Below are positions 1 to 64,000 of a DNA stretch of 64,000 nucleotides, piece after piece. The stretch lies in assembly GCA_947561395.2 (NCBI GenBank), contig OX387187.1, positions 21,061,829 to 21,125,828 on the forward strand, written 5' to 3'. The stretch is from Buxus sempervirens. Taxonomy: Eukaryota; Streptophyta; Magnoliopsida; Buxales; Buxaceae. Positions within the stretch are counted from its first letter, which is position 1. The number at the start of each line of letters is the position of its first letter. A model generated the notes under the pieces. The model was not told where the DNA came from and searched no databases. It worked only from the letters and a program-made list of their open reading frames with translations. Made by a program: the position numbers and the translations under genes.

Positions 1-113
1 AGATAATAGAAATGGAAATTTTAAAATAAACCAAAAAAAGATGCTAGAGGTATGTTTGTGCCGCTAAAACGGTGCATCACAGGGAGTCATTAGCGAAAGA
101 CAAAGTCCTGCCT

Positions 114-3100
114 TCATCCAGGAATTCGCCTGGAACAATTTCTGGCAGAGGGGGCGTCATTAGATCTTCCAAGAGACACTGAGTGGCCATGCCATCCCCC
201 AGCCTTCATGGGGTGCGGAAGCATCTGCCTCACAGTCTGCTGCCTGCCATGGCCTAAGCTCATCTGCTCCAACCTTTCAGCTGCATCAGAAACTCTGCGC
301 CCCGTCTTGCCCGTGTAAACAGAAGCTGCCATAACACCAAAGTTTTCATTTTAGAAAGATCCCATGAGAAAGATGAAAAAGTAGTCTTTTAACACTAACC
401 CAGGATTATAACCAAGGATTATAACGATACAAGTATTTTTTTTACTGAAAGGAACTGGGACGCAGAAACCTTCTCGCACATTTAAGAATGTAATCTCTGC
501 TGCAATACTTTTATGATTTTCTTGCCAATGAAAACCATAATTCAAGCCAACTCGACATTTTCAATATTCACGTGCAACATAAGAAACCCAAACAGGAGCG
601 GGGAAAAAATAAAAAAAGAAGTTAATAATCTTGGGTACATACTTGGGCTGTTCCCTCCCAATAGTCTGTTTCTCTGCTGTTTGGCACAGAACTTCACCGG
701 TTTGTTGTTCTTATTGGCCTCCTAAATGCAATATCAGAGAAGAATATCCATAAGTCATCCAAAGATTATAAATAAGCTAAAATGAGAGAGAGAGAGAGAG
801 AGAGAGATGTCCTGTGCATCATACCTGGTGACTCATTTCCAGTTTTCGTTGCACGCCTGTACAAAATTATAGAATATTGTGAAAAACATGTAATAATGAA
901 TGAGAACCTTACATCGCTCACAATTAGTAACATATGCAACATGCTACCAACAATCCACATGGTGGACACGGTATCTATAATATCTCATTACAAGGAGACA
1001 TCCACTGCTGCCTTGTTTAGCAGTCTTGTGTTGGTACACCAATAGTACCCTAAGGAAGAACTAAGCAACCATTTACCCACCAATAGCCTACTCTTACTTC
1101 AAGATAATACAAAACGAGTGATGCAACCATGTCTGCAAAATTCAAAGAAAAACAAAAAAATCAGAAATTGTCCAAGAATGCAGACTCACCTGCACTTATA
1201 TTAGAATTTATCCTCGCAGAAGGAAAGTTGCTGGCAGACTTTGTATTTGATAATGACCCAGAGTATCTTGTAATGTTCTTATGCTCCAAAGTCCCCCTAC
1301 TTCCAACTGCAAGAATTTTATTCCTTTGTTGAAAACACATATTAAATTGGAAACTGGAAACCACTCTATTTAAAAGGAAAATGCTAATGGAACTCATTTA
1401 GTATGAATAAGTTCATGTACTTGCTTACTGTCATCGTGCCATCAGATGATGAAATTCAGCTCACAACCTTAAAAAGTTGCCATCTTTTTATCAGGTGTAA
1501 GCCTAAATCATCAGCCAATGACAGAGCAACACAGAGCAAGTAATGAATGTTTTCAATAATCATCAAGTTCCACAAGCGGGCACAAGCAGTATTCTTTAAA
1601 ACTGAACAAGAAAAAATTCAACAAACCAGAGGGAGGCGTCCTAGGAGCTGAAGGTCTTGCACGAAGTGAGGGTGGAACATAGATGCATCTCTACAAGATC
1701 AAAAAAAATTAATATATTAAATCCATGAAGATAAAAGTTGGACTGCACAACTGCAACAGCAGCAGAAGCAATCGCCCCCATTTATAATTTACTGTGCAAT
1801 AGGACGGATCAATTGCTACCTGGAAGAAGGGATGCTGGAGGGCCTCTGCTGCAGTAGGCCTCTTGCTCGGATCCCACGAACAAAGTGACTACGTATTTCA
1901 GAAGAATGTAATTAGAATAAATTTCATGAAACATTTTAGTCACTTCTTAGGTTTAATTAAAGCCACATGGGAGAAAATGAAGGAAAGCAACCTGATCGGA
2001 CAGTTTTCAGCCACATATATTTGTGTGGCCGATCCATAATGTCCATGAATAAAGAAAAGATAAATCACATAAGGGTACCAACAAGAACTCTTTACAGTGC
2101 CAGACACTAATAAAAATCTATACTGCCTGGCTATGTTACATGGACACTTTACACGACCACTAAGTACCCATGTTGACATGACACGACACGACATAGGTAT
2201 GGGTATGAGATATGTGTCTGATCCTTCACATGTTCTCTTGGACATGGCAACCCAAGATCAATAAGAAAATAATTAGCAAATAATCATCTTACAAGTAATG
2301 AATCAAAAAAGATAATAGTTTTTGCAAACAGAGAATGTATACTCTCAAAGTCAAAAATTGCAAGCAATGACTCAAAAACAAAAATATAGGGGGAAAAAAT
2401 GAAAAACAGCAATATGAAATCTAGGCTTCTAACTGGCATTATTGACATTTACTGGGGAGATTTTTCAGCCAAATCCCAGTATCCTTATCCAAATTTTGGA
2501 CACTTCTCAACCGAGTCCCCATATCCTAGGTTTTAAGGGTCAAATAGATCCGACTCCTAGACATATACCCACACCCAACACTCATACCCAAGTGTAACAT
2601 AACAGGCTACCCTCAATAAACACCATCACCATCAGACGCACCTGTGTGCACGCTTGGAAAAAGATTGGAGAACCTAATTCTAAAAAGGTACTTACAGTAA
2701 TAAGATTGATTGCATCTCCACTTGCTGATGGTATCAGTACAGAAAGATGGGCACTGGAAAACTGCAATATAACACAGTAAACATATTTTTGCCGATGATA
2801 AGACACAAAAACTCAATTACAACAGAAAATTCACACAGTTAAACCATTTCTGACCTCTGGGAATTGGTACTTGATGACATTTGCAAGTTGAAGTCCCTCT
2901 GCCCATGAATTTTGATTTGGACTTCCTATGACACTGCATATTTTGTATATCTCATCTGCCTCACTGCATATGGAGGGAAAATTAACGAATATGTTGATAT
3001 GGACAATTGGAGCTCGAGGCAGCAGTAACTAAGTTACAAAATGCATAGAACAATGGGAATGGAAGGAATGCAAGCAACTTAAGCAAATTAGACATCAAAA

Positions 3101-5911
3101 GGAGTAGTGCGAATATTAACTGTACTAAAAATGAGCAAAGGTATAAACTATATCAGCATAATTTCATTTGTTACCATAAGATTAAAATAAAATCAATTTC
3201 CTATCAAATTAATGAATGAATGAAGTACCTTGATCCAGGAAAGAGAGGACGGAGAGTTAACAATTCAGCCATTATAGCACCCATTGCCCACATATCTGCA
3301 GATATGAAAAAAGTGTGAAGGGAGCCATAAACATGATCGTGCATTTATGCAATATTATTTCCAAATTCATTTCCATTATCTACTCACCAACAGCAGAACC
3401 GTAAGTGGACGACTGAAGTAGAACTTCTGGGGCTCGGTACCTGGCATACATCCATTAGTAAGAGTTAATATATAAATAAACAAAGAATACAAAACACTAA
3501 ATGGAAAAAGTAATCAAGAAGAAATAATGGAGTAAGAAAAAGGCAGATTATCAGGAATTAAAATGGGGAGGAGGAGAGAAAAGGTGTGCAGGAGGGTTAA
3601 GCATAAAGTTTTACCACTCACCAGCGTGTTGATACATATTCAGTATATGGTGGTTCAGAAGTGATTTCACGAGCAAGCCCAAAATCAGCAACTTTAATTA
3701 TGTCCTTTGTCACCAACAAGTTCTCTGTTAAGGCATCAGTGCGTAAGTTCCAGCTCTATGGTACAATCCAAGGATTAAAATTCTTCGTGGCTGAGTTTGT
3801 GTAGGTGGAAACAGTAGAAAGGAAAGTAAAAGAGCACTCCCCTTCCTCTCTCATTTTAAGATGAGAAACTTTAAAGGCTTTTTTAGAGGAACAAGAAGGC
3901 CCCTAGAAAATTTTCCTATGAACCAAACACATAAATTTCAATGGGACATTCTATTTCCTTTCCTATCCTATAGATTCTGTAAAACCAAACACACTCCTAT
4001 AAAAACCTCAACCTTAAATATTAAGTAATCATATTGGCATATTTTGTAGCAAACACATTTTGCATATGTCTAAAATAACCATCACAATTAAAAAATTAAA
4101 AATCAGGCCAATAAAGTGAAGCCAAAAAGAGAAATGAAATAATTGAAGAAAGAAATTTCGTTTGGTAAGCACCAAAAAAAACATAATTGTATCTTAGCCT
4201 TCGATCAACTTAAACACTAATAACCATATCCAACAAATTCAAGTTATTTGGCAGATCAGGTGCTCAAACTTCTGCATATATTAAATGATTGTAGAGTATA
4301 AAATAAGGAAACAGAAAACACAGAAACTATATGGCCACAATTTTTTTTCCTGTTTAATTTCTTTTCAAATGCAACCGCGAACATAATATCACTAGTATTG
4401 AAGATATGAGATATTTGTGATTAAAACAATCTTGCATCTCATTTAACAACAGACTTATCCAATTCTTATGTTTTAGCACATTAACATATCACTTCATCCA
4501 AATCTCACTTGTATGAAAATCAAGAATTCGTGACTTCAATCCCAAATAATTAAGACACCAAAATTTTGAAAATTGTTGTCCAGAATTACTTAAGGCAAAA
4601 TATACAAAACAAGCCGTGTGAATAAAAAAAGAACATAGCACATAAATGCACAGACACAAAAACATGATATACAATGAAAATATAAATTGAGTGAGATAAA
4701 TTTAGATATAATCTATAGATCCAAAAACAAGCAGCTAAAATGTGGTTGCATGAAATTGTCCACATATCAGATTCAAGCATTAAGACAACAGCAAATACCA
4801 TGAAACAAATAAGTTGAAAAAAAAATTGAATATTTTGCCCAAAACCAGGGCGTAAAAGGAAAAAAAATCAACGAAAGAGCAAATATGGACCTCTCATAGT
4901 CACAATAGAATCGCACCATACAGCCAATATAAGTATCATGCCGCACGAATACCCAGGTATTTGAGGCAAAGTATAAGGCATTTGAGCTTACAGCATACCT
5001 GAAACTTTTTCCCACACCCCTCATACATGGTTTACCCAGTAAAAAAATCAAAACCCCAGACTAAAGAAAAAATATAAATCTATAATCTATCAAATGATAA
5101 TGTTACAATTTTAATTGAGAAAATGAAAACTAAGATGAATGAAAGAAAGACAAGGTTACTGAACAATGAATGCCTACCTGGCTTAAGGTCCCGATGGAAA
5201 TATCCACGCTGGTGCATGTAAGCAAGAGCTTGAAATACTTGGAAGCACCAATTCCTGACTTCAGATTCTGAGAAAAGCTTTCCCCTATCTTTCATAAGTT
5301 GATATAGGTTGCATTCCTAAAACAAGACAGTACAGTCAATAAATGTGTACATGTGATTAAAACATCACAACGGGTATTCTTTGGACTAACCATGTACTCA
5401 AACACAAAATATAGGATGTCATTTTCTCTAATGACTTCCTTAAGCTTCACAATATTCGGATGGTTCATTTTCTTCAATGACTGCCAAAACATATGAGGGA
5501 GAACATTTAGTTTCATCAATATGAAATGAGCCAAAATTTCATTGAAGGATGTTGGGGAGCCAGTTATGATACCTTTACTTCTCTTAAATTAATGCACTCA
5601 TCCCAAGAATAATATTTTCTCTTCATCTTCTTGATTGCAACCTGACCAGATAGATGAAGTTCTTATTCAAATAGCTATACCTAAGATTTAAGGTAGAACA
5701 CAAAATCTACATTAAAATCAGTCATTAAAAAAAAATTACTCACAACTTCACCAGTCTGCTTTTTTATCGCTCGCCAGACGCTCCCAAATGTTCCATCTCC
5801 CACTTCCTTAATTATCTTGTACCTGTAGCATCCAAAAACTTTTTATTGTTAACACCACCAGTAGTCATGAAAACTATGCATGAAATACCATAATCAAACT
5901 CACCTTTCCAT
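114..5911 (-). CDS. MHK: MHK-type CMGC Ser/Thr protein kinase, 16 coding exons, 451 aa
   Basis: Coding exons (minus, 5' to 3'): 5911-5904, 5822-5744, 5641-5573, 5480-5391, 5316-5178, 3724-3622, 3440-3388, 3295-3229, 2963-2855, 2761-2696, 1888-1820, 1690-1627, 1306-1190, 856-825, 721-643, 325-114. All introns are GT-AG, all phases agree, and the sum is 1356 nt (451 codons plus TGA). Seen: glycine loop GDGTFG (residues 11-16), VAIKK lysine 33, C-helix E50 in INLREVK, HRDLKPEN (D125), DFG (142-144), TEY activation motif (156-158), and RAPE. The charged C-terminal tail includes the 11-residue micro-exon [11 protein letters not shown]. The order and tail match plant MHK (male-germ-cell-associated-kinase homologue, CDK/MAPK-related). 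Function from family knowledge: cytosolic/nuclear Ser/Thr kinase, substrate not established here. The start ATG at 5911 fits the family N-terminus MERYK. The gene appears intact. Confidence is high for identity; the last two splice sites are inferred from phase and motif only. Confidence 0.95.
784..807. repeat. (GA)n microsatellite in a kinase intron
   Basis: About 12 GA units lie just downstream (minus sense) of the 856-825 micro-exon, so on the coding strand this is a (TC)n tract within the intron before the 721-643 exon. It does not interrupt coding sequence. Confidence 0.95.
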
Positions 5912-7687
5912 TTTGATAGAGGAAACCAAAACAGATTTCAAATTCTTGTTCCACGTTCTTATTCAATCAAACACCGCAAGATGATGAAATATTAGATATG
6001 TCACTTGGGGGTGGTAACGCAAAAGAGTGAACACTACGGAATTGAAACAAGCTTCTCAGCCAAATCCACCACTAGATATGTCTTCCAACATGCACCAGAA
6101 CAAAACCTATATACTTCTGATGGGCAGGCATCAAACCATTATTTACTGAGGGCATTAGATCCACAATTACAAGATTGTAACCAGGTAATGATAGCATTAA
6201 AGGTCGCAAACAGCGATGCATCTTGATAACAGTCTCATGGATGAACAAAACGGACCAATTTTATTGCCAACTTCAAAGATACGCAGCTTGCAGGACCCTT
6301 TACCAAGAGATCAGAAACTTAATCATAGGTATCTCATTTATACTTACGTGAACCTTGTCAAAAGGATCTTCAGCAGAAACTTAATAATAAGGTATCTCAT
6401 TATACCATGTGAACCTTGTCAAAAGGATCTTCAGTTACCAAATGTCAGGTCAAGAGGAAGCAACAATGAAAGGATATCTAATAACTACTAAGTCCGCATG
6501 GATTTGACACAATAGGTTTGTCAAAGAGTAACTAAATTGAGAAAAATTCCATCAGATAACAGGCAGCCTTCAGCCCTGTAATAAAAAAGGATAAAGTGCA
6601 TGTTAATATCTGAAAAACTATTTAAAATATAAAGAAAAAGGCCCGAAGAAGTTTCAGATGCTAAAAAATTTATACCCCAGATGGTGTTTCAAGAGAGTTC
6701 TGAAGCCAAAAATGTGTTGGTGATGCACTAAAAAAGAAAGAAAAATGTCAGAAACGGGTAATGATAATTCCTTACTGCAGTATAATATCGATGGAGAATT
6801 TACTTGTAACTGTGCAATGTAGATCCAACACCTATTTCAGAAAAAAGTAGCATCTGGCCTCCTGTCTTTATCATTTACAAGGATGCGGCCACTAAGTGGA
6901 GTTGACAAAGGAATCGATAAGGAATTCTCCAAGGGTAAGAAACCGCCAGTCGAGAACCTCCTGGAATGACAAAACCCGACTCTGGTGACAGTTTGACCAG
7001 ACACAAACTCGCTCCATATCTTGAGAGAGGAAGTTAATCCCTTAAGATCAGGGTTGCACATAACCTGGTGAATTGAAGTAAACATGTCAGTAACTTAAAC
7101 TACAGGAAATTCATAAGATAGCAATTATCACTGTCCCTATCAATTAATATTTTGTATGCTTTAGATTTTCTTTGCTGCTCAACTTTCCTACATGCACACG
7201 CACACATGCATAAACACACAATCATGCATGCAATTGTACCTCCATTCATTAAGAAGGTAAAGTAAACCAATTTCCCCTAAATATCAAAAATATATATCAC
7301 CATAAAAACCAAAACATGTTTTAGCAACTAGAAAAGAACATAAAATTAAGACTCATGAAGGAATACATGCTTAACAAGGTCTACAGAAATCAAGCAAAAC
7401 TTCAGGGTAATTTTTTAGGGGACCCTTTGGCCCCTTTCTTGTTCACTATAGTTGTGAAAGGTTGGTGATCTCTCTATTGTTTAAATCTTAAAATTTATTG
7501 CATGAATCTTACAATCAAACTCAAGTCCATGACACCTTGACTCAAATCAGTGAAAAACCTCTTCATGTTTAAATAGTTTAAATGTCCAAGTCGCCAACCA
7601 TGTCTCTGAAATTCCACTAACATGGAAGAGATTTCTATAGCTTGAATGAAAATGGGAAAATATTCTTCAAATAGAAGAATTATATAC

Positions 7688-8812
7688 TTTTTTTTATCAG
7701 TAAGCAAGTGTATGATATATATATGATAAAGTAGAGTACAGGTACACAAAAAGTGTACCAGGACAGCCAGGTAACTACATATCTAGCTTAGGGAACCTCT
7801 AGGACAGGGATGAATTCATACAATCGAATCACACCTTTTCTTCTAACTCCTGAAAATTATTACATAACAGAAAATCCTCAATAGCTATGTTAGCCGCTTG
7901 ACGTATCAACCAACTGTGCATTATCCTCAAGGTAGCTCGTTCTAAAACTATTCCACTGCTCTCGGAATTCCTAAAGATTCTCTTGTTCCTTTCACCCCAT
8001 ATTACCCAAGCAATTACTGCGGGGGCTAAGTTCCAGCATATGTCTCTATATGACTTCTTTTTTCTCCAACCCCAAGCTTCTAGAGCTTGTCTAAAGTCCT
8101 TTGGATGTACCCACAGTACTTGTAGCCTTTGGCATATGCATCCCCCTAGCCTTGCAGTTCCTTTACAATGACCAAGTGGCTTACACTTTCTTCCTCCTTA
8201 CATATGCTGCACCTATTTGCAAGCTGCCAACCTCTATGCTACAAATGATCCACAGTCAGTAATTTATCAAGTGCAACAGTCCACAAGAAAAATGCCACTT
8301 TACTTGGAATCTTGTTTGCCCAAATATCTTTAAACACCTTCATCTCCAGATTTGAACAATGTAAGTGATCAAAGGCCTCCTTCAATGAAAACAGCCCAGA
8401 TTTGCTTTGTGTCCATATTCTTCTATCTTCTCCTTGTCCCACTGTCCTATTGTACAATTCATTCACTAATGCTTCATAGCCGGTAACTTCCCAATCCATC
8501 AGATTTCTCCTTAGGTTGATGTTCCACACAATTTCAGCCTCCAAACTTGTTACACATTCACAAACCAAAACTTGATTATTCTTGCATATGTTGTAGATCG
8601 TGGGGTATCTCACCTTCAGTTTAGTCTCACCATACCAAACATCCTCCCAAAATCTGACTTTCAAGCTGTTGCCCATCTTGTATTTGCAATCCTTCTCCAC
8701 TAACTCATTAATTTACTAATGGGTCTCCATAGTAAACATCCTTCAGTTTAGTCTCACCACACCAAACATCCTCCCAAAATCTGACTTTCAAGCCATTGCC
8801 CACCTTATATAC
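7688..8812 (-). mobile_element. 5'-truncated LINE 3' end (zinc-binding RT domain), minus strand
   Basis: The minus-strand ORF 8700-8239 (153 aa) reads as the C-terminal region of a plant L1-type LINE ORF2: a GxSxxVRFWEDVW-like start, RRIWTQSKSGLFSLKEAF, then NKIPSKVAFFLWT, the standard reverse-transcriptase zinc-binding (zf-RVT) context. Past its stop the same frame gives CSICKEEESVSHL, the metal-binding part. Decay with stops follows to about 7690, where the minus strand ends in a run of A (T8 on plus, near 7688-7695), as expected for a LINE tail. No endonuclease or RT core remains. It lies in the probable leader intron of the kinase gene. Confidence 0.8.
8614..8812 (-). repeat. 72-bp direct duplication inside the LINE remnant (offset 127 bp)
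   Basis: Copies at about 8614-8685 and 8741-8812 share the text from CTTCAGTTTAGTCTCACCA to the GCCCA(T/C)CTT stretch, with a few substitutions. The second copy is followed by unrelated AT-rich sequence. This suggests a local duplication at the 5'-truncated end of the LINE. Confidence 0.8.
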
Positions 8813-8884
8813 TTAGGAATTTTTTATGCTTCAATAAGTAAAATATGCATGAAAGAACCGACTACAGTTTCTCATTATTTCCAA

Positions 8885-9490
8885 CCTCTATGTGCAAGGG
8901 ACAATGAAAGAAGATAGGTTTTGGAGAATAAAAGTCCCTTTTCAGGTTTCTTTGTTGCAAGGATTTCACACTCATCAGGAGCAATTACTCATCTTGGGTC
9001 ATATAGAGACTACTGGTTCCCAAAAAGGCTATGTTTTAAACCTAGACTGCTTCCCTAGGCAAAATCTTAAGAATATAACAAAAATACACGATAGCCAGGC
9101 CATTCCTAATTAAAATGTGATGTAAAAAATGAAAGAAGAAACTGTTCACCACTTATTCATTCACTGTCAAGTAGTTTCTCAGACGACAAGATCTGGAACA
9201 CAATTGTATTGAAATTTGGCATGCCTTGGGTGATGCCAGAATCCAGACTATAATGTTAAGCTTTTTTCAATATGAGATTCAGGGAAGAACTTGACAAGCT
9301 CGGGACTTTTTCTGTTTGGAACATTTGAATGGAAAAGACCTGGGAATATTTTAAAGCAAGGAAGCACCAAAAAACTTAGTTACAAAAATGACTTTTTTCA
9401 GGACTTCATTCACAGGGCAAAAAAGACAAGGGAATTATGACCCTATAACCTTCCCTCTGTCTTCTATTACAATAAAAATTAATTTGTTTT
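8885..9490 (+). mobile_element. Second decayed LINE tail, plus strand
   Basis: Plus-strand frames contain KGYVLN near 9030 and, after a frame change, KEETVHHLFIHCQVV near 9130-9172. This is the zf-RVT pattern (H-x-L-F-x-H-C) found at the 3' end of plant LINE ORF2. Several stops and frameshifts are present and no full domain survives. It lies head-to-head with the minus-strand remnant at 7688-8812, so two independent LINE insertions are likely. Confidence 0.6.
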
Positions 9491-10137
9491 GTAGTACACT
9501 GTTTTTGGCTTATAATTGTTTTATTTTCCTTCTATTATCCTGCTCCCCTTTTTTCTGAACTTTTAATGCTTTTCCCATTCTTTGCTCATTAAAACTTTGA
9601 AAGATTTTGGCAGAATTTCCTTACTTAGATTGTTTTCTAACCGCATTACAACCATATAATATCATATCCATTTGCCAATTCCCAAAATAAAAGCTAAAGG
9701 AAGTAAAAGAAAAGAATTTCATTGATAACTACGCAAATGAAAATCCAATCTTAATATTCAAAATGACCATAAATCGCAAAAGCCTTAATTACCTAAAGCA
9801 ATAGCACTTTATAATGAAAAATTAGCAATTTGAGCCAGTAATTTATAAATCCTTAGGAAAAGATATTATCAATTCATATATGATGATAGATGTTGAACAA
9901 ACACCATAAAATCAAATCACTAAACAGAAATGGAACTAACCCCAACCAATCAAAATTCTAATGTACCAAAAACCTCAACTGCCTGTAGGCTTTTGCTTTT
10001 TTTTAAATATATCTCATTATTACAGATCAAAAAAAATCTAAATAGGATTTAGTTCCTAATAGAATCATACTCTCATAGATATTATTATCAGGATGCATAC
10101 ATACATATACAATGTATTTATGTGTGTGAGTGTTTAT

Positions 10138-10167
10138 GAGAGAGAGAGAGTGTGTGTGTGTGTGTGT
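10138..10167. repeat. Compound (GA)n(GT)n microsatellite
   Basis: About 7 GA units are followed directly by about 9 GT units in the leader-intron region of the kinase gene. No coding content is seen around it. Confidence 0.9.
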
Positions 10168-11830
10168 ATTTGTGTGTTCATGTCTTACTAAGAAGACATC
10201 TATAACAGATCTCAGAAATTAATATGCTGTGGGCATGTCTATTAAAGTATAAGCTAACTTCCTAAGAAAAAACCGATAACAATACCGAAAAAAGATTTCA
10301 GATATTAATAGACTTTACAATGAATGATAAAAGGAAAAAAGGGAAGGATCATATTTTTTTTGGATTGGAAGAAACGCAAAAGTGAGTACCAGACCTAGAA
10401 ATTTCTAAAAGAAGAACAATTTGTCCATTAAATGTGGCTACATAGGTCATCTCCTTAAGCATATCATAATGCCACCAAAATTATTTCTCCATCACTATCT
10501 CTAAAAGAATAACAGTTTATCCATTAAATGTAGCTACATAGGTAGTCTCCTTAAGCATATCATAATTCCACCAAAAATATTTCTCCGTCACTATTTTTTC
10601 TTTCCTTTTGTCGATATCATGGATCCCCAAAAACAAAACATATCATTGTTTCCATACTGAATAGCAACGGTACCAACACTAAGATTTTCTTACACAAAAC
10701 TTGGAATAAAATGCTCATACATGCCCCCGTTTTGATACAGAATTCAGCAGTCTTATTATCCAACATTACAGATGTAGAAAACTCTCACATGCTTTCTCAA
10801 CAATATATGGTTAAACCCCAAACACCTGCAGAACACTCTCTTATGCTTTCTCACAAAATTCTGCCTCTCAAAACTATCACGTTAAGCACCTCATGGATGA
10901 TCCAGTATGTAATTTATGCATATATCATTAAGCGTGCATACACAGAGGCAAAAAAAAAAATTCCCAGGACAGTCCAAAAGGGGGAAAAAAGAAGCCGACA
11001 TTAAATGTAACTAACAAGTAATAACCTAGATTGCATGAATTTTAGCGATCAAGCAACGATAAAATTAAACAGTTACAAAATTGAATTGCTCATATCATCG
11101 TCATCAACAACATAAACCAGATCCCACCGAATGGGAAAATTTGAGAGAGAAAAGATAAAGAATCCTTGGAAGTCTCCGGACATTAACACATTGAATCATC
11201 AACAAGAAACGAGCAAATCATCCATACAACTTTCCAAAATCTAAAAGAACTGATACAAAACCCTAAATTATTAGAGAACCTCGATTCAAAATACCCCACA
11301 TCGATATCAAGAAAGGCAAATAATCTTCGATTCTTAACCAAAATCCTAATTAAAGAAGTAGAATATTCCCATCTCAAACATCATCAGCTACAATACAAGC
11401 CCATGAGAAAAAAAAAAAAAAAAAGAATCACCGAAAAGCCAGATTCAGAATACCCTAAAAGCATAATCGTAACCCCATATCAAATAAAGCAATCACCAAG
11501 ACAACCCGAATCGAACAACAATAAATAAAACCCTAAAAGAATAAGCATAACCCCATATCAAATCAAGCGATTACCAATACAAAACGAATCGAATACGAAG
11601 AAATCCGAACTGAAGAAAACGCACGCAGGTATAGACAAATCAAAGGATCGAAATCAAGCACCTGCAAAGGCATAAACTCCCTCGCCTCGCGCAGGCAAAG
11701 GTCGAATCCAGAGCTCCTCTATTGCAAGCGAAGAAGCCCCAAATAAGTAGAAGACACAAAAGATCGAAACCTAATGGAGTAAAAGAGGCGAACGAACGCC
11801 TTGGGATGAACGTAGTTATCAATGATTATG

Positions 11831-12392
11831 ATCCCGTGCACAACGGACTACCATAATGATATTCTTTCGACCTAATCAACGGTTGTTAATGCCTAAAGGT
11901 TAATGATGATAACAACAGGCCAATGACACGATATAAAACGACAGGGAACGATATATTGAATGATAAATTATCAGCTCTCATGGAATGCTGAGTTGGAAAT
12001 ACGATGTTGCGGTTGCGCCACGATTTAGGAAGGGCGAAGGTTGTTATCTGAGAAGGATGCAAAATAGAGAGTTTAACTTTAACTTAAAATTTGCCTTAAA
12101 AAAAAAAAACTTTAACTTAAAATTTCCTTTTCTTCAATTTTTAATTCCAAAGTATTTTTTTGTATTATTATTAGCATGAGTCATTTAATCTGCCACCTTG
12201 GGTGTGTAAACTTCTTCTCCAATACTTATCCAATTAAATGAATTATTGATAAAAAAAAATCTTAAATAATACGTTTTTATATTAAAAATAAAAAAATAAT
12301 AATAAAATCAATCAAATAATATATTAAAAATTATTCAATTATAAAATTTAAAATTAAAGGAAACTGCTTTGTGCTGACGTGGTAGCCTCAGG
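11831..12392. other. Intergenic DNA between kinase promoter and hAT cluster
   Basis: AT-rich from 12060 to 12360 with A and T runs. No ORF with recognisable content and no RNA gene were seen. The last 8 bases (gcctcagg, 12385-12392) are the left target-site copy of the first hAT element. Confidence 0.7.
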
Positions 12393-12850
12393 TAGGGTTG
12401 CTTATCGTGCCGAGCCCTGCTTCTGGGGCCCGTGGCCCGGCCAACACACGGGCGGCACGGCATGCGTCAAGCGGGCGTGTCGAGTCATAAGCTGGCCCGT
12501 TGGCAGTGGCGGAACTAAGACTCTAAATAACAGTCATATTTGAGGGTAGAAGTGGTAAAAAGCCACTTTTGGTTTTCTAAATAGGCCTAACCCCACTCCA
12601 AACCACACCTCTTCTCATCTCTTCTTACTTTCTTAGGGTCTTGTTTAAAGATTTGGCCAATGGCCGGCAGACTCGGCAAATGCTCACCTGCGGGGGAGGG
12701 GGGGCTGTCCCTAGGTCAACCATTTGCAAATCTTTTAATAAAACTCTTAGAAAGTCATGATTTTTTTTTGTTTCCTTCATTTTCTTCTTAGAGTCATGTT
12801 TAGTGATTTTGCTAATTACCGGCAGAATCATAGTGCTCCTTAAGCTCGAC

Positions 12851-15800
12851 TGTAAGCACCTCATTTTTTGCACCCTTCTAAAAAGCCCGAAAAGCAAAAC
12901 CCTAAAAGACAGGTCTAAACCCTAAGGAGCAAAAGATGACTTTCTGCCTGAGCCCAAATTGATTGATATACCCTATCTCGACACGGTTCCAACGCAATTA
13001 AGTTTGCAGGAATTGGAGCCCGGATGAAAAAGATATGGGCAAAATAGTCCCAAAGGCAAATCAGTCAAAACTTAAAACGTCTTAATTAAGTTAATCAAGA
13101 TGAATAAAAAAAATACACAAACTGGAGAAGCTTGATTCGCCCGAGTGGACGGCTGAGTCACCTTAGCCGTCAACTCAACCAAAAAAGGGAGAGATTCGCG
13201 ACCGCATATAGTGTGCGGTCGATTTTTCGGCCACCATTCGCGCGAGCCAATTAGGGCAAACAGTAGACGAAAAGTAACCGCACTGTAAGTGTGGTCACTT
13301 TTGCGTCAGCTTGAGCCTGCCCATTTTGTCCCCCTATTTAATGCTGAAAAGATGCCGGGCAACCCGCACATGCCATGCGGTTTCGACCGAACCGCACAGC
13401 ATGTGCGGTTTCGACCAAACCGCACAACATGTGCGGTTTTGTCTCTGTGTTCTATAAAAAGTAAATTCAAACAGTAGATAGGGGTTGGTTTTTTTTAGCT
13501 AACTTCTCTCCTCCTCCTCGGCAACTACCCCTTCTGAATCATCTTATTCTTCTTCTCCAAACTTTTAAACACTTCCAACCCATTCCCCAATCATCCCAAA
13601 ACCTAACCAACTCCTTCCTCTTCCTCATCTCCACCCAAGGAAGGAACCAAGGCGGCTATTGGTGTTAGGAAGTGGTGCTCCAGCCATTGTTGGAGCTTCA
13701 AGGGAGATCATACACACTATCCCAGGACCCCTAACCCCCAAAGTAATGTTTTTCATCACTTTTTATCTTACATATATGAAAATAATGGTGTTTTGAGTAT
13801 ATGCAAGTGGTTTATCTCTTCCTACTGAAATGCATCCTTAAATATATGATTTAGCTCGCCTTTCCTCTCCATTTGTATAACATGAAAGTTTACAAAGGTA
13901 AGGTGAAGTATTCATCTAGCTATAAGGGAGGATAAGTGAGATTTTCACATGCTTTTAGGAAGATTAGGTGTTGTTTTGTTATATACTCATGCTATTCAAG
14001 TGGGGAGCATGTTCCTCCTTATGTTGAGTCTAATGTACCCCTATGTAACCCGATTTCTTCCCTTCTCAGATTGGCTTACCTTTCCACTTGATAAAGTGTT
14101 TTTTTTTTTAGTGTTTGGTGTGTTGTAAAGTATGCATATTTTGTGATAAATCTTTCTTGAACCTTCGTGATGCATGCTTCCCCCCATAACCCTTCTGTTA
14201 TGATATATGTGAGTTGCTGTTGGGGTTAACAGCATGCTTCCCCTCTTTCTTCATCTCATGATAATTCACTCTAAGTGTGATCATGCTCAATGAACCATGC
14301 CATGGTCCACTCATCTGTTGTTTTTACATCCTTAGAGTGGCTTTTTGTCTTCACTAGCATCCTAGGAGTAGTTCTTAAAATGCCATGTATGTGTGTCATG
14401 AATGTCTACTTATGCATATCTACGTTCACTCACTGTTTTGTATCTCACTAGATCTGTCCAGCATGCTCCCCCACCCCATTTTTCTCACTGTTCCCAGCCC
14501 CCTTTTAGCATGATTTCCCCTCTCTAATGGCTGCTGTTTTTCCTATCTGCAGCAGGTCTTATTGTTCAAGAACTTGCATAGTAAGTTCACTTACTTGCAC
14601 AACTTGAATGCATGCATACATCCCCCACCTTAGGAAGTATATGCATTTGAATATCCACACAGTTGCCTGCTATTTTTACCTACTATTTCTTCATGTGTTG
14701 CTATGTTTTATGTGGTCTTCTCAACATGACCAACCTACTGTTTATTGATGGATTGTATTTGGTTTGGCCGAAAATGGACCAAAGCTTGGCCTACCAGGCC
14801 TCTCCCTCCTTCTCACTACCTGGGGAGATGGAGGCAGCCTTCAAGTAACCTACACAGGGACGCATAGGTCCCTGTTTCATCCCCAGACAAGGCTCAAATA
14901 GGAGAAGGAAATAACCTAAGCCTCCCCCTTCTTCCTCCTTTGCAATGATACATGAAAAAGGGGCGATTTTGTGGATTTGAGGAGAAAGCAAGCCACTATG
15001 GGTCAACACAGTGACCCATAGTAACTCTCAGAACAGCGGAAGGGAAGGGACTCCCAAAGCTCACATGAAAAATTGCCTTTTGGGCTTTTTGGGCTAAAAC
15101 CGCAAACACGAAGTGGTTCGGCCCTAATCGCACAGTATGTACGGTCAGGGCCAAACCGCACATGTTCTACTCTTAGGCCCAGTAAGTCCTCATTTCCGTT
15201 TCTTGTGGGGCCTAACACCACTTGGCATCCCTTAAATAAGACTAATTAGACCTTTAGGGCTTCTGGGCTAGCCCAGGCCCTCATGTGTGAGACTTGGGCC
15301 CACTCAAGCCCAATAAGGTTTCGTGGGCCTTCCAACGGGGCCCATATCCCCGACCAGCCCCAAACTTGGGCCCATCCCAGAGATGGGCTCCAAGGGCTAC
15401 TTGGATAAATCCCATGGGCCACCTCCAAGCCCAAGGGGTCTTAAAAATCTAAATCCACTAATTATCTTGTATATTTAATTAACCCCCAAACCAAATAACT
15501 AAATCCAATAAACGGGGTTTTCCAACGCAACCCCAAATGGGAATCGGGCTTAGCCTAAGCCCTACATGGCATCCCATGGGCTTTCCAACGGGGCTCATGC
15601 CAGACCCACTTCACAAACGAACAAAAAGATAAAATCAAGTGAAAAGGGGACCCACACCACTTTGGTGGTCCCCACCTAGACCTGAAGTGAATGTGCATGC
15701 TTGACAGAGGAATAGGGTGAGTTAAACCAAGATTGACTTAAACCAGGGAAACCCAAGGGACCCGTCAACTGACGGGGCGGTCCGGGGTGTCTACGGACTT

Positions 15801-15969
15801 CCCTGGACCGTAACCGAGACCTTAACCAGAATCTCAAGTCGCAGACCAAAATAGACATCCTTAGGGCATCCAGGTGTCTGCTTACACCCCATCAGGCAGT
15901 GGCGACTCCTAACCCCCCATTTTCCCTCGCATTTTCGCGTGCGCCTTCGCACGGGTCAATGTGCACACA
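12851..15969 (+). mobile_element. Solo LTR, Tat/Ogre-like family (O1), 3.1 kb
   Basis: Begins tgtaagcacctca, ends tgtgcacaca, and is flanked by the exact 5-bp duplication tcgac (12846-12850 and 15970-15974). The opening (TGT.AGCACC...TTTTTGCACCC) and the closing motif ggcagtggcgactcc (15895-15909) recur in the other copies at 23728 and 35415. No gag or pol lies inside, so it is a solo LTR or a very reduced element. It contains hairpin-rich ACCGCAC/GTGCGGT words at about 13200-13440 and 15115-15170. Assignment to Tat/Ogre rests on LTR size and style and is an inference. Confidence 0.8.
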
Positions 15970-16052
15970 TCGACCACTAGCAAATCACTGAACAAGGCTC
16001 TTACAAAGTTATCAAATTTTTTTCTTTCTTCATTTCTACCTACATCTAATAC

Positions 16053-16132
16053 GAGTTGCAAAAGTGTTACTTGCGTCGATTACTGCTTGGACAGCCAAGC
16101 AGTAATCAACGCAAGTAACACTTTTGCAACTC
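16053..16132. repeat. Near-perfect 38-bp inverted repeat with 4-nt loop
   Basis: Arms 16053-16090 and 16095-16132 are complementary except at one position; the loop is acag. On minus-strand RNA the single odd pair becomes G-U. It lies inside element A, between the solo LTR and the GC-rich right end. Confidence 0.9.
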
Positions 16133-16345
16133 CTCATCTCGGCACAGTTCAAGCGGTTACTTTTTTTTACTATTTTTTATATTTTATTTTTTTTGCAGAA
16201 AACTACCCCGGGCCCGCGGGTAGCCCGCCAAGCCCAGCATGGCACGGCCCAGCCCTAGCCATGCCACGAACTAGGCCGTGCCTGGGTTTTCCTTGACGGC
16301 CCGGGCACCTGTCAAGGAAGCAGGCCGGCCCGTTAAGCAACCCTA

Positions 16346-16353
16346 GCCTCGGG
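16346..16353. repeat. Shared 8-bp target copy gcctcggg between the two hAT elements
   Basis: The octamer occurs as gcctcagg at 12385-12392, gcctcggg here, and gcctcggg at 19770-19777. It serves both as the right TSD of element A and the left TSD of element B, with no extra base between the two elements. Confidence 0.9.
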
Positions 16354-16828
16354 TAGGCATGAGCAACGGCCCGAGCCCGGCACGGCCCGTTTGGGCACGG
16401 CCCGCCAGGGCACGCGGCACGCGGGCCCGCGTGCCAGCTCGGGCCCGCGCTCGGCGCGGGCACGCGCGGGCCCAAGCGGGCTGGCCCGTGCGCCGGCCCC
16501 CGCGCGAGCCCGCTGGGCACGCGCCCAACGGCAAGCACGCGTGCCTGCCGCTGGGGCACGGCGGGCCGGCCCGCTTGGCACGCGTGCCTGCCGTTGGGCA
16601 CGCGGGCTGGCCCGCCAGAGAGCTAGCCGTTGGCTAGCTCTCTTTTCCCTCCATACAAGTGGCTTTTAGCCAATTTTATGCCTATTTTACCCCCCCAACA
16701 GCCATATAACAACTATATTGGGGGGATATAGTTGTAATTGATGATAAAAAGACATTTTCTACCCTTCCAACTGCAAAATAACAGTCATATTGAAGGGTAG
16801 AGGTAGTAAAAAGCCACTTTTAATTTTC

Positions 16829-16836
16829 TATAAATA
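16829..16836 (+). promoter_or_regulatory. TATA box of hAT B transposase
   Basis: TATAAATA lies 360 bp upstream of the transposase ATG, followed by pyrimidine-rich sequence and ccactccaaaccacacc. The matching part of element A (near 12575) has only a degraded version (ctaaatagg). Confidence 0.6.
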
Positions 16837-17195
16837 GCCACTCCCTTTCCCACTCCAAACCACACCACTTCTACAATCTCCTACTCTCTTCTAATTGATT
16901 ATCAAATAGTTCTTTGCTCTAATTGTTGTAATTGGAAATTGGTGATACTCGATCTCTTCTAATTGTTCAAGCATCAAAAGTGGGAAATTGGACTCTGGAG
17001 GTTGAAGGCTTCAATTGCAAAGTTCAAGATTCATTCTAAAGAGGTATTCTTCTATTTAATTTTCTGATTTTAAAATTAGTATAAATATTATTATTATAAG
17101 TAAGTCTCTCCTTCTACCTTTCTTATAAATTAATATCACCAAATAGTTATTATAATATTATTTATTAAGAATTTTTTTTTTCAAAAAATTTGATA

Positions 17196-19259
17196 ATGGA
17201 CCCTAGGTATCCTATGTTTTTTGACATTGAAGAAAGGGAATATCTTAGACCCCTTTCTGACCCAGTATTTTCTGATGATATAACCCAACCCCAATATAAT
17301 GACCCTCCCATCCAAGGTCTTGAAACAGAATTACCTTCACAGGATATGGGATCGTCTTCCCTACCACCTAGGAACACCAAGAGGAGTAGAACCTCCGGTG
17401 TTTGGCTCAATTTTACCATTGAAAGTGTAGGGAGTGAAGAGAAGGCAGTGTGTAACCATTGCAAAAAACATTTTAGTTGTAAAGGCAAAGGTGGTACAGG
17501 CCACTTGAACCGGCATTTGCAAAAATGCCTTCCAAAACATGGCCAAATTGACCCTAGGCAAACCCAAATTTCTACTAGTAGTGTTGCTATGAGTAATTTT
17601 ATTTTTAATCAAGAAGAAACTAGGCTTGAAATAGTAAAGTGGGTAATTCAAGAAGAATTACCCTTTAGATTAATAGATTCTAAAAGATTTAACCGTTTAA
17701 TAACTAAATATTTAGCACCACAATTTAAACCTTTTTCACGCCACACTTTAAGAAAAGATGCAATAAAATTATATGGAAAAATGAAAACTGCATTAATAGA
17801 AACTTTGTCAAATAGTACTTTTAAGATAGCTTTAACCTCAGATGTTTGGACAAGTAGACAACAAATAAGCTATTTAGCTATAACTGCACATTATATTGAT
17901 GAAAATTGGAATATGGAAAAAAGAATAATAACTTTTGAACCACTAGATGCTAGCCATACTGGAATGAATATATCAAATGCTATAAGTAGAAATCTAAGAA
18001 GTTATAAAATACACAATAAAATAATGGCTCTAGCACTTGATAATGCAAGTGCTAATAATGTTGCAGTAGGAATATTAAGACAACAATTAAACTTAAATAT
18101 AGATGGAAGTTTATTTCATGTTAGGTGTGCTTGTCATATCCTTAATTTAGTTGTGCAAGATGGATTAAAAATTGGTCAACACCATTTAATAAATATTAGA
18201 GATGCAGTAAGATTTATAAAACAATCTAGCACAACCGCTAGAGAATTTAAATATTATTGTGAAACTTTAGGAAAACAATATAAAAAAATTACCCTAGATG
18301 TTGAACATAGGTGGAATTCAACATATTTAATGCTAGAAGCTGCACTAGGATTAAAACAAGAAATTACAATATTTTATAAAAGTAAAATGCCTGTATGTGA
18401 CTTAGAAGATCTTGATTGGCAAATAGCCGAAATTTTAAGAGATTTTTTAAAAGTTTTTTATGATGCAACAAGATATTTATCAGTAGTTTATTACCCAACA
18501 TCTTCAAGTATTATAACTTGTTTATATCAAATAAGTATTTGTTTTAAACAATATAGAGATGTACCCATTGCTAAGGAAATTATCCCTGCAATGGAAATTA
18601 AAATTTTAAAATATTGGCAAGAGATGCCTAATTTATATTGTTTAGCTACTACAATGGACCCTAGGATTAAATTAGGAGTTGAAAACTTAATAGATGGAAT
18701 AAATGAAAATATGAATTCTACTTTTCAAATAGATATACGTAAAATAAGAAATCTATTAGAAAGACTTTTTTGTGAATACGATACTAGTAGTAGCATACAA
18801 AGTCATACGCGAACCCAACAAACACTACCAGATAATTCCCCTTGGAATTTTTTAAGTGGGAGAAGAAAGGGAAAACAACCAGCTTCTAGTAGTGGGGGAT
18901 CATCTGAATTAATGATTTTTTTAGAAAGCCCCCCAATGAGTTTTAATACTATAGAAGAGCATAATGCTTTTAACATTTTGACATGGTGGAAGCAAAATCA
19001 GGTTAATTATCCTGTGCTTTCCGCCATGGCACGTGATCTACTAACGGTTCCGGTGTCCATAGTTGCATCGGAATCAGCTTTTAGTGCAGGTGGACGAACC
19101 GTGGATGATTACAGGAGCAGATTAACGCCGGAGATGGTGCAAGCATGTGTTAGTCTTACAGATTGGTTAAGGGCAGAACTGAGAGAACAAGAATATGAAG
19201 ATGATCAACTTGCTGGAGACTTTGATGATTTGAATATTGATTTTAGTCAACTAGAGTAG
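17196..19259 (+). CDS. hAT transposase (BED zinc finger, RICESLEEPER/Ac-like), 687 aa
   Basis: One uninterrupted reading frame from ATG 17196 (MDPRY) to TAG 19259. Residues about 66-111 form a BED zinc finger (C86, C89, H103, H107). The RNase-H-like core shows TSDVWTS (D near 216) and ALDNASANN (D near 282), then HRWNSTY. The C-terminal hAT dimerisation region (about 593-643) has WWKQN...YPVLS and ASESAFSAGG (E near 626), followed by VDDYRSRL. These are the expected acidic catalytic positions of hAT enzymes. It cuts and re-inserts its own element in the nucleus. Plant domesticated relatives (RICESLEEPER, DAYSLEEPER) exist, but this copy sits between matching termini and TSDs, so it is a transposon gene. 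The TTG two codons upstream is not needed as a start. Confidence 0.93.
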   Translation: MDPRYPMFFDIEEREYLRPLSDPVFSDDITQPQYNDPPIQGLETELPSQDMGSSSLPPRNTKRSRTSGVWLNFTIESVGSEEKAVCNHCKKHFSCKGKGGTGHLNRHLQKCLPKHGQIDPRQTQISTSSVAMSNFIFNQEETRLEIVKWVIQEELPFRLIDSKRFNRLITKYLAPQFKPFSRHTLRKDAIKLYGKMKTALIETLSNSTFKIALTSDVWTSRQQISYLAITAHYIDENWNMEKRIITFEPLDASHTGMNISNAISRNLRSYKIHNKIMALALDNASANNVAVGILRQQLNLNIDGSLFHVRCACHILNLVVQDGLKIGQHHLINIRDAVRFIKQSSTTAREFKYYCETLGKQYKKITLDVEHRWNSTYLMLEAALGLKQEITIFYKSKMPVCDLEDLDWQIAEILRDFLKVFYDATRYLSVVYYPTSSSIITCLYQISICFKQYRDVPIAKEIIPAMEIKILKYWQEMPNLYCLATTMDPRIKLGVENLIDGINENMNSTFQIDIRKIRNLLERLFCEYDTSSSIQSHTRTQQTLPDNSPWNFLSGRRKGKQPASSSGGSSELMIFLESPPMSFNTIEEHNAFNILTWWKQNQVNYPVLSAMARDLLTVPVSIVASESAFSAGGRTVDDYRSRLTPEMVQACVSLTDWLRAELREQEYEDDQLAGDFDDLNIDFSQLE

Positions 19260-19816
19260 TCTAAGTTTTGTTATAATTTTTGTAATCAAAGTATAGGAAT
19301 TGTACTTTCTCTTTTTTTTTGTTTCTTTTAAACTGCAAATGATAGATAGATGAGTGGGTGCCAACCTAGTTTGGATGTGCTTATACTATAGTGATGCAGT
19401 ATTATTTGTTCAAGTAATTATGTAATTTTTGCAAAGTTGTAAGTGTACTTATGCTAATTAATGAATTTATATTTTTTTGAGCAAAATTTATCTCAATATG
19501 TGTAAAACAATTTTGTGAATAATAAAAGTATTTTACAGAAATTTTTTGGGATTTTTTAAAAAAAATTAAATTAATTGGCCCGCTGGCTCGGCACGGCACG
19601 CCTGCTGGGGCGTGCCGTGCCGGGCTTGGGTATTAGCCAAACGGGCTTGGCGTGTCGCGGCCTGCCAGGCCCGCGGCACGGCAGACCCGCGGCACGGCCG
19701 GCCCGCGGCCCGCCCGAGCACGCCTCAGGCGTGCCGGGCCGTGCCGGGCCGGCCCGCCGCCCATCCCTAGCCTCGGGTGTCCAAATCTCTAACCATTCCT
19801 CTCCTACTCTCCATCT

Positions 19817-20085
19817 CACGAACCAAGTGTGGGGGTACGTAGCATGTCAAGTAGATTTTTGATTTTTCAATTAGAAATTTTAGGGATTTTATCAATATCT
19901 CGCACGTTTTTTCTCCACCTTTTAAGTTTTAAAATCAAACTTTTTAGGAATCACGAACCAAGTGTGGGGGTACAAGGCATATCAAGTAGATTTTGGGTTT
20001 TTTAATTAGAAAATTTAGGGATTTTATCAATATCAGGCCTGTTTTTTCTTCACCTTTTAAGTTTTAAAATCAAACTTTTTTGGAA
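19817..20085. repeat. 135-bp tandem direct repeat
   Basis: The stretch starting cacgaaccaagtgtggggg at 19817 recurs at 19952 and runs to about 20085 with few changes (for example cgtagcatgtc against caaggcatatc). It is host-flank sequence immediately right of hAT B. No coding content was recognised. Confidence 0.85.
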
Positions 20086-20482
20086 TTTTATCCTAAGACG
20101 GAAAATTGAATCATCGGAGATATCAGAACCTCTAATCATTCCTCTTCCGTTTTTATTTTTAAATCTTATCGTCAATCCCGTCCGGAAATTTTTGAAGGGC
20201 CTTCTAGAATGCTCCGGTTCTTCTCACAACGAGAACGACAACAAAAACGGTAGTAATTCTCATATTATAGGCGATTGACGTTAACAATTCGAAGAAGAAG
20301 GTATCAAGTTCTCAGAGACGGTGCTACAAGAGACCGGTAAAAGGTAGCTTCTCAATTCATTAGGACACATCATTGTTCCCTAATGCAATTGAATATACAT
20401 TGAGGAGTTGCCTTTCAACTTTGCTTAAGGAATTGATCCATTGGGCCATTAGCGGCCCTTCCATTATGGCCTGTCAAGAGGT
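20086..20482. other. Unassigned intergenic stretch
   Basis: Mixed-composition DNA without a recognisable gene or repeat end. The part 20180-20350 has fewer A/T runs than its surroundings and could be a decayed exon, but no protein family was recognised. Confidence 0.4.
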
Positions 20483-20812
20483 GTGGCAATAAATTCACTC
20501 CCTCTACCTTGTGGAAGTAGTTTAATGGATTACAGTACTAATTTCCCTCTACATTATGGAAGTAGTTTAATGGATTACAGTACTGATTTCCCTCTACATT
20601 GTGGAAGTAGTTTAATGGATTACAGTACTGATTTACTATTTGAGGCCCTCTTGCTATCTCTTTATTTGTCACTTTTATCATGTTTAGTATTCCAAGATTT
20701 GATTGTTTGTGATCCCATGTTCAATATTTTCCTTGATAAAAGTAATGAAATATTTTGCACTTTCTTTCTTTCTTATCCCCTAGATAAAGGATTTCCATTA
20801 AAATATACATGA
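20483..20812 (+). other. 109-codon ORF containing three 45-bp tandem repeats
   Basis: The 45-bp unit (ccctctac.ttgtggaagt... to agtactgattt) occurs three times at about 20499-20633. It keeps the reading frame, giving 15-residue units of the form GSSLMDYSTDFPLHC. The rest of the ORF is hydrophobic (LLLSLYLSLLSCLVF). No homologue recognised. No splice or promoter evidence, so it may be a non-coding minisatellite that happens to be in frame. Confidence 0.35.
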
Positions 20813-21572
20813 TTTTTAGAATAAATTTGATGCTTATGTTGTGATATTAAATGCATGGTTAAGAGGCTGACAATGTATCATAGAAAGTGGCAATTGCAGT
20901 CCTTTTAGGGTCCATGAAGGTCGTTGGATTCGTCATAAGTTCAATTGTGAATTCAAAAGTGGGCAAAAAATTATTCAGCCTTATGCTTGTGAAAGTGTTA
21001 AATGTAAGCTTATCGATGTTGGGATGAACTCAACTTTAAATCTGATGCTTGGGGATTGGCGACTTGCCATTTTTTATTCTTTTCAACCAAAAAAAAAAAA
21101 TGCTGATCTGGGATCAATGTATTTACGTAAATCAGTGATCAGCTTCTTGGGTATCAGCCGTCGATGATAGCAGTAGCCGATACTCCAAGAAGTCGACCAA
21201 AAAACACAGGTTTTGCTTAATTTTTAATTATCTTAATTATAAACTTATAACAAAATGATATTATAATTAATTATCAGCAAAATATAATTACTTAAGATAT
21301 TAATTTTATGTATAACTTCATTATACCAATAGGTTAAGGTAACTTCATTATATCAATTAATTAAGATATAAATTAATATACTAATTAAATTTTAAATATA
21401 AAATTCATTATATTATCAATAAATGAAGTTATGTTGTTCATAGTTATTCTCAGGTTTGGCCGTCTCTCGGCTCCAATCAAGGCCGATGGCCTTATTTTGT
21501 CAGTCCATGTGATGCTTGGAGCTAGGTTCCAGAGTGCTTCCCTAACCATATATTGGTCTTTGCCCCGCACCT
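20813..21572. other. Unassigned AT-rich stretch
   Basis: No gene recognised. A weak imperfect hairpin (cttcttgggtatc against gatactccaagaag) lies at about 21143-21193. AT-rich sequence with ttaatta words fills 21220-21425. Confidence 0.4.
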
Positions 21573-21902
21573 TTGATCGCGACTCTTTCCCTTTTGTGGG
21601 CTCTTCAAATCCACATGTTCGTGGACCCCATCTCAGGCGAATCTTATGGATTTCCATCAAGTCTTCTAGCCTTGGCCGTATGCCTAAATTTGCTTTTGAT
21701 TGGTGCAAAAATTAATATTAAGGTTGTCGGTGGTATCTCTAGTAATCTAGACCTAGGTATGATGTCTGATTTTGGTTTCTTCACATGTTTAATGGTGAAT
21801 TTAGCAATGTATGATGTACTGTTAACTTTTGCTAATGATAATGTAGTTATGGCCTTCTACCAAAAAAGAAAAGAAAAACTTGATTTGACTTATTCAAAGT
21901 AA
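21573..21902 (+). other. Unrecognised ORF, about 100 aa, hydrophobic
   Basis: The open frame has no ATG at its 5' limit; the first methionine is inside (MFVDPISG). It contains a hydrophobic stretch (SSLLALAVCLNLLLIGA) and ends DLTYSK. It may be a fragment of a broken membrane-protein gene or chance. A different frame upstream (21431-21715) is also open. No family recognised. Confidence 0.25.
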
Positions 21903-21908
21903 GCATTG

Positions 21909-22253
21909 TGTAAGCACCCAACTTTTGCACCCCATTAAAAATACTGAGAAAGACCCTAAAAAGACTAGTTCAAACTAGAGCTGGCAATGGGTTGAATACG
22001 ATATGGATCTACTATGATCCGAATTCGAACCCAAAAAAAAAAAAATCAATATCTGAATTCGATCTAAAATCCGACAAATCTTTTAAACCTGAATTTGAAT
22101 TCGAAACCGAAAATCATATACAGCATCTGAATTTGATATTCAATCAAATGGAATAACAGAAATCTAAATTCGATCCAATTTTGCAGAGGCTAGGGCAAAT
22201 CAATTTCCCACAAACTCTGAAACCCTTCGATTGTTTGTTTTAATAAGGTTGGT
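21909..22253 (+). mobile_element. Ogre-like LTR start (O4) cut by a MITE-like fragment
   Basis: 21909-21976 opens with tgtaagcacccaacttttgc and the ctaaaaagac text that starts LTR O1, then breaks off. At 21977 a sequence starting tagagctggcaatggg begins, rich in gaattcgaa/gaatttgaa words. It belongs to the same style as the hAT MITE at 31415-32130 (taggggtggcaat). Its right end is not clear; decayed sequence continues to the pol remnant. Confidence 0.5.
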
Positions 22254-22850
22254 TCAACCGTGATTTATACAAAGTTTACAAACGGAATCGAATAGGAGTT
22301 TCGCTGCTATTGGGTGATAGACTCCATCTGGGGAAATTAGTACTGCTCCGATTCCCTTTCCATTGATGTTGACTGCCCCGTCAAAGAACATTCGCCATCC
22401 GGTTTCTTCTGCCTCTTCCGTCGATCCGGTGCACATTACAACTTCATCTGGGAAACTAGTGAGGAGTGGCTGGTAGCTTGGTATGGGGTGCTCCGCCAAG
22501 TGGTCCACTATTGCTTGTCCTTTTATCGCCTTTTTTGTCGTGTGAACAATGTCATACTCAGATAAAAGGACTTGCCACTTGGCTACTCTTCCAGTAGAGA
22601 TGGGCTTCTCGAAAATATACTTCAGTGGATCCAAACTTGAGATCAATAGGATTGTGTGGCTAAGTAAATAGTGCCGAAGCTTCTGGGTTACCCAGACCAA
22701 GGAGCAACATGTCTTTCTCCCCGTTTCATCATGTTGCCCCAACACACATCCTACTGCTATCTCTGAGACTGTCAGGTACATGATCAAGGGCCACCCTGGT
22801 ACCGGAGGGACCAAAGTCGGTGTGCTCATCAAATATGCCTTGATCTTGTC
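22254..22850 (-). pseudogene. Tat/Ogre-type Ty3 pol fragment (RNase H region)
   Basis: The minus frame starting DKIKAYLMSTPTLVPPVPG continues through CVLGQHDETGRK, TQKLRHYLLSHT, PLKYIFEKP, GRVAKWQVLLSEYDI and IKGQAIVDHLAEHP, then into a second RNase-H-like part (WRMFFDGAVN..GKGIGAVL). A dual RNase H is typical of Tat/Ogre elements. About 25 residues usually present after DETGRK are missing without a frame change. The 5' side of this pol is cut at 22850 by the composite insertion. The next upstream codon (F of FDKIK) reappears at 38713-38717. Confidence 0.85.
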
Positions 22851-23204
22851 TGTAACATCCCAGACCCATACCCAGCAATATATTGTCTGCTTTGGGCCTA
22901 CGGGCCCTCACGGATTTGTTTTCAAGGATAACACGAGAAAACCTCCCAGGGGTCACCCATCCTAACAGTGCTTCCACCCGAGCACGCTTAACTTTAGGGT
23001 TCCCAGGGGATTTAGTCCCATGTTGCTCCTTAAAAGGCCTCTTGCTAATTTAGGGGTCTTAAGACTACTGATAGCATCCCCGAGCGTTGTGGGATCCCAA
23101 CCATATGCACATCCTCGCCTGATAGCTTGCCACTGTGGTAGTTCGCCCAAGTCTCTCACCCCACCCACATCACAGCCTCCCACTCAGACATCCAGGATGT
23201 CACA
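22851..23204 (-). mobile_element. Cassandra-like LTR with 5S-rRNA-derived segment, copy 1
   Basis: On minus it runs tgtgacatcctgg...ctgggatgttaca, 354 bp. Positions 22941-22992 hold the reverse complement of the 3' half of plant 5S rRNA: A-box-like gttaagcgtgct, then aggatgggtgacc and cctgggag, the box C region. The LTR is preceded on minus by a purine tract (ggagggga, 23206-23215), so it is a 3' LTR. It resembles the copy at 26820 at roughly 93 percent by eye. Cassandra TRIMs are known to carry 5S sequence in the LTR. Confidence 0.85.
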
Positions 23205-23285
23205 TACTCCCCTCCATGGGACAACGTGTCCTCGCGTTGGGCCGAACCCCCACACTTTCTGGTCAGGGCAGTCTCTGATACCATT
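23205..23285 (-). mobile_element. TRIM internal domain: PBS, 60-nt spacer, polypurine tract
   Basis: On minus it starts aatggtatcagagac just after the LTR end ...gggggttaca. This is a primer-binding site for initiator tRNA-Met (TGGTATCAGAG). About 60 nt without an ORF follow, then ggaggggagta before the Cassandra LTR. An internal domain of about 80 bp is typical of TRIM elements. The LTR upstream of this PBS is the Tekay one, not Cassandra. Confidence 0.8.
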
Positions 23286-23527
23286 TGTAACCCCCCGGAT
23301 CCGGGTTACGTAACGGAACCGTAACTCGTACCCAAGGGTTAGATAACAAAACCGCAGGATCTATATCAAAGTGTAAGAAAACATGACATTTCATTTATTA
23401 TCACCAACACTATATCAGAGTTCGCTAAAATATCCCAATCACCAAACCACAATGGATTGAAAGAATTACAATTCAAAAGTTACTCACTATCACAAATGGA
23501 AATAACAACTAAGATGTATCTCAACAG

Positions 23528-23610
23528 TCACTCGACAAAATAATCCTCTCCCTTATACTCGGGGTAATCTGCGTCTGGCTCAACCCCACTTATATCGTCC
23601 TCACCAGGAT
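23528..23610 (-). other. Conserved LTR exon with GED...DYF peptide (L1' copy)
   Basis: Behind the acceptor ttgttttgttttcag| the frame reads PGEDDISGVEPDADY then PEYKGEDYFVE and TGA. It differs by two residues from the L1 copy at 38393. See the matching entries at 40995, 43501 and 49227. Confidence 0.55.
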
Positions 23611-23727
23611 CTGAAAACAAAACAAATCAAAACGGAATGAGATACGAATATCCCAGCAAGTAGCACATGCATGCACAAAACATTTATATTAGTTCTAAAA
23701 CATGCTTCAATAATAACACATGCATTC

Positions 23728-25860
23728 TGTAGACACCTGATTTTTGCACCCCTAAAATGAAGAAAAATGAAAAGTCAAACCCTGAGGGGGTCAAAAAATT
23801 GACTTTTTGATTCAAGTAAATTTGGCCATCAAACTTCATCTCATTGAAAAGAGCATTTCAACACGGTTCTAACGCAACTGAGTTTGTTGGAATCGGAGTT
23901 CGGATGAGAAAGTTATGAACCGGTCAAACTTTTGGGGAGCGAAAAGTTGACTTTTTGCTCGACCCCAATTCAGCTGCCCAAATTGATCCCAATGAATAGG
24001 TGACTCCGAGCTGATTCCAACGACACTAAGTTTGCTAAAATCGGACACTGGACGAAGAAGTTATGGGCAGTTGAAGTTTCAGAAAAACTACCCATGTGGC
24101 AAAAGGGCAGCAGAAAATAGAATAAACCAATAAAATAAATAAAATAAATGTATTTGTTAATATATTAAATATTTTAATAATATTTTAAATAAAATAATCT
24201 CGTTTTTTAATAAAATAATCGAAAAAATCGAATAAAATCTTTATTTTAAGCCAAATTGAATAATGGTTTGAAATCCAGCGAATTTAAAACGTGCTCGCCC
24301 GTATTTGAAATGCGGGCAGGGCGTGCCCGTACTTCAAATACGGGCACACCTTCTGGAAGAGACATGCGTCGTTGTACGGCAAAACACGCGTCCCGTACGG
24401 CTGATTCGGCGAGATTTGAAAATGTGCATTTTTCGTCCGCATTTGAAATATGGGCAAGGCATGCTCGCATTTTATTTACGGGCAAGGCATGCCCGCATTT
24501 CAAATACGGGCACGACTTTTTTGCATATAAATAGAGAGGCCAGCCCTCCATTCGAACACGCTGGCTCCCAAGCCTCTCCCCCTCTTCTTCCTTGCCTTTT
24601 TGCTCGTCCAACCTCTGCCCAACTTCTGCCAAAATCCCACTAGCCTATAAAAATCCCCATTTTGCCCTTAGACCTTGCCCAATCCCTTTCTCTTTCAATC
24701 CTTTCAGCCTCACAGTAGTCAACCCCTTTTCAAGCCCAAATTGGAGAATTCACTAGGGCGCGGAAGCGTTGCCAAAATCTACCCACTATCCCCACCTTTT
24801 ATCTCTCTCAACCCGAAGCAAGGGAACCCTCTCTTCAAAACCAGTTCGGAAAACCAACGGGAGTGCGGAAGCGCTGCCAGAATTTTCGGAGATCCACAAC
24901 ACACAAAAACTAACAGGTAGTGATACTGTAAGTATTCTAATCATTTCTTTAATTATTTTTCAGTCTCTTATATTACTCCTAACTTGTTTATTACATTTTG
25001 TGTGTCACAAAAGACCCCATGAAAATGGATGTCTCTATATGGAAGAGAAGGAGGGTAGTTTTACAATAAAGGCAAACTAACATGGTTAATTAACTGGTTT
25101 TATTAACAAGTTCAAGAGGGGTTTGTCCTCTTTAGCTCATACCATGTAATCCTATCCCATCCCTTTTTTCCTTTCTCATTTTAAACAACAGGAAGGTGAC
25201 TTAGCAAAAATGGAGAAAAATGGAAATTCGTTCCATTACTAAACACCAAAGGAAAAGAAGGAGATTTGACGACCAATCAAGACATTTGAACCACAGAAGT
25301 GCTGAGAATCCCAACAGAAGTCGCCAGAGCTCCTAGAAGACCAACCAAGTTGATCCCAAGCAAAATTGGCACAAAACAGCAAAATTGGGCAGAAACCGCA
25401 TACTCAGGGCGGTCAAGGCATGACCGTAGTTAATATGCGGTCTTAGCATGACCGCAGATGCACTACGGTCACGGTCAGACCGTAGAGTAAATGCGGTCAT
25501 CTCATAAAAATGATTAAAAATTAACTTTTTCGACCTGAATGAGCTTGAACCAACCCAAGTTGGTTTAACCCGACTCAATTTGGTTATTTGGGCTATTTTC
25601 AGCCCATTGAAAGAGAGTGGATCCAGATGGGCCCACAAAGACCTCCCTGGGCCCACTTAAGTGGCCCACCTTTGATCGGCCCAAACCAGGCCCGTTTTCA
25701 ACCAACGGGCCCAAGGCCACCTGATCCCTGGCTAATGGGCCAAATCCAAGCCCGCAAGCCCTAATATGTGTAAATAATTTAATAAACCAAAAGGGTTACC
25801 TAATAATCCTACTGGGCCCAAGCCCAACCTTGGCAACCCATGGGTCTTCCAACGGGACCC
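23728..25860 (+). mobile_element. Ogre-like LTR O2, 3'-truncated
   Basis: Starts tgtagacacctgatttttgcacccc and is collinear with O3 (35415) through ggtcttccaacgggaccca. There it stops against L1' sequence (tattcgggagaaccc). Its 3' end and about 215 bp of the host LTR are missing compared with L1 (38046-38262). It contains a TATA box (24536-24543, TATAAATA, then GAGAGGCCA) and hairpin words around 24295-24515 and 25395-25500. Confidence 0.75.
24536..24543 (+). promoter_or_regulatory. TATA box of Ogre-like LTR O2
   Basis: TATAAATAGAGAGGCCA is conserved exactly in the O3 copy (36205-36212). It follows the palindromic word array in both. Confidence 0.7.
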
Positions 25861-26819
25861 ATATTCGGGAGAACCCATCCAGTACAGTGATGAGTTGGCA
25901 TGTACTAATCCAGTCACAGTCCGAGTACACGATAAAATGAGGGATAGCTACAGCCAGCCGAGTACACAATCAAGCCTCACCAAGTACACGGTGGAAACGC
26001 GTGCGTGAACAACTCATTACGACTAGCAAAGAAAACAATCTATTCCACTACCTAGCTCTTAACTTGACAAATGTGGATCCATACCGAGCTATGCCATCTA
26101 GACCCGAGCTAAAGCCAAAAACAGAAATCTCATTAATATCAACTTGTTCCAAACCCAAAACATGCCATCTCGAGCACACGGCCATCTCTGAGTACACAAA
26201 GAAAACACCATCCCAAATACATGGGCATCCCCGAGTACACGGAGGTAAAGTAACCATCAAGCCATCGCAAATCACAAGAACATCCTCCAAGTGTATAAAA
26301 GTTCCCAAAAATCAGATTTGTCCATAACAAATTAGTTTAACAGATCCTTTCCAAAATAGTGCTTAAAATCCTCTTTTATAGTCAAAATTGGGTAAGACTG
26401 TCAAAACTCGGTTAAACCGGCAAATCTGCATACAGATATCAAAATTCAATAATATTGATAAATTCAGACTTGAACACTTGTTTTATACTTGAACAGAAAA
26501 TTTCTATAAGTATTTCTATTACTTCCTCTCTTTAACATAACCCAAGACATCATATATTAACTCATATAACTCCAACTTATGTAATCCTAAGCTTTCTACT
26601 TTTGGTTCACTTAAGATATAATCTTATTCTCTAATGTGCTTCCAATAACTCATATGTAACCTGAATTTTAAGCAAACTTTATAATGATCTTTACCTTGGA
26701 GTTTTAATGCCCAAAATTTACTTATACCAAAATCTGAAATACACTAATCTTATTTGACTTATTTCCCCTTTTCTACACTCATTTAAGTTTCCATTATTTC
26801 TCTCTTATACATTTATATA

Positions 26820-27171
26820 TGTGACATCCTAACTGTCTGAGTGGGTGGCTATGATGTGGGCGGGGTGAGAGACCTGGGTGAGCTACCACAGTGGCGAGCT
26901 ACCAGGTGAGGATGTGCATATGGTTGGGATTCCACAACGCTCGAGGATGCTATAAGTAGTCTTAAGACCCCCAAATTAGCAAGAGGCCTTTTAAGAGCAA
27001 CATGGGACTAAATCCCCTGGGAACCCTAAAGTTAAGCGTGCTCGGGTGGGAGCACTGCTAGGATGGGTGACCCCTGGGAAGTTTTCACGTGTTATCCTTG
27101 AAAACAAATCCGTGAGGCCCGTGGGCCCAGAGCGAACAAAATATTGCTGGGTATGGGTCTGGCATGTTACA
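26820..27171 (+). mobile_element. Cassandra-like LTR with 5S-derived segment, copy 2, used as 5' LTR of gag-pol
   Basis: 352 bp, tgtgacatcctaa...ctggcatgttaca. The 5S-like block is at 27031-27083: gttaagcgtgctcggg, then aggatgggtgacccctggg. It is followed immediately by a tRNA-Met PBS and then the chromovirus gag. Its U3 start abuts the broken end of the inverted Tekay LTR. A 5S-type internal promoter here would read toward gag. Confidence 0.85.
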
Positions 27172-27186
27172 AATGGTATTAGAGAT
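27172..27186 (+). promoter_or_regulatory. Primer-binding site of the gag-pol element
   Basis: aatggtattagagata directly follows the LTR end gttaca. It matches the tRNA-iMet PBS TGGTATCAGAG with one C-to-T change, consistent with methylation decay. Confidence 0.8.
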
Positions 27187-27322
27187 ATATCAGAGAACTT
27201 GATAAGAGATATGAATGAACACCTATAGGATGGCCTTGGGGTTTGAGAGTACGTTAGATAGTACCCTAGGAATTGCTAGGGAGAGATCCTATCTGACTCG
27301 GTTTTGTTGTATTTTAGTTGAC

Positions 27323-28606
27323 ATGGCTGGCAGAGGACGACTTGTTGCTCGAGCCCGCACCCTGGCAGCTAGGCCAGTGGAGGACCATCATGAGGAGGTA
27401 CAGGAGCAGCCTCCATTCTTTGCTGAGGACCAGCAGATACCACGTCCTCAGGCACCACCAGAGGCCCCACCTCAGAGAGGTGATGATATTTGGGCAGCTG
27501 TTGGGACTCTTACTCGGCTCCTGTCTATGGAGCGAGAGGAGCGGATGAGCCAGACCGGCAACGGGAATGGTCATCGGAATGGGGAAGGGCAAGGAGATAA
27601 TCATAGGGGGCAACAGCAGCAGCACATGAGAGAGTTGGAGCAGTTCCGAAAGATGGGACCTCCTACCTTCACAAGAGTACCCGATCCATTAGAGGCTGAG
27701 AGATGGATCCAGAGGATTGAGAGGATCCTTGACATTATGTAGTGCTCAGAGGGGAGTAGGGTGAGGATGGCCACTTTCATGATGGAGGGCGAGGCATATC
27801 ATTGGTGGCAGAGTGTGCTATGTAGAAAGGCTCCAGGGACTCAAATGACATGGGTACAGTTCAGGGAGCTGTTCTACAGCCGATATTTCTCATCAGAGTT
27901 CCGCCTGTCTAAGGCGAGGGAGTTTATGCAGATATCTCAGGGGACTTCATCTGTGGCCCAGTACGAGGCCAGATTTGAGGAGCTGTCTCGTTTTGCTCCA
28001 CATATAGTAGCAGTGGAGGAGCAGCGCATTGAGCACTTCGAGGAGGGGCTGAGGCCTGAGATCAAGGACAAGGTATCAGTATTTTTGTGTACTCATTTTG
28101 AGGAGTTAGTCAGGAGGGCTGAGAGGGCTGAGAGACTTATCCGTACCAGCAGAGGTGATGCCAGCAGGGCACGGTTACCTCCCAGATAGTTTTATGAGCA
28201 GTGGGGTGTCTTTGGAAGGGATAAGAGGCCGAGAATTGAAGGTGCAGGACTGAGACAGATGGATGGTAGATGTGCCAGCTTTGGGAGATCACATATTCCC
28301 GGTCCTTGTATTGCACTGGTCGGTGCATGTTTTTGGTGTGGACAGCAGGGACACCAGATAGCTGACTGCACTTATTCGTCCACATATCAGTCTTTACAAC
28401 CCGAGTATAGATCAGCACCACGGACTGAGACACAGGGACTAGCAGCTCCAGTTCCATATAGAATGCAGCCTCAGGGCACTCGAGTTGACAGATCTGTTCC
28501 GGCAGCTCCTACAGATCGGAGGCAGCAGGGTAGAGCTCCGCGAGGTCGAGGTGCGCCACCTAAGATTGGTCAGAGGCAGCCAACACCAGTGACACAGGGG
28601 CAGTAA
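27323..28606 (+). pseudogene. Chromovirus (Tekay-type) gag, broken
   Basis: Starts MAGRGRLVARAR at 27323. Recognisable gag blocks follow: DIWAAVGTLTRLL, REFFYSRYF-like FRELFYSRYF, SVAQYEARFEELSRFAPH, HFEEGLRPEIKD. The CCHC knuckle CFWCGQQGHQIADC is at 28328-28369. In-frame stops lie at 27740 (TAG), 28187 (TAG) and 28604 (TAA), each one base from a glutamine codon. Gag would form the virus-like particle. The copy cannot make a full product. Confidence 0.88.
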
Positions 28607-30400
28607 ACCAGAGTTTATGTAGTAGGTGCTACTGAGGAGGAGGAGGAGCCTGAGCCTGATGCACCTCATTTGGTTGGAGGTATTATTTTTATTTCTGGTC
28701 GATCTGCAATTTGTTTATTTGATTCTGGAGCGTCTATTTCTTTTATTACCCCGCATTGTGCATGTCGTATTGGATTGACACCGGATACATTAGAAACCAC
28801 TTTGACTGTGTACACACCTTTGGGGGAGACCTCTAGATTACAAACTGTATACCGAGATTGTATGATCAGATTAGGATCATTGGAGTCACCCGGTAGTCTG
28901 ATGGCATTAGATTTTGGAGAGTTTGATGTCATTTTGGGAATTGACTGATTGTTTCGGCACCATGTGAGCATTGATTGCTTCAGGGGTACCATTACAGTGA
29001 GTTCTCCAGGGCAGCCTGTTTATTGTTTCAAGTGTGAGGGTTTGTCTAGCAGAGTGGAATTGGTGGCTTCTGTGTTGACAGAGGAACCGAAGGGAGACAC
29101 TCCTAGCTTGACTGATGTGCCTATTGTTTGTGAGTATGCGGATGTTTTTCTGGATGACTTGCCAGGATTACCCCCACCTAGGAGGTTGATTTTAGGATTC
29201 GACTCCTACCTGGCACGACACTAGTATCTAGACCTCCATATAGGATGTCTCAACCGGAATACACAGAACTGAAGAAGCAAGTTGATGAGTTGCTTGAGAA
29301 GGGGTATATTAGACCGAGTGTTTCACCTTGGGGTGCACCGGTTCTCTTCGTACAGAAGAAGGATGGGTCTATGAGGATGTGTATAGACTACCGTCGTCTG
29401 AATCAAGTGACAATCAAGAATAAGTACCCACTACCCCAGATAGATGATTATTTGATCAGTTGAGGGGAGCATCATGGTTCTCGAAGATTGATTTGAAATC
29501 GGGATACCGCCAGTTATGTGTCGCACCAGAGGATATAGAGAAGACAGCATTCCGTACAAGATATGGACATTATGAGTTTTTAGTCATGCCATTTGGGCTG
29601 ACTAATGCCCCGGCTGTTTTAATGGATCTCATGAACCGAGTGTTTCATCCCTACCTTGATAGTTTTGTAGTGGTGTTCATAGATGATATTCTGATTTATT
29701 CCCGGAGTAGAGATGAGCATGTCCAGCATCTCAAGACAGTGTTGCAAACATTGAGAGATCATCACTTGTATGCAAAATTCAGCAAGTGTCAGTTCTGGTT
29801 GCAAAAGATCTCATTTCTAGGACATGTTATTTCCGGGGAGGGTGTTGAGGTTGATCCATCTAAGGTAAAGCAGTGACTGATTGGCCGAGACCCACTACAG
29901 TTACTGAAGTGCGTAGTTTCTTGGGTATGGCCGGATATTATAGGAGATTCATTGAGAATTTTTCCAGATTAGCAGCTCCTATGTCAAATCTCACTAAGAA
30001 AGCAGTGAAATTCACATGGGATGACAGTTGTGAACAGAGTTTCCAAGAATTGAAGCGTCGATTGACTGAGGCTCCTGTTCTAATTATATCTTCAGTGAAC
30101 GAGAATTTCTTTGTTTATTGTGATGCCACTCGAGTTGGATTGGGCTGTGTGTTGATGCAGCAAAGGAGAGTGGTAGCTTATGCATCGCGATTGTTGCGTA
30201 CTCATGAGAAGAACTATCCCACCCATGACTTAGAGTTGGTTGTTATAGTGTTCGCACTTAAGATATGGCGGCATTACTTATATGGGGTTCAGTTTGAGAT
30301 ATTCTCTAATCATAAGAGTCTGAGATACATATTCTCACAGAGAGATCTTAACATGAGGCAGAGGAGGTGGATGGATCTTCTGAAGGACTATGATTTTACA
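28607..30400 (+). pseudogene. Chromovirus pol: protease, reverse transcriptase, RNase H (broken)
   Basis: Protease active site LFDSGASISFI at about 28711-28743; TGA at 28946 replaces a tryptophan codon. [18 protein letters not shown] (about 29356-29403), [12 protein letters not shown], and the catalytic FIDDILIYS near 29676. Frameshifts lie near 29200, near 29455, and at the 29874 TGA. RNase H follows from about 30080 (VYCDATRVGLGCVLMQ) to VVADALSRR near 30450. Order PR-RT-RH is that of Ty3 elements. Confidence 0.88.
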
Positions 30401-32760
30401 CTTCAGTACCATCCGGGCAAGGCAAATGTAGTTGCTGATGCCTTGAGTCGTAGAGGAGCATCTGAGGATCAGATAGCCACGTTGTCTTCTTTTATGACCA
30501 GTCAGTGCAGTTTGGTAGATACTGTTAGAGATTGGCCATGTGAGTTTGTATCTGAGGGTGTCGATCGGATTTTAGCCCGAGTACATGTAGAGCCGGATTT
30601 GATCCAGCGCATTCGGGAGAGGCAGTTGTCAGATACAGATCTGAAGCATACCAAAGAGTTGGTAGAGAAAGGTGATGAAACTGCCAGAGAGTTTGAATTC
30701 AGAGATGGGTTATTGAGGTTCAAGGGTAGGATTTGTATACCTGATGATGTAGAGATCCGCAGAGTCATACTGGATGAGAGCCATAAGTCCAGATATGCAG
30801 TTCATCCCGGTAGTACCAAGATGTATAGAAATCTGAGGAATGTGTATTGGTGGTCAGGGATGAAGAATGATGTAGCTGAGTATGTGTCTAGATGCTAGGT
30901 ATGTCAGCAAGTAAAAGCAGAACACCGTAGACCTCCAGGGTTGTTACACTCATTGCCTGTTCCTGAGTGGAAGTGGGAACACATCACCATGGACTTTGTT
31001 AATGGGTTGCCGGGTACACAGAAGAAGTAGGATGATATATGGGTGATCGTAGATTGGTTGATGAAATCAGCCCATTCCTTGCCTTATCGTACCACACATC
31101 TATGGTAGAGATGTACATGAGGGAGATAGTTCGGTTTCATGGAGTTCCAGTATCGATTGTATCTGACCGAGATGCCCGGTTTACTTCACAGTTTTGGCAG
31201 AGTTTTCAAGAGGCCTTGGGCACTAAATTGTGTTTCAGCACAAGTTATCACCCACAGACGGATGGTCAGTCAGAGCGGACCATACAGATATTGGAGGACA
31301 TGTTACGCTGTTGTGTATTGGATTAGGGTGGTAGTTGGAGCAACCACTTACACTTGGTGGAGTTCGCTTATAATAACAGCTACCAGGCCAGTATACAGAT
31401 GGCACCATTTGAGGTAGGGGTGGCAATCGGTCGAATACGGATCGGATATATGTATATTCGTATTTGAATCCGAATTTTTTCGGATCTTAGATTTCAGATC
31501 CGTATTCGAACCACGGATCTAAATCCTATATTTGAATTCGGAAATTTCGGTTTCGGATCGGATTCAAATATATATCCCACTCATTACCAACTCTACTTAG
31601 AGAGGGATTTAAATGAGAAATGGGTTTGAACTTCAAATTTGAAGCACCATGCAACAGTGGATATTGAGCGACTGGCAAAAAAATCATACCCCAGAACTTA
31701 GAACGACCTGTCTGTTCTGGACAATGGAATTTCAGAGCAAAATAGGGGGTTTTGGAATTGGTTCTTTAAGTGGGTTTGCAGGTACCAATCGCCGGAGGGT
31801 GGCAGTGACAAAGATGAGAGAAAGTTTAGATTTAGGGCAAATCGTTTTTTAAAGGTTTTTGGTTTTAGTTATGATTGTTCAACTGTAGTTTATAAATGGT
31901 CTACAATCTAACCATGTCTGCTCTGGGTTTATGTATATGATATATATGATTTCGGTCGGATCCTATTCGGATCGGATACATGTATATCCGTATTTGAATC
32001 CGAATTTTTTCGGATCTTAGATTTCAGATCCGTATTTGAACCACGGATCTTAGATTTCAGATTGGATTCGCCAATTTCGAATCGGATTCGGATCGAATTC
32101 GGATATATATCCGACCCATTGCCAGCCCTAATTTGAGGCGTTGTATGGTCGTACATGTAGATCACCTGTTTGCTGGGAGGAGGTTGGTGAAAGGCAGTAT
32201 CTAGGCCCTCAGATCGTGCAAGATAGTGTTGAGAAAGTGAACTTGATCAGGCAGCGGTTATTGACTGCTCAGAGCCGTCAGAAGAGCTATGCGGATGATA
32301 GGCGGCGTGACTTGGAATTTGAGGTCGGGGATCAAGTGTTTCTTAAGATATCACCTTCGAAGGGTATTATGAGATTTGGGAAAAAGGGCAAGTTATCTCC
32401 GAGATTCATTGGGCCATTTGAGATAGTAAAGAAAGTGAATCCAGTTGCATATCGTCTAGCTTTGCCTACGCAGTTGGGTAGAGGACATGATGTATTTCAC
32501 ATCTCTATGCTGAGATGATATATATCAGACCCGAGTCATGTGATTGATATTGAGCCTTTGGTGATTCGGGAGGACTTATCTAATGAGGAGGTTCTGATCT
32601 AGATCCTGGATCGACGTGATCAAATCCTGCGTACCAAAGTGATACCTTTGGTGAAGGTGCTATGATAGAATCACTCGACCGAGGAGGCTACATGGGAGAG
32701 AGAGGATGAGATGAAGCGGACGTACCTGGATTTATTTATAGCGTTATGAGGTAAATTTCG
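30401..32760 (+). pseudogene. Chromovirus integrase and chromodomain (broken, interrupted by a MITE)
   Basis: Zinc-binding HHCC region around HKSRYAVHPG...VSRC (30780-30895). TAG follows at 30896, then [12 protein letters not shown] and the core with [10 protein letters not shown] (first D) and VSDRDARFT (second D, near 31165), [11 protein letters not shown]. Further stops at 31028 and 31324. A hAT MITE (31415-32130) splits APFE|ALYGR. After it, RTCRSPVCW, GPFEIV and VFHISMLR, then a decayed C-terminus (EEATWEREDEMKRTYLDLF) typical of a chromodomain of the Tekay/Del group. Confidence 0.85.
31415..32130. mobile_element. Non-autonomous hAT MITE, 716 bp, in integrase
   Basis: Termini taggggtggcaatcg and (read on minus) tagggctggcaatgg. 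Exact 8-bp TSD atttgagg (31407-31414 and 32131-32138). It contains repeated blocks of cggatcggata/tttgaatccgaatttttt near both ends (31440-31520 and 31955-32060). No transposase. Removal joins the integrase frame. Confidence 0.93.
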
Positions 32761-32777
32761 AGGACGAAATTTTTTGT

Positions 32778-32789
32778 AGGAGGGGAGGA
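32778..32789 (+). promoter_or_regulatory. Polypurine tract of the Tekay element
   Basis: aggaggggagga lies directly before the 3' LTR start tgtaaaatccc. It primes plus-strand DNA synthesis in this element class. Confidence 0.85.
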
Positions 32790-35414
32790 TGTAAAATCCC
32801 TAATTTTCTGGAAAGTTAAAATTTTATATTGTAGTGATTAAATTAATGTTAATTAGTGAATTTTGCAGAGAAAGGAGATTATTGATTTAAATTAGAAATG
32901 TTGCTTGAGCCGGTCGGGCTATTTAAGTAATAAGGTATGAGAAATTTCCAGAATTTTAATTAGTTGATTTTTGCTCGGATCAGGTGGCAAAGATAAGTGA
33001 TACTAACTCTAATTGAGCTGTTGATATAGGGAATTTGGTAGTGTGGCATGACAGTGGATCATGATTTAAGTGGTTGATGGGTGGCAAGTATAAAAATGAG
33101 CAAATCTCAGTTAGCTGTTTCGTTTGGCTGAGTTTTTGATTGAGCATAATTGGAAATCTCAGAGAGAAGAGAGATCCGGAAGCTAGGGTTGAGGAGGTGA
33201 AAATCTGGTTGCTGAGGTGATCAAAGACTTCTTGGAAGGCCGTCTGATTTCTGTTCAAGAAGAGAGAAGTTTCACCTGCAGCAACAACTGAATCTCGTTT
33301 GAGTACTGCAATCTGAGCAGCTGTGATTTCAAGTCAGGTACGTTTAGCTAAATTAGCTATAAGATCATGGAAACCTTCTCCAATCTAATGAAGAAATTCA
33401 GATCTAACTAGATTTGATTTGAACTTTGATCTCTGCAGAAACCTGGATGTAAGTTCATTTCGGGTGACAAATTGTAGAGAATTTGGGAGCAATTAGGAGG
33501 TTCTGATTTGTGGTTAGCTCCAAACAGGTAAGTAGCACAAATCCTAATTGATTTGAATGTTTAAAACTAAGATTTGATTCAATTATTATATGTACAGCCG
33601 AACCTCTGTTTTTGAATTGTTATTGGCGCATAAGTATGAAGAACCTGATTTATGGTTAATTAAGAATTAAATGTATGGAAATAGATTGTTAAGTTGAGCA
33701 ATAAAGTGCTGGAAATGGACTAGTAAGACACAATAAATCAGATCATATCAGAATCCGAAAAATCTGTAGATAGTTGCTACCAAAGTTTTGTTGGAGAATA
33801 GTTGAACGACTAATTTTATGCATGTGTTGTTAGTAGATTAATTAAACTCAATGCAGGTTAGAAAGGCCATTGGAAGAGTCTAGATTATCCTAGGAAAGTT
33901 TTGAATGCAATGTAGCAATTCAATTCTGGTGTTCGGTTTCATTATCAGCATTCGAATCAAGAAAACATGGTCTAACGCTGAATATTGCTGGGGATCGCTT
34001 ACCTCCTTTAGAGGTCAGCGCCCAGCAGGTTTTTTTGGTCTTTAAAGAGTTAGTTTCAGTCCTATGTTAGAGTTTCTTCTAGGAATTAGTTATGAGAGTA
34101 AATGAGGAGTAAAATGGACTTAATTTGGAGTAGGCAAGAGGTGCGGGAAAACATGGAATGCATGACCAAGTTGCTGAAATTGTTTGAATAAGGAGATAGG
34201 CAGCCAAGCTAGGTGTATATGTATTGGTAAATTAAATTGATTAAACAAGGTATATTATAGAGGGTTAAAATTGTGATGAAGGGAGTGTGAAAGCAAAACA
34301 GTAACTCAGTTTTAGACCACTTGCAACTACTGTCATTGAATCTGTGGAACCTTAGAGAGGGCGCCCAGGATTGCTGAGGATCGCCCACCTCTCCAGAGGT
34401 TGGCGCCCAGCTTCGGTTTCATCCTATATTCCGACTAAATTGTGCATAGTGTTAAATTATACTTTATGGTTTTCTTGGGGAATTAAATGGTTGTAAGCTA
34501 AGGGTTATACCAAGTTGTTAGGTTCTGAAAAAACCAAAAGGTCTTATTAGGAACAAGTGGAGGGTTCTTATAAAAACTAAGGTCTGTCCAGCTTTTATAC
34601 ATTGTGGTATAAGATATTGCACATGCTGGGTTGTAAAGTTCAATTGGGTAAATTACCTAAATGATAACTGGGGAAGTATAAATGTATAGGAGAGAAATAA
34701 TGGAAACTTAAATGAGTGTAGAAAAGGGGAAATAAGTCAAATAAGATTAGTGTATTTCAGATTTTGGTATAAGTAAATTTTGGGCATTAAAACTCCAAGG
34801 TAAAGATCATTATAAAGTTTGCTTAAAATTTAGGTTACATATGAGTTATTGGAAACACATTAGAGAATAAGATTATATCTTAAGTGAACCAAAAGTAGAA
34901 AGCTTAGGATTACATAAGTTGGAGTTATATGAGTTACTATATGATGTCTTGGGTTATGTTAAAGAGAGGAAGTAATAGAAATACTTATAGAAATTTTCTG
35001 TTCAAGTATAAAACAAGTGTTCAAGTCTGAATTTATCAATATTATTGAATTTTGATATCTGTATGCAGATTTGCCGGTTTAACCGAGTTTTGACAGTCTT
35101 ACCCAATTTTGACTATAAAAGAGGATTTTAAGCACTATTTTGGAAAGGATCTGTTAAACTAATTTGTTATGGACAAATCTGATTTTTGGGAACTTTTATA
35201 CACTTGGAGGATGTTCTTGTGATTTGCGATGGCTTGATGGTTACTTTACCTCCGTGTACTCGGGGATGCCCATGTATTTGGGATGGTGTTTTCTTTGTGT
35301 ACTCAGAGATGGCCGTGTGCTCGAGATGGCATGTTTTGGGTTTGGAACAAGTTGATATTAATGAGATTTCTGTTTTTGGCTTTAGCTCGGGTCTAGATGG
35401 CATAGCTCGGTATG

Positions 35415-37820
35415 TGTTAGCACCTGATTTTTGCACCCCCAAAATAAAGAAAAATGAAAGGTCAAACTAAAAGTCAAACCCTGAGGAGGTCGAAAATTGA
35501 CTTTTTGATTCAAGAGAATTTGGCCATCAAACTTCATATCATTGAAAAGAATATGTCGACACGATTCCAACGCAACTGAATTTGCTGGAATCGGAGTCCG
35601 GATGAGAAAGATATGAGCTGGTCAAACTTTTGGGGGGCGAAAAGTTGACTTTTTGCTCGACCCTAATTCAACTGCCAAAATTGATCCCAATGGATAAGTG
35701 GTTCCGAGCTGATTCCAACGACACTAAGTTTGTTGAAATCGGACACCGGATAAAGAAGTTATGAGCAGTTGAAGTTTCAGAAAAACTGCCCATGTGGCAA
35801 AAACGCAGCAAAAATGGACTAAACCAATAAAACAAATAAGATAAATGTGTTTAACAATATTTTAATAAAGAGAATCTCGTTTTCTAATAAAATAATCGGA
35901 AAAATCGGATAAAAATCCTGCAATAAACCAAATTGAATAATGGTTTGAAGTCCACACATTTTTAAAACGTGCGGGACCGTATTTACATTACGGGCAGGAC
36001 ATGCCCGTATTTTAAATACGGGCACGCTTCTAGAAGGAAGACACGCGTCGCCGTACGGCGGAACACGCGTCCCGTACGGCCGAATCTGCGATAATTGCAA
36101 ATATTCGTTTTTCGCCCGTATTTGAATTACGGGCAAGGCACGCCCGTACTTGAAGTACGGGCAAGGCACGCCCGTAGTTCAAATACGGGCACGGGATTTT
36201 TGCCTATAAATAGAGAGGCCACCCCCCTTCATTTGGACAAGCCCTCTTCCCTTTGGCCTACCCCCTCTCCCTCCTGGTGTACTCCACGACCCCATGCTGC
36301 CCAACCACCACCACCCTTAGCCCAAACTTATTTTATTCCTAAAATACCCTCACCTTGCATGAACCATGTCCTAATTCCCTCTTTCATCTTGTAAGTATAA
36401 ACAACCCACTAAACCTCTGCTGAAATCCACCTAGAATTCCTCGGAGGACGCGGAAGCGCTGCCCAATTCACCGGAGAATTCATCATTAACTCAAAACCAC
36501 ATTGTAAGTATGTTGGATTTTATAAAAATCTTCATTTCTTTTTTGCTTCTAAGTTTCTTTTAAATACCTTCTTATGTTACTAACTTGATTGTTATTTTTG
36601 AATATCATGAGGATATGGTATTATGAAATGGATCATTGCAAGGAAGAAAGAAAAGAAGTGTCTAAAGAACACTTCAATAAATTTAAGTAAATAACTTTTT
36701 TTTTAGTTCCTAATGTGACAAGACTGAACCCTTCTTGAAGACAAATGGGTTCCCTATGATTTCCCATTTCCCTTCTTCACAAGATGATCATGGACAATCC
36801 AGAAGGCTGTCAGCACTCATATTGAAAAAAGAAGAAAGAAGAATGAAGGCCTTTTAGGCCAAATGAAGCCAATGAAGTATCCGGAAGAGTCTGGAAACCC
36901 AGTTGAAGCTGCAGAAACACTAAAGGAAGCCGCCGGAATGATCTCAGAAAGAATCGGCAGCAAACATGCAAATTGAGTTGTGCCCGTAAACTCAGGCCGG
37001 TCCAACCTGGACCGTGTTTCATTCACGGACATGGGGGACCGGAATCCATTCACGGTCAGGTTGGACCGTAGAGCAAACACGGGCAAGTGTAAAAATAATG
37101 TAAAAGTGGTAATTCCTTGGTTCGGTTGGACCGGATCCGGTCTAAGCCGGCTTGAACCATCCCCTTAAATCGTTTGGGCTACCTTAAAGCCCATTTTTGA
37201 CTTTGGGCCCATACGGGCCCACCAAGACCCCTTTGGCCCACTTTTGGGGCCCACTTTTTGACTGGCCCATAACAGGCCTGTTTTCAATAAACAGGTCCAA
37301 GGCCACTTGACTCTTGGCTAATGGGCCCGTTCCAAGCCCACTAAGCCCAAATAAGTTGTAAATAAATAAAATAACCAAATGGGTTACCCAATAACCCAAC
37401 TGGGCCCAAGGCCCAACCATGGCAACCCACGGGTCTTCCAACGGGACCCGGGTCCGACTCACTTCACTTAAATAAATAAAAAGATAAAATCAAATAAAAA
37501 AGGGACCCACACCTTCAAAAGGGCCCCGCCAGACCTAACAAGTCAGCATGCTGGTCTAGGAAGGGTGAAAATGACTCAAAAACCAGGGAGACCCGAGGGA
37601 CCCGTCAAACCGACGGGGCGGACCGGGGTGTCTTTAGGACTTCCCCGGATCGTAACCGAGGACTTAGCTAGAACTCTAATAAGCCGCAGACCAGACTTAG
37701 ACCCGGATAGGGCAAAACCGTGTCTGCCTGCACTCTCAGGCAGTGGCGACTCCGAATGTCCCGAGGCACGCACCGAAGGTGCGCCCGGTGTGCGATCTAG
37801 GCCAGGTTTAGGTGCGCACA
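35415..37820 (+). mobile_element. Ogre-like solo LTR O3, 2.4 kb, TSD gtatg
   Basis: Starts tgttagcacctgatttttgc, ends ggtttaggtgcgcaca. Exact 5-bp TSD gtatg (35410-35414 and 37821-37825). The uninterrupted site is visible in L1' at about 26083 (agctcggtatggatccac on the other strand). It contains TATAAATA at 36205-36212, palindromic words (35965-36195, 36975-37085), and ggcagtggcgactcc at 37739-37753. Confidence 0.92.
36205..36212 (+). promoter_or_regulatory. TATA box of Ogre-like LTR O3
   Basis: TATAAATAGAGAGGCCA, identical to the O2 copy and just downstream of the cccgta...tacggg palindromes. Confidence 0.7.
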
Positions 37821-38392
37821 GTATGGATCCACATTTGTCAAGTTAAGAGCTAGGTAGTGGAATAGATTGTTTTTTTTGCTAGTCGTAATGAGTTGTTTAC
37901 GCATGCGTTTCCACCGTGTACTCGGTGAGACTTGATTGTGTACTCAGCTGGCTACGGCTATCCCTCATTTTATCGTGTACTCGGACTGTGACTGGATTAG
38001 TACACGCCAACTCATCACTGTACTGGATGGGTTCTCCCGCAATAAGACGATGATCGTGTACTCGGCTTCGCACCTAAGCCGGGAGGTGGCATAGTGAACT
38101 TCGGCATTACCTAGTTAAGGGCAATCTTATTTCATGAGTCCACCGTGGACTTGTTTTTATGATTTCACTTATGAATCGCTGTTATGCATTGATTGTTGAG
38201 ATTGCTCTTTATCAGTATATATGTTGTATTTGGATTATTCGGATTACTCTTAAAGGTTGGTTCTCGTTACAAATGCATGTGTTATTATTGAAGCATGTTT
38301 TAGAACTAATATAAATGTTTTGTGCATGCATGTGCTACTTGCTGGGATATTCATATTTCATTCCGTTTTGATTTGTTTTCAGATCCTGGTGA

Positions 38393-38465
38393 GGACGATA
38401 TACGTGGGGTTGAGCCAGACGCAGATTACCTCGAGTATAGGGGAGAGGATTATTTTGTCGAGTGA
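38393..38465 (+). other. Conserved LTR exon with GED...DYF peptide (L1)
   Basis: The acceptor gatttgttttcag| (AG 38391-38392) is followed by a frame in phase 1: PGEDDIRGVEPDADY, LEYRGEDYFVE, TGA. Upstream lies the shared text catgcatgtgctacttgctgggatattcatat. Short, acidic, no family recognised. It may be the end of an LTR-encoded ORF or conserved non-coding RNA. Confidence 0.55.
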
Positions 38466-38928
38466 CTGTTGAGATACATCTTAGTTGTTATTTCCATTTG
38501 AGATAGTGAGTAACTTTTGAATTGTAATTCTTTCGATTCATTGTGGTATGGTGATTGGGATATTTTAGCGAACTCTGATATTGTGTTGGTGATAATAAAT
38601 GAAATGTCATGTTTTCTTACACTATGATATAGATACTGCGGTTTTGTTATCTAACCCTCGGGTACGAGTTACAGTTCCATTACGTAACCCGGATCCGGGG
38701 CGTTACATTGTCGAACGTGTAAAATCCCAGATTTTATTAATTAATTAAATAATTAATATTAATAAATAAGCTGATTAAGTTATTAATATGCAGTGGTTAA
38801 GGATTTGGTTCAACCCGGAGAAGTCCAAGGTGAACCGGAGGAACTTGGGGAACCAATCTAAGGTGAGTTCACGATTTTAGGCTAAATATAATTTTAATAT
38901 AAGAATTTTGGTTATTTCTATAGAAAGT

Positions 38929-38931
<3 letters not shown>

Positions 38932-39014
<83 letters not shown>
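38932..39014. repeat. (TA)n microsatellite, about 80 bp
   Basis: Nearly pure TA dinucleotides interrupted once by ttttta, in the 5' part of LTR L2. Confidence 0.95.
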
Positions 39015-39016
<2 letters not shown>

Positions 39017-40994
39017 GGGGTGGCCGAACCCCATAAAGAGTGGGTTGACCCAAAAATCAGGTTTGGTTTGACGTAATTGGGTTGATTCTGTGATGGTTTA
39101 ATGAAGAGGGATAAAGGGTAAGATTGTAAAAAGAATGTATATTAAGGTGGAAGAGTTAGTATGGGCATTTTAGTAAAAGAAGTAAAATAATAAAATAATC
39201 AAGAACATGCAATCGGCTGTTCACGTCCAAAACAAAGAAAACAGCCATCAACTTCATCTTCTTCCTCCACACATCTTCTCATCTTTGGTGTGATCAAACC
39301 CTAATCCTACCAACATCTTTTGGAGCAGATCTTAGAGATGGAAAGGGAGGATTTTCGACCAGAGATTCAGGTAAGAAAACAAACTAGAGAAAAATCTGTT
39401 CTTGGGAGTCATAAACGTGGATATGAGTTGATAAAAGTGTCTTGTTTGATCCAGAATAGATAAAGAGGATTTGGTTTTCGTGTGGATCATCTTTGGGGTG
39501 ATAGTTAATTGCTTTTAGAGGAGATTTAAGTCCCAAACCAAGTAAGTAGTCCCTTTAAATTTTCAAAAACAGAATTTCGGATTATTCGTAAAATGTGGTT
39601 ATGCGCATGTTTTGATGATTGGTTTGCATGTTATATGTTGTTTTATTTGTTTGAAATTATTCTAACATGTTTATAAAGTGTTCTTGAATGATTTAAAATG
39701 ATTATAATGCATTGGTTTTTGAGTTTTCGATTTACGCAACTTTTCAGAAAAATCAGAAAATCTGATTTGTGACAGGCTGCTCGAACTGTCGCTCAAGCGC
39801 CCATGTGTGTCTCGAGAGCAGATCAAGGACGCCCGAAAGCCACTCGAACGGAATTTCAGGCACCCTGCCTGTGCTTTTTAATTTCAGAAAAACCCGAAAG
39901 TGATCAAAATCCAGAAAGCGAATGCCCTAAGCGTCGCTCGAGCGACCAACCCTGAAACAACCTGTTTTACATAGCCGTTCGAGCGCCCCTTTTTGCCGCT
40001 CGAGCGACCATCTGTTAGAATTTGAGAAATTGCCAACTAGCCTAGTTTTTTGCCACGAAATTATTTTTATCCAATTTAACCCTATGTACCACTAAGTTTA
40101 GAGTATTTAGAGATAGTTTGCATTGGCGGATCATTAAAATTAATTTTTATAAAGATTTTGGGTACGTTTTGCTAAAGAGGCTTTTTGACTTAGTGTCGTT
40201 GTTGCAAAAAATTCTATTTTAAACCAAACTTAATTTTAAGAGTTCCTACATTTGTATTTGGGTTATTTGAGTGTGTTTTGTGCATTGAAGGATTCGATAC
40301 ACATTCGAGACATAGTTGCCCATTGAAACCTGGAGTTTGGACATATGACTTGATGCCACTTGTGTGGATCTTTGGGTCACAGTTATGACAAGGCAGGTGC
40401 CTGGTTTGTTTATTCCACAGTTGCGGGTTTGGTTATTGACAGTTGTGTTTCCGCATGTGCGGGTGTTATTGGGAAATATGTCAATTCCTTGGTTTGGTTT
40501 TTCCACTGTTGAGTGGGCTTAGCAATTACTTGGATCCATAGAATAGTTAGTAAGTGAAATGTCTTCTAAAGTGGTTTGAATTCTGTGTCATAGGCACTCC
40601 ATCATCTCGAGGATGGTACCGCTCCTAGATAGGTCGGTCGCTACGTTACCCACTCCTGGATAGGTTGGGCCGTGCATGCTAACTCATTCCAATCGTCAGT
40701 TGGGTTCTTCCGTTGGTGTTGAATAGCCAGTCAGCAGGTGCGGCTGGTCCACTTGTAATTTAGTTTGGTAGCATATTGGCACATGTCTACTCTTTTTCTC
40801 TGGTTTTCTTTTTCATGAGTCCCATGAGGTGAAATAATTGCGTTTAATTTATTTTCATTTAATTATTATTGAACTGTATTTTATTATGGTTATCCTGATT
40901 AGTCGTTGCATATTTGTACTGTTACCAACTATTTACATGACTACTTATTGAGATATTGTTTATCATATTATTGTTTTATCGGTTTTGTTTTCAG

Positions 40995-41080
40995 ATATTC
41001 TTGGTGAGGACGTTGCTGGGATAAACACTTCGAGGGATTATACTGACTACCACGAAGAGGATTACTTTATTCTTGTGTAG
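40995..41080 (+). other. Conserved LTR exon with GED...DYF peptide (L2)
   Basis: The acceptor ggttttgttttcag| (AG 40993-40994) is followed by ILGEDVAGINTSRDY, TDYHEEDYFILV, TAG in the same phase as the L1 copy. The sequence differs strongly at the DNA level in the middle but keeps GED, DY and EDYF. Confidence 0.55.
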
Positions 41081-41393
41081 GATTAGGAATCTTTAATAAT
41101 AAATTTGGCTTAGTGTTTTGAGGGATTGTTGGATTATTTTAATTAGATGACTTTGGTGCATGATGATCTATTTTATTTTCGTTGACCAGAAACCAGACTT
41201 TGAATGATGGTTTAATATTGAATGACTTATTTTTTTATTATTCCGCGCTTCTTGCAGAATTTGTCTTTTATTTCCGCACTCTGATTATAAATACTGAAAT
41301 TGTTTAAGTCTGGTATTAGTTGTTTTGGGCCATTATTCTAACAAACTGGATTTGGATTTGTGTTTTAAAAAAACCTAGATCTAGGGTGTTACA

Positions 41394-41617
41394 TGATCTA
41401 TCTCTAGTCTGGGTTTGTGTATGTATACTAATTTCTATTCATATCCTATTCGGGTCGGATATAGGCAAATTTGAATTTAAATCCAAATTTGGTCGGATCC
41501 GAAATTCCATATCTGTATTCGAACCATAGATCTATATCTCATATCCATATTCGACATTTACGGATCGGATTTGGGCTGGATTCAGATACATATTCGACCC
41601 ATTGCCAGTCCTAGTTA
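41394..41617. mobile_element. 3' part of a hAT MITE related to 31415-32130
   Basis: tagtctgggtttgtgtatgtatac... followed by cggatcggat/gaatttaaatcc words and the end cccattgccagtccta match the right third of the MITE at 31915-32130. The left part is replaced by LTR L2. Confidence 0.7.
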
Positions 41618-42943
41618 AAACCGCTAACCAAAAATTTGTCTTTAGCTAGAAACTAAATTGGCGAATAATCTTTACACGATTGAAAATAGGGCTTCGATAT
41701 GATTCCAATGAACTATATTTGTGCGAATTGGAGTTCAGAAGGGAAAGTTATGATCAAAACAGTTTGAAGGGCAAAACTCCAAATAAAAGCATAAAGTCCG
41801 CCAAGTGACAAATGTGCATGTGCACAATTTGCCAAATGGCAACATAAAATAAAAAGGACTAAAGATTACAAAAAGACAAAAAAAAAAAAAAAGATGATAA
41901 ATAGTGCAAATATATTTTAATAAAATATTAAAGAAAATCTTAAAAATCAAATAAAATTAGGAATTTATTGTTCACCCTGTAGCAGATCAAAGTACAAATC
42001 TAGCAAACCCCTGAATATCCAGAATTTTGATATTCAATAAGATCATGTTGAATTGTTATTGATTGAATATCCAAAATTATGAAAAAAGGGTCAATTTATA
42101 AAAACAGTCCACTAAGATGCTGAATCGTAGACAAGGGCTAATTTTAAAAAATAATTAACCGGAATGGTCACTTTTCAAAAATAATTAAAAATAGTGTCAT
42201 TTTATTATAGGCAAAACACGCTTGTGTCCACGTATGATTCGCTCGTATCCCACATAGAATGCGCTTGTGTACCATGTAAGATGCGCTTGTGTTTCATGTA
42301 AGAAGCTTGTGTCCCATGTACAATGAGCTTGTGTCCCAAGTAATCCTCAAATTTAATTATTTTTTTAAAAGGGATCCTCTAATTTAATTCTGATGGACTT
42401 TTTTTATAATTATTGACAAAAAGTGGCATTTTCTGAAATTTAGCATCTTAGTGGACTTTTTTTATAAATATTTTTAAAAAGTGTCCCTTTTTCATAATTT
42501 TCCCAAAAAAAAAACAGTGAAACTGTTATTAATTAATGGTACAAATTAAAATATCCTAACCACTCTCTGATCGGATGCCACAAATCGTAGATTCAATGAG
42601 ATTTGATAGGATTTTCTTTATAACGTTAGTCAATAATGATACAAAGCTTTTTGTGTCATACTGTTATTCAATAACAGTATAAAGCTTTTTGTATTGCAAC
42701 GTTATTCAATAATAGTACAACCCAATTTTGCTATAAAAGTGAATTTTGCACTATTTGAAAGGAGGAGCTCATTTTTCTTCTTCTCCAAATTAGAGAGCCT
42801 TCATCTTCTTCCAAGCATTCAAATCACTCCAAAAAAAACACTCTAAATCTTTTAATATCTCTCTAAATCAAGGAAGGACCCATTTAGACTAATAAACTCT
42901 CAATGGAAACTTGCTTGGAGCCAATAAGTTCTCTAGCTACTGT
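41618..42943 (+). mobile_element. Diverged Ogre-like LTR fragment containing a foldback repeat
   Basis: 41690-41760 (gggcttcgatatgattccaatgaac...ggagttcagaagggaaagttatgatc) is the counterpart of gacacgattccaacgcaactg...gatgagaaagatatgagc in O3. Near the end, ctataaaagtgaattttgc (about 42731) is a TATA-like promoter, and a 30-33-bp unit (ttattcaataat.gtataaagctttttg) repeats about 3 times at 42630-42720. No termini with TSD could be fixed. Confidence 0.5.
42063..42505. repeat. Foldback repeat with a 24-bp minisatellite at its centre
   Basis: Left arm (about 42075-42210, aaaattatgaaaaaaggg... gtccactaagatgc) is the imperfect reverse complement of the right arm (about 42345-42500, gcatcttagtggac...ccctttttcataatttt). 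Between them 5-6 units of cgcttgtgtcccatgtaagat occupy 42218-42340. No convincing TSD was seen. Confidence 0.7.
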
Positions 42944-43395
42944 TGTAGTGCCCCGAATTCGGATCTCTTTCTCTAAATAAATCCAAACCCTAAGTGCTAA
43001 CAATGTGGGCCCAAAATCAACTAAAATCTAAACAATTAATCAATTAAAATAAGATAACACCATTGGAGTACACTATCAAAATTCAATTTCATTAATATCC
43101 TTCAAATAATGCGGAAACATGATTCAATAATCCATCACCTATTTTGTGTCAAGTCTGGATGAAATGTAATTCCCCAAATCCAGACTTATTCCTCATGAAT
43201 AATCCAAACTCGAAGTGCTAACTTTCTCGGCCCAAAGCAACTAATATCCAGACAAATCAATTAATTATTATTTAATTTAAACAAGACATTAGAGTACGCT
43301 ATCAAGATTCAAATTCCATTAATAACCTTCAACTAATGCGGAAACATGAGTCAACTAAACCATAATTCAGATAATGTTAAGTTTGGATAAAAGGA
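42944..43395. repeat. 221-bp tandem duplication of the LTR L3 end
   Basis: tgtagtgccccgaattcgg at 42944 and tgtaattccccaaatccag at 43165 begin two diverged copies that both run through agtgctaac, gcccaaa, caaataatgcggaaacatga. The duplicated unit is the U5 end on minus. Confidence 0.8.
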
Positions 43396-43500
43396 ATGTC
43401 AACTAACTCTAAAACTCTCTAAACATCAAAATAACTACTCAATAAACATAAATACTATCCTGCACATAACAATGAAATAAATCCTACGACAATCCATCTA

Positions 43501-43592
43501 CTAAAATAAAGACTCCAACATATGACAAAAGTAATCGTCTTGCTCAATCCATGGCTGCTCTACCCCGTCAATTACGTCCTCTCCAACAAGTT
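43501..43592 (-). other. Conserved LTR exon with GED...DYF peptide (L3)
   Basis: On minus the acceptor gtgttttgttttcag| is followed by LVGEDVIDGVEQPW, IEQDDYFCHMLESLF, TAG. Phase and spacing to the DYF motif match L1 and L2. The family is clearly different from L1 and lies on the opposite strand. Confidence 0.55.
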
Positions 43593-45040
43593 CTGAAAAC
43601 AAAACACTAAAAACACGGGGTGAGATAAACATCTCAGTAAGTAACAACATGAATGAATAGAAAAAAAAAAAAGACAGTCCATATGTTGCTATTCAAAATA
43701 CATTTCATGAGGTATAGCAATTTCAGCAAATAAATCCGACTAATCACAATCCGTGTGCAATAATCATTTAATAAGTATTTTCAAAACAAAGCAATAATCT
43801 TCTCATGAGAATCAAAACCAAATATAACTATTTGACTTTATAGGATTCATGAACTATAACCACGTTTTAAGGATAATCCTAGTCCCAATCGCCACCTCGC
43901 AGCTTATGTGCAAAGCTGGCCTACTATGGGTTTCGAACATCGACTTATTGTGCAAGAACCTAAGCTCCTCATGGAATGAGTTCGCGAGTACAACACAATC
44001 AAAGAACAATGCTACAACATATCCAATAATAAGACCTCACCCTCATGGTGGAAGCGGATCGCTGCAGCATATTCTTTCATAGAACAGCCTCTCCCTCATG
44101 GAGGAAAAACATAAATGGAAACTAAGCTTAAATCAAAAAAAAGTAATTAAACTTCGTTGTATAGTTACAACTATGGATCCATAAACAACTAAGCTTGGTA
44201 GACATGAATAAAACAAAACTATATATCAGTATAAGGTCCTCATGACCAAATTATAAGTATAGTGTAGTGCCCTCATGGTAAGGTAAACAATAATCATGCC
44301 CTCATGGGCAATAAATGTCAATAGTGCCCTCTTGAAAAAACCACTCCCTCATGAAGGTATATTTATATTCACTGCCCTCATGGCAACATAACTACATCAT
44401 GGAGAATAGATAATAAGTAAAATCCCCTCCTTCATGGAGGAAAGCCAATGTTACTCAAAACTATCAAAATTCAAGATTAGGCTAAAACTACCCAAATCTG
44501 TAGGAAAACATTTTTATACAGTTCCAGAACTTAAAACATGTTCAAAACTAACTTTTACAAATGTGGAAACCATCCAATTCAAATAAATTCTAATATAAGA
44601 ACCAATTTACTCTTTGAAACAAAAAATTGATCTATTTCAGTAGAACGTATCCAAAATCTTCTATAATTTGTATAAAATTATTTGGCCACTAAAAACAACT
44701 CATAAATACCCAAATCTTACTTGTACATGTGTTGGATTTGCATAAAAATCATTTTATAATTGAAAACTAGGTCAAAACCTCAATTTTGGAAATTCTGGGT
44801 GTAATATCAGGCATCCAACCATCTAACTAATTCTTACTCTTAACACTCGACCTAGCACTCAAACTATGGATTTCTAGGTTCTATCGCTTGATGTGGCGTT
44901 CAAGCGCACATCTGGCGTCCTAAAATAGTTCTCGGGTTCTGTTTTAAAACACAGGCAGTACTCAATTGCTCGATAGGTCGCTCGAGCGACATTGGGTAGC
45001 CAGAAAATAAAACGTAGTGCCTAAGGTGACGCTCTAGCAT

Positions 45041-45802
45041 TGTAACGCCCCGGATCCAGGTTTATTTAAAAATTATAAACCCAAACCCTGAACATTAGAA
45101 AAGGCCCAGAAATACTACACCAGACATAAATAAATTCCTGTTCATAATCAGAATGTGACAATAACGATAAAATCCTCAAATAAGCGTGGAATGAAAAATA
45201 CTATGTGGGACCCCAAATTCTTAGATAGATTGCATAAGTGCTTAAGCAACAGATATTTAGAAATTCTAAAATTTTATATTGTATTGTGTTGTGAAGGTGA
45301 AGTGGGAGAAATCCAAGCTTGAACCTTGTGGGTGGTGATCACATATCTCCCCTGTGGGATGCGATCCAATCTGGATTACATCTCCCCCAACAGGAGGTCA
45401 TATATCTCCCCTGTGGGATGCAACCCAATCTGGATTATATCTCCCCCAACAGGAGGTCTCATCTCACCTGGTCACATATCTCTCCTGTGGGATGCAATCC
45501 AATCTACATTACATCTCCCCCAATAGGTCACATCTCTTCTGCAGGAGGTCAGATATCTCCCATGATCCTGTGCATCTCACCCCTATCAACTCCTGTACCT
45601 CTAACCAATCAAATCAAATAATCACCTTATTTTAATTCTTTCCTCCATATGTCACGATCCAACGGTCAAATCTGCATTTATTTCCTGATCTCCTCCATCA
45701 ATGTGATCAACTATAATTATAATTAAAATCCATTAATAAAATCCTCAAATAAATTCGAATTATTATTTAATTTAAAATTTTGAAAATTTTCGGGGTTTTA
45801 CA
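45041..45802 (-). mobile_element. 3' LTR of E5
   Basis: On minus tgtaaaaccccgaaaatttt to ggatccggggcgttaca. It includes a minisatellite (45345-45560). Part of its U5 side (45205-45330) matches the start of LTR L6 (57195), which looks like a truncated insertion. Its U3 part (45600-45790) matches the 5' LTR at 55860-56050 closely. Confidence 0.75.
45345..45560. repeat. Minisatellite, unit about 60 bp, 3-4 copies
   Basis: Unit: acatatctcccctgtgggatgc, aatccaatctggatta, catctcccccaacaggaggtc. All three plus frames stay open, which produces long spurious ORFs. The partner LTR has a longer array (55200-55830). Confidence 0.85.
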
Positions 45803-46289
45803 TCCTCCCCTCTTAATAAATAAGTTTCGTCCTTGAAATTTCAACATCCATATCTTCTTATATCCACTACGCTTCTGCTGTGCTTATCTTTACTACTACT
45901 AACTAGGGGTGCAACTCGATCCGGTTAAACCCGAACCCGAACCGATCCAAACCAACTTCAGTTCGGTTTGGTTCGGTTTTTTACATGTTTGGTTCGGTTT
46001 TGGTCCAAAAATCATTAACCCGAATTATATCGGTTCAGTTTTGGGTTAGATGCTCGGTTAAACCGAACCGAACCGAACTGAAAATACAAAAAATACTTTA
46101 AATATATATTACATATATAACTTTACCTTTAAACATTAAATATATTACAATCAAGCCCTTGCTTGAATCGATCAAAATTATTCCAATCCCATTCCCTCCC
46201 ACCCTCCCAAACCCTAATACATGCTCTCATTGCTCAACGCCGCCCCTACCAAGTAGCAACCACTGCCGACGGTCTGCCGAGTGTTGCCG

Positions 46290-46595
46290 AATGATTGCCA
46301 CAGCTAGTCGCTGCAAGTGCAGATTCCTCTCCCTAGACGAGGCAGAATCACACCCCAGGTATCGAATGAGCTTCTCCATAAGTGGCAATGTTGACACCAA
46401 CTGAGATCGAGAGCATGTTGGCCATGGACGTAGTTTTAAGGGTCTTCTTTTGAAGATAACATTGATCAAGTAAACAGCCATAGACATAAGGGCTTTGAGC
46501 GTCTGGATGAATGACACAGGTAGATGTAAGTGGAGTTGGAAAGCCAGAGGCTGAGCGAATAGAGAGCTTCGATCAGGACAACAGAAGACATGTAA
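46290..46595 (-). pseudogene. Captured fragment of a TPT/nucleotide-sugar-type transporter gene
   Basis: Minus frames give LSNSTYIYL, then (after a small deletion) [24 protein letters not shown], then in another frame MANMLSISVGVNIATYGEA. This succession is that of plant triose-phosphate/nucleotide-sugar translocator family membrane proteins (drug/metabolite transporter superfamily). At least two frame changes and a stop are present, so it is not functional. It sits within transposon D, hence a transduplicated fragment. The identification is from recognised family wording, not an alignment. Confidence 0.65.
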
Positions 46596-46663
46596 AGATT
46601 GCGAGACATGGAGATCGACTCGATGATCTTGCTCTCTCTCTCTCGGCTTCCCTCCTCTCTCCA

Positions 46664-46664
<1 letters not shown>

Positions 46665-46711
<47 letters not shown>

Positions 46712-46790
46712 TGTCTATCTTCTGTTGGTAAATGATACTCAGCACTCTTGATCTGAGAACGAGTGCCACCGAATTCGCAACAGCACTCTT

Positions 46791-46854
<64 letters not shown>

Positions 46855-46937
46855 GTTCTCCCTCTCTCTATCTTCTGTTGGTAAATGATGCTCAACACTC
46901 TTGATCTGAGAACGAGTGCCACTGGATTCGCAACAGG
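46665..46937. repeat. Two (CT)n tracts with duplicated 65-bp flanks
   Basis: (CT)n at 46665-46712 and a longer one at 46792-46852, each followed by tatcttctgttggtaaatgat.ctca.cactcttgatctgag (46717-46784 and 46867-46937). The array grew by duplication of tract plus flank. Confidence 0.9.
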
Positions 46938-47387
46938 ATATTGATCGGAGAAGACGCCGGAACCCCCTTCTCCTTGTCGCTTTCTTTCGTTTTTTTTAAT
47001 TCATTCGATTAGACTTTTGCTTGCAAAAGTCAGATAGCTATTTAACGCTTTGATTGAGAAGACGCCGGATTCTTCCCCCTCTCTGCCTATCTCTCTTTCG
47101 GTTTTCGTTTTTTTTTTTAAAATTCATTGGATTAAACTTCTATAAAGTTGTAAGCCTTTTTTTTATAATTAAAGTTTTTTTTAATTTTTAAATTAAGATA
47201 TAGATGATGAGAATACATTTGAACAGGTGTTAGTTTTATCTGAACCGAACCGAATTGATAATAATTCGGTTCGAATTTCGGTTTTTTTCATTTAATTTCG
47301 GTTCTGTTTTCGGTTTTTTGTTTTCGATTTTTATTTCGGTTCGGTTAGACTGTATATATTTTGGGTTTGGTCTTGGGTTGAGCTCAA

Positions 47388-49683
47388 TGTAAAACCCCGA
47401 ATTTTCCTTAAATAATAAATTAAATTAATAAATAATATTCTTGAGAGTTATAATTGATGGAAATATTTTATTATTGTAAGGGATGATCTAAATAGTGGAG
47501 ATCCAGAGTTACACGCAGATCTGACCGTCTGATCATGAGATATCGAGGTACGTGTTCTGATTGGGCAGTATGTATAGGAAAGATTGTATGTGCGCTACAT
47601 GGGATCAATGAGTCTAAATATTAGTTTAATAACCTAAATCATATACGTTTAGTATTTCGCTTGTATTCGACAGCCGCAAGCGACAATCGTGAACGACCAT
47701 GAACAACTGAGGAGGAAGAGAAGAAGAGGAAGAAGGAAGGGTGTTGGCTTCATTTTTCATCACCTAGGGAGTACTCGCGATCGTGAGTATCATTGTTTAG
47801 AGAAGAGAAGGAGAAGCAACTGTAGAAGAGGTAGGTGACACCGTTTACATTTGTTTTTGGTATTTTACGTTCATTTAATCGCAAGAGCATGTTTTTATAT
47901 GATCTATTGATGTATTTAGTATAGTATCAATGTTATATGTATGATAGAATGAGGTTAGACGAGAAAAATCATGATTTAGAACTGTTTCTGTTCGCTTTTG
48001 GATGACCGCCGACCTCGACTGTACTCAGCGATCCTCAGCACTAGTTAAAAATATTAGACCGCCGAAGACCGCTGGAAGACGTATTGTCGGCGTTTTGATT
48101 TGAACTACCGCCGACCACAGACCGTCGGGGCAATCCTAGGCGCTCTATTCAGATTTTGCAGATTTTCGTAATTTCAAACCTTGATTCAATTCCAAACTAT
48201 TTTTAGACAATTTTAATGATTAATTAAGATGTTTTAAGACCAAAATAAATTATCTAATTCCCTGTTTTACAGAAAAATAAATTAAGAAGATATTTAGGAC
48301 AGTAGTTGCCAAACTTTGAAAGTAATTAAGAAATCTAGTCTTTGGAAAACTTGACTACTATTTGATTATCAGAACAACTTTAAATGACACTATAAACCAA
48401 AAAACTTTATAAAGAGAATTCAGAACTCAGATGACCGAATATTGAAGTAATTGACAGATTTAACCTTTATATGCCGCGGGGCACCAACCCTTATAGAAAT
48501 ATTATATTTTAAGTTGTTGCTAGATAGCTGAGGGATATGTCATTTGGGTTGAATTTCTCTCTTGTGCGACGCACTTCCTTTGCAAATTAGTTTGTCTGGG
48601 AAGGTCCTATGTCTGGAGGGACACCCCGGTGAGCCGCTAGTGATTCCCTGTACATGTGGATAAGCGACCATCTCCATGTATTGATTCTGGTGCTGCATGC
48701 TGGTGGTACGTGCCAACTCTGATGGGTACGTGTGCAATAAGTCAGTGACTACGGCTTTTGTCTAAGCTGCGCTACATGGGACTTGAGTATCATTAGTAGC
48801 ATTGCTCCTAAGCCGCACTGTGGTATAGCAATTGGTTGAGAATCATCTCAAAAGGCTTATCTATCTTTGTGAGTTCTACAATGACACTGAAATCACAAGC
48901 ACTTGTTATTATTATTGTATACATGCTGGAAGCATGTGATTGAGATATTGATTGGATGTGACTGTTTAGTGCATCCTAGCAAAGTATGAATTATGTTTTT
49001 GATTTTGATATTGGATTCTTAAAATAGAACTTGCTGAAATTCATCTCTAGAACTGTTTATCATACTGTTTTGTATTCATGAATGATACGAATGATTATAC
49101 GAGCCTGATTAGTCGATATTGCTTAATCGTGCATGAACTGTACTTTACTTATATTAACTGTTTAATCATGCATGTGTTACCTACTGGGATATTCGTATCT
49201 CACCCTACTTTCATTTCATTTTTCAGCTGATACGCGAGAGGGGGATCTTAGTGATTTCCAGGGAGAGGTAGCTGAGTATTCACTCGAGGATTACTTTTAT
49301 CCAGATCTTGTTTGAGGTGGAGGATTGTTTAGACTTAGTCATATTTGATAGACTATTATTCATTGGATTTGATGTACTAGAGAGATGAGAGAGATAGTAA
49401 CCATTTTATTTTACCAGACTTTGATATTAATGATTGATGATTAACTTTAATGTTTATTTGAGGATTTTAGACTACACTTCCGCACATACTTGTTTCCGCA
49501 TTCTGATAGTTACTTAATTGAATGGATTTTTAAATTCTTTAGTCTGGTATATTCTTGATGATTATTTGATATGGGCCAGTGACACCTCGGATTTGGTTGT
49601 TGAACTGAATTCGGGTTGTCACAGTAGCGAACCGGGTTCGGGTCGAGTGTCGGTTTGCACTAACCCGGGTTCGGGGCGTTACA
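47388..49683 (+). mobile_element. Solo LTR L8, 2.3 kb, TSD ctcaa
   Basis: Starts tgtaaaaccccgaattttcc, ends ttcggggcgttaca. Exact 5-bp TSD ctcaa (47383-47387 and 49684-49688) in element D. It contains a donor agaagag|gtaggtgac (47831), ACCGCCGACC words (47995-48150) and a DYF exon. Confidence 0.92.
49227..49315 (+). other. Conserved LTR exon with ...EDYF peptide (L8)
   Basis: The acceptor ttcatttttcag| (AG 49225-49226) is followed in the same phase by DTREGDLSDFQGEV, AEYSLEDYFYPDLV, TGA. The text catgcatgtgttacctactgggatattcgtatctca precedes it, as in L1. Confidence 0.55.
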
Positions 49684-49720
49684 CTCAACCCGGACCAAAC
49701 CGAACCGAGTTGCACCCCTA

Positions 49721-49911
49721 CTACCAACACCCAAACTATTTATAACCATAAAATAATTTAGAAGAGAGTTTCATTATTTTTCTACCACCAATCCTTTACA
49801 TATATACGTGTCTATATGAAGGTTGAGGAGAAAATCACATGGCTCCCTTATAACTTAACTTAAATCAAAGATAATACATCACAAAACATCTTTCACACAT
49901 ACATACATACA

Positions 49912-50000
<89 letters not shown>

Positions 50001-50299
50001 CACTACCCCACTTGCATTTAGTTTAATACTTAAGCATGTGTTTAACATTGGCCGATGCCTTACACTACCCAAGTATGGCTCAATACAAGTGGCTCATCAT
50101 CCATCAAACATTTAGAACATTCCTCACTAACTTTCACCATTAAATTCCTTAATAATCATGATCTAAATTCCCATTGATCCATTCTTGAATAAATCCATAC
50201 TAAGAATTACACCGAATATATATGCATTACATTCAATTTACTAACAGGCAGTAATATGAAAACAAGTAAAATAAGAAAACAAGGAACTCACCTTCTATT
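49721..50299 (-). other. E5 internal remnant without coding content, with (CATA)n(AT)n
   Basis: Sequence between hAT-like element D and gag of E5. A compound microsatellite lies at 49893-49992: catacata repeats passing into (AT)n. No pol motif was recognised, so the pol region was deleted before or with the insertion of element D. Confidence 0.6.
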
Positions 50300-51351
50300 T
50301 AAGATTCTCTAACTGACAACCTCTGATACATAGCTGGGTGAGGACATTCAAAAATCTTATGCCTCGGATATCGACATCTGAAACAAGCTCCTGGAGGCAC
50401 ATAACATGGACTTGGCAAATGAAATCGATCACATTCACTACAATTTCCATTAATTTTCCTATCTTCACTTCCTTGTTGATCCTTCCAATCACTACGCTGT
50501 CTTTTCTTTCAACTTATATGCTTCCTCATCTCATATCCTAACCTCGAGAAATTTTCTGTTCCAATTGGATAGGGTTTCATCAAATCTAATTTGTTCCTCG
50601 AATTTATATCCCTTTCTCCTCTAGTAGCTCTTCACACTATATCGTTGTACTCTGTGCAGACAAAAACCGTCAACATACTCCTAATATCCGGCCTCAGTCC
50701 CTTCTCAAAATGCTGAGTCTTCCTCCTTTCATCTTGCACCATATGAGGCGCAAACCTCAACAACTCAGAAAAGTGTGCCTCATATTGAGCCACTGTCTGC
50801 TCTCCATGAGATATATCCATGAACTCCCGCTCCTTCTGTAAGTGAATCTCATCAGAGAAGTACTGCCTATAGAATATGTCGGCAAAACTATCTCATGACA
50901 TGCAAACTACCTGGGGATCCTGCCTCTTCACAGCTCTCCACCAATGAGCTACCTCCCCTTCGAATAGAAATGAAGCTAGTCTCACCCTCCTGTCATTGGG
51001 GCAATCCATCGCCTCAAATATCCACTCAACCTCATAAGCCATCTCTCGGCCTCCATCAGATCTGGCAATCCACTAAAGATCGGAGGATCCATCTTGCGGA
51101 ACTGTTCTAGGTCTCATGCTGTCTGTAGCCCTTCAGGGTGATTTGGTGCATCCCTGTGTCCATTTCCCCCTCCGTTCTCGTTTCCATTCTGACTCAGCCT
51201 CTCCTCCCTCTCCTTGGTGAGAAGATTTGCCAAAGTACCCACCATAGCCCATGTATCCACCTTGTGGTAGGGCATCCTGCTGTTGCTCCTCGGCCTCATC
51301 TGGCCTCTATACAGGAGTTTCGACTCGTGCTTGTCGTCTTCTACTAGCCAT
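50300..51351 (-). pseudogene. E5 gag (chromovirus), broken
   Basis: On minus from ATG 51351 (MASRRRQARVETP, then a TAG). Recognised: TWAMVGTLANLLTKEREERL, aligned with the gag of the composite element (WAAVGTLTRLLSMEREERM); HGEQTVAQYEAHFSELLRFAPH; HFEKGLRPDIR. The CCHC knuckle CFRCRYPRHKIFEC is at 50385-50344. Several stops and frame changes. Short spacing from gag to the next element shows there is no pol. Confidence 0.82.
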
Positions 51352-51477
51352 CTATAAAATTAAGAATCTCAATCATTTGGAATTTCCTTCCTATAATAAT
51401 CACTAAGGTTTCTATCTAGCGAGAACACAATCTCATACCATCCTATGGCTTGCTACCTAGGGTTAGGATCTATTTTG

Positions 51478-51490
51478 CTCTGATACCATT
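51478..51490 (-). promoter_or_regulatory. Primer-binding site of E5
   Basis: On minus aatggtatcagagc follows the LTR end gttaca. It is an intact tRNA-iMet PBS (TGGTATCAGAGC). Confidence 0.85.
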
Positions 51491-51879
51491 TGTAACGCCC
51501 CGAACACGGGTCTATGCAAAACAAGCACCAAACCCGAACCTAAAGTGCTACTGGCCCAAAGTAACTAATTACCAGACAATTAAATTTAAATAATTCCATT
51601 GAATATCAGAGTGCAGATGTAAGACCTTGGAAAAAAAAATAAATAAAATAGTTAGTTTATTTAGTTGGGTTGGTTTAGTGAGTGTTAATGGTTTAAATGG
51701 GTAGGTTAAATTGGTTCAAGTGGTTAGGTTTAGATGAGTTGGTTCGAGTGGTTAAACCGACTCAATGGTTTAAACCAAAAGAAAAAAAGAAAACAAACCC
51801 AAAAGCCATTCACGATTTGTGCATTTGTGCATTTGGGGGTTTTTGGGGTGTTGGGTCGTCAAGGGTTTGCGGCAAAGAA

Positions 51880-52215
51880 GAAATCGCAGAAGAGGAGCCG
51901 TGGAGAGGAGAAGAGAGGAGACGTGGAGAGGAGAAGAGAGGAAGCGTGGAGAGGGAAAAGAGGAAAGAAGAAGAAGAGGGAAGGGCGTCTAGCTTGGTCG
52001 CTGTTGGGGTTTAACACAACAAGGGGAAAAACGAGTGGAGGAGGGGAAAAGAGAAGAAGAGAAAGAAGAGGAGAAGAAGAGAGGAAGAAAGAAAGGGGGT
52101 GTTCGTTTGGGGGGGTTTAGATGCAGAAGAGAAGGAGAATAGAAAAGAGAAGAAGAAAAGAAAAGAAGAAGAAGAAGAGGAGGAAGAGAAGAAAAGGAAA
52201 GAGGGAAGAAGAGAA
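51880..52215 (+). repeat. Polypurine (GA-rich) tract in LTR L7
   Basis: About 335 nt that are overwhelmingly A and G on plus (gaagagaggag, gaaagaagaagaag), with a break at 51990-52015. The open frames here are composition artefacts. Confidence 0.85.
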
Positions 52216-53159
52216 GAGGGTTGGTCGACTGGTTCTGTTTGGGCGTGGGATTTGCGAAATCTATAAGTAGCAGTTTATTCGATTGATTTTGTTTTGGTTT
52301 ATCCGATTTCAGCATGCGTTATTCCTCATCTGGTTGTTGTAACTAGATTGTTTTCATTTTTATTTCTTCTGATCTGTGATAAAGTGGTTGTAAGATTGAT
52401 TGTTAGATGGTTTCGAGGTAGGAATTGAATCTGAAATTTCTGGTTGTAAGAAAACGCCTAACTTAGAGCAGTCATTAGTCTGATTTTGTTGTCTCCTTTT
52501 TGAAATTTCTTTCTGATTAGGTTCTAATTTGGGGTTCTGTTAGGGACTTTTAATTTAGGTTATGTTAGAGACATCTGATTTAGATTTTGATTTGGGGTTC
52601 TGCTAGAGACATCTGATTTAGGTTCTGATGTGGGGCTCGGGTAGAGACATCTGATTTAGGTTCTAATTTGGGTTCTGTTAGAGATATTTGATGATTTCGG
52701 TGGCTTGCGAAGGCTTGGAATCTTTGCGTAAAAATTCATAATTGTAGTCTAAAATTTAGTTTAGGGTATTTGTAGTTGAATGAAATTGGTTTGGGACCAA
52801 TCGGAACTCGAGGTATTGCAAGAAAAATCATGAAAAATTGATGGTGTCTGTCCATTTGGTTTTCACGGCAGGTTATAACCAACTGTAGTCAAATAGCCAC
52901 AAGTTCCTGTAGGAAACTTCGAATTATGAATCGTTTGTTGCGTTGGAAACTAGACTCGTAGAGCTTTCCAACAATATATGGCACCTATACTAATTCCTCA
53001 TAGATTAAATCAGGTTTAGCATTCAATCAACCAGTTAAAAATCAGTTCTGCAGAGTGAACAGCAACTGCAAACCAACCGTGGATAAATTGTATCGGTATT
53101 ATCCAAACATGAAATTGATCTATCTCTAACTTGTTTCCGAAGGTGGTTTATAAAAGGAA

Positions 53160-53400
53160 TTGAGTATTGTGTTGGTTGGGATGAGGTAACACAAGCCCCG
53201 TGTGGCTCCCTCATCGAGTGTTGTGTTGGGATGAGGTAACATAGGCCCCGTGTGGCTCCCTCATTGGGTATTGTGTTGGTTGGGATGAGGTAACACAGGC
53301 CTCGTGTGGCTCCCTCATCTAGTGTTGTGTTGGGATGAGGTAACACAGGCCTCGTGTGGCTCCCTCATCGAATATTGTATTGAGATGAGGTACATAGACC
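53160..53400. repeat. Minisatellite, unit 50-60 bp, about 5 copies
   Basis: Unit: ttgggatgaggtaacacag, gccccgtgtggctccctcat, c.agtgttgtg. Alternating long and short units differ by a ttggttggg insertion. Confidence 0.85.
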
Positions 53401-54066
53401 CGGCATGGTTCCCTCGTCAAGTTTGATATGAGATTGGTACTAGATTCGTTTTGTATTTGGGTTGTACTTGCTAACCCCAGGGAGGGGGTACTTCGTAGGG
53501 AGATTTCCAGGTTTAATCGTATTTTAATTTCTTGTTTGTATTAGATATAGCATACTTATGATAAGGATGCTCACGTGTGGATTTAGCATAGTTTCTGATA
53601 AAACTTATATTATGTTTTGTTTCAAATTGCATATTATGGTTTACGATAACACTGTCTTGTGCATATTACTTCCTAATAAGATTATGTCGCACGTGTGGTT
53701 TTCCCTGTTTACTCGGTGTTTTGTTTTTAGCACTAGGAAATTATTTCTCATATAGTGGTATACTTTTGGGTCATTTAATTAGATATACGGTTATCTGATT
53801 TATAGAATCACTAATCTACGAGTTTTGTACATACACTTTATGCTGAAATTATAGTTTGGTTTACTCTTATTTTTCTGCTCATTACTAGTATTGTGTAAAT
53901 GATAATGAACTGCTTCTTCGCATGATTTGGATAGAGATTTATCGTATGATATATTAGCATAGTATTTCATTAGCTTAAAGTTGCATAAACAGTTTTATAT
54001 CATGCATGTGCTACTTACTGGGACATGAGTCTTACCCGTGTTTTGGATTTATCGGTTTTGTTTTAG

Positions 54067-54148
54067 ATTCTGCTGGTGACCCGCATACTGGGGCAGAGTA
54101 TCAAAGGGGATCTGGAGTATAGGCCAAAGGATCACTATTCCAGCTAGA
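54067..54148 (+). other. Degraded LTR exon (L7)
   Basis: After the acceptor gttttgttttag| the frame reads SAGDPHTGAEYQRGSGV then TAG. One base shift gives EYRPKDHYSS, the remnant of the EYxxxDYF end. Supports shared ancestry but lost coding. Confidence 0.4.
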
Positions 54149-55199
54149 GATAGAGAAGGAAAATATATTCTTTGGATAGTTATAAAAATTTGTTTTGGAT
54201 ATTGTACATTGTATATGTTGTAAACGAGAGAGTGAAAACTTTAGTGAATTTTATTTTAAATCTGTAGATGTAAGATGGTTTAGTTTTTGTAATGATGTAT
54301 ATTGTATATATGTTTTTCTTATGTTTATCAGGTATTGGTTTGAGGGCTTAGCTCATACACGTATGTACAGGCATTATATAGCCGATTTTTTAAAAATTTA
54401 GGATTTTTATTACCTTCATCCTAGTTAGTTTCTTAAGGTGCATTATTGTAATTTGGGCCCTATAGTAGCGCTTGGGAGCCAATATAAACCCGATACGGGT
54501 GGACCTGGTTCCGGGGTGTTACAGCAGAAAATGAAACATCGAATTCACCAAAGAGCGTGGCTAAGTGTAAACATCAAACTATCTCACCAATATAAATTAA
54601 TAAATCTGGTAAATGGGTTTTCTAAAACTTTCTCTTATAAATCAATTAAATCATATAGTAACCATAAAATAATATCTATTTCAACCTCTAAATGGAAATC
54701 TAATAAAATTAAAGCTCAGCATGGCAATTAGCAACTCCCCCTGTGCCAACCCCAATAACGCTATCACGAGGATTAGCTGAAAACAAAACAAAACAAAATA
54801 GGAATGAGATACAAATATCCTGGTAGATAACCCTATGCATGAATAAACAATTATATTTATATAAGGAAAATAATCATGTTTTCATTCTCGATAAGATAAA
54901 CAAGTAATCACGGAACAAACTTAACAATAAATCAGTGCTCGAAATAAAGGTACTTCATCATACAAATAAACAAGATGACAATACGATATAAATCAAATCC
55001 ACAATTTCTCCAAATCTATACAATTAGTCTCTCTCTTTCTTTTCTTTTCTTTGTCCAAAACAATTCTACATGTTATTCATACATTTTAATATTTCTTTCA
55101 AAAATCGTTCTAATCAAAACAAGGTTAAACCGATCAATCAATCTCTTTCTTTTTAAAAGAAAACCAATCATATATAATTAGTAATCAATCTCAACATCC

Positions 55200-55830
55200 G
55201 ATAGCAACATTCTCCCATGTAGGATGTAATCACGTAGTAATCACATATCCCATATATGAGGTCTCTCCCATAGGAGTTAACACATCTTACCCGCAGGTGG
55301 TAACACACACATCTCCCCTGTGGGATGCAATGACATCGTGATTACATCTCCCTTACAAGAGGTCTCTTCCACAGGAGTTAATGCTTTACATCTCACCCGC
55401 AAGTGGTAATCACATATCTCCCTTGTGGGATGCAATCCAATCTGGATTACATCTCCCCCAACAGGAGGTCCCATATCTTCTCTGTGGGATGCAACCCAAT
55501 CTGGATTACATCTCCCAATCCAATTTGGATTACATTTCCCCCAACAGGAGGTCTCATCTCACCCACAGGTGGTCACATATCTCCCTTGTGGGATGCAATC
55601 CAATCTGGATTATATATCTCCCAACAGGAGGTCTCATCTCATCCGCAGGTGGTCATATATCTCCCCTATGGGATGCAATCCAATCTGGATTACATCTCCC
55701 CCAACAAGAGGCATCTCACCCGCAGGTGGTCACATATCTCCCCTGTGGGATGCAATCTAATCTGGATTACATCTGTCCCAATAGGAGGTCACATCTCTCC
55801 CACAGGAGGTCACATATCTCCCCTGATCCT
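55200..55830. repeat. Minisatellite in 5' LTR of E5, unit about 60 bp, about 8-9 copies
   Basis: Same unit as 45345-45560 (atctcccctgtgggatgcaa, tccaatctggattaca, tctcccccaacaggaggtc), with extra cacccgcaggtggtc segments between units. Copy number differs from the 3' LTR. Confidence 0.88.
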
Positions 55831-56051
55831 GCGCATCTCACCCCTATCAACTCCTATACCTTTAACCAATCAAATCAAATAATCGCCTTATTTTAATTCT
55901 TACCTCGATATGTCACGATCCAACAGTCAGATCTGCATTTATTTCCTGATCTCCTCCATCAATGTGATCACCTATAATTATAATTAAAATCCATCAATAA
56001 AATCCTCAAATAAATACTAATTATTATTTAATTTAAAATTTTGAAAATTTT

Positions 56052-56354
56052 ATTGTCTGCTCTAGGCCTAATGGGCCCTCACGGATTTGTTATCAAGGGA
56101 TAACACGAGAAACCTTCCCAGTGGTCACCCATCCTAGCATTGCTCTCACCCGAGCACGCTTAACTTGAGGGTTCCAAGGGGATTTAGTCTTGTGTTATGC
56201 CTTAAAAGGCCCCTTTGGCTTTGTAAGGGATCAGATGACTACTTATAGAATCCCTGAGCGTTATGGGATCCCAACCATATGCACATCCTCGCCTGGTAGC
56301 TCTCCAAGTGAGATTACCCATTCATCCGCCCACTCAGACAGCCAGGATGTCACA
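56052..56354 (-). mobile_element. Truncated Cassandra-like LTR with 5S-derived segment, copy 3
   Basis: On minus tgtgacatcctggctgtctg... to gagcagacaat. The last 30 bp (…gggatgttaca) are missing at the junction with the E5 LTR. The 5S-like block is at 56110-56165 (gttaagcgtgctcgggtgag, aggatgggtgacca). No PBS or internal domain remains beside it. Confidence 0.85.
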
Positions 56355-57194
56355 ATAGCCACATACATGGAGACATATACATGTCAAAAGTAACCCCCAT
56401 ACGAGGAGATACATATGTGTCCAATCAAGTAACCATTTATTACATCTCTTTAACTCATAAGCCATCATATGGTCAAACTACTCAATTCATGTTTTAATAC
56501 AATTTAAATTATTCTGGAGCTTAAAACATACTCCAGTAATGTCAACACAAGTGTTGAGACAAATAAATATTTCACAAGTTAAGAGAATTCCACATGTTTA
56601 CCCAAAGTCTCAAAATATGAGTTGTTTTAGTAGAACGTACCAAAAATTTCTATAAAAGTCCGATTAAATTTTTTGCTATTGTAGACACTCTCAAAAAACC
56701 CTAATCTAATTGGTACATGAGTTGGAGTTACTCATAAATAGGTTTAGAATAAAAAAACTAAGTCAAAACCTCTAATTACAAAATCTGACATTGAACACTT
56801 GCTATAGCACTCGAGCGTTATCTCGGGCGCTCAATTAAGCTAAAATTTCTTTCTAACCGCTCAAAACAAAGCTCGAGCGTCCTATCGGAGGTTGATGTTT
56901 CTGAATCTCAAACTTTGATGCTCACTAGGGCGTTTGGGTGACAATTCAGGTGTTCGTTCAACCTTGAAAATCAACTCTCGGGTTCTAAAATTTAAAAAAT
57001 ACTCAGGCGGGTCGCTTGCTTGGGCAATCGAACGATGCTTTGGGCGTCCTAAGCCAAAACACTTCTAAACAAAGGATCTCAATTCAACATTCAACCCACG
57101 AATTAGGTGATTGTGCAATTCATCAAATTTCACAGATTTTCCATATTTTCTGAAATTCACGATAAAAATTAGAGATCATGTTTTTATCACTTCG
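56355..57194 (-). mobile_element. Chromovirus-type LTR fragment (L3-like), minus
   Basis: The blocks gtagaacgtaccaaaaatttc (56635), ggtacatgagttggag, aagtcaaaacctc and the ctcgagcg words (56805-57055) match 44640-45035 of L3 in order. Both ends are lost to neighbours. Confidence 0.65.
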
Positions 57195-57592
57195 TGTGAG
57201 ACCCCTGATCCTTAGATAACTTGCTTAAGTGCTTAAGCTAGAGGTATTTAGCAAATTCTAAAATTTTGTGTTGTGTTGTGAAGGTGAAGTGGGAGATGCC
57301 CAAGCTTGACCCTTGGAAGCCACTCAAGTGGCTAAGTCAATGACCTAACAAATGTGTGAAGGTAAGAGATTTCCTTTATTTAATAGAATCTTTAAGTTAA
57401 TGAATATGTTTTATTTATATGAGAGAGGATCGCTTAGTTGTAATTGTTGTGTGCAGTAGAAGGAGAGTGGCAAGGTGGTAAATATTATTGTCTCCATGGG
57501 AGAAGGGCAAACTTGGAAGTTGCTTTTAACATTTGGGGGAAAATTGGTTAAGTGTGGAGGAGCCCATTTTGTTCCATTCGTATGAACCAGAG

Positions 57593-57642
<50 letters not shown>

Positions 57643-57998
57643 TCTCCTCCCACTCTCTTCTCTTCCTTTGTTAAGCTACTTGAAGGAAGAACACTTGCTA
57701 AAGAAGGAGTAGAACTTTGGGATTCTCGTTTGGTGTGGATTTTCGTGTGGGTGAAATTTAGAGGATTTGTGAAGAAGCACCTTCGTGGCTTGCATTTGGG
57801 AGCAAGGGATTAGTTCTTGCTCAAACCAGGTAAGCAACACCCTTCCAAACTCCTATTTTGTTTTATTTCATCATTTGAAACCGATTTTTGGAACGGGGCA
57901 CGTTTCGTTTTGAATTGGGTTGTGAATGAAGAAATCTTGATTCCAGATCTAGAAGAAGGTTGTTGTTGGGTTATTAGGATGTTATTAGAGTGTTAGAG
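57195..57998 (+). mobile_element. LTR fragment L6 (first 0.8 kb)
   Basis: Starts tgtgagacccctgatcctta and carries a (CT)n tract (57596-57633) and a strong donor ctcaaaccag|gtaagcaacac (57839/57840). It is cut by L9 at 57999. A short relative of its start is in the 3' LTR of E5 (45205-45330). Confidence 0.7.
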
Positions 57999-59868
57999 TG
58001 TAAGACCCCGAAAATTTGCAGAAATTTTAAGTAAATAATAATCAGTATTTATTTGAGGTTTTTACTGATGGATTGTAATTATAAATATAGGTGATCACAC
58101 TGATGGAGGAGATCCAGAGATTGAAGCAAATCTGACCGTTGGATCATAAAATAAATAAGTATTAATGTAAGGCTGTTATTTAATTTGATTGTTTAGTATC
58201 ATAGGAGTTGATGGTAGTGTGATACATGGAATCATAAGATTAAAAATAGGGTTAATACTTAAGAGAATACTTCTCTGAAATACTAATCGTATTTTGGAAT
58301 TTGTGTTCTCTAACGGCTGAAGGAAACCAAAGATCGAAAGAGAGAAGAGAAGGAGTTTTCGCTGATAGTGAGTTGTTCTTCATCCTAGAAGAAGGTTTGT
58401 GTTGTTGCAGAGGGATCATCATCTACGCTTGAGGAAGAAGAAGGGAACTTGGTCGAACAAAGGTAGGTAGCAAGCCGTTTAGTCGTTACTTAGTTTTCTT
58501 ATGTTTGATTATTCTACATGATCGTATATATGTTTCTACATGATTTGGAAGGATGATATAGTTGTTTTGAAGTAGTTAGAGTTGATCTAAATACGTAGAT
58601 GTTCGTTTTGATGCATAAAAACTAGTTTTTGGAAGTCGGATTAGCCGTTGTTTCTCAAGCGTTCAGCATGATTGCCTAAGCGATCTAGAAGAGTGCCTCG
58701 CCTGTGTATTTTTAGAATTAAGTTAGAAAGGTCGCCAAACCAGATCGCCTATGCGATGGGTTGAGCGACTGTTAAATTTTCTGTTTTTGGGTAGGTCACC
58801 CAGGGGGATTGCCTAGGCGCCCACCTAAGCGCCCATTGTTCGAAAATTCCGTTTTAAATTATACGGCCGCCCAACCAGGTCGCCTGGGTGACAGGGTTGA
58901 GTGACCTCATCAGAAACTTGTTTTTGCCTATTTTTAACAGCTATTCAATTCCAAAATAAATTTAAATGAATTTCAAATACCTGAACCTACAAATAGTGAG
59001 TGTTTACAACTGTTTTCAATGATTTTGTGTATTTAAACTAATTGATGAATGATTTAGGGTGTTTGTTAAAAGAGTTGTCTTACTTTGAAAATAAAAGGGT
59101 TTTTGGGTTATTTCACTTTCTGATTTGATTTAGAAAATTATTACTCAGCAAAAGTATATTTTAAATATTTTAAAGTATTTTGGGAAGAGTTAAGCTTTGG
59201 AAAAATCCCTATATGCCACTAGGCACTATTATTGAACCATGTTCGTTTGAGAAAATTGTGATTGTTAGTGTCTAGTAGGCATAGTTGCATGTGGATCCAT
59301 AGGGTTAAGCTTGAGAGTGGAGAGGTTTTTCTTTGGTTGGGTACTCCTAATTTGCGATCGCGCTTCCTTTGCAAGTTAGTTTGCATTGGGGGATCTGCAT
59401 GTCTGTAGGGTTAGTTTGAGCCTTGCTGGTGAGTCCTGTATATGCAAATAAGCGGCCATCTCCATGTATTGATTCAGGTGCTGCATGCTGGTGGTATGTG
59501 CCAAACTGTGTAAGTTTTGTGTGCAATAAGTCGATGACTATGCCTCTTGTCTTAGTGATATACGGGTTTGAGGGTCTTAGTAGCTTCGCTCATAAGTCGC
59601 ATGGTGGAATAGTGAATGGAGAGTTTATTTTCAAAGACCTGCTTGTCTTCATGAGTCCTACAATGTTGTCTGATGGTTTGTGATGGATTCGTTATGATCT
59701 TGTTATTACACTATTGTGTTGGGAAATTATGTTGATGGAACTAATTATACTTATGAACTGTTTTGATTTGAGAATTGTTTGATCTATTAAGATTGTATTG
59801 TAATTTGCTTATCTCATTTATCTTACCGTAGTTGTAACTGTTTATTCATGCATGTTGTTACCTAATGG
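57999..59868 (+). mobile_element. LTR fragment L9 (3' end missing)
   Basis: Starts tgtaagaccccgaaaatttgc, has a donor cgaacaaag|gtaggtagc (58463) and cgcctaggcg-type words (58645-58910), and breaks off in catgcatgttgttacctaatgg. That point lies just before the place where the other LTRs have the DYF exon. Confidence 0.7.
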
Positions 59869-60990
59869 TGTAATGATCTCATCACAGAAAAGACTTTGGC
59901 TTGGCCTTCTCCTACTTTTAACTTGAAAAACAGGGTTTTGACTCTAAATACACCTAGAGGGGGGTGAATAGGTGAAGTACAGCGGAATAAAATTCTACTA
60001 ATTAAAAACAAGTTCTTAATTAATAGGCATGCACAAGTCTTGATCAATTAATAACCAATAACACAAAATTGCAAATAAAGTAAAGAGACAACACAAGCAA
60101 TTTTGGTGACGAAGGGAAAACTCTATGAGAACTCTCACTAGAGGAAAACCCTTCGGGCTATGCAAGAGCCACCTAAAAGATCCAATATGAAAAGAAGACT
60201 TACAACCTGTAGTTCAGACAACTCAACATCCCTATGCTAGACTCTGCAACTCACAGACTTGAAAGTATCTGAGGAACTCCTCAGATTTGCTCCACAGCAA
60301 CACTTTAGAACTCTGAAGATCTTTTCACACGATCACCCAAACGAACTCGCCTGGTATCCGTAGGAACTGCCACGAGCAAACTCTCCAACCCGGAACTCCA
60401 AGGTAGAAAAGAAAGACGAATGACAGTTTTGATGGCTCAAAGAAGGAGGAGGAAGAAAAGAAAGAACTCTTGCTCTTACACACAGTTTTAGGGTTTCTAA
60501 AACGTTTTGGGTAACCCTCACAATAGTCTAGACACTCCTTATATAGATTAGGAGAAGGTAGAAGTGGAAAAGGAAACAAATCAGAAAAGATCGGATTTCT
60601 AAAACTGAAGTTTGTTAATGAACGTTCGAACGCTCAGCAAACGCGGCTCGAACGTTCAATACAAAAACTCACTTTTCCTCTTCTCGTTCGAATGGCCAGA
60701 GAATGTGAGGCGAACGCTACTCTCGGGTTTCTCTGTGGAATTCCAACGGTCGAACGGTCAGCGAATGTATGGCGAACGCCACTCTTCAGAAATTGAACGT
60801 TCGAACGGCCAGATTACGTTGATCAAACGTTGGGCATAACTTCTTCAATTTGACTCTGATTTTGACGCCGTTTGAACCATGTCTTCTTGGACTCAACCTA
60901 AAAATTCTAAACACACTTAAACACTTTCTTTTTGACACTGAATTAAGCCAAACTAAAATATTAAACCTAACATAACTCAACAACCTTTAG
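59869..60990 (-). mobile_element. Unclassified repeat, probably a retroelement LTR or leader on minus
   Basis: On minus there is a TATA-like tctatataagg (60545-60537), a pyrimidine-rich leader with gaaaccc, and the phrase cacctattcacccccctctaggtg near 59970-59945, common near the 3' end of plant retroelement LTRs. cgttcgaacg/gcgaacg words crowd 60625-60830. No protein domain was recognised. It borders the LINE; the boundary is not defined. Confidence 0.4.
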
Positions 60991-61017
60991 GTGATTAGGG
61001 TTCTTGCTTGATTCCTC

Positions 61018-62446
61018 ATGGCCACAAATCTAATCCAAGGAGGATCTTCCTCTATTCCGCAGGATAAAACAAGATCTTATGCTAATGTTCTCTCCTCTAT
61101 ATCTCCCTCTTTTAGGGTTGAGGATGCTGGAATTTCTCGTAAAAAAGTTGATATTCTTCATGGCCGTCCAGCAATTTATTTCTCAGACGCAGAAATTAAT
61201 AAATCTATTCATCATCTGGCCTACACGCTGGTTGCAAAGTTCACCTTTGGACGTCCTTCAGTTGACACTGTTAGGGATCATATTAGACGGTTTTGGAGCA
61301 TTTATGGTGACTTTCACGTTGGAGTTTTGGATTCAGGGCATCTTCTTCTTCGATTCAAAGATGTATCTGATTTTATCAAGGTATGGACTAGAGAATCTTT
61401 CATTATTAAAGGTCAATCTTTTAGACTGTTTCAATGGTCTTATAAATTTGATCCTTCTAAAGAATCATACCTTGCCCCTGTTTGGGTTTCATTCCCTCAT
61501 CTGCCATTTAATTTTTTTTCCTCAATCATTTCTGTTCTCTATTGCTGGAGCGATTGGCAAGCCTCTTACTATGGATAACCCAACCAAAAATTTTACAAGA
61601 CCAAATCTTGATAGAGTTTGTGTTCTTTTAGATTTGTTAAAAGAACGTCCAAGTAAAGTTTGGTTAGGAATGGGTACAAAATATGGCAGATGGCAACAAG
61701 TGATTTATGAAAACTTTCCTCAATACTGCACAGAGTGTTTTACTCGTGGTCATCAATCTTCAACATGTAAATCCAGCAAGGGGAAAACATATCAGAAATC
61801 GGAGGAACAAAAAGCTTTTGTTCCTCACATGAAATATTGGATCAAAGGAAAATTTACTGAATATCCATTGATGGAAAATACCTTTGAGGTAATTCCTATT
61901 CAAGACAATGAGGATTTAGAAGTTCATGAAGTTGTTGCCGTTCAAGAAAATTATATTGATTCAAGTCCAAAAGATATGCATAAAAGTTTAGAAACAAATA
62001 AGAATGTTTCTATTTCAGAAGTTATCATAGACTCTCATGAACCATTGGAGGTATTTGTTTCTAATAAGCTTGTAGCCCCTTCTAAATTTTCTAAAGATGC
62101 GGAATACACAGTTCCTATTTTTGAGAAGGAACACTACAATGAAGATTTTGGTGGCAGATTAGTTCAAGCTCTTACTCTGGACGAAATTAATCAGAAGAGG
62201 TTCTATTTATCTTTATTAGAAGCAAAAATATCTTTGAGGTCAGATCTGGATACTATTGAGAGAAGATTTCAGCATACTTTTGGGAAAATTCAAGAGCAAT
62301 CTCCAAGAAATTCTCATATAAAAAAGATATCAAATAAATCAGTAGCAAGATCTAAGCAAAAAATGGAGAATGAAAAGGATCTCAGAGTTACGACTAGGTC
62401 TAAAGGTAAGATCATTGTTGTTCCCTCTTCCAAATTTTTGATATGA
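61018..62446 (+). pseudogene. LINE ORF1 (DUF4283 plus CCHC zinc finger), one frameshift
   Basis: ATG 61018 (MATNLIQGGSSS). The first part (YANVLS, VAKFTFGRP, RFWSIYGDFHVGVLDSGHLLLRF, W.RESFIIKGQSFRLFQWSYKFD) is the DUF4283 RNA-binding-like region of plant LINEs. A T8 run at about 61511-61518 shifts the frame. The second part continues IGKPLTMDNPT, RVCVLLDL and the knuckle YCTECFTRGHQSSTC (near 61725-61770), then a charged tail to TGA 62446. One T indel would explain the break. Role: nucleic-acid chaperone of LINE RNA. Confidence 0.85.
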
Positions 62447-64000
62447 TACCTATATTAGCTTGGAACATTCGAGGAATTGCTAACAAGGAATCAATTGGAA
62501 TGCTGAAAAAATATTTAGTCTCCAACAAAATTCAGTGTGTTGCTGTTTTCGAACCTATTGTGCAATTTAAGAATTGCTTCTAAATTAAATATGGCAAATT
62601 ATGCAAGTAATGAACATGTTGAAGGAAAAGTTTGGATGTTATGGACGAATTTAATCAGCTTTGACATCATTTTGAATACTGATCAGTGTATTACTGTCAT
62701 GATAAGTCCCTCTCAATCTCAAAATTTTCAGACTTTTGTTATTACATTTGTTTATGCGAGATGTGATAGATTAAAGAGAAGAAATCTCTGGTCTCACATT
62801 CTTCATACAGCTAATTCCATCACATTGCCTTGGTTCATTGGTGGTGATTTTAATGCTATTGCCACTACTATGGAGAAAAAAGGGGGAAGAACTTCTGATA
62901 ACAGATCTATGGTAGAGTTTCAAGACTTCATTCATCAGGCAGGGCTACATGACATTGGTTTTAATGGAAATAGTTTCACTTGGAGCAATGAACAGCAAGG
63001 TCAAAGATGCATTTGGGCTAGATTGGATAGGTTCCTTGCTAACTCTCAAGGGTTGGTTAGTTTCTCTTCCATCCAAGTTCTTCATTTACTAAGAATATGT
63101 TCCGATCACTATCCACTTCTTCTTACTCAAAGTTCAGGTATGACTTCTTCTACTTCTTCATTCAAGTTTCAAAAAATGTGGCTATCTCATCAAAGCTTCA
63201 AAGATGTGGTTTCCTCTTGCTGGAATAATACTATTCATGGCTCTCCTCTTACTATTCTTGGTAAGAAATTGAAATGTTTGAAAAGTCACCAAAGTCTTGG
63301 AATTGGGAGGTTTTTGGAAATGTTCATAAAAAAGTGGAAGAGTTGTCTATTCAGGTTCAGCAACTGGAAAATTCTTTATCTAATGTTTGGGATGATCAAG
63401 TGGCCTATAATCTGTAGCAAACAAAAATTTCTCTTGCAAATCAAGTCAAACAGCAAGAAATTTATTATCGGCAACAATCAAGGGTTAAATTGCTGGAGGA
63501 AGGTGACAGAAATACTAAATTCTTCCATGCATCTTTGAAAGCAAGGCAGCAAAATATTTTGAATATCCTAAATGGATCTAATGTTCTTTCAAATCCTGAT
63601 GAAGTGGTAGATTTTTTTCCAGCCCAATTGTCTCAAGATCGACAGTTGTCTTTTAATGATAGTCTTTCTTATATTCCTATTTTGGTGACTGAAGATGATA
63701 ATGATATGTTGAGGAAATGTCCTTCCATGGAAGAAGTCTCTGCTGCTGTGTTTGATCTATGTCCTAAAAGTGCCCCTGGTCCTGACAGTTATAGAGGTTG
63801 GTTCTTTCAAAGTTGCTGGGACATTATTAAAGATGATGTTTTTAATGTTGTAAAAGATTTTTTTTGAAGGTGCTACTCTTCCCTATTCTTGTACAACTTC
63901 CAACATCGCCCTTATTCCTAAAGTAGATCAGCCATCATCTATTTCTGATTTTAGGCCAATCAGTCTATGCAACTTCTCTTATAAAATTATCTCAAAGGTG
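62443..64000 (+). pseudogene. LINE ORF2: AP-type endonuclease and start of reverse transcriptase, broken, runs off the window
   Basis: ATG 62443 overlaps the ORF1 stop as ATGA. Frame 1 reads PILAWNIRGIANKESI and FEPIV (metal-binding N and E). A frameshift near 62570 leads to FIGGDFNAIA, FTWSNEQQG, RLDRFLAN and SDHYPLLL, the endonuclease/exonuclease/phosphatase (EEP) motifs. Another lies near 63285, then EGDRNTKFFHASLK and PKSAPGPDSYRGWFFQSCW (RT entry). A T8 run (63858-63865) shifts the frame again before LIPKVDQPSSISDFRPISLCN. The catalytic RT box lies beyond the edge. Confidence 0.87.

Follow-up and report, generated by a model that had tools for sequence, protein, structure and literature searches.

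Whether two retrotransposon families that lie fused in one block entered the genome as a single molecule, or were brought together by later rearrangement, is the question raised by positions 22851-38707 of the window, the whole 64,000-nucleotide stretch of Buxus sempervirens DNA analysed here. The block is arranged in the order C3(-) c(-) T'(-) followed by C5(+) G(+) T(+), where C denotes a Cassandra LTR, c the Cassandra internal domain, G a Tekay-type gag-pol and T a Tekay LTR.

The left target-site duplication (TSD), TTGTC (22846-22850), is located inside a Tat-type RT/RNase H reading frame on the minus strand. It is followed on the minus strand by the Cassandra LTR C3 (22851-23204), which bounds the composite on the left with its U5 end, by the Cassandra internal domain (23205-23285), which extends from a tRNA-Met PBS (23273-23285) to the PPT and ends in a TA dinucleotide (23205-23206), and by a truncated Tekay LTR, T' (23286-26817), which matches the right LTR only over 34677-38707. 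The head-to-head joint is occupied by TA (26818-26819), the same bases as between the Cassandra PPT and LTR. On the plus strand, the complete Cassandra LTR C5 (26820-27171), with a degenerate 5S-like stretch at 26992-27095, passes through the PBS region (27172-27185), the exchange point between Cassandra LTR and Tekay internal domain, into the Tekay-type gag-pol (27172-32777), which contains stops, frameshifts and an insertion at about 31435-32137. The polypurine tract AGGAGGGGAGGA (32778-32789) and the complete Tekay LTR T (32790-38707), which closes the composite on the right with its U5 end, are followed by the right TSD, TTGTC (38708-38712).

The initial annotation had described a head-to-head Cassandra/Tekay chimera with both exchange points at a common tRNA-Met PBS and with TTGTC around the whole. 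This layout was borne out, including the exact 5-bp TTGTC on both sides; both exchange points fall at the PBS and have the sequence GTTACAAATGGTAT in common, and the inverted PBS sequences are identical over 14 bp. Alignment of the inverted halves, as suggested there, revealed 92.6% identity between the Cassandra LTRs (22851-23204 and 26820-27171) and paired the Tekay LTR parts 23286-26817 and 34677-38707 in inverted orientation. What had to be abandoned was a complete left Tekay LTR, and with it a joint of two LTR ends at 26819/26820. The right Tekay LTR begins with TGTAAAATCCC at 32790, directly after the PPT, a start also present in two other Tekay copies, one of which is a solo LTR of 3.45 kb; the left copy starts at the equivalent of 34677 and lacks 1,887 bp (~1.9 kb), and it is this truncated LTR that meets the Cassandra U3 end. 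Separate insertions are present in both Tekay LTRs, one of ~2.1 kb in T' at about 23732-25861 and another in T at 35415-37820, bounded by GTATG.

The short element, which we take to be Cassandra following the initial annotation, has the structure of a TRIM, namely a short LTR (~352-355 bp), a tiny non-coding internal domain (79-81 bp), a Met-type PBS, a PPT, TG..CA ends and a 5-bp TSD, and plain C-c-C copies were found with the TSDs GATGC (L027) and TCAAG (L003). Support here for the name is a weak match to the 5S family RF00001 in the window LTR (20.6 bits, E 0.075, below the gathering score of 38); within 20000-42000 no 5S was found at the Rfam gathering score, and a Cassandra copy of locus C10 gave 19 bits (E 0.23). 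Five common alleles are carried by the Cassandra LTRs of the window, each of them rare (<15%) among 33 other copies, which implied that both LTRs derive from one Cassandra lineage. For the longer element, Pfam matches to Ty3-type gag, protease, RT, RNase H and integrase occur in order, with the zinc-binding domain of integrase scoring above the curated cut-off and its core (24.9 bits) falling short of it. These domains are the support for what is presumably a member of the Tekay lineage, a name taken from the initial annotation. A stretch at 32669-32746 reads like a possible chromodomain; the two short stop-free pieces tested for one matched no Pfam family.

The host of the composite is a Tat-type pol, whose relatives carry the site uninterrupted. 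In 2 of 19 such relatives (L050 and L056) the sequence is exactly GATCTTGTC followed directly by GAACG, as in the left and right flanks of the window once joined, and the remainder deviate from it by a few bases; an empty site without the composite would read GATCTTGTCGAACG. To the right of 38718, no Tat continuation was seen by eye among minus-strand frames of at least 60 residues or found by a search for GAACG. The duplication of TTGTC in a contiguous target supports a composite-cDNA insertion. Two separate neighbouring insertions were ruled out because no duplication flanks either half individually: the bases before 26820 are ATATA and those after 38707 are TTGTC. A single outer TSD without internal ones, as in template-switched composites, is thus found in the window, and likewise at locus C11 (CCACA). 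The highly similar outer LTRs of one family that mark such composites were not found, the outer LTRs being Cassandra and Tekay, which indicated that this composite works like a template-switched insertion but represents a different variant.

The same junctions recur elsewhere. At six other loci examined, C-PBS-G and/or T-PBS-c junctions were observed, involving at least five other Tekay lineages. Among 40 scored candidates, C-PBS-G was spanned in three and T-PBS-c in seven, the window being counted in both. The exact T-PBS-c pattern gave 10 matches and its reversed control none; four of the matches were already among the positives of the 40 candidates, one more ends at a Tekay LTR end, and five were identified by the pattern alone, three of which, with ATCT, are possibly mutated Cassandra ends. 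A further pattern, TCTGGGGYGTTACA.., matched 23 places and is nonspecific, since some Tekay LTRs also end in ATCTGGGG. Loci C10 (C10:863310) and C6 have the form C-G-T-c-C at the fetched ends, with the exact TSDs TGGCC and CCTTT, respectively, while at C10b and C6b, both of which continue into a further PBS, no outer TSD was found. Locus C11 (C11:27092223) is a second head-to-head composite, in the order T(-), TA, C5, G, T, c, C3; its T(-) is untruncated within the one outer TSD, and the near-identity of T(-) and T (4 differences in 1951 aligned bases) speaks for a composite cDNA. The gag start of C10 groups with the Tekay copy L086 (support 100) instead of the window, and at C11, C6a, C6b and C10b the T ends are 26-40% away from that of the window, which indicated that the Tekay parents differ between loci. 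Recurrence on this scale means that the fusion exceeds chance, and the claim that the block was inserted as one unit draws support from these junctions together with their exact outer duplications.

Further evidence resides in the joints. TA precedes the Cassandra LTR in 21/21 copies after the PPT, in 2/12 plain flanks and in 5/6 LTR joints, where this normally trimmed dinucleotide has been kept (joints vs plain flanks, p = 0.013, with contexts sorted by eye and identical contexts entered once). The joint at C3:40023512 has CG instead of TA, that of locus C22 lies inside both LTRs, and at C11 part of the TA fits the Tekay side too; at two C4 loci, direct LTR-LTR joints retain extra bases. Head-to-head composites of Cassandra alone, with U5 ends outward and exact TSDs, are located at C15, C3 and C22. 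A TSD was absent at 3 of the 9 loci checked (L031, L013 and L020), at the latter two of which the outermost match is not the element end. C1:70933921 fits the head-to-head pattern, and it was placed among the plain flanks, its upstream sequence not being identifiable as a Tekay LTR.

Judged from sequence comparison, the block is probably one composite cDNA insertion that arose from joint reverse transcription of Cassandra and Tekay templates. The recurrent junctions and exact outer duplications favour this reading, the second of two explanations offered in the initial annotation. Co-packaged templates with the same tRNA-Met PBS would be reverse-transcribed together, with Tekay proteins presumably in use. 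At second-strand transfer, a Cassandra plus strand (C-PBS) would anneal to a Tekay minus strand to give C-G-T, while the reciprocal transfer of a Tekay plus strand (T-PBS) onto a Cassandra minus strand would give T-c-C. The two products could then be joined via their U3 sides, by end joining or a polymerase jump, and integrase would insert the joined molecule through both free U5 ends, duplicating TTGTC. By an equivalent path, a C11-like molecule, T(-) joined to C5 G T c C3, may have had its C5-G middle flipped by recombination between inverted T copies. The window locus also has the insertions in both Tekay LTRs and a likely conversion tract between these LTRs.

Several observations count against this model. 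The joint lies away from the Tekay LTR end, the joints at C3:40023512, C22 and C11 show the departures from a clear retained TA given above, and T' and T may not be sister LTRs according to the T tree described below. Had a single event involved one molecule of each element, the two LTR pairs should be equally diverged, and unequal divergence was observed. In the window, the Cassandra pair differs at 26/352 positions and the Tekay pair at 28/657 in two segments (p = 0.04), with 6/740 differences in the segment at the joint; at C11, the corresponding values are 9/355 for Cassandra and 4/1951 aligned bases for T(-) against T (p = 2e-5). Several parents, faster decay of Cassandra LTRs or conversion would therefore be needed.

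The most serious alternative, although an unlikely one, is a local rearrangement, in which a Tekay element with the TSD TTGTC received a minus-strand Cassandra in its 5' LTR, recombination between TGTAAAATCCC at the Tekay LTR start and TGTAACATCCC at the Cassandra outer end removed 1.9 kb of LTR, and inversion of 23286-27171 between the oppositely oriented PBS copies followed. The near-identical 11-mers TGTAAAATCCC and TGTAACATCCC are situated where required, the 14-bp inverted PBS identity is available, and both the missing 1,887 bp and TTGTC are accounted for without a joined cDNA. The initial annotation had considered TTGTC hard to reconcile with nesting plus inversion, a difficulty that is eased in so far as this deletion could leave TTGTC in place. 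Inversion within a nested pair, its first explanation, is thus possible for the window alone, but it is weakened, since a separate inversion would be needed at each of several loci and C11-type composites are not predicted. For a single locus, three ordered events are required; both chimeric junctions recur elsewhere with other Tekay parents, C11 has an untruncated T(-) under one outer TSD, and the scheme does not account for the TA found at the joint. Moreover, Tekay divergence should equal or exceed that of Cassandra, and the opposite is seen, weakly (p = 0.04). The scheme also needs T' and T as sister LTRs, which they may not be, since in the T tree the right LTR of the window and another copy on C11 (at 18.49 Mb) group apart from the left LTR (support 81, read from an unrooted tree). 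This tree was built without L078, L086 and L081, whose pre-PBS sequence did not align like the Tekay LTR ends of the other copies (distances 0.24-0.53); L083 and L087, with no PBS match, are absent from it and from the distance comparison. Because other loci were found, the sequence of nesting, microhomology deletion and PBS inversion was ranked lower.

Less probable again is a scheme in which a Tekay circle with one LTR recombined homologously, at the PBS, with a Cassandra already in the genome; this would yield C-G-T-c-C without co-packaging and relegate head-to-head forms to later genomic rearrangement. Opening such a circle at the PBS gives exactly PBS-G-T and preserves the TSD and the similar Cassandra LTRs (1.1% apart at C6 and 1.4% at C10), but it leaves unexplained the unlike outer ends (Cassandra U5 and Tekay U5) under one TSD in the window and at C11, as well as the LTR-LTR joints with extra bases at the two C4 loci. 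False joining of high-copy repeats in the assembly is scarcely credible, for although misjoins usually fall in repeats, they are not expected to produce exact outer 5-bp duplications at independent loci and would not recreate the target seen in relatives.

Composite cDNA insertion of this kind has partial precedents. Template switching can yield complex LTR insertions, as described for Triticeae, rice and maize (Sabot and Schulman 2007, PMC1950507); there, too, one TSD surrounds a multi-LTR unit ascribed to abnormal template switching, but the part of that account available here concerns a single family, whose insertions have similar outer LTRs and an additional, third LTR inside, whereas the present composite unites two families through a PBS exchange, head to head, with U5 ends outward. 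Tandem Cassandra/TRIM arrays (PMC7215508, PMC4717578) are LTR-internal-LTR polymers for which template switching is one proposed cause; those arrays consist of tandem Cassandra units, in contrast with the foreign gag-pol between Cassandra LTRs and the inverted forms found here, and the terms chimer, nested, head-to-head and inversion do not occur in the available text of PMC7215508. In rice, tandem LTR structures are enriched for Tekay, and 10/28 have perfect 5-nt TSDs and are interpreted as single insertions, although a Cassandra partner or head-to-head form is not mentioned in the accessible portion of the report (PMC11899658). Recombination in Onsen copies of Arabidopsis has been ascribed to a co-packaged pair of RNAs (PMC5668417), but the recombinants covered in the part available lie within one family and mostly fit a first template switch in R, whereas the exchange here is between families and at the PBS. 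The open-licence literature was searched, and Cassandra–Tekay chimeras may have been described in print before.

Cassandra is known from monocots, dicots and ferns (PMC10853983); its autonomous partners are called unknown in the available text of PMC7215508, and that of PMC10886601 states that nothing points to the autonomous family responsible. If the proposed origin is true, chimeras at the strand-transfer point would be physical traces of Cassandra and Tekay copied together and would name a testable partner for Cassandra, with Tekay as the candidate helper suggested by these sequences. There is perhaps an even chance that Tekay-type chromoviruses in general act as Cassandra helpers, such that PBS strand hopping in their particles gives rise to arrays, C-G-T-c-C and Cassandra-loaded Tekay, and that U3-U3 joined products are inserted via two U5 ends. 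C-G-T-c-C would then illustrate how a non-coding element can gain gag-pol between its own LTRs, and the head-to-head forms, as LTR-element insertions with inverted ends, how composites that end in U5 on both sides come to be in the genome.

Self-comparison and reading of the sequence gave the order of the block at 22851-38707 (window G000:C9:21061829-21125828, in a searched genome of 676 Mb and 247 contigs) as C3- c- T'- and then C5 G T. The left half, all on the minus strand, is composed of a Cassandra LTR (C3), the Cassandra internal domain (c) with its primer-binding site (PBS) and a partial Tekay LTR (T'), while the right half, all on the plus strand, contains a Cassandra LTR (C5), a PBS, a Tekay-type gag-pol (G), a polypurine tract (PPT) and a Tekay LTR (T), and the dinucleotide TA lies between them. 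Size, PBS, PPT and a weakly matching 5S stretch underlie the name Cassandra; the name Tekay reflects the Ty3-type domains, the PBS and the length of the LTRs, neither a chromodomain nor the lineage having been confirmed. The composite is bounded by TTGTC at 22846-22850 and again at 38708-38712, and its left flank is a minus-strand RT/RNase H frame, which we take to be of the Tat type. Among 19 relatives of this frame aligned beside the window copy, two (L050 and L056) carry the uninterrupted site GATCTTGTC followed by GAACG, which equals the left and right flanks combined exactly; the whole block thus lies within a single continuous target, 5 bp of which are exactly duplicated. A second LTR-like sequence (TGTAAAATCCCAG) starts at 38718 in the same Tat-type target, directly after GAACG and five bases past this duplication, and its other end was not found within the window.

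The PPT (AGGAGGGGAGGA) and the start of the Tekay LTR (TGTAAAATCCC) were located at 32778-32800, and this start is borne out by two other copies, one of which is a solo LTR on C19 between AGTTT and AGTTC, so that the right Tekay LTR extends over 32790-38707, including a 2,406-bp insertion at 35415-37820 flanked by GTATG. The left Tekay LTR had been annotated as complete, but it matches the right one only from 34677 onward and therefore lacks 1,887 bp at the joint. It bears an insertion of its own at about 23732-25861, where about 223 bp are missing; the two insertions are related LTR-like sequences, 80-82% alike in two stretches, opposite in orientation relative to their host LTRs and independent in each. 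In addition, a pol insertion at 31435-32137 has ends about 83% alike (31435-31602 versus 31965-32137) and is related to 41400-41616, and a second Tekay-like gag, accompanied by a separate PBS and LTR end, was read by eye at 50302-51496 on the minus strand.

The C5-PBS-G junction, for which 40 of 1264 first-look candidates were scored, is spanned at two further loci, C10:862979-863583 (92%) and C11:27092305-27092875 (81%), and the T-PBS-c-C3 junction, with 40 of 2559 candidates scored, at six (C10:853468, C6:38091808, C6:32746203, C11:27096977, C10:6244231 and C4:26550007, the last reaching only 35 bases into T); both counts are lower bounds, because only part of the candidates was scored. An exact T-PBS-c pattern matched at 10 places and its reversed control at none; four of the ten coincide with members of the six loci, one (C4:7326829) ends at a placed Tekay LTR end, and five are pattern matches only; of these, three read ATCT, a sequence that mutation of a Cassandra end could equally produce. 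C10:853319-863663 (TGGCC on both sides) has the order C-PBS-G-T-PBS-c-C, read at its ends, with the middle 3.5 kb consistent by spacing, and C6:38091659-38100514 (CCTTT on both sides) has the same order, read at two ends about 6.8 kb apart. C11:27090261-27097471, with CCACA on both sides, comprises, in this order, a complete minus-strand T, TA, C5, G with an internal deletion, T, c and C3. At C6:32746 kb (L073) and C10:6244 kb (L074), one more PBS comes after T-PBS-c-C, which looks like the outcome of several chained plus-strand hops; L074 has another T end 6.3 kb further on (identity listed as 100%), and there, too, a PBS comes next. At C4:26550 kb, T-PBS-c-C is followed by AATA and another Cassandra LTR.

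Insertions of the head-to-head kind form a class. The geometry, with U3 sides joined, U5 ends outward and exact duplications, recurs at three loci made of Cassandra only: C15:6167554 (ATGAG), C3:40023512 (TTTTA) and C22:8874284 (CTGAG), the last with its joint inside both LTRs. In four of the five head-to-head composites (window, C15, C3 and C22; not C11), one or both partners are truncated at the joint. A direct LTR-LTR joint at C4:18093309 is flanked by GGTAA and the ordinary C-c-C controls by GATGC and TCAAG; no duplication was found at three of the nine loci checked. As sorted by eye, TA directly precedes the Cassandra LTR in 21 of 21 copies after the Cassandra PPT, at five of six LTR-LTR joints (window, C11, C15 and two on C4; the sixth, on C3, has CG instead) and at 2 of 12 plain flanks (joints versus flanks, p = 0.013). 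HIV-1 integrase is described as trimming two bases off each cDNA end (PMC1905944), so that, by analogy, the TA kept at the joints suggests an end joined without processing; in C11, the T of this dinucleotide is also compatible with the Tekay side. Elsewhere, L031 (C12:13576.7-13577.9 kb) has Cassandra LTRs tail to tail (U5 to U5) without a matching duplication, and L088 (C1:70933.2-70934.8 kb) has a Cassandra C-c-C after TTACATA, as at the C11 joint.

From this anatomy and general knowledge of LTR-element reverse transcription, we infer a swap at second-strand transfer, in which plus-strand C-PBS or T-PBS would anneal to the PBS on the minus strand of the partner element, giving the single-swap products C-G-T and T-c-C; one further hop would yield C-G-T-c-C or T-c-C-G-T. 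In the window composite, the U3 sides of the two single-swap products would then be linked; in that of C11, T would be linked to the product of a double hop. A flip of the C5-G middle between inverted T copies would turn either form into the other. For the joining step, either end joining or a jump by the polymerase on reaching the end of a template may be responsible. Unequal divergence of the LTR pairs counts against this mechanism: the window Cassandra pair differs at 26 of 352 positions and the Tekay pair at 28 of 657 in two segments, while the C11 pairs differ at 9 of 355 and at 4 of 1951 (with 196 gap columns), respectively. Different Cassandra parents would explain the inequality at C11; the two window Cassandra LTRs have five rare alleles in common, so that the inequality there would have to come from decay at different rates or from an older lineage of Cassandra. 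The separately compared segment adjoining the window joint (26080-26819 versus 34675-35414) has 6 differences in 740, against 4.3% elsewhere between the inverted Tekay LTRs, and includes 477 identical bases, extending about 47 past the right insertion, which suggests gene conversion between these LTRs.

Nesting, deletion and then PBS inversion at the window locus itself was an open explanation before the other loci were examined, and it gains from the resemblance of the Cassandra outer end (TGTAACATCCC) to the Tekay LTR start. Such a course does not allow T' and T to derive from two Tekay copies. In the tree of T ends, a C11 copy (18.49 Mb) is the partner of the window right LTR, to the exclusion of the left LTR (support 81), and all three form one group with support 93; if this grouping holds, T' and T would come from two copies, which is compatible with hopping and not with nesting.

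The comparison set was drawn from the surroundings of 12 ordinary Tekay gag starts; 10 with a PBS match were used for gag and 7 for the T tree. The C10 gag start is separated from that of copy L086 by 1.8% and from that of the window by 7.6%, and it groups with L086 at support 100. For the window gag start, the smallest distance is that to L076 (5.2%), its placement being weak, with supports under 50. The C10 T end lies 12.6% from that of the window, and those of C11, the two C6 loci (38091 and 32746 kb) and C10:6244 kb lie 26-40% from it. These distances indicate that the fusions drew on different Tekay parents and are not explained by descent from a single chimeric ancestor. The fusion of Cassandra with Tekay goes beyond this one locus.
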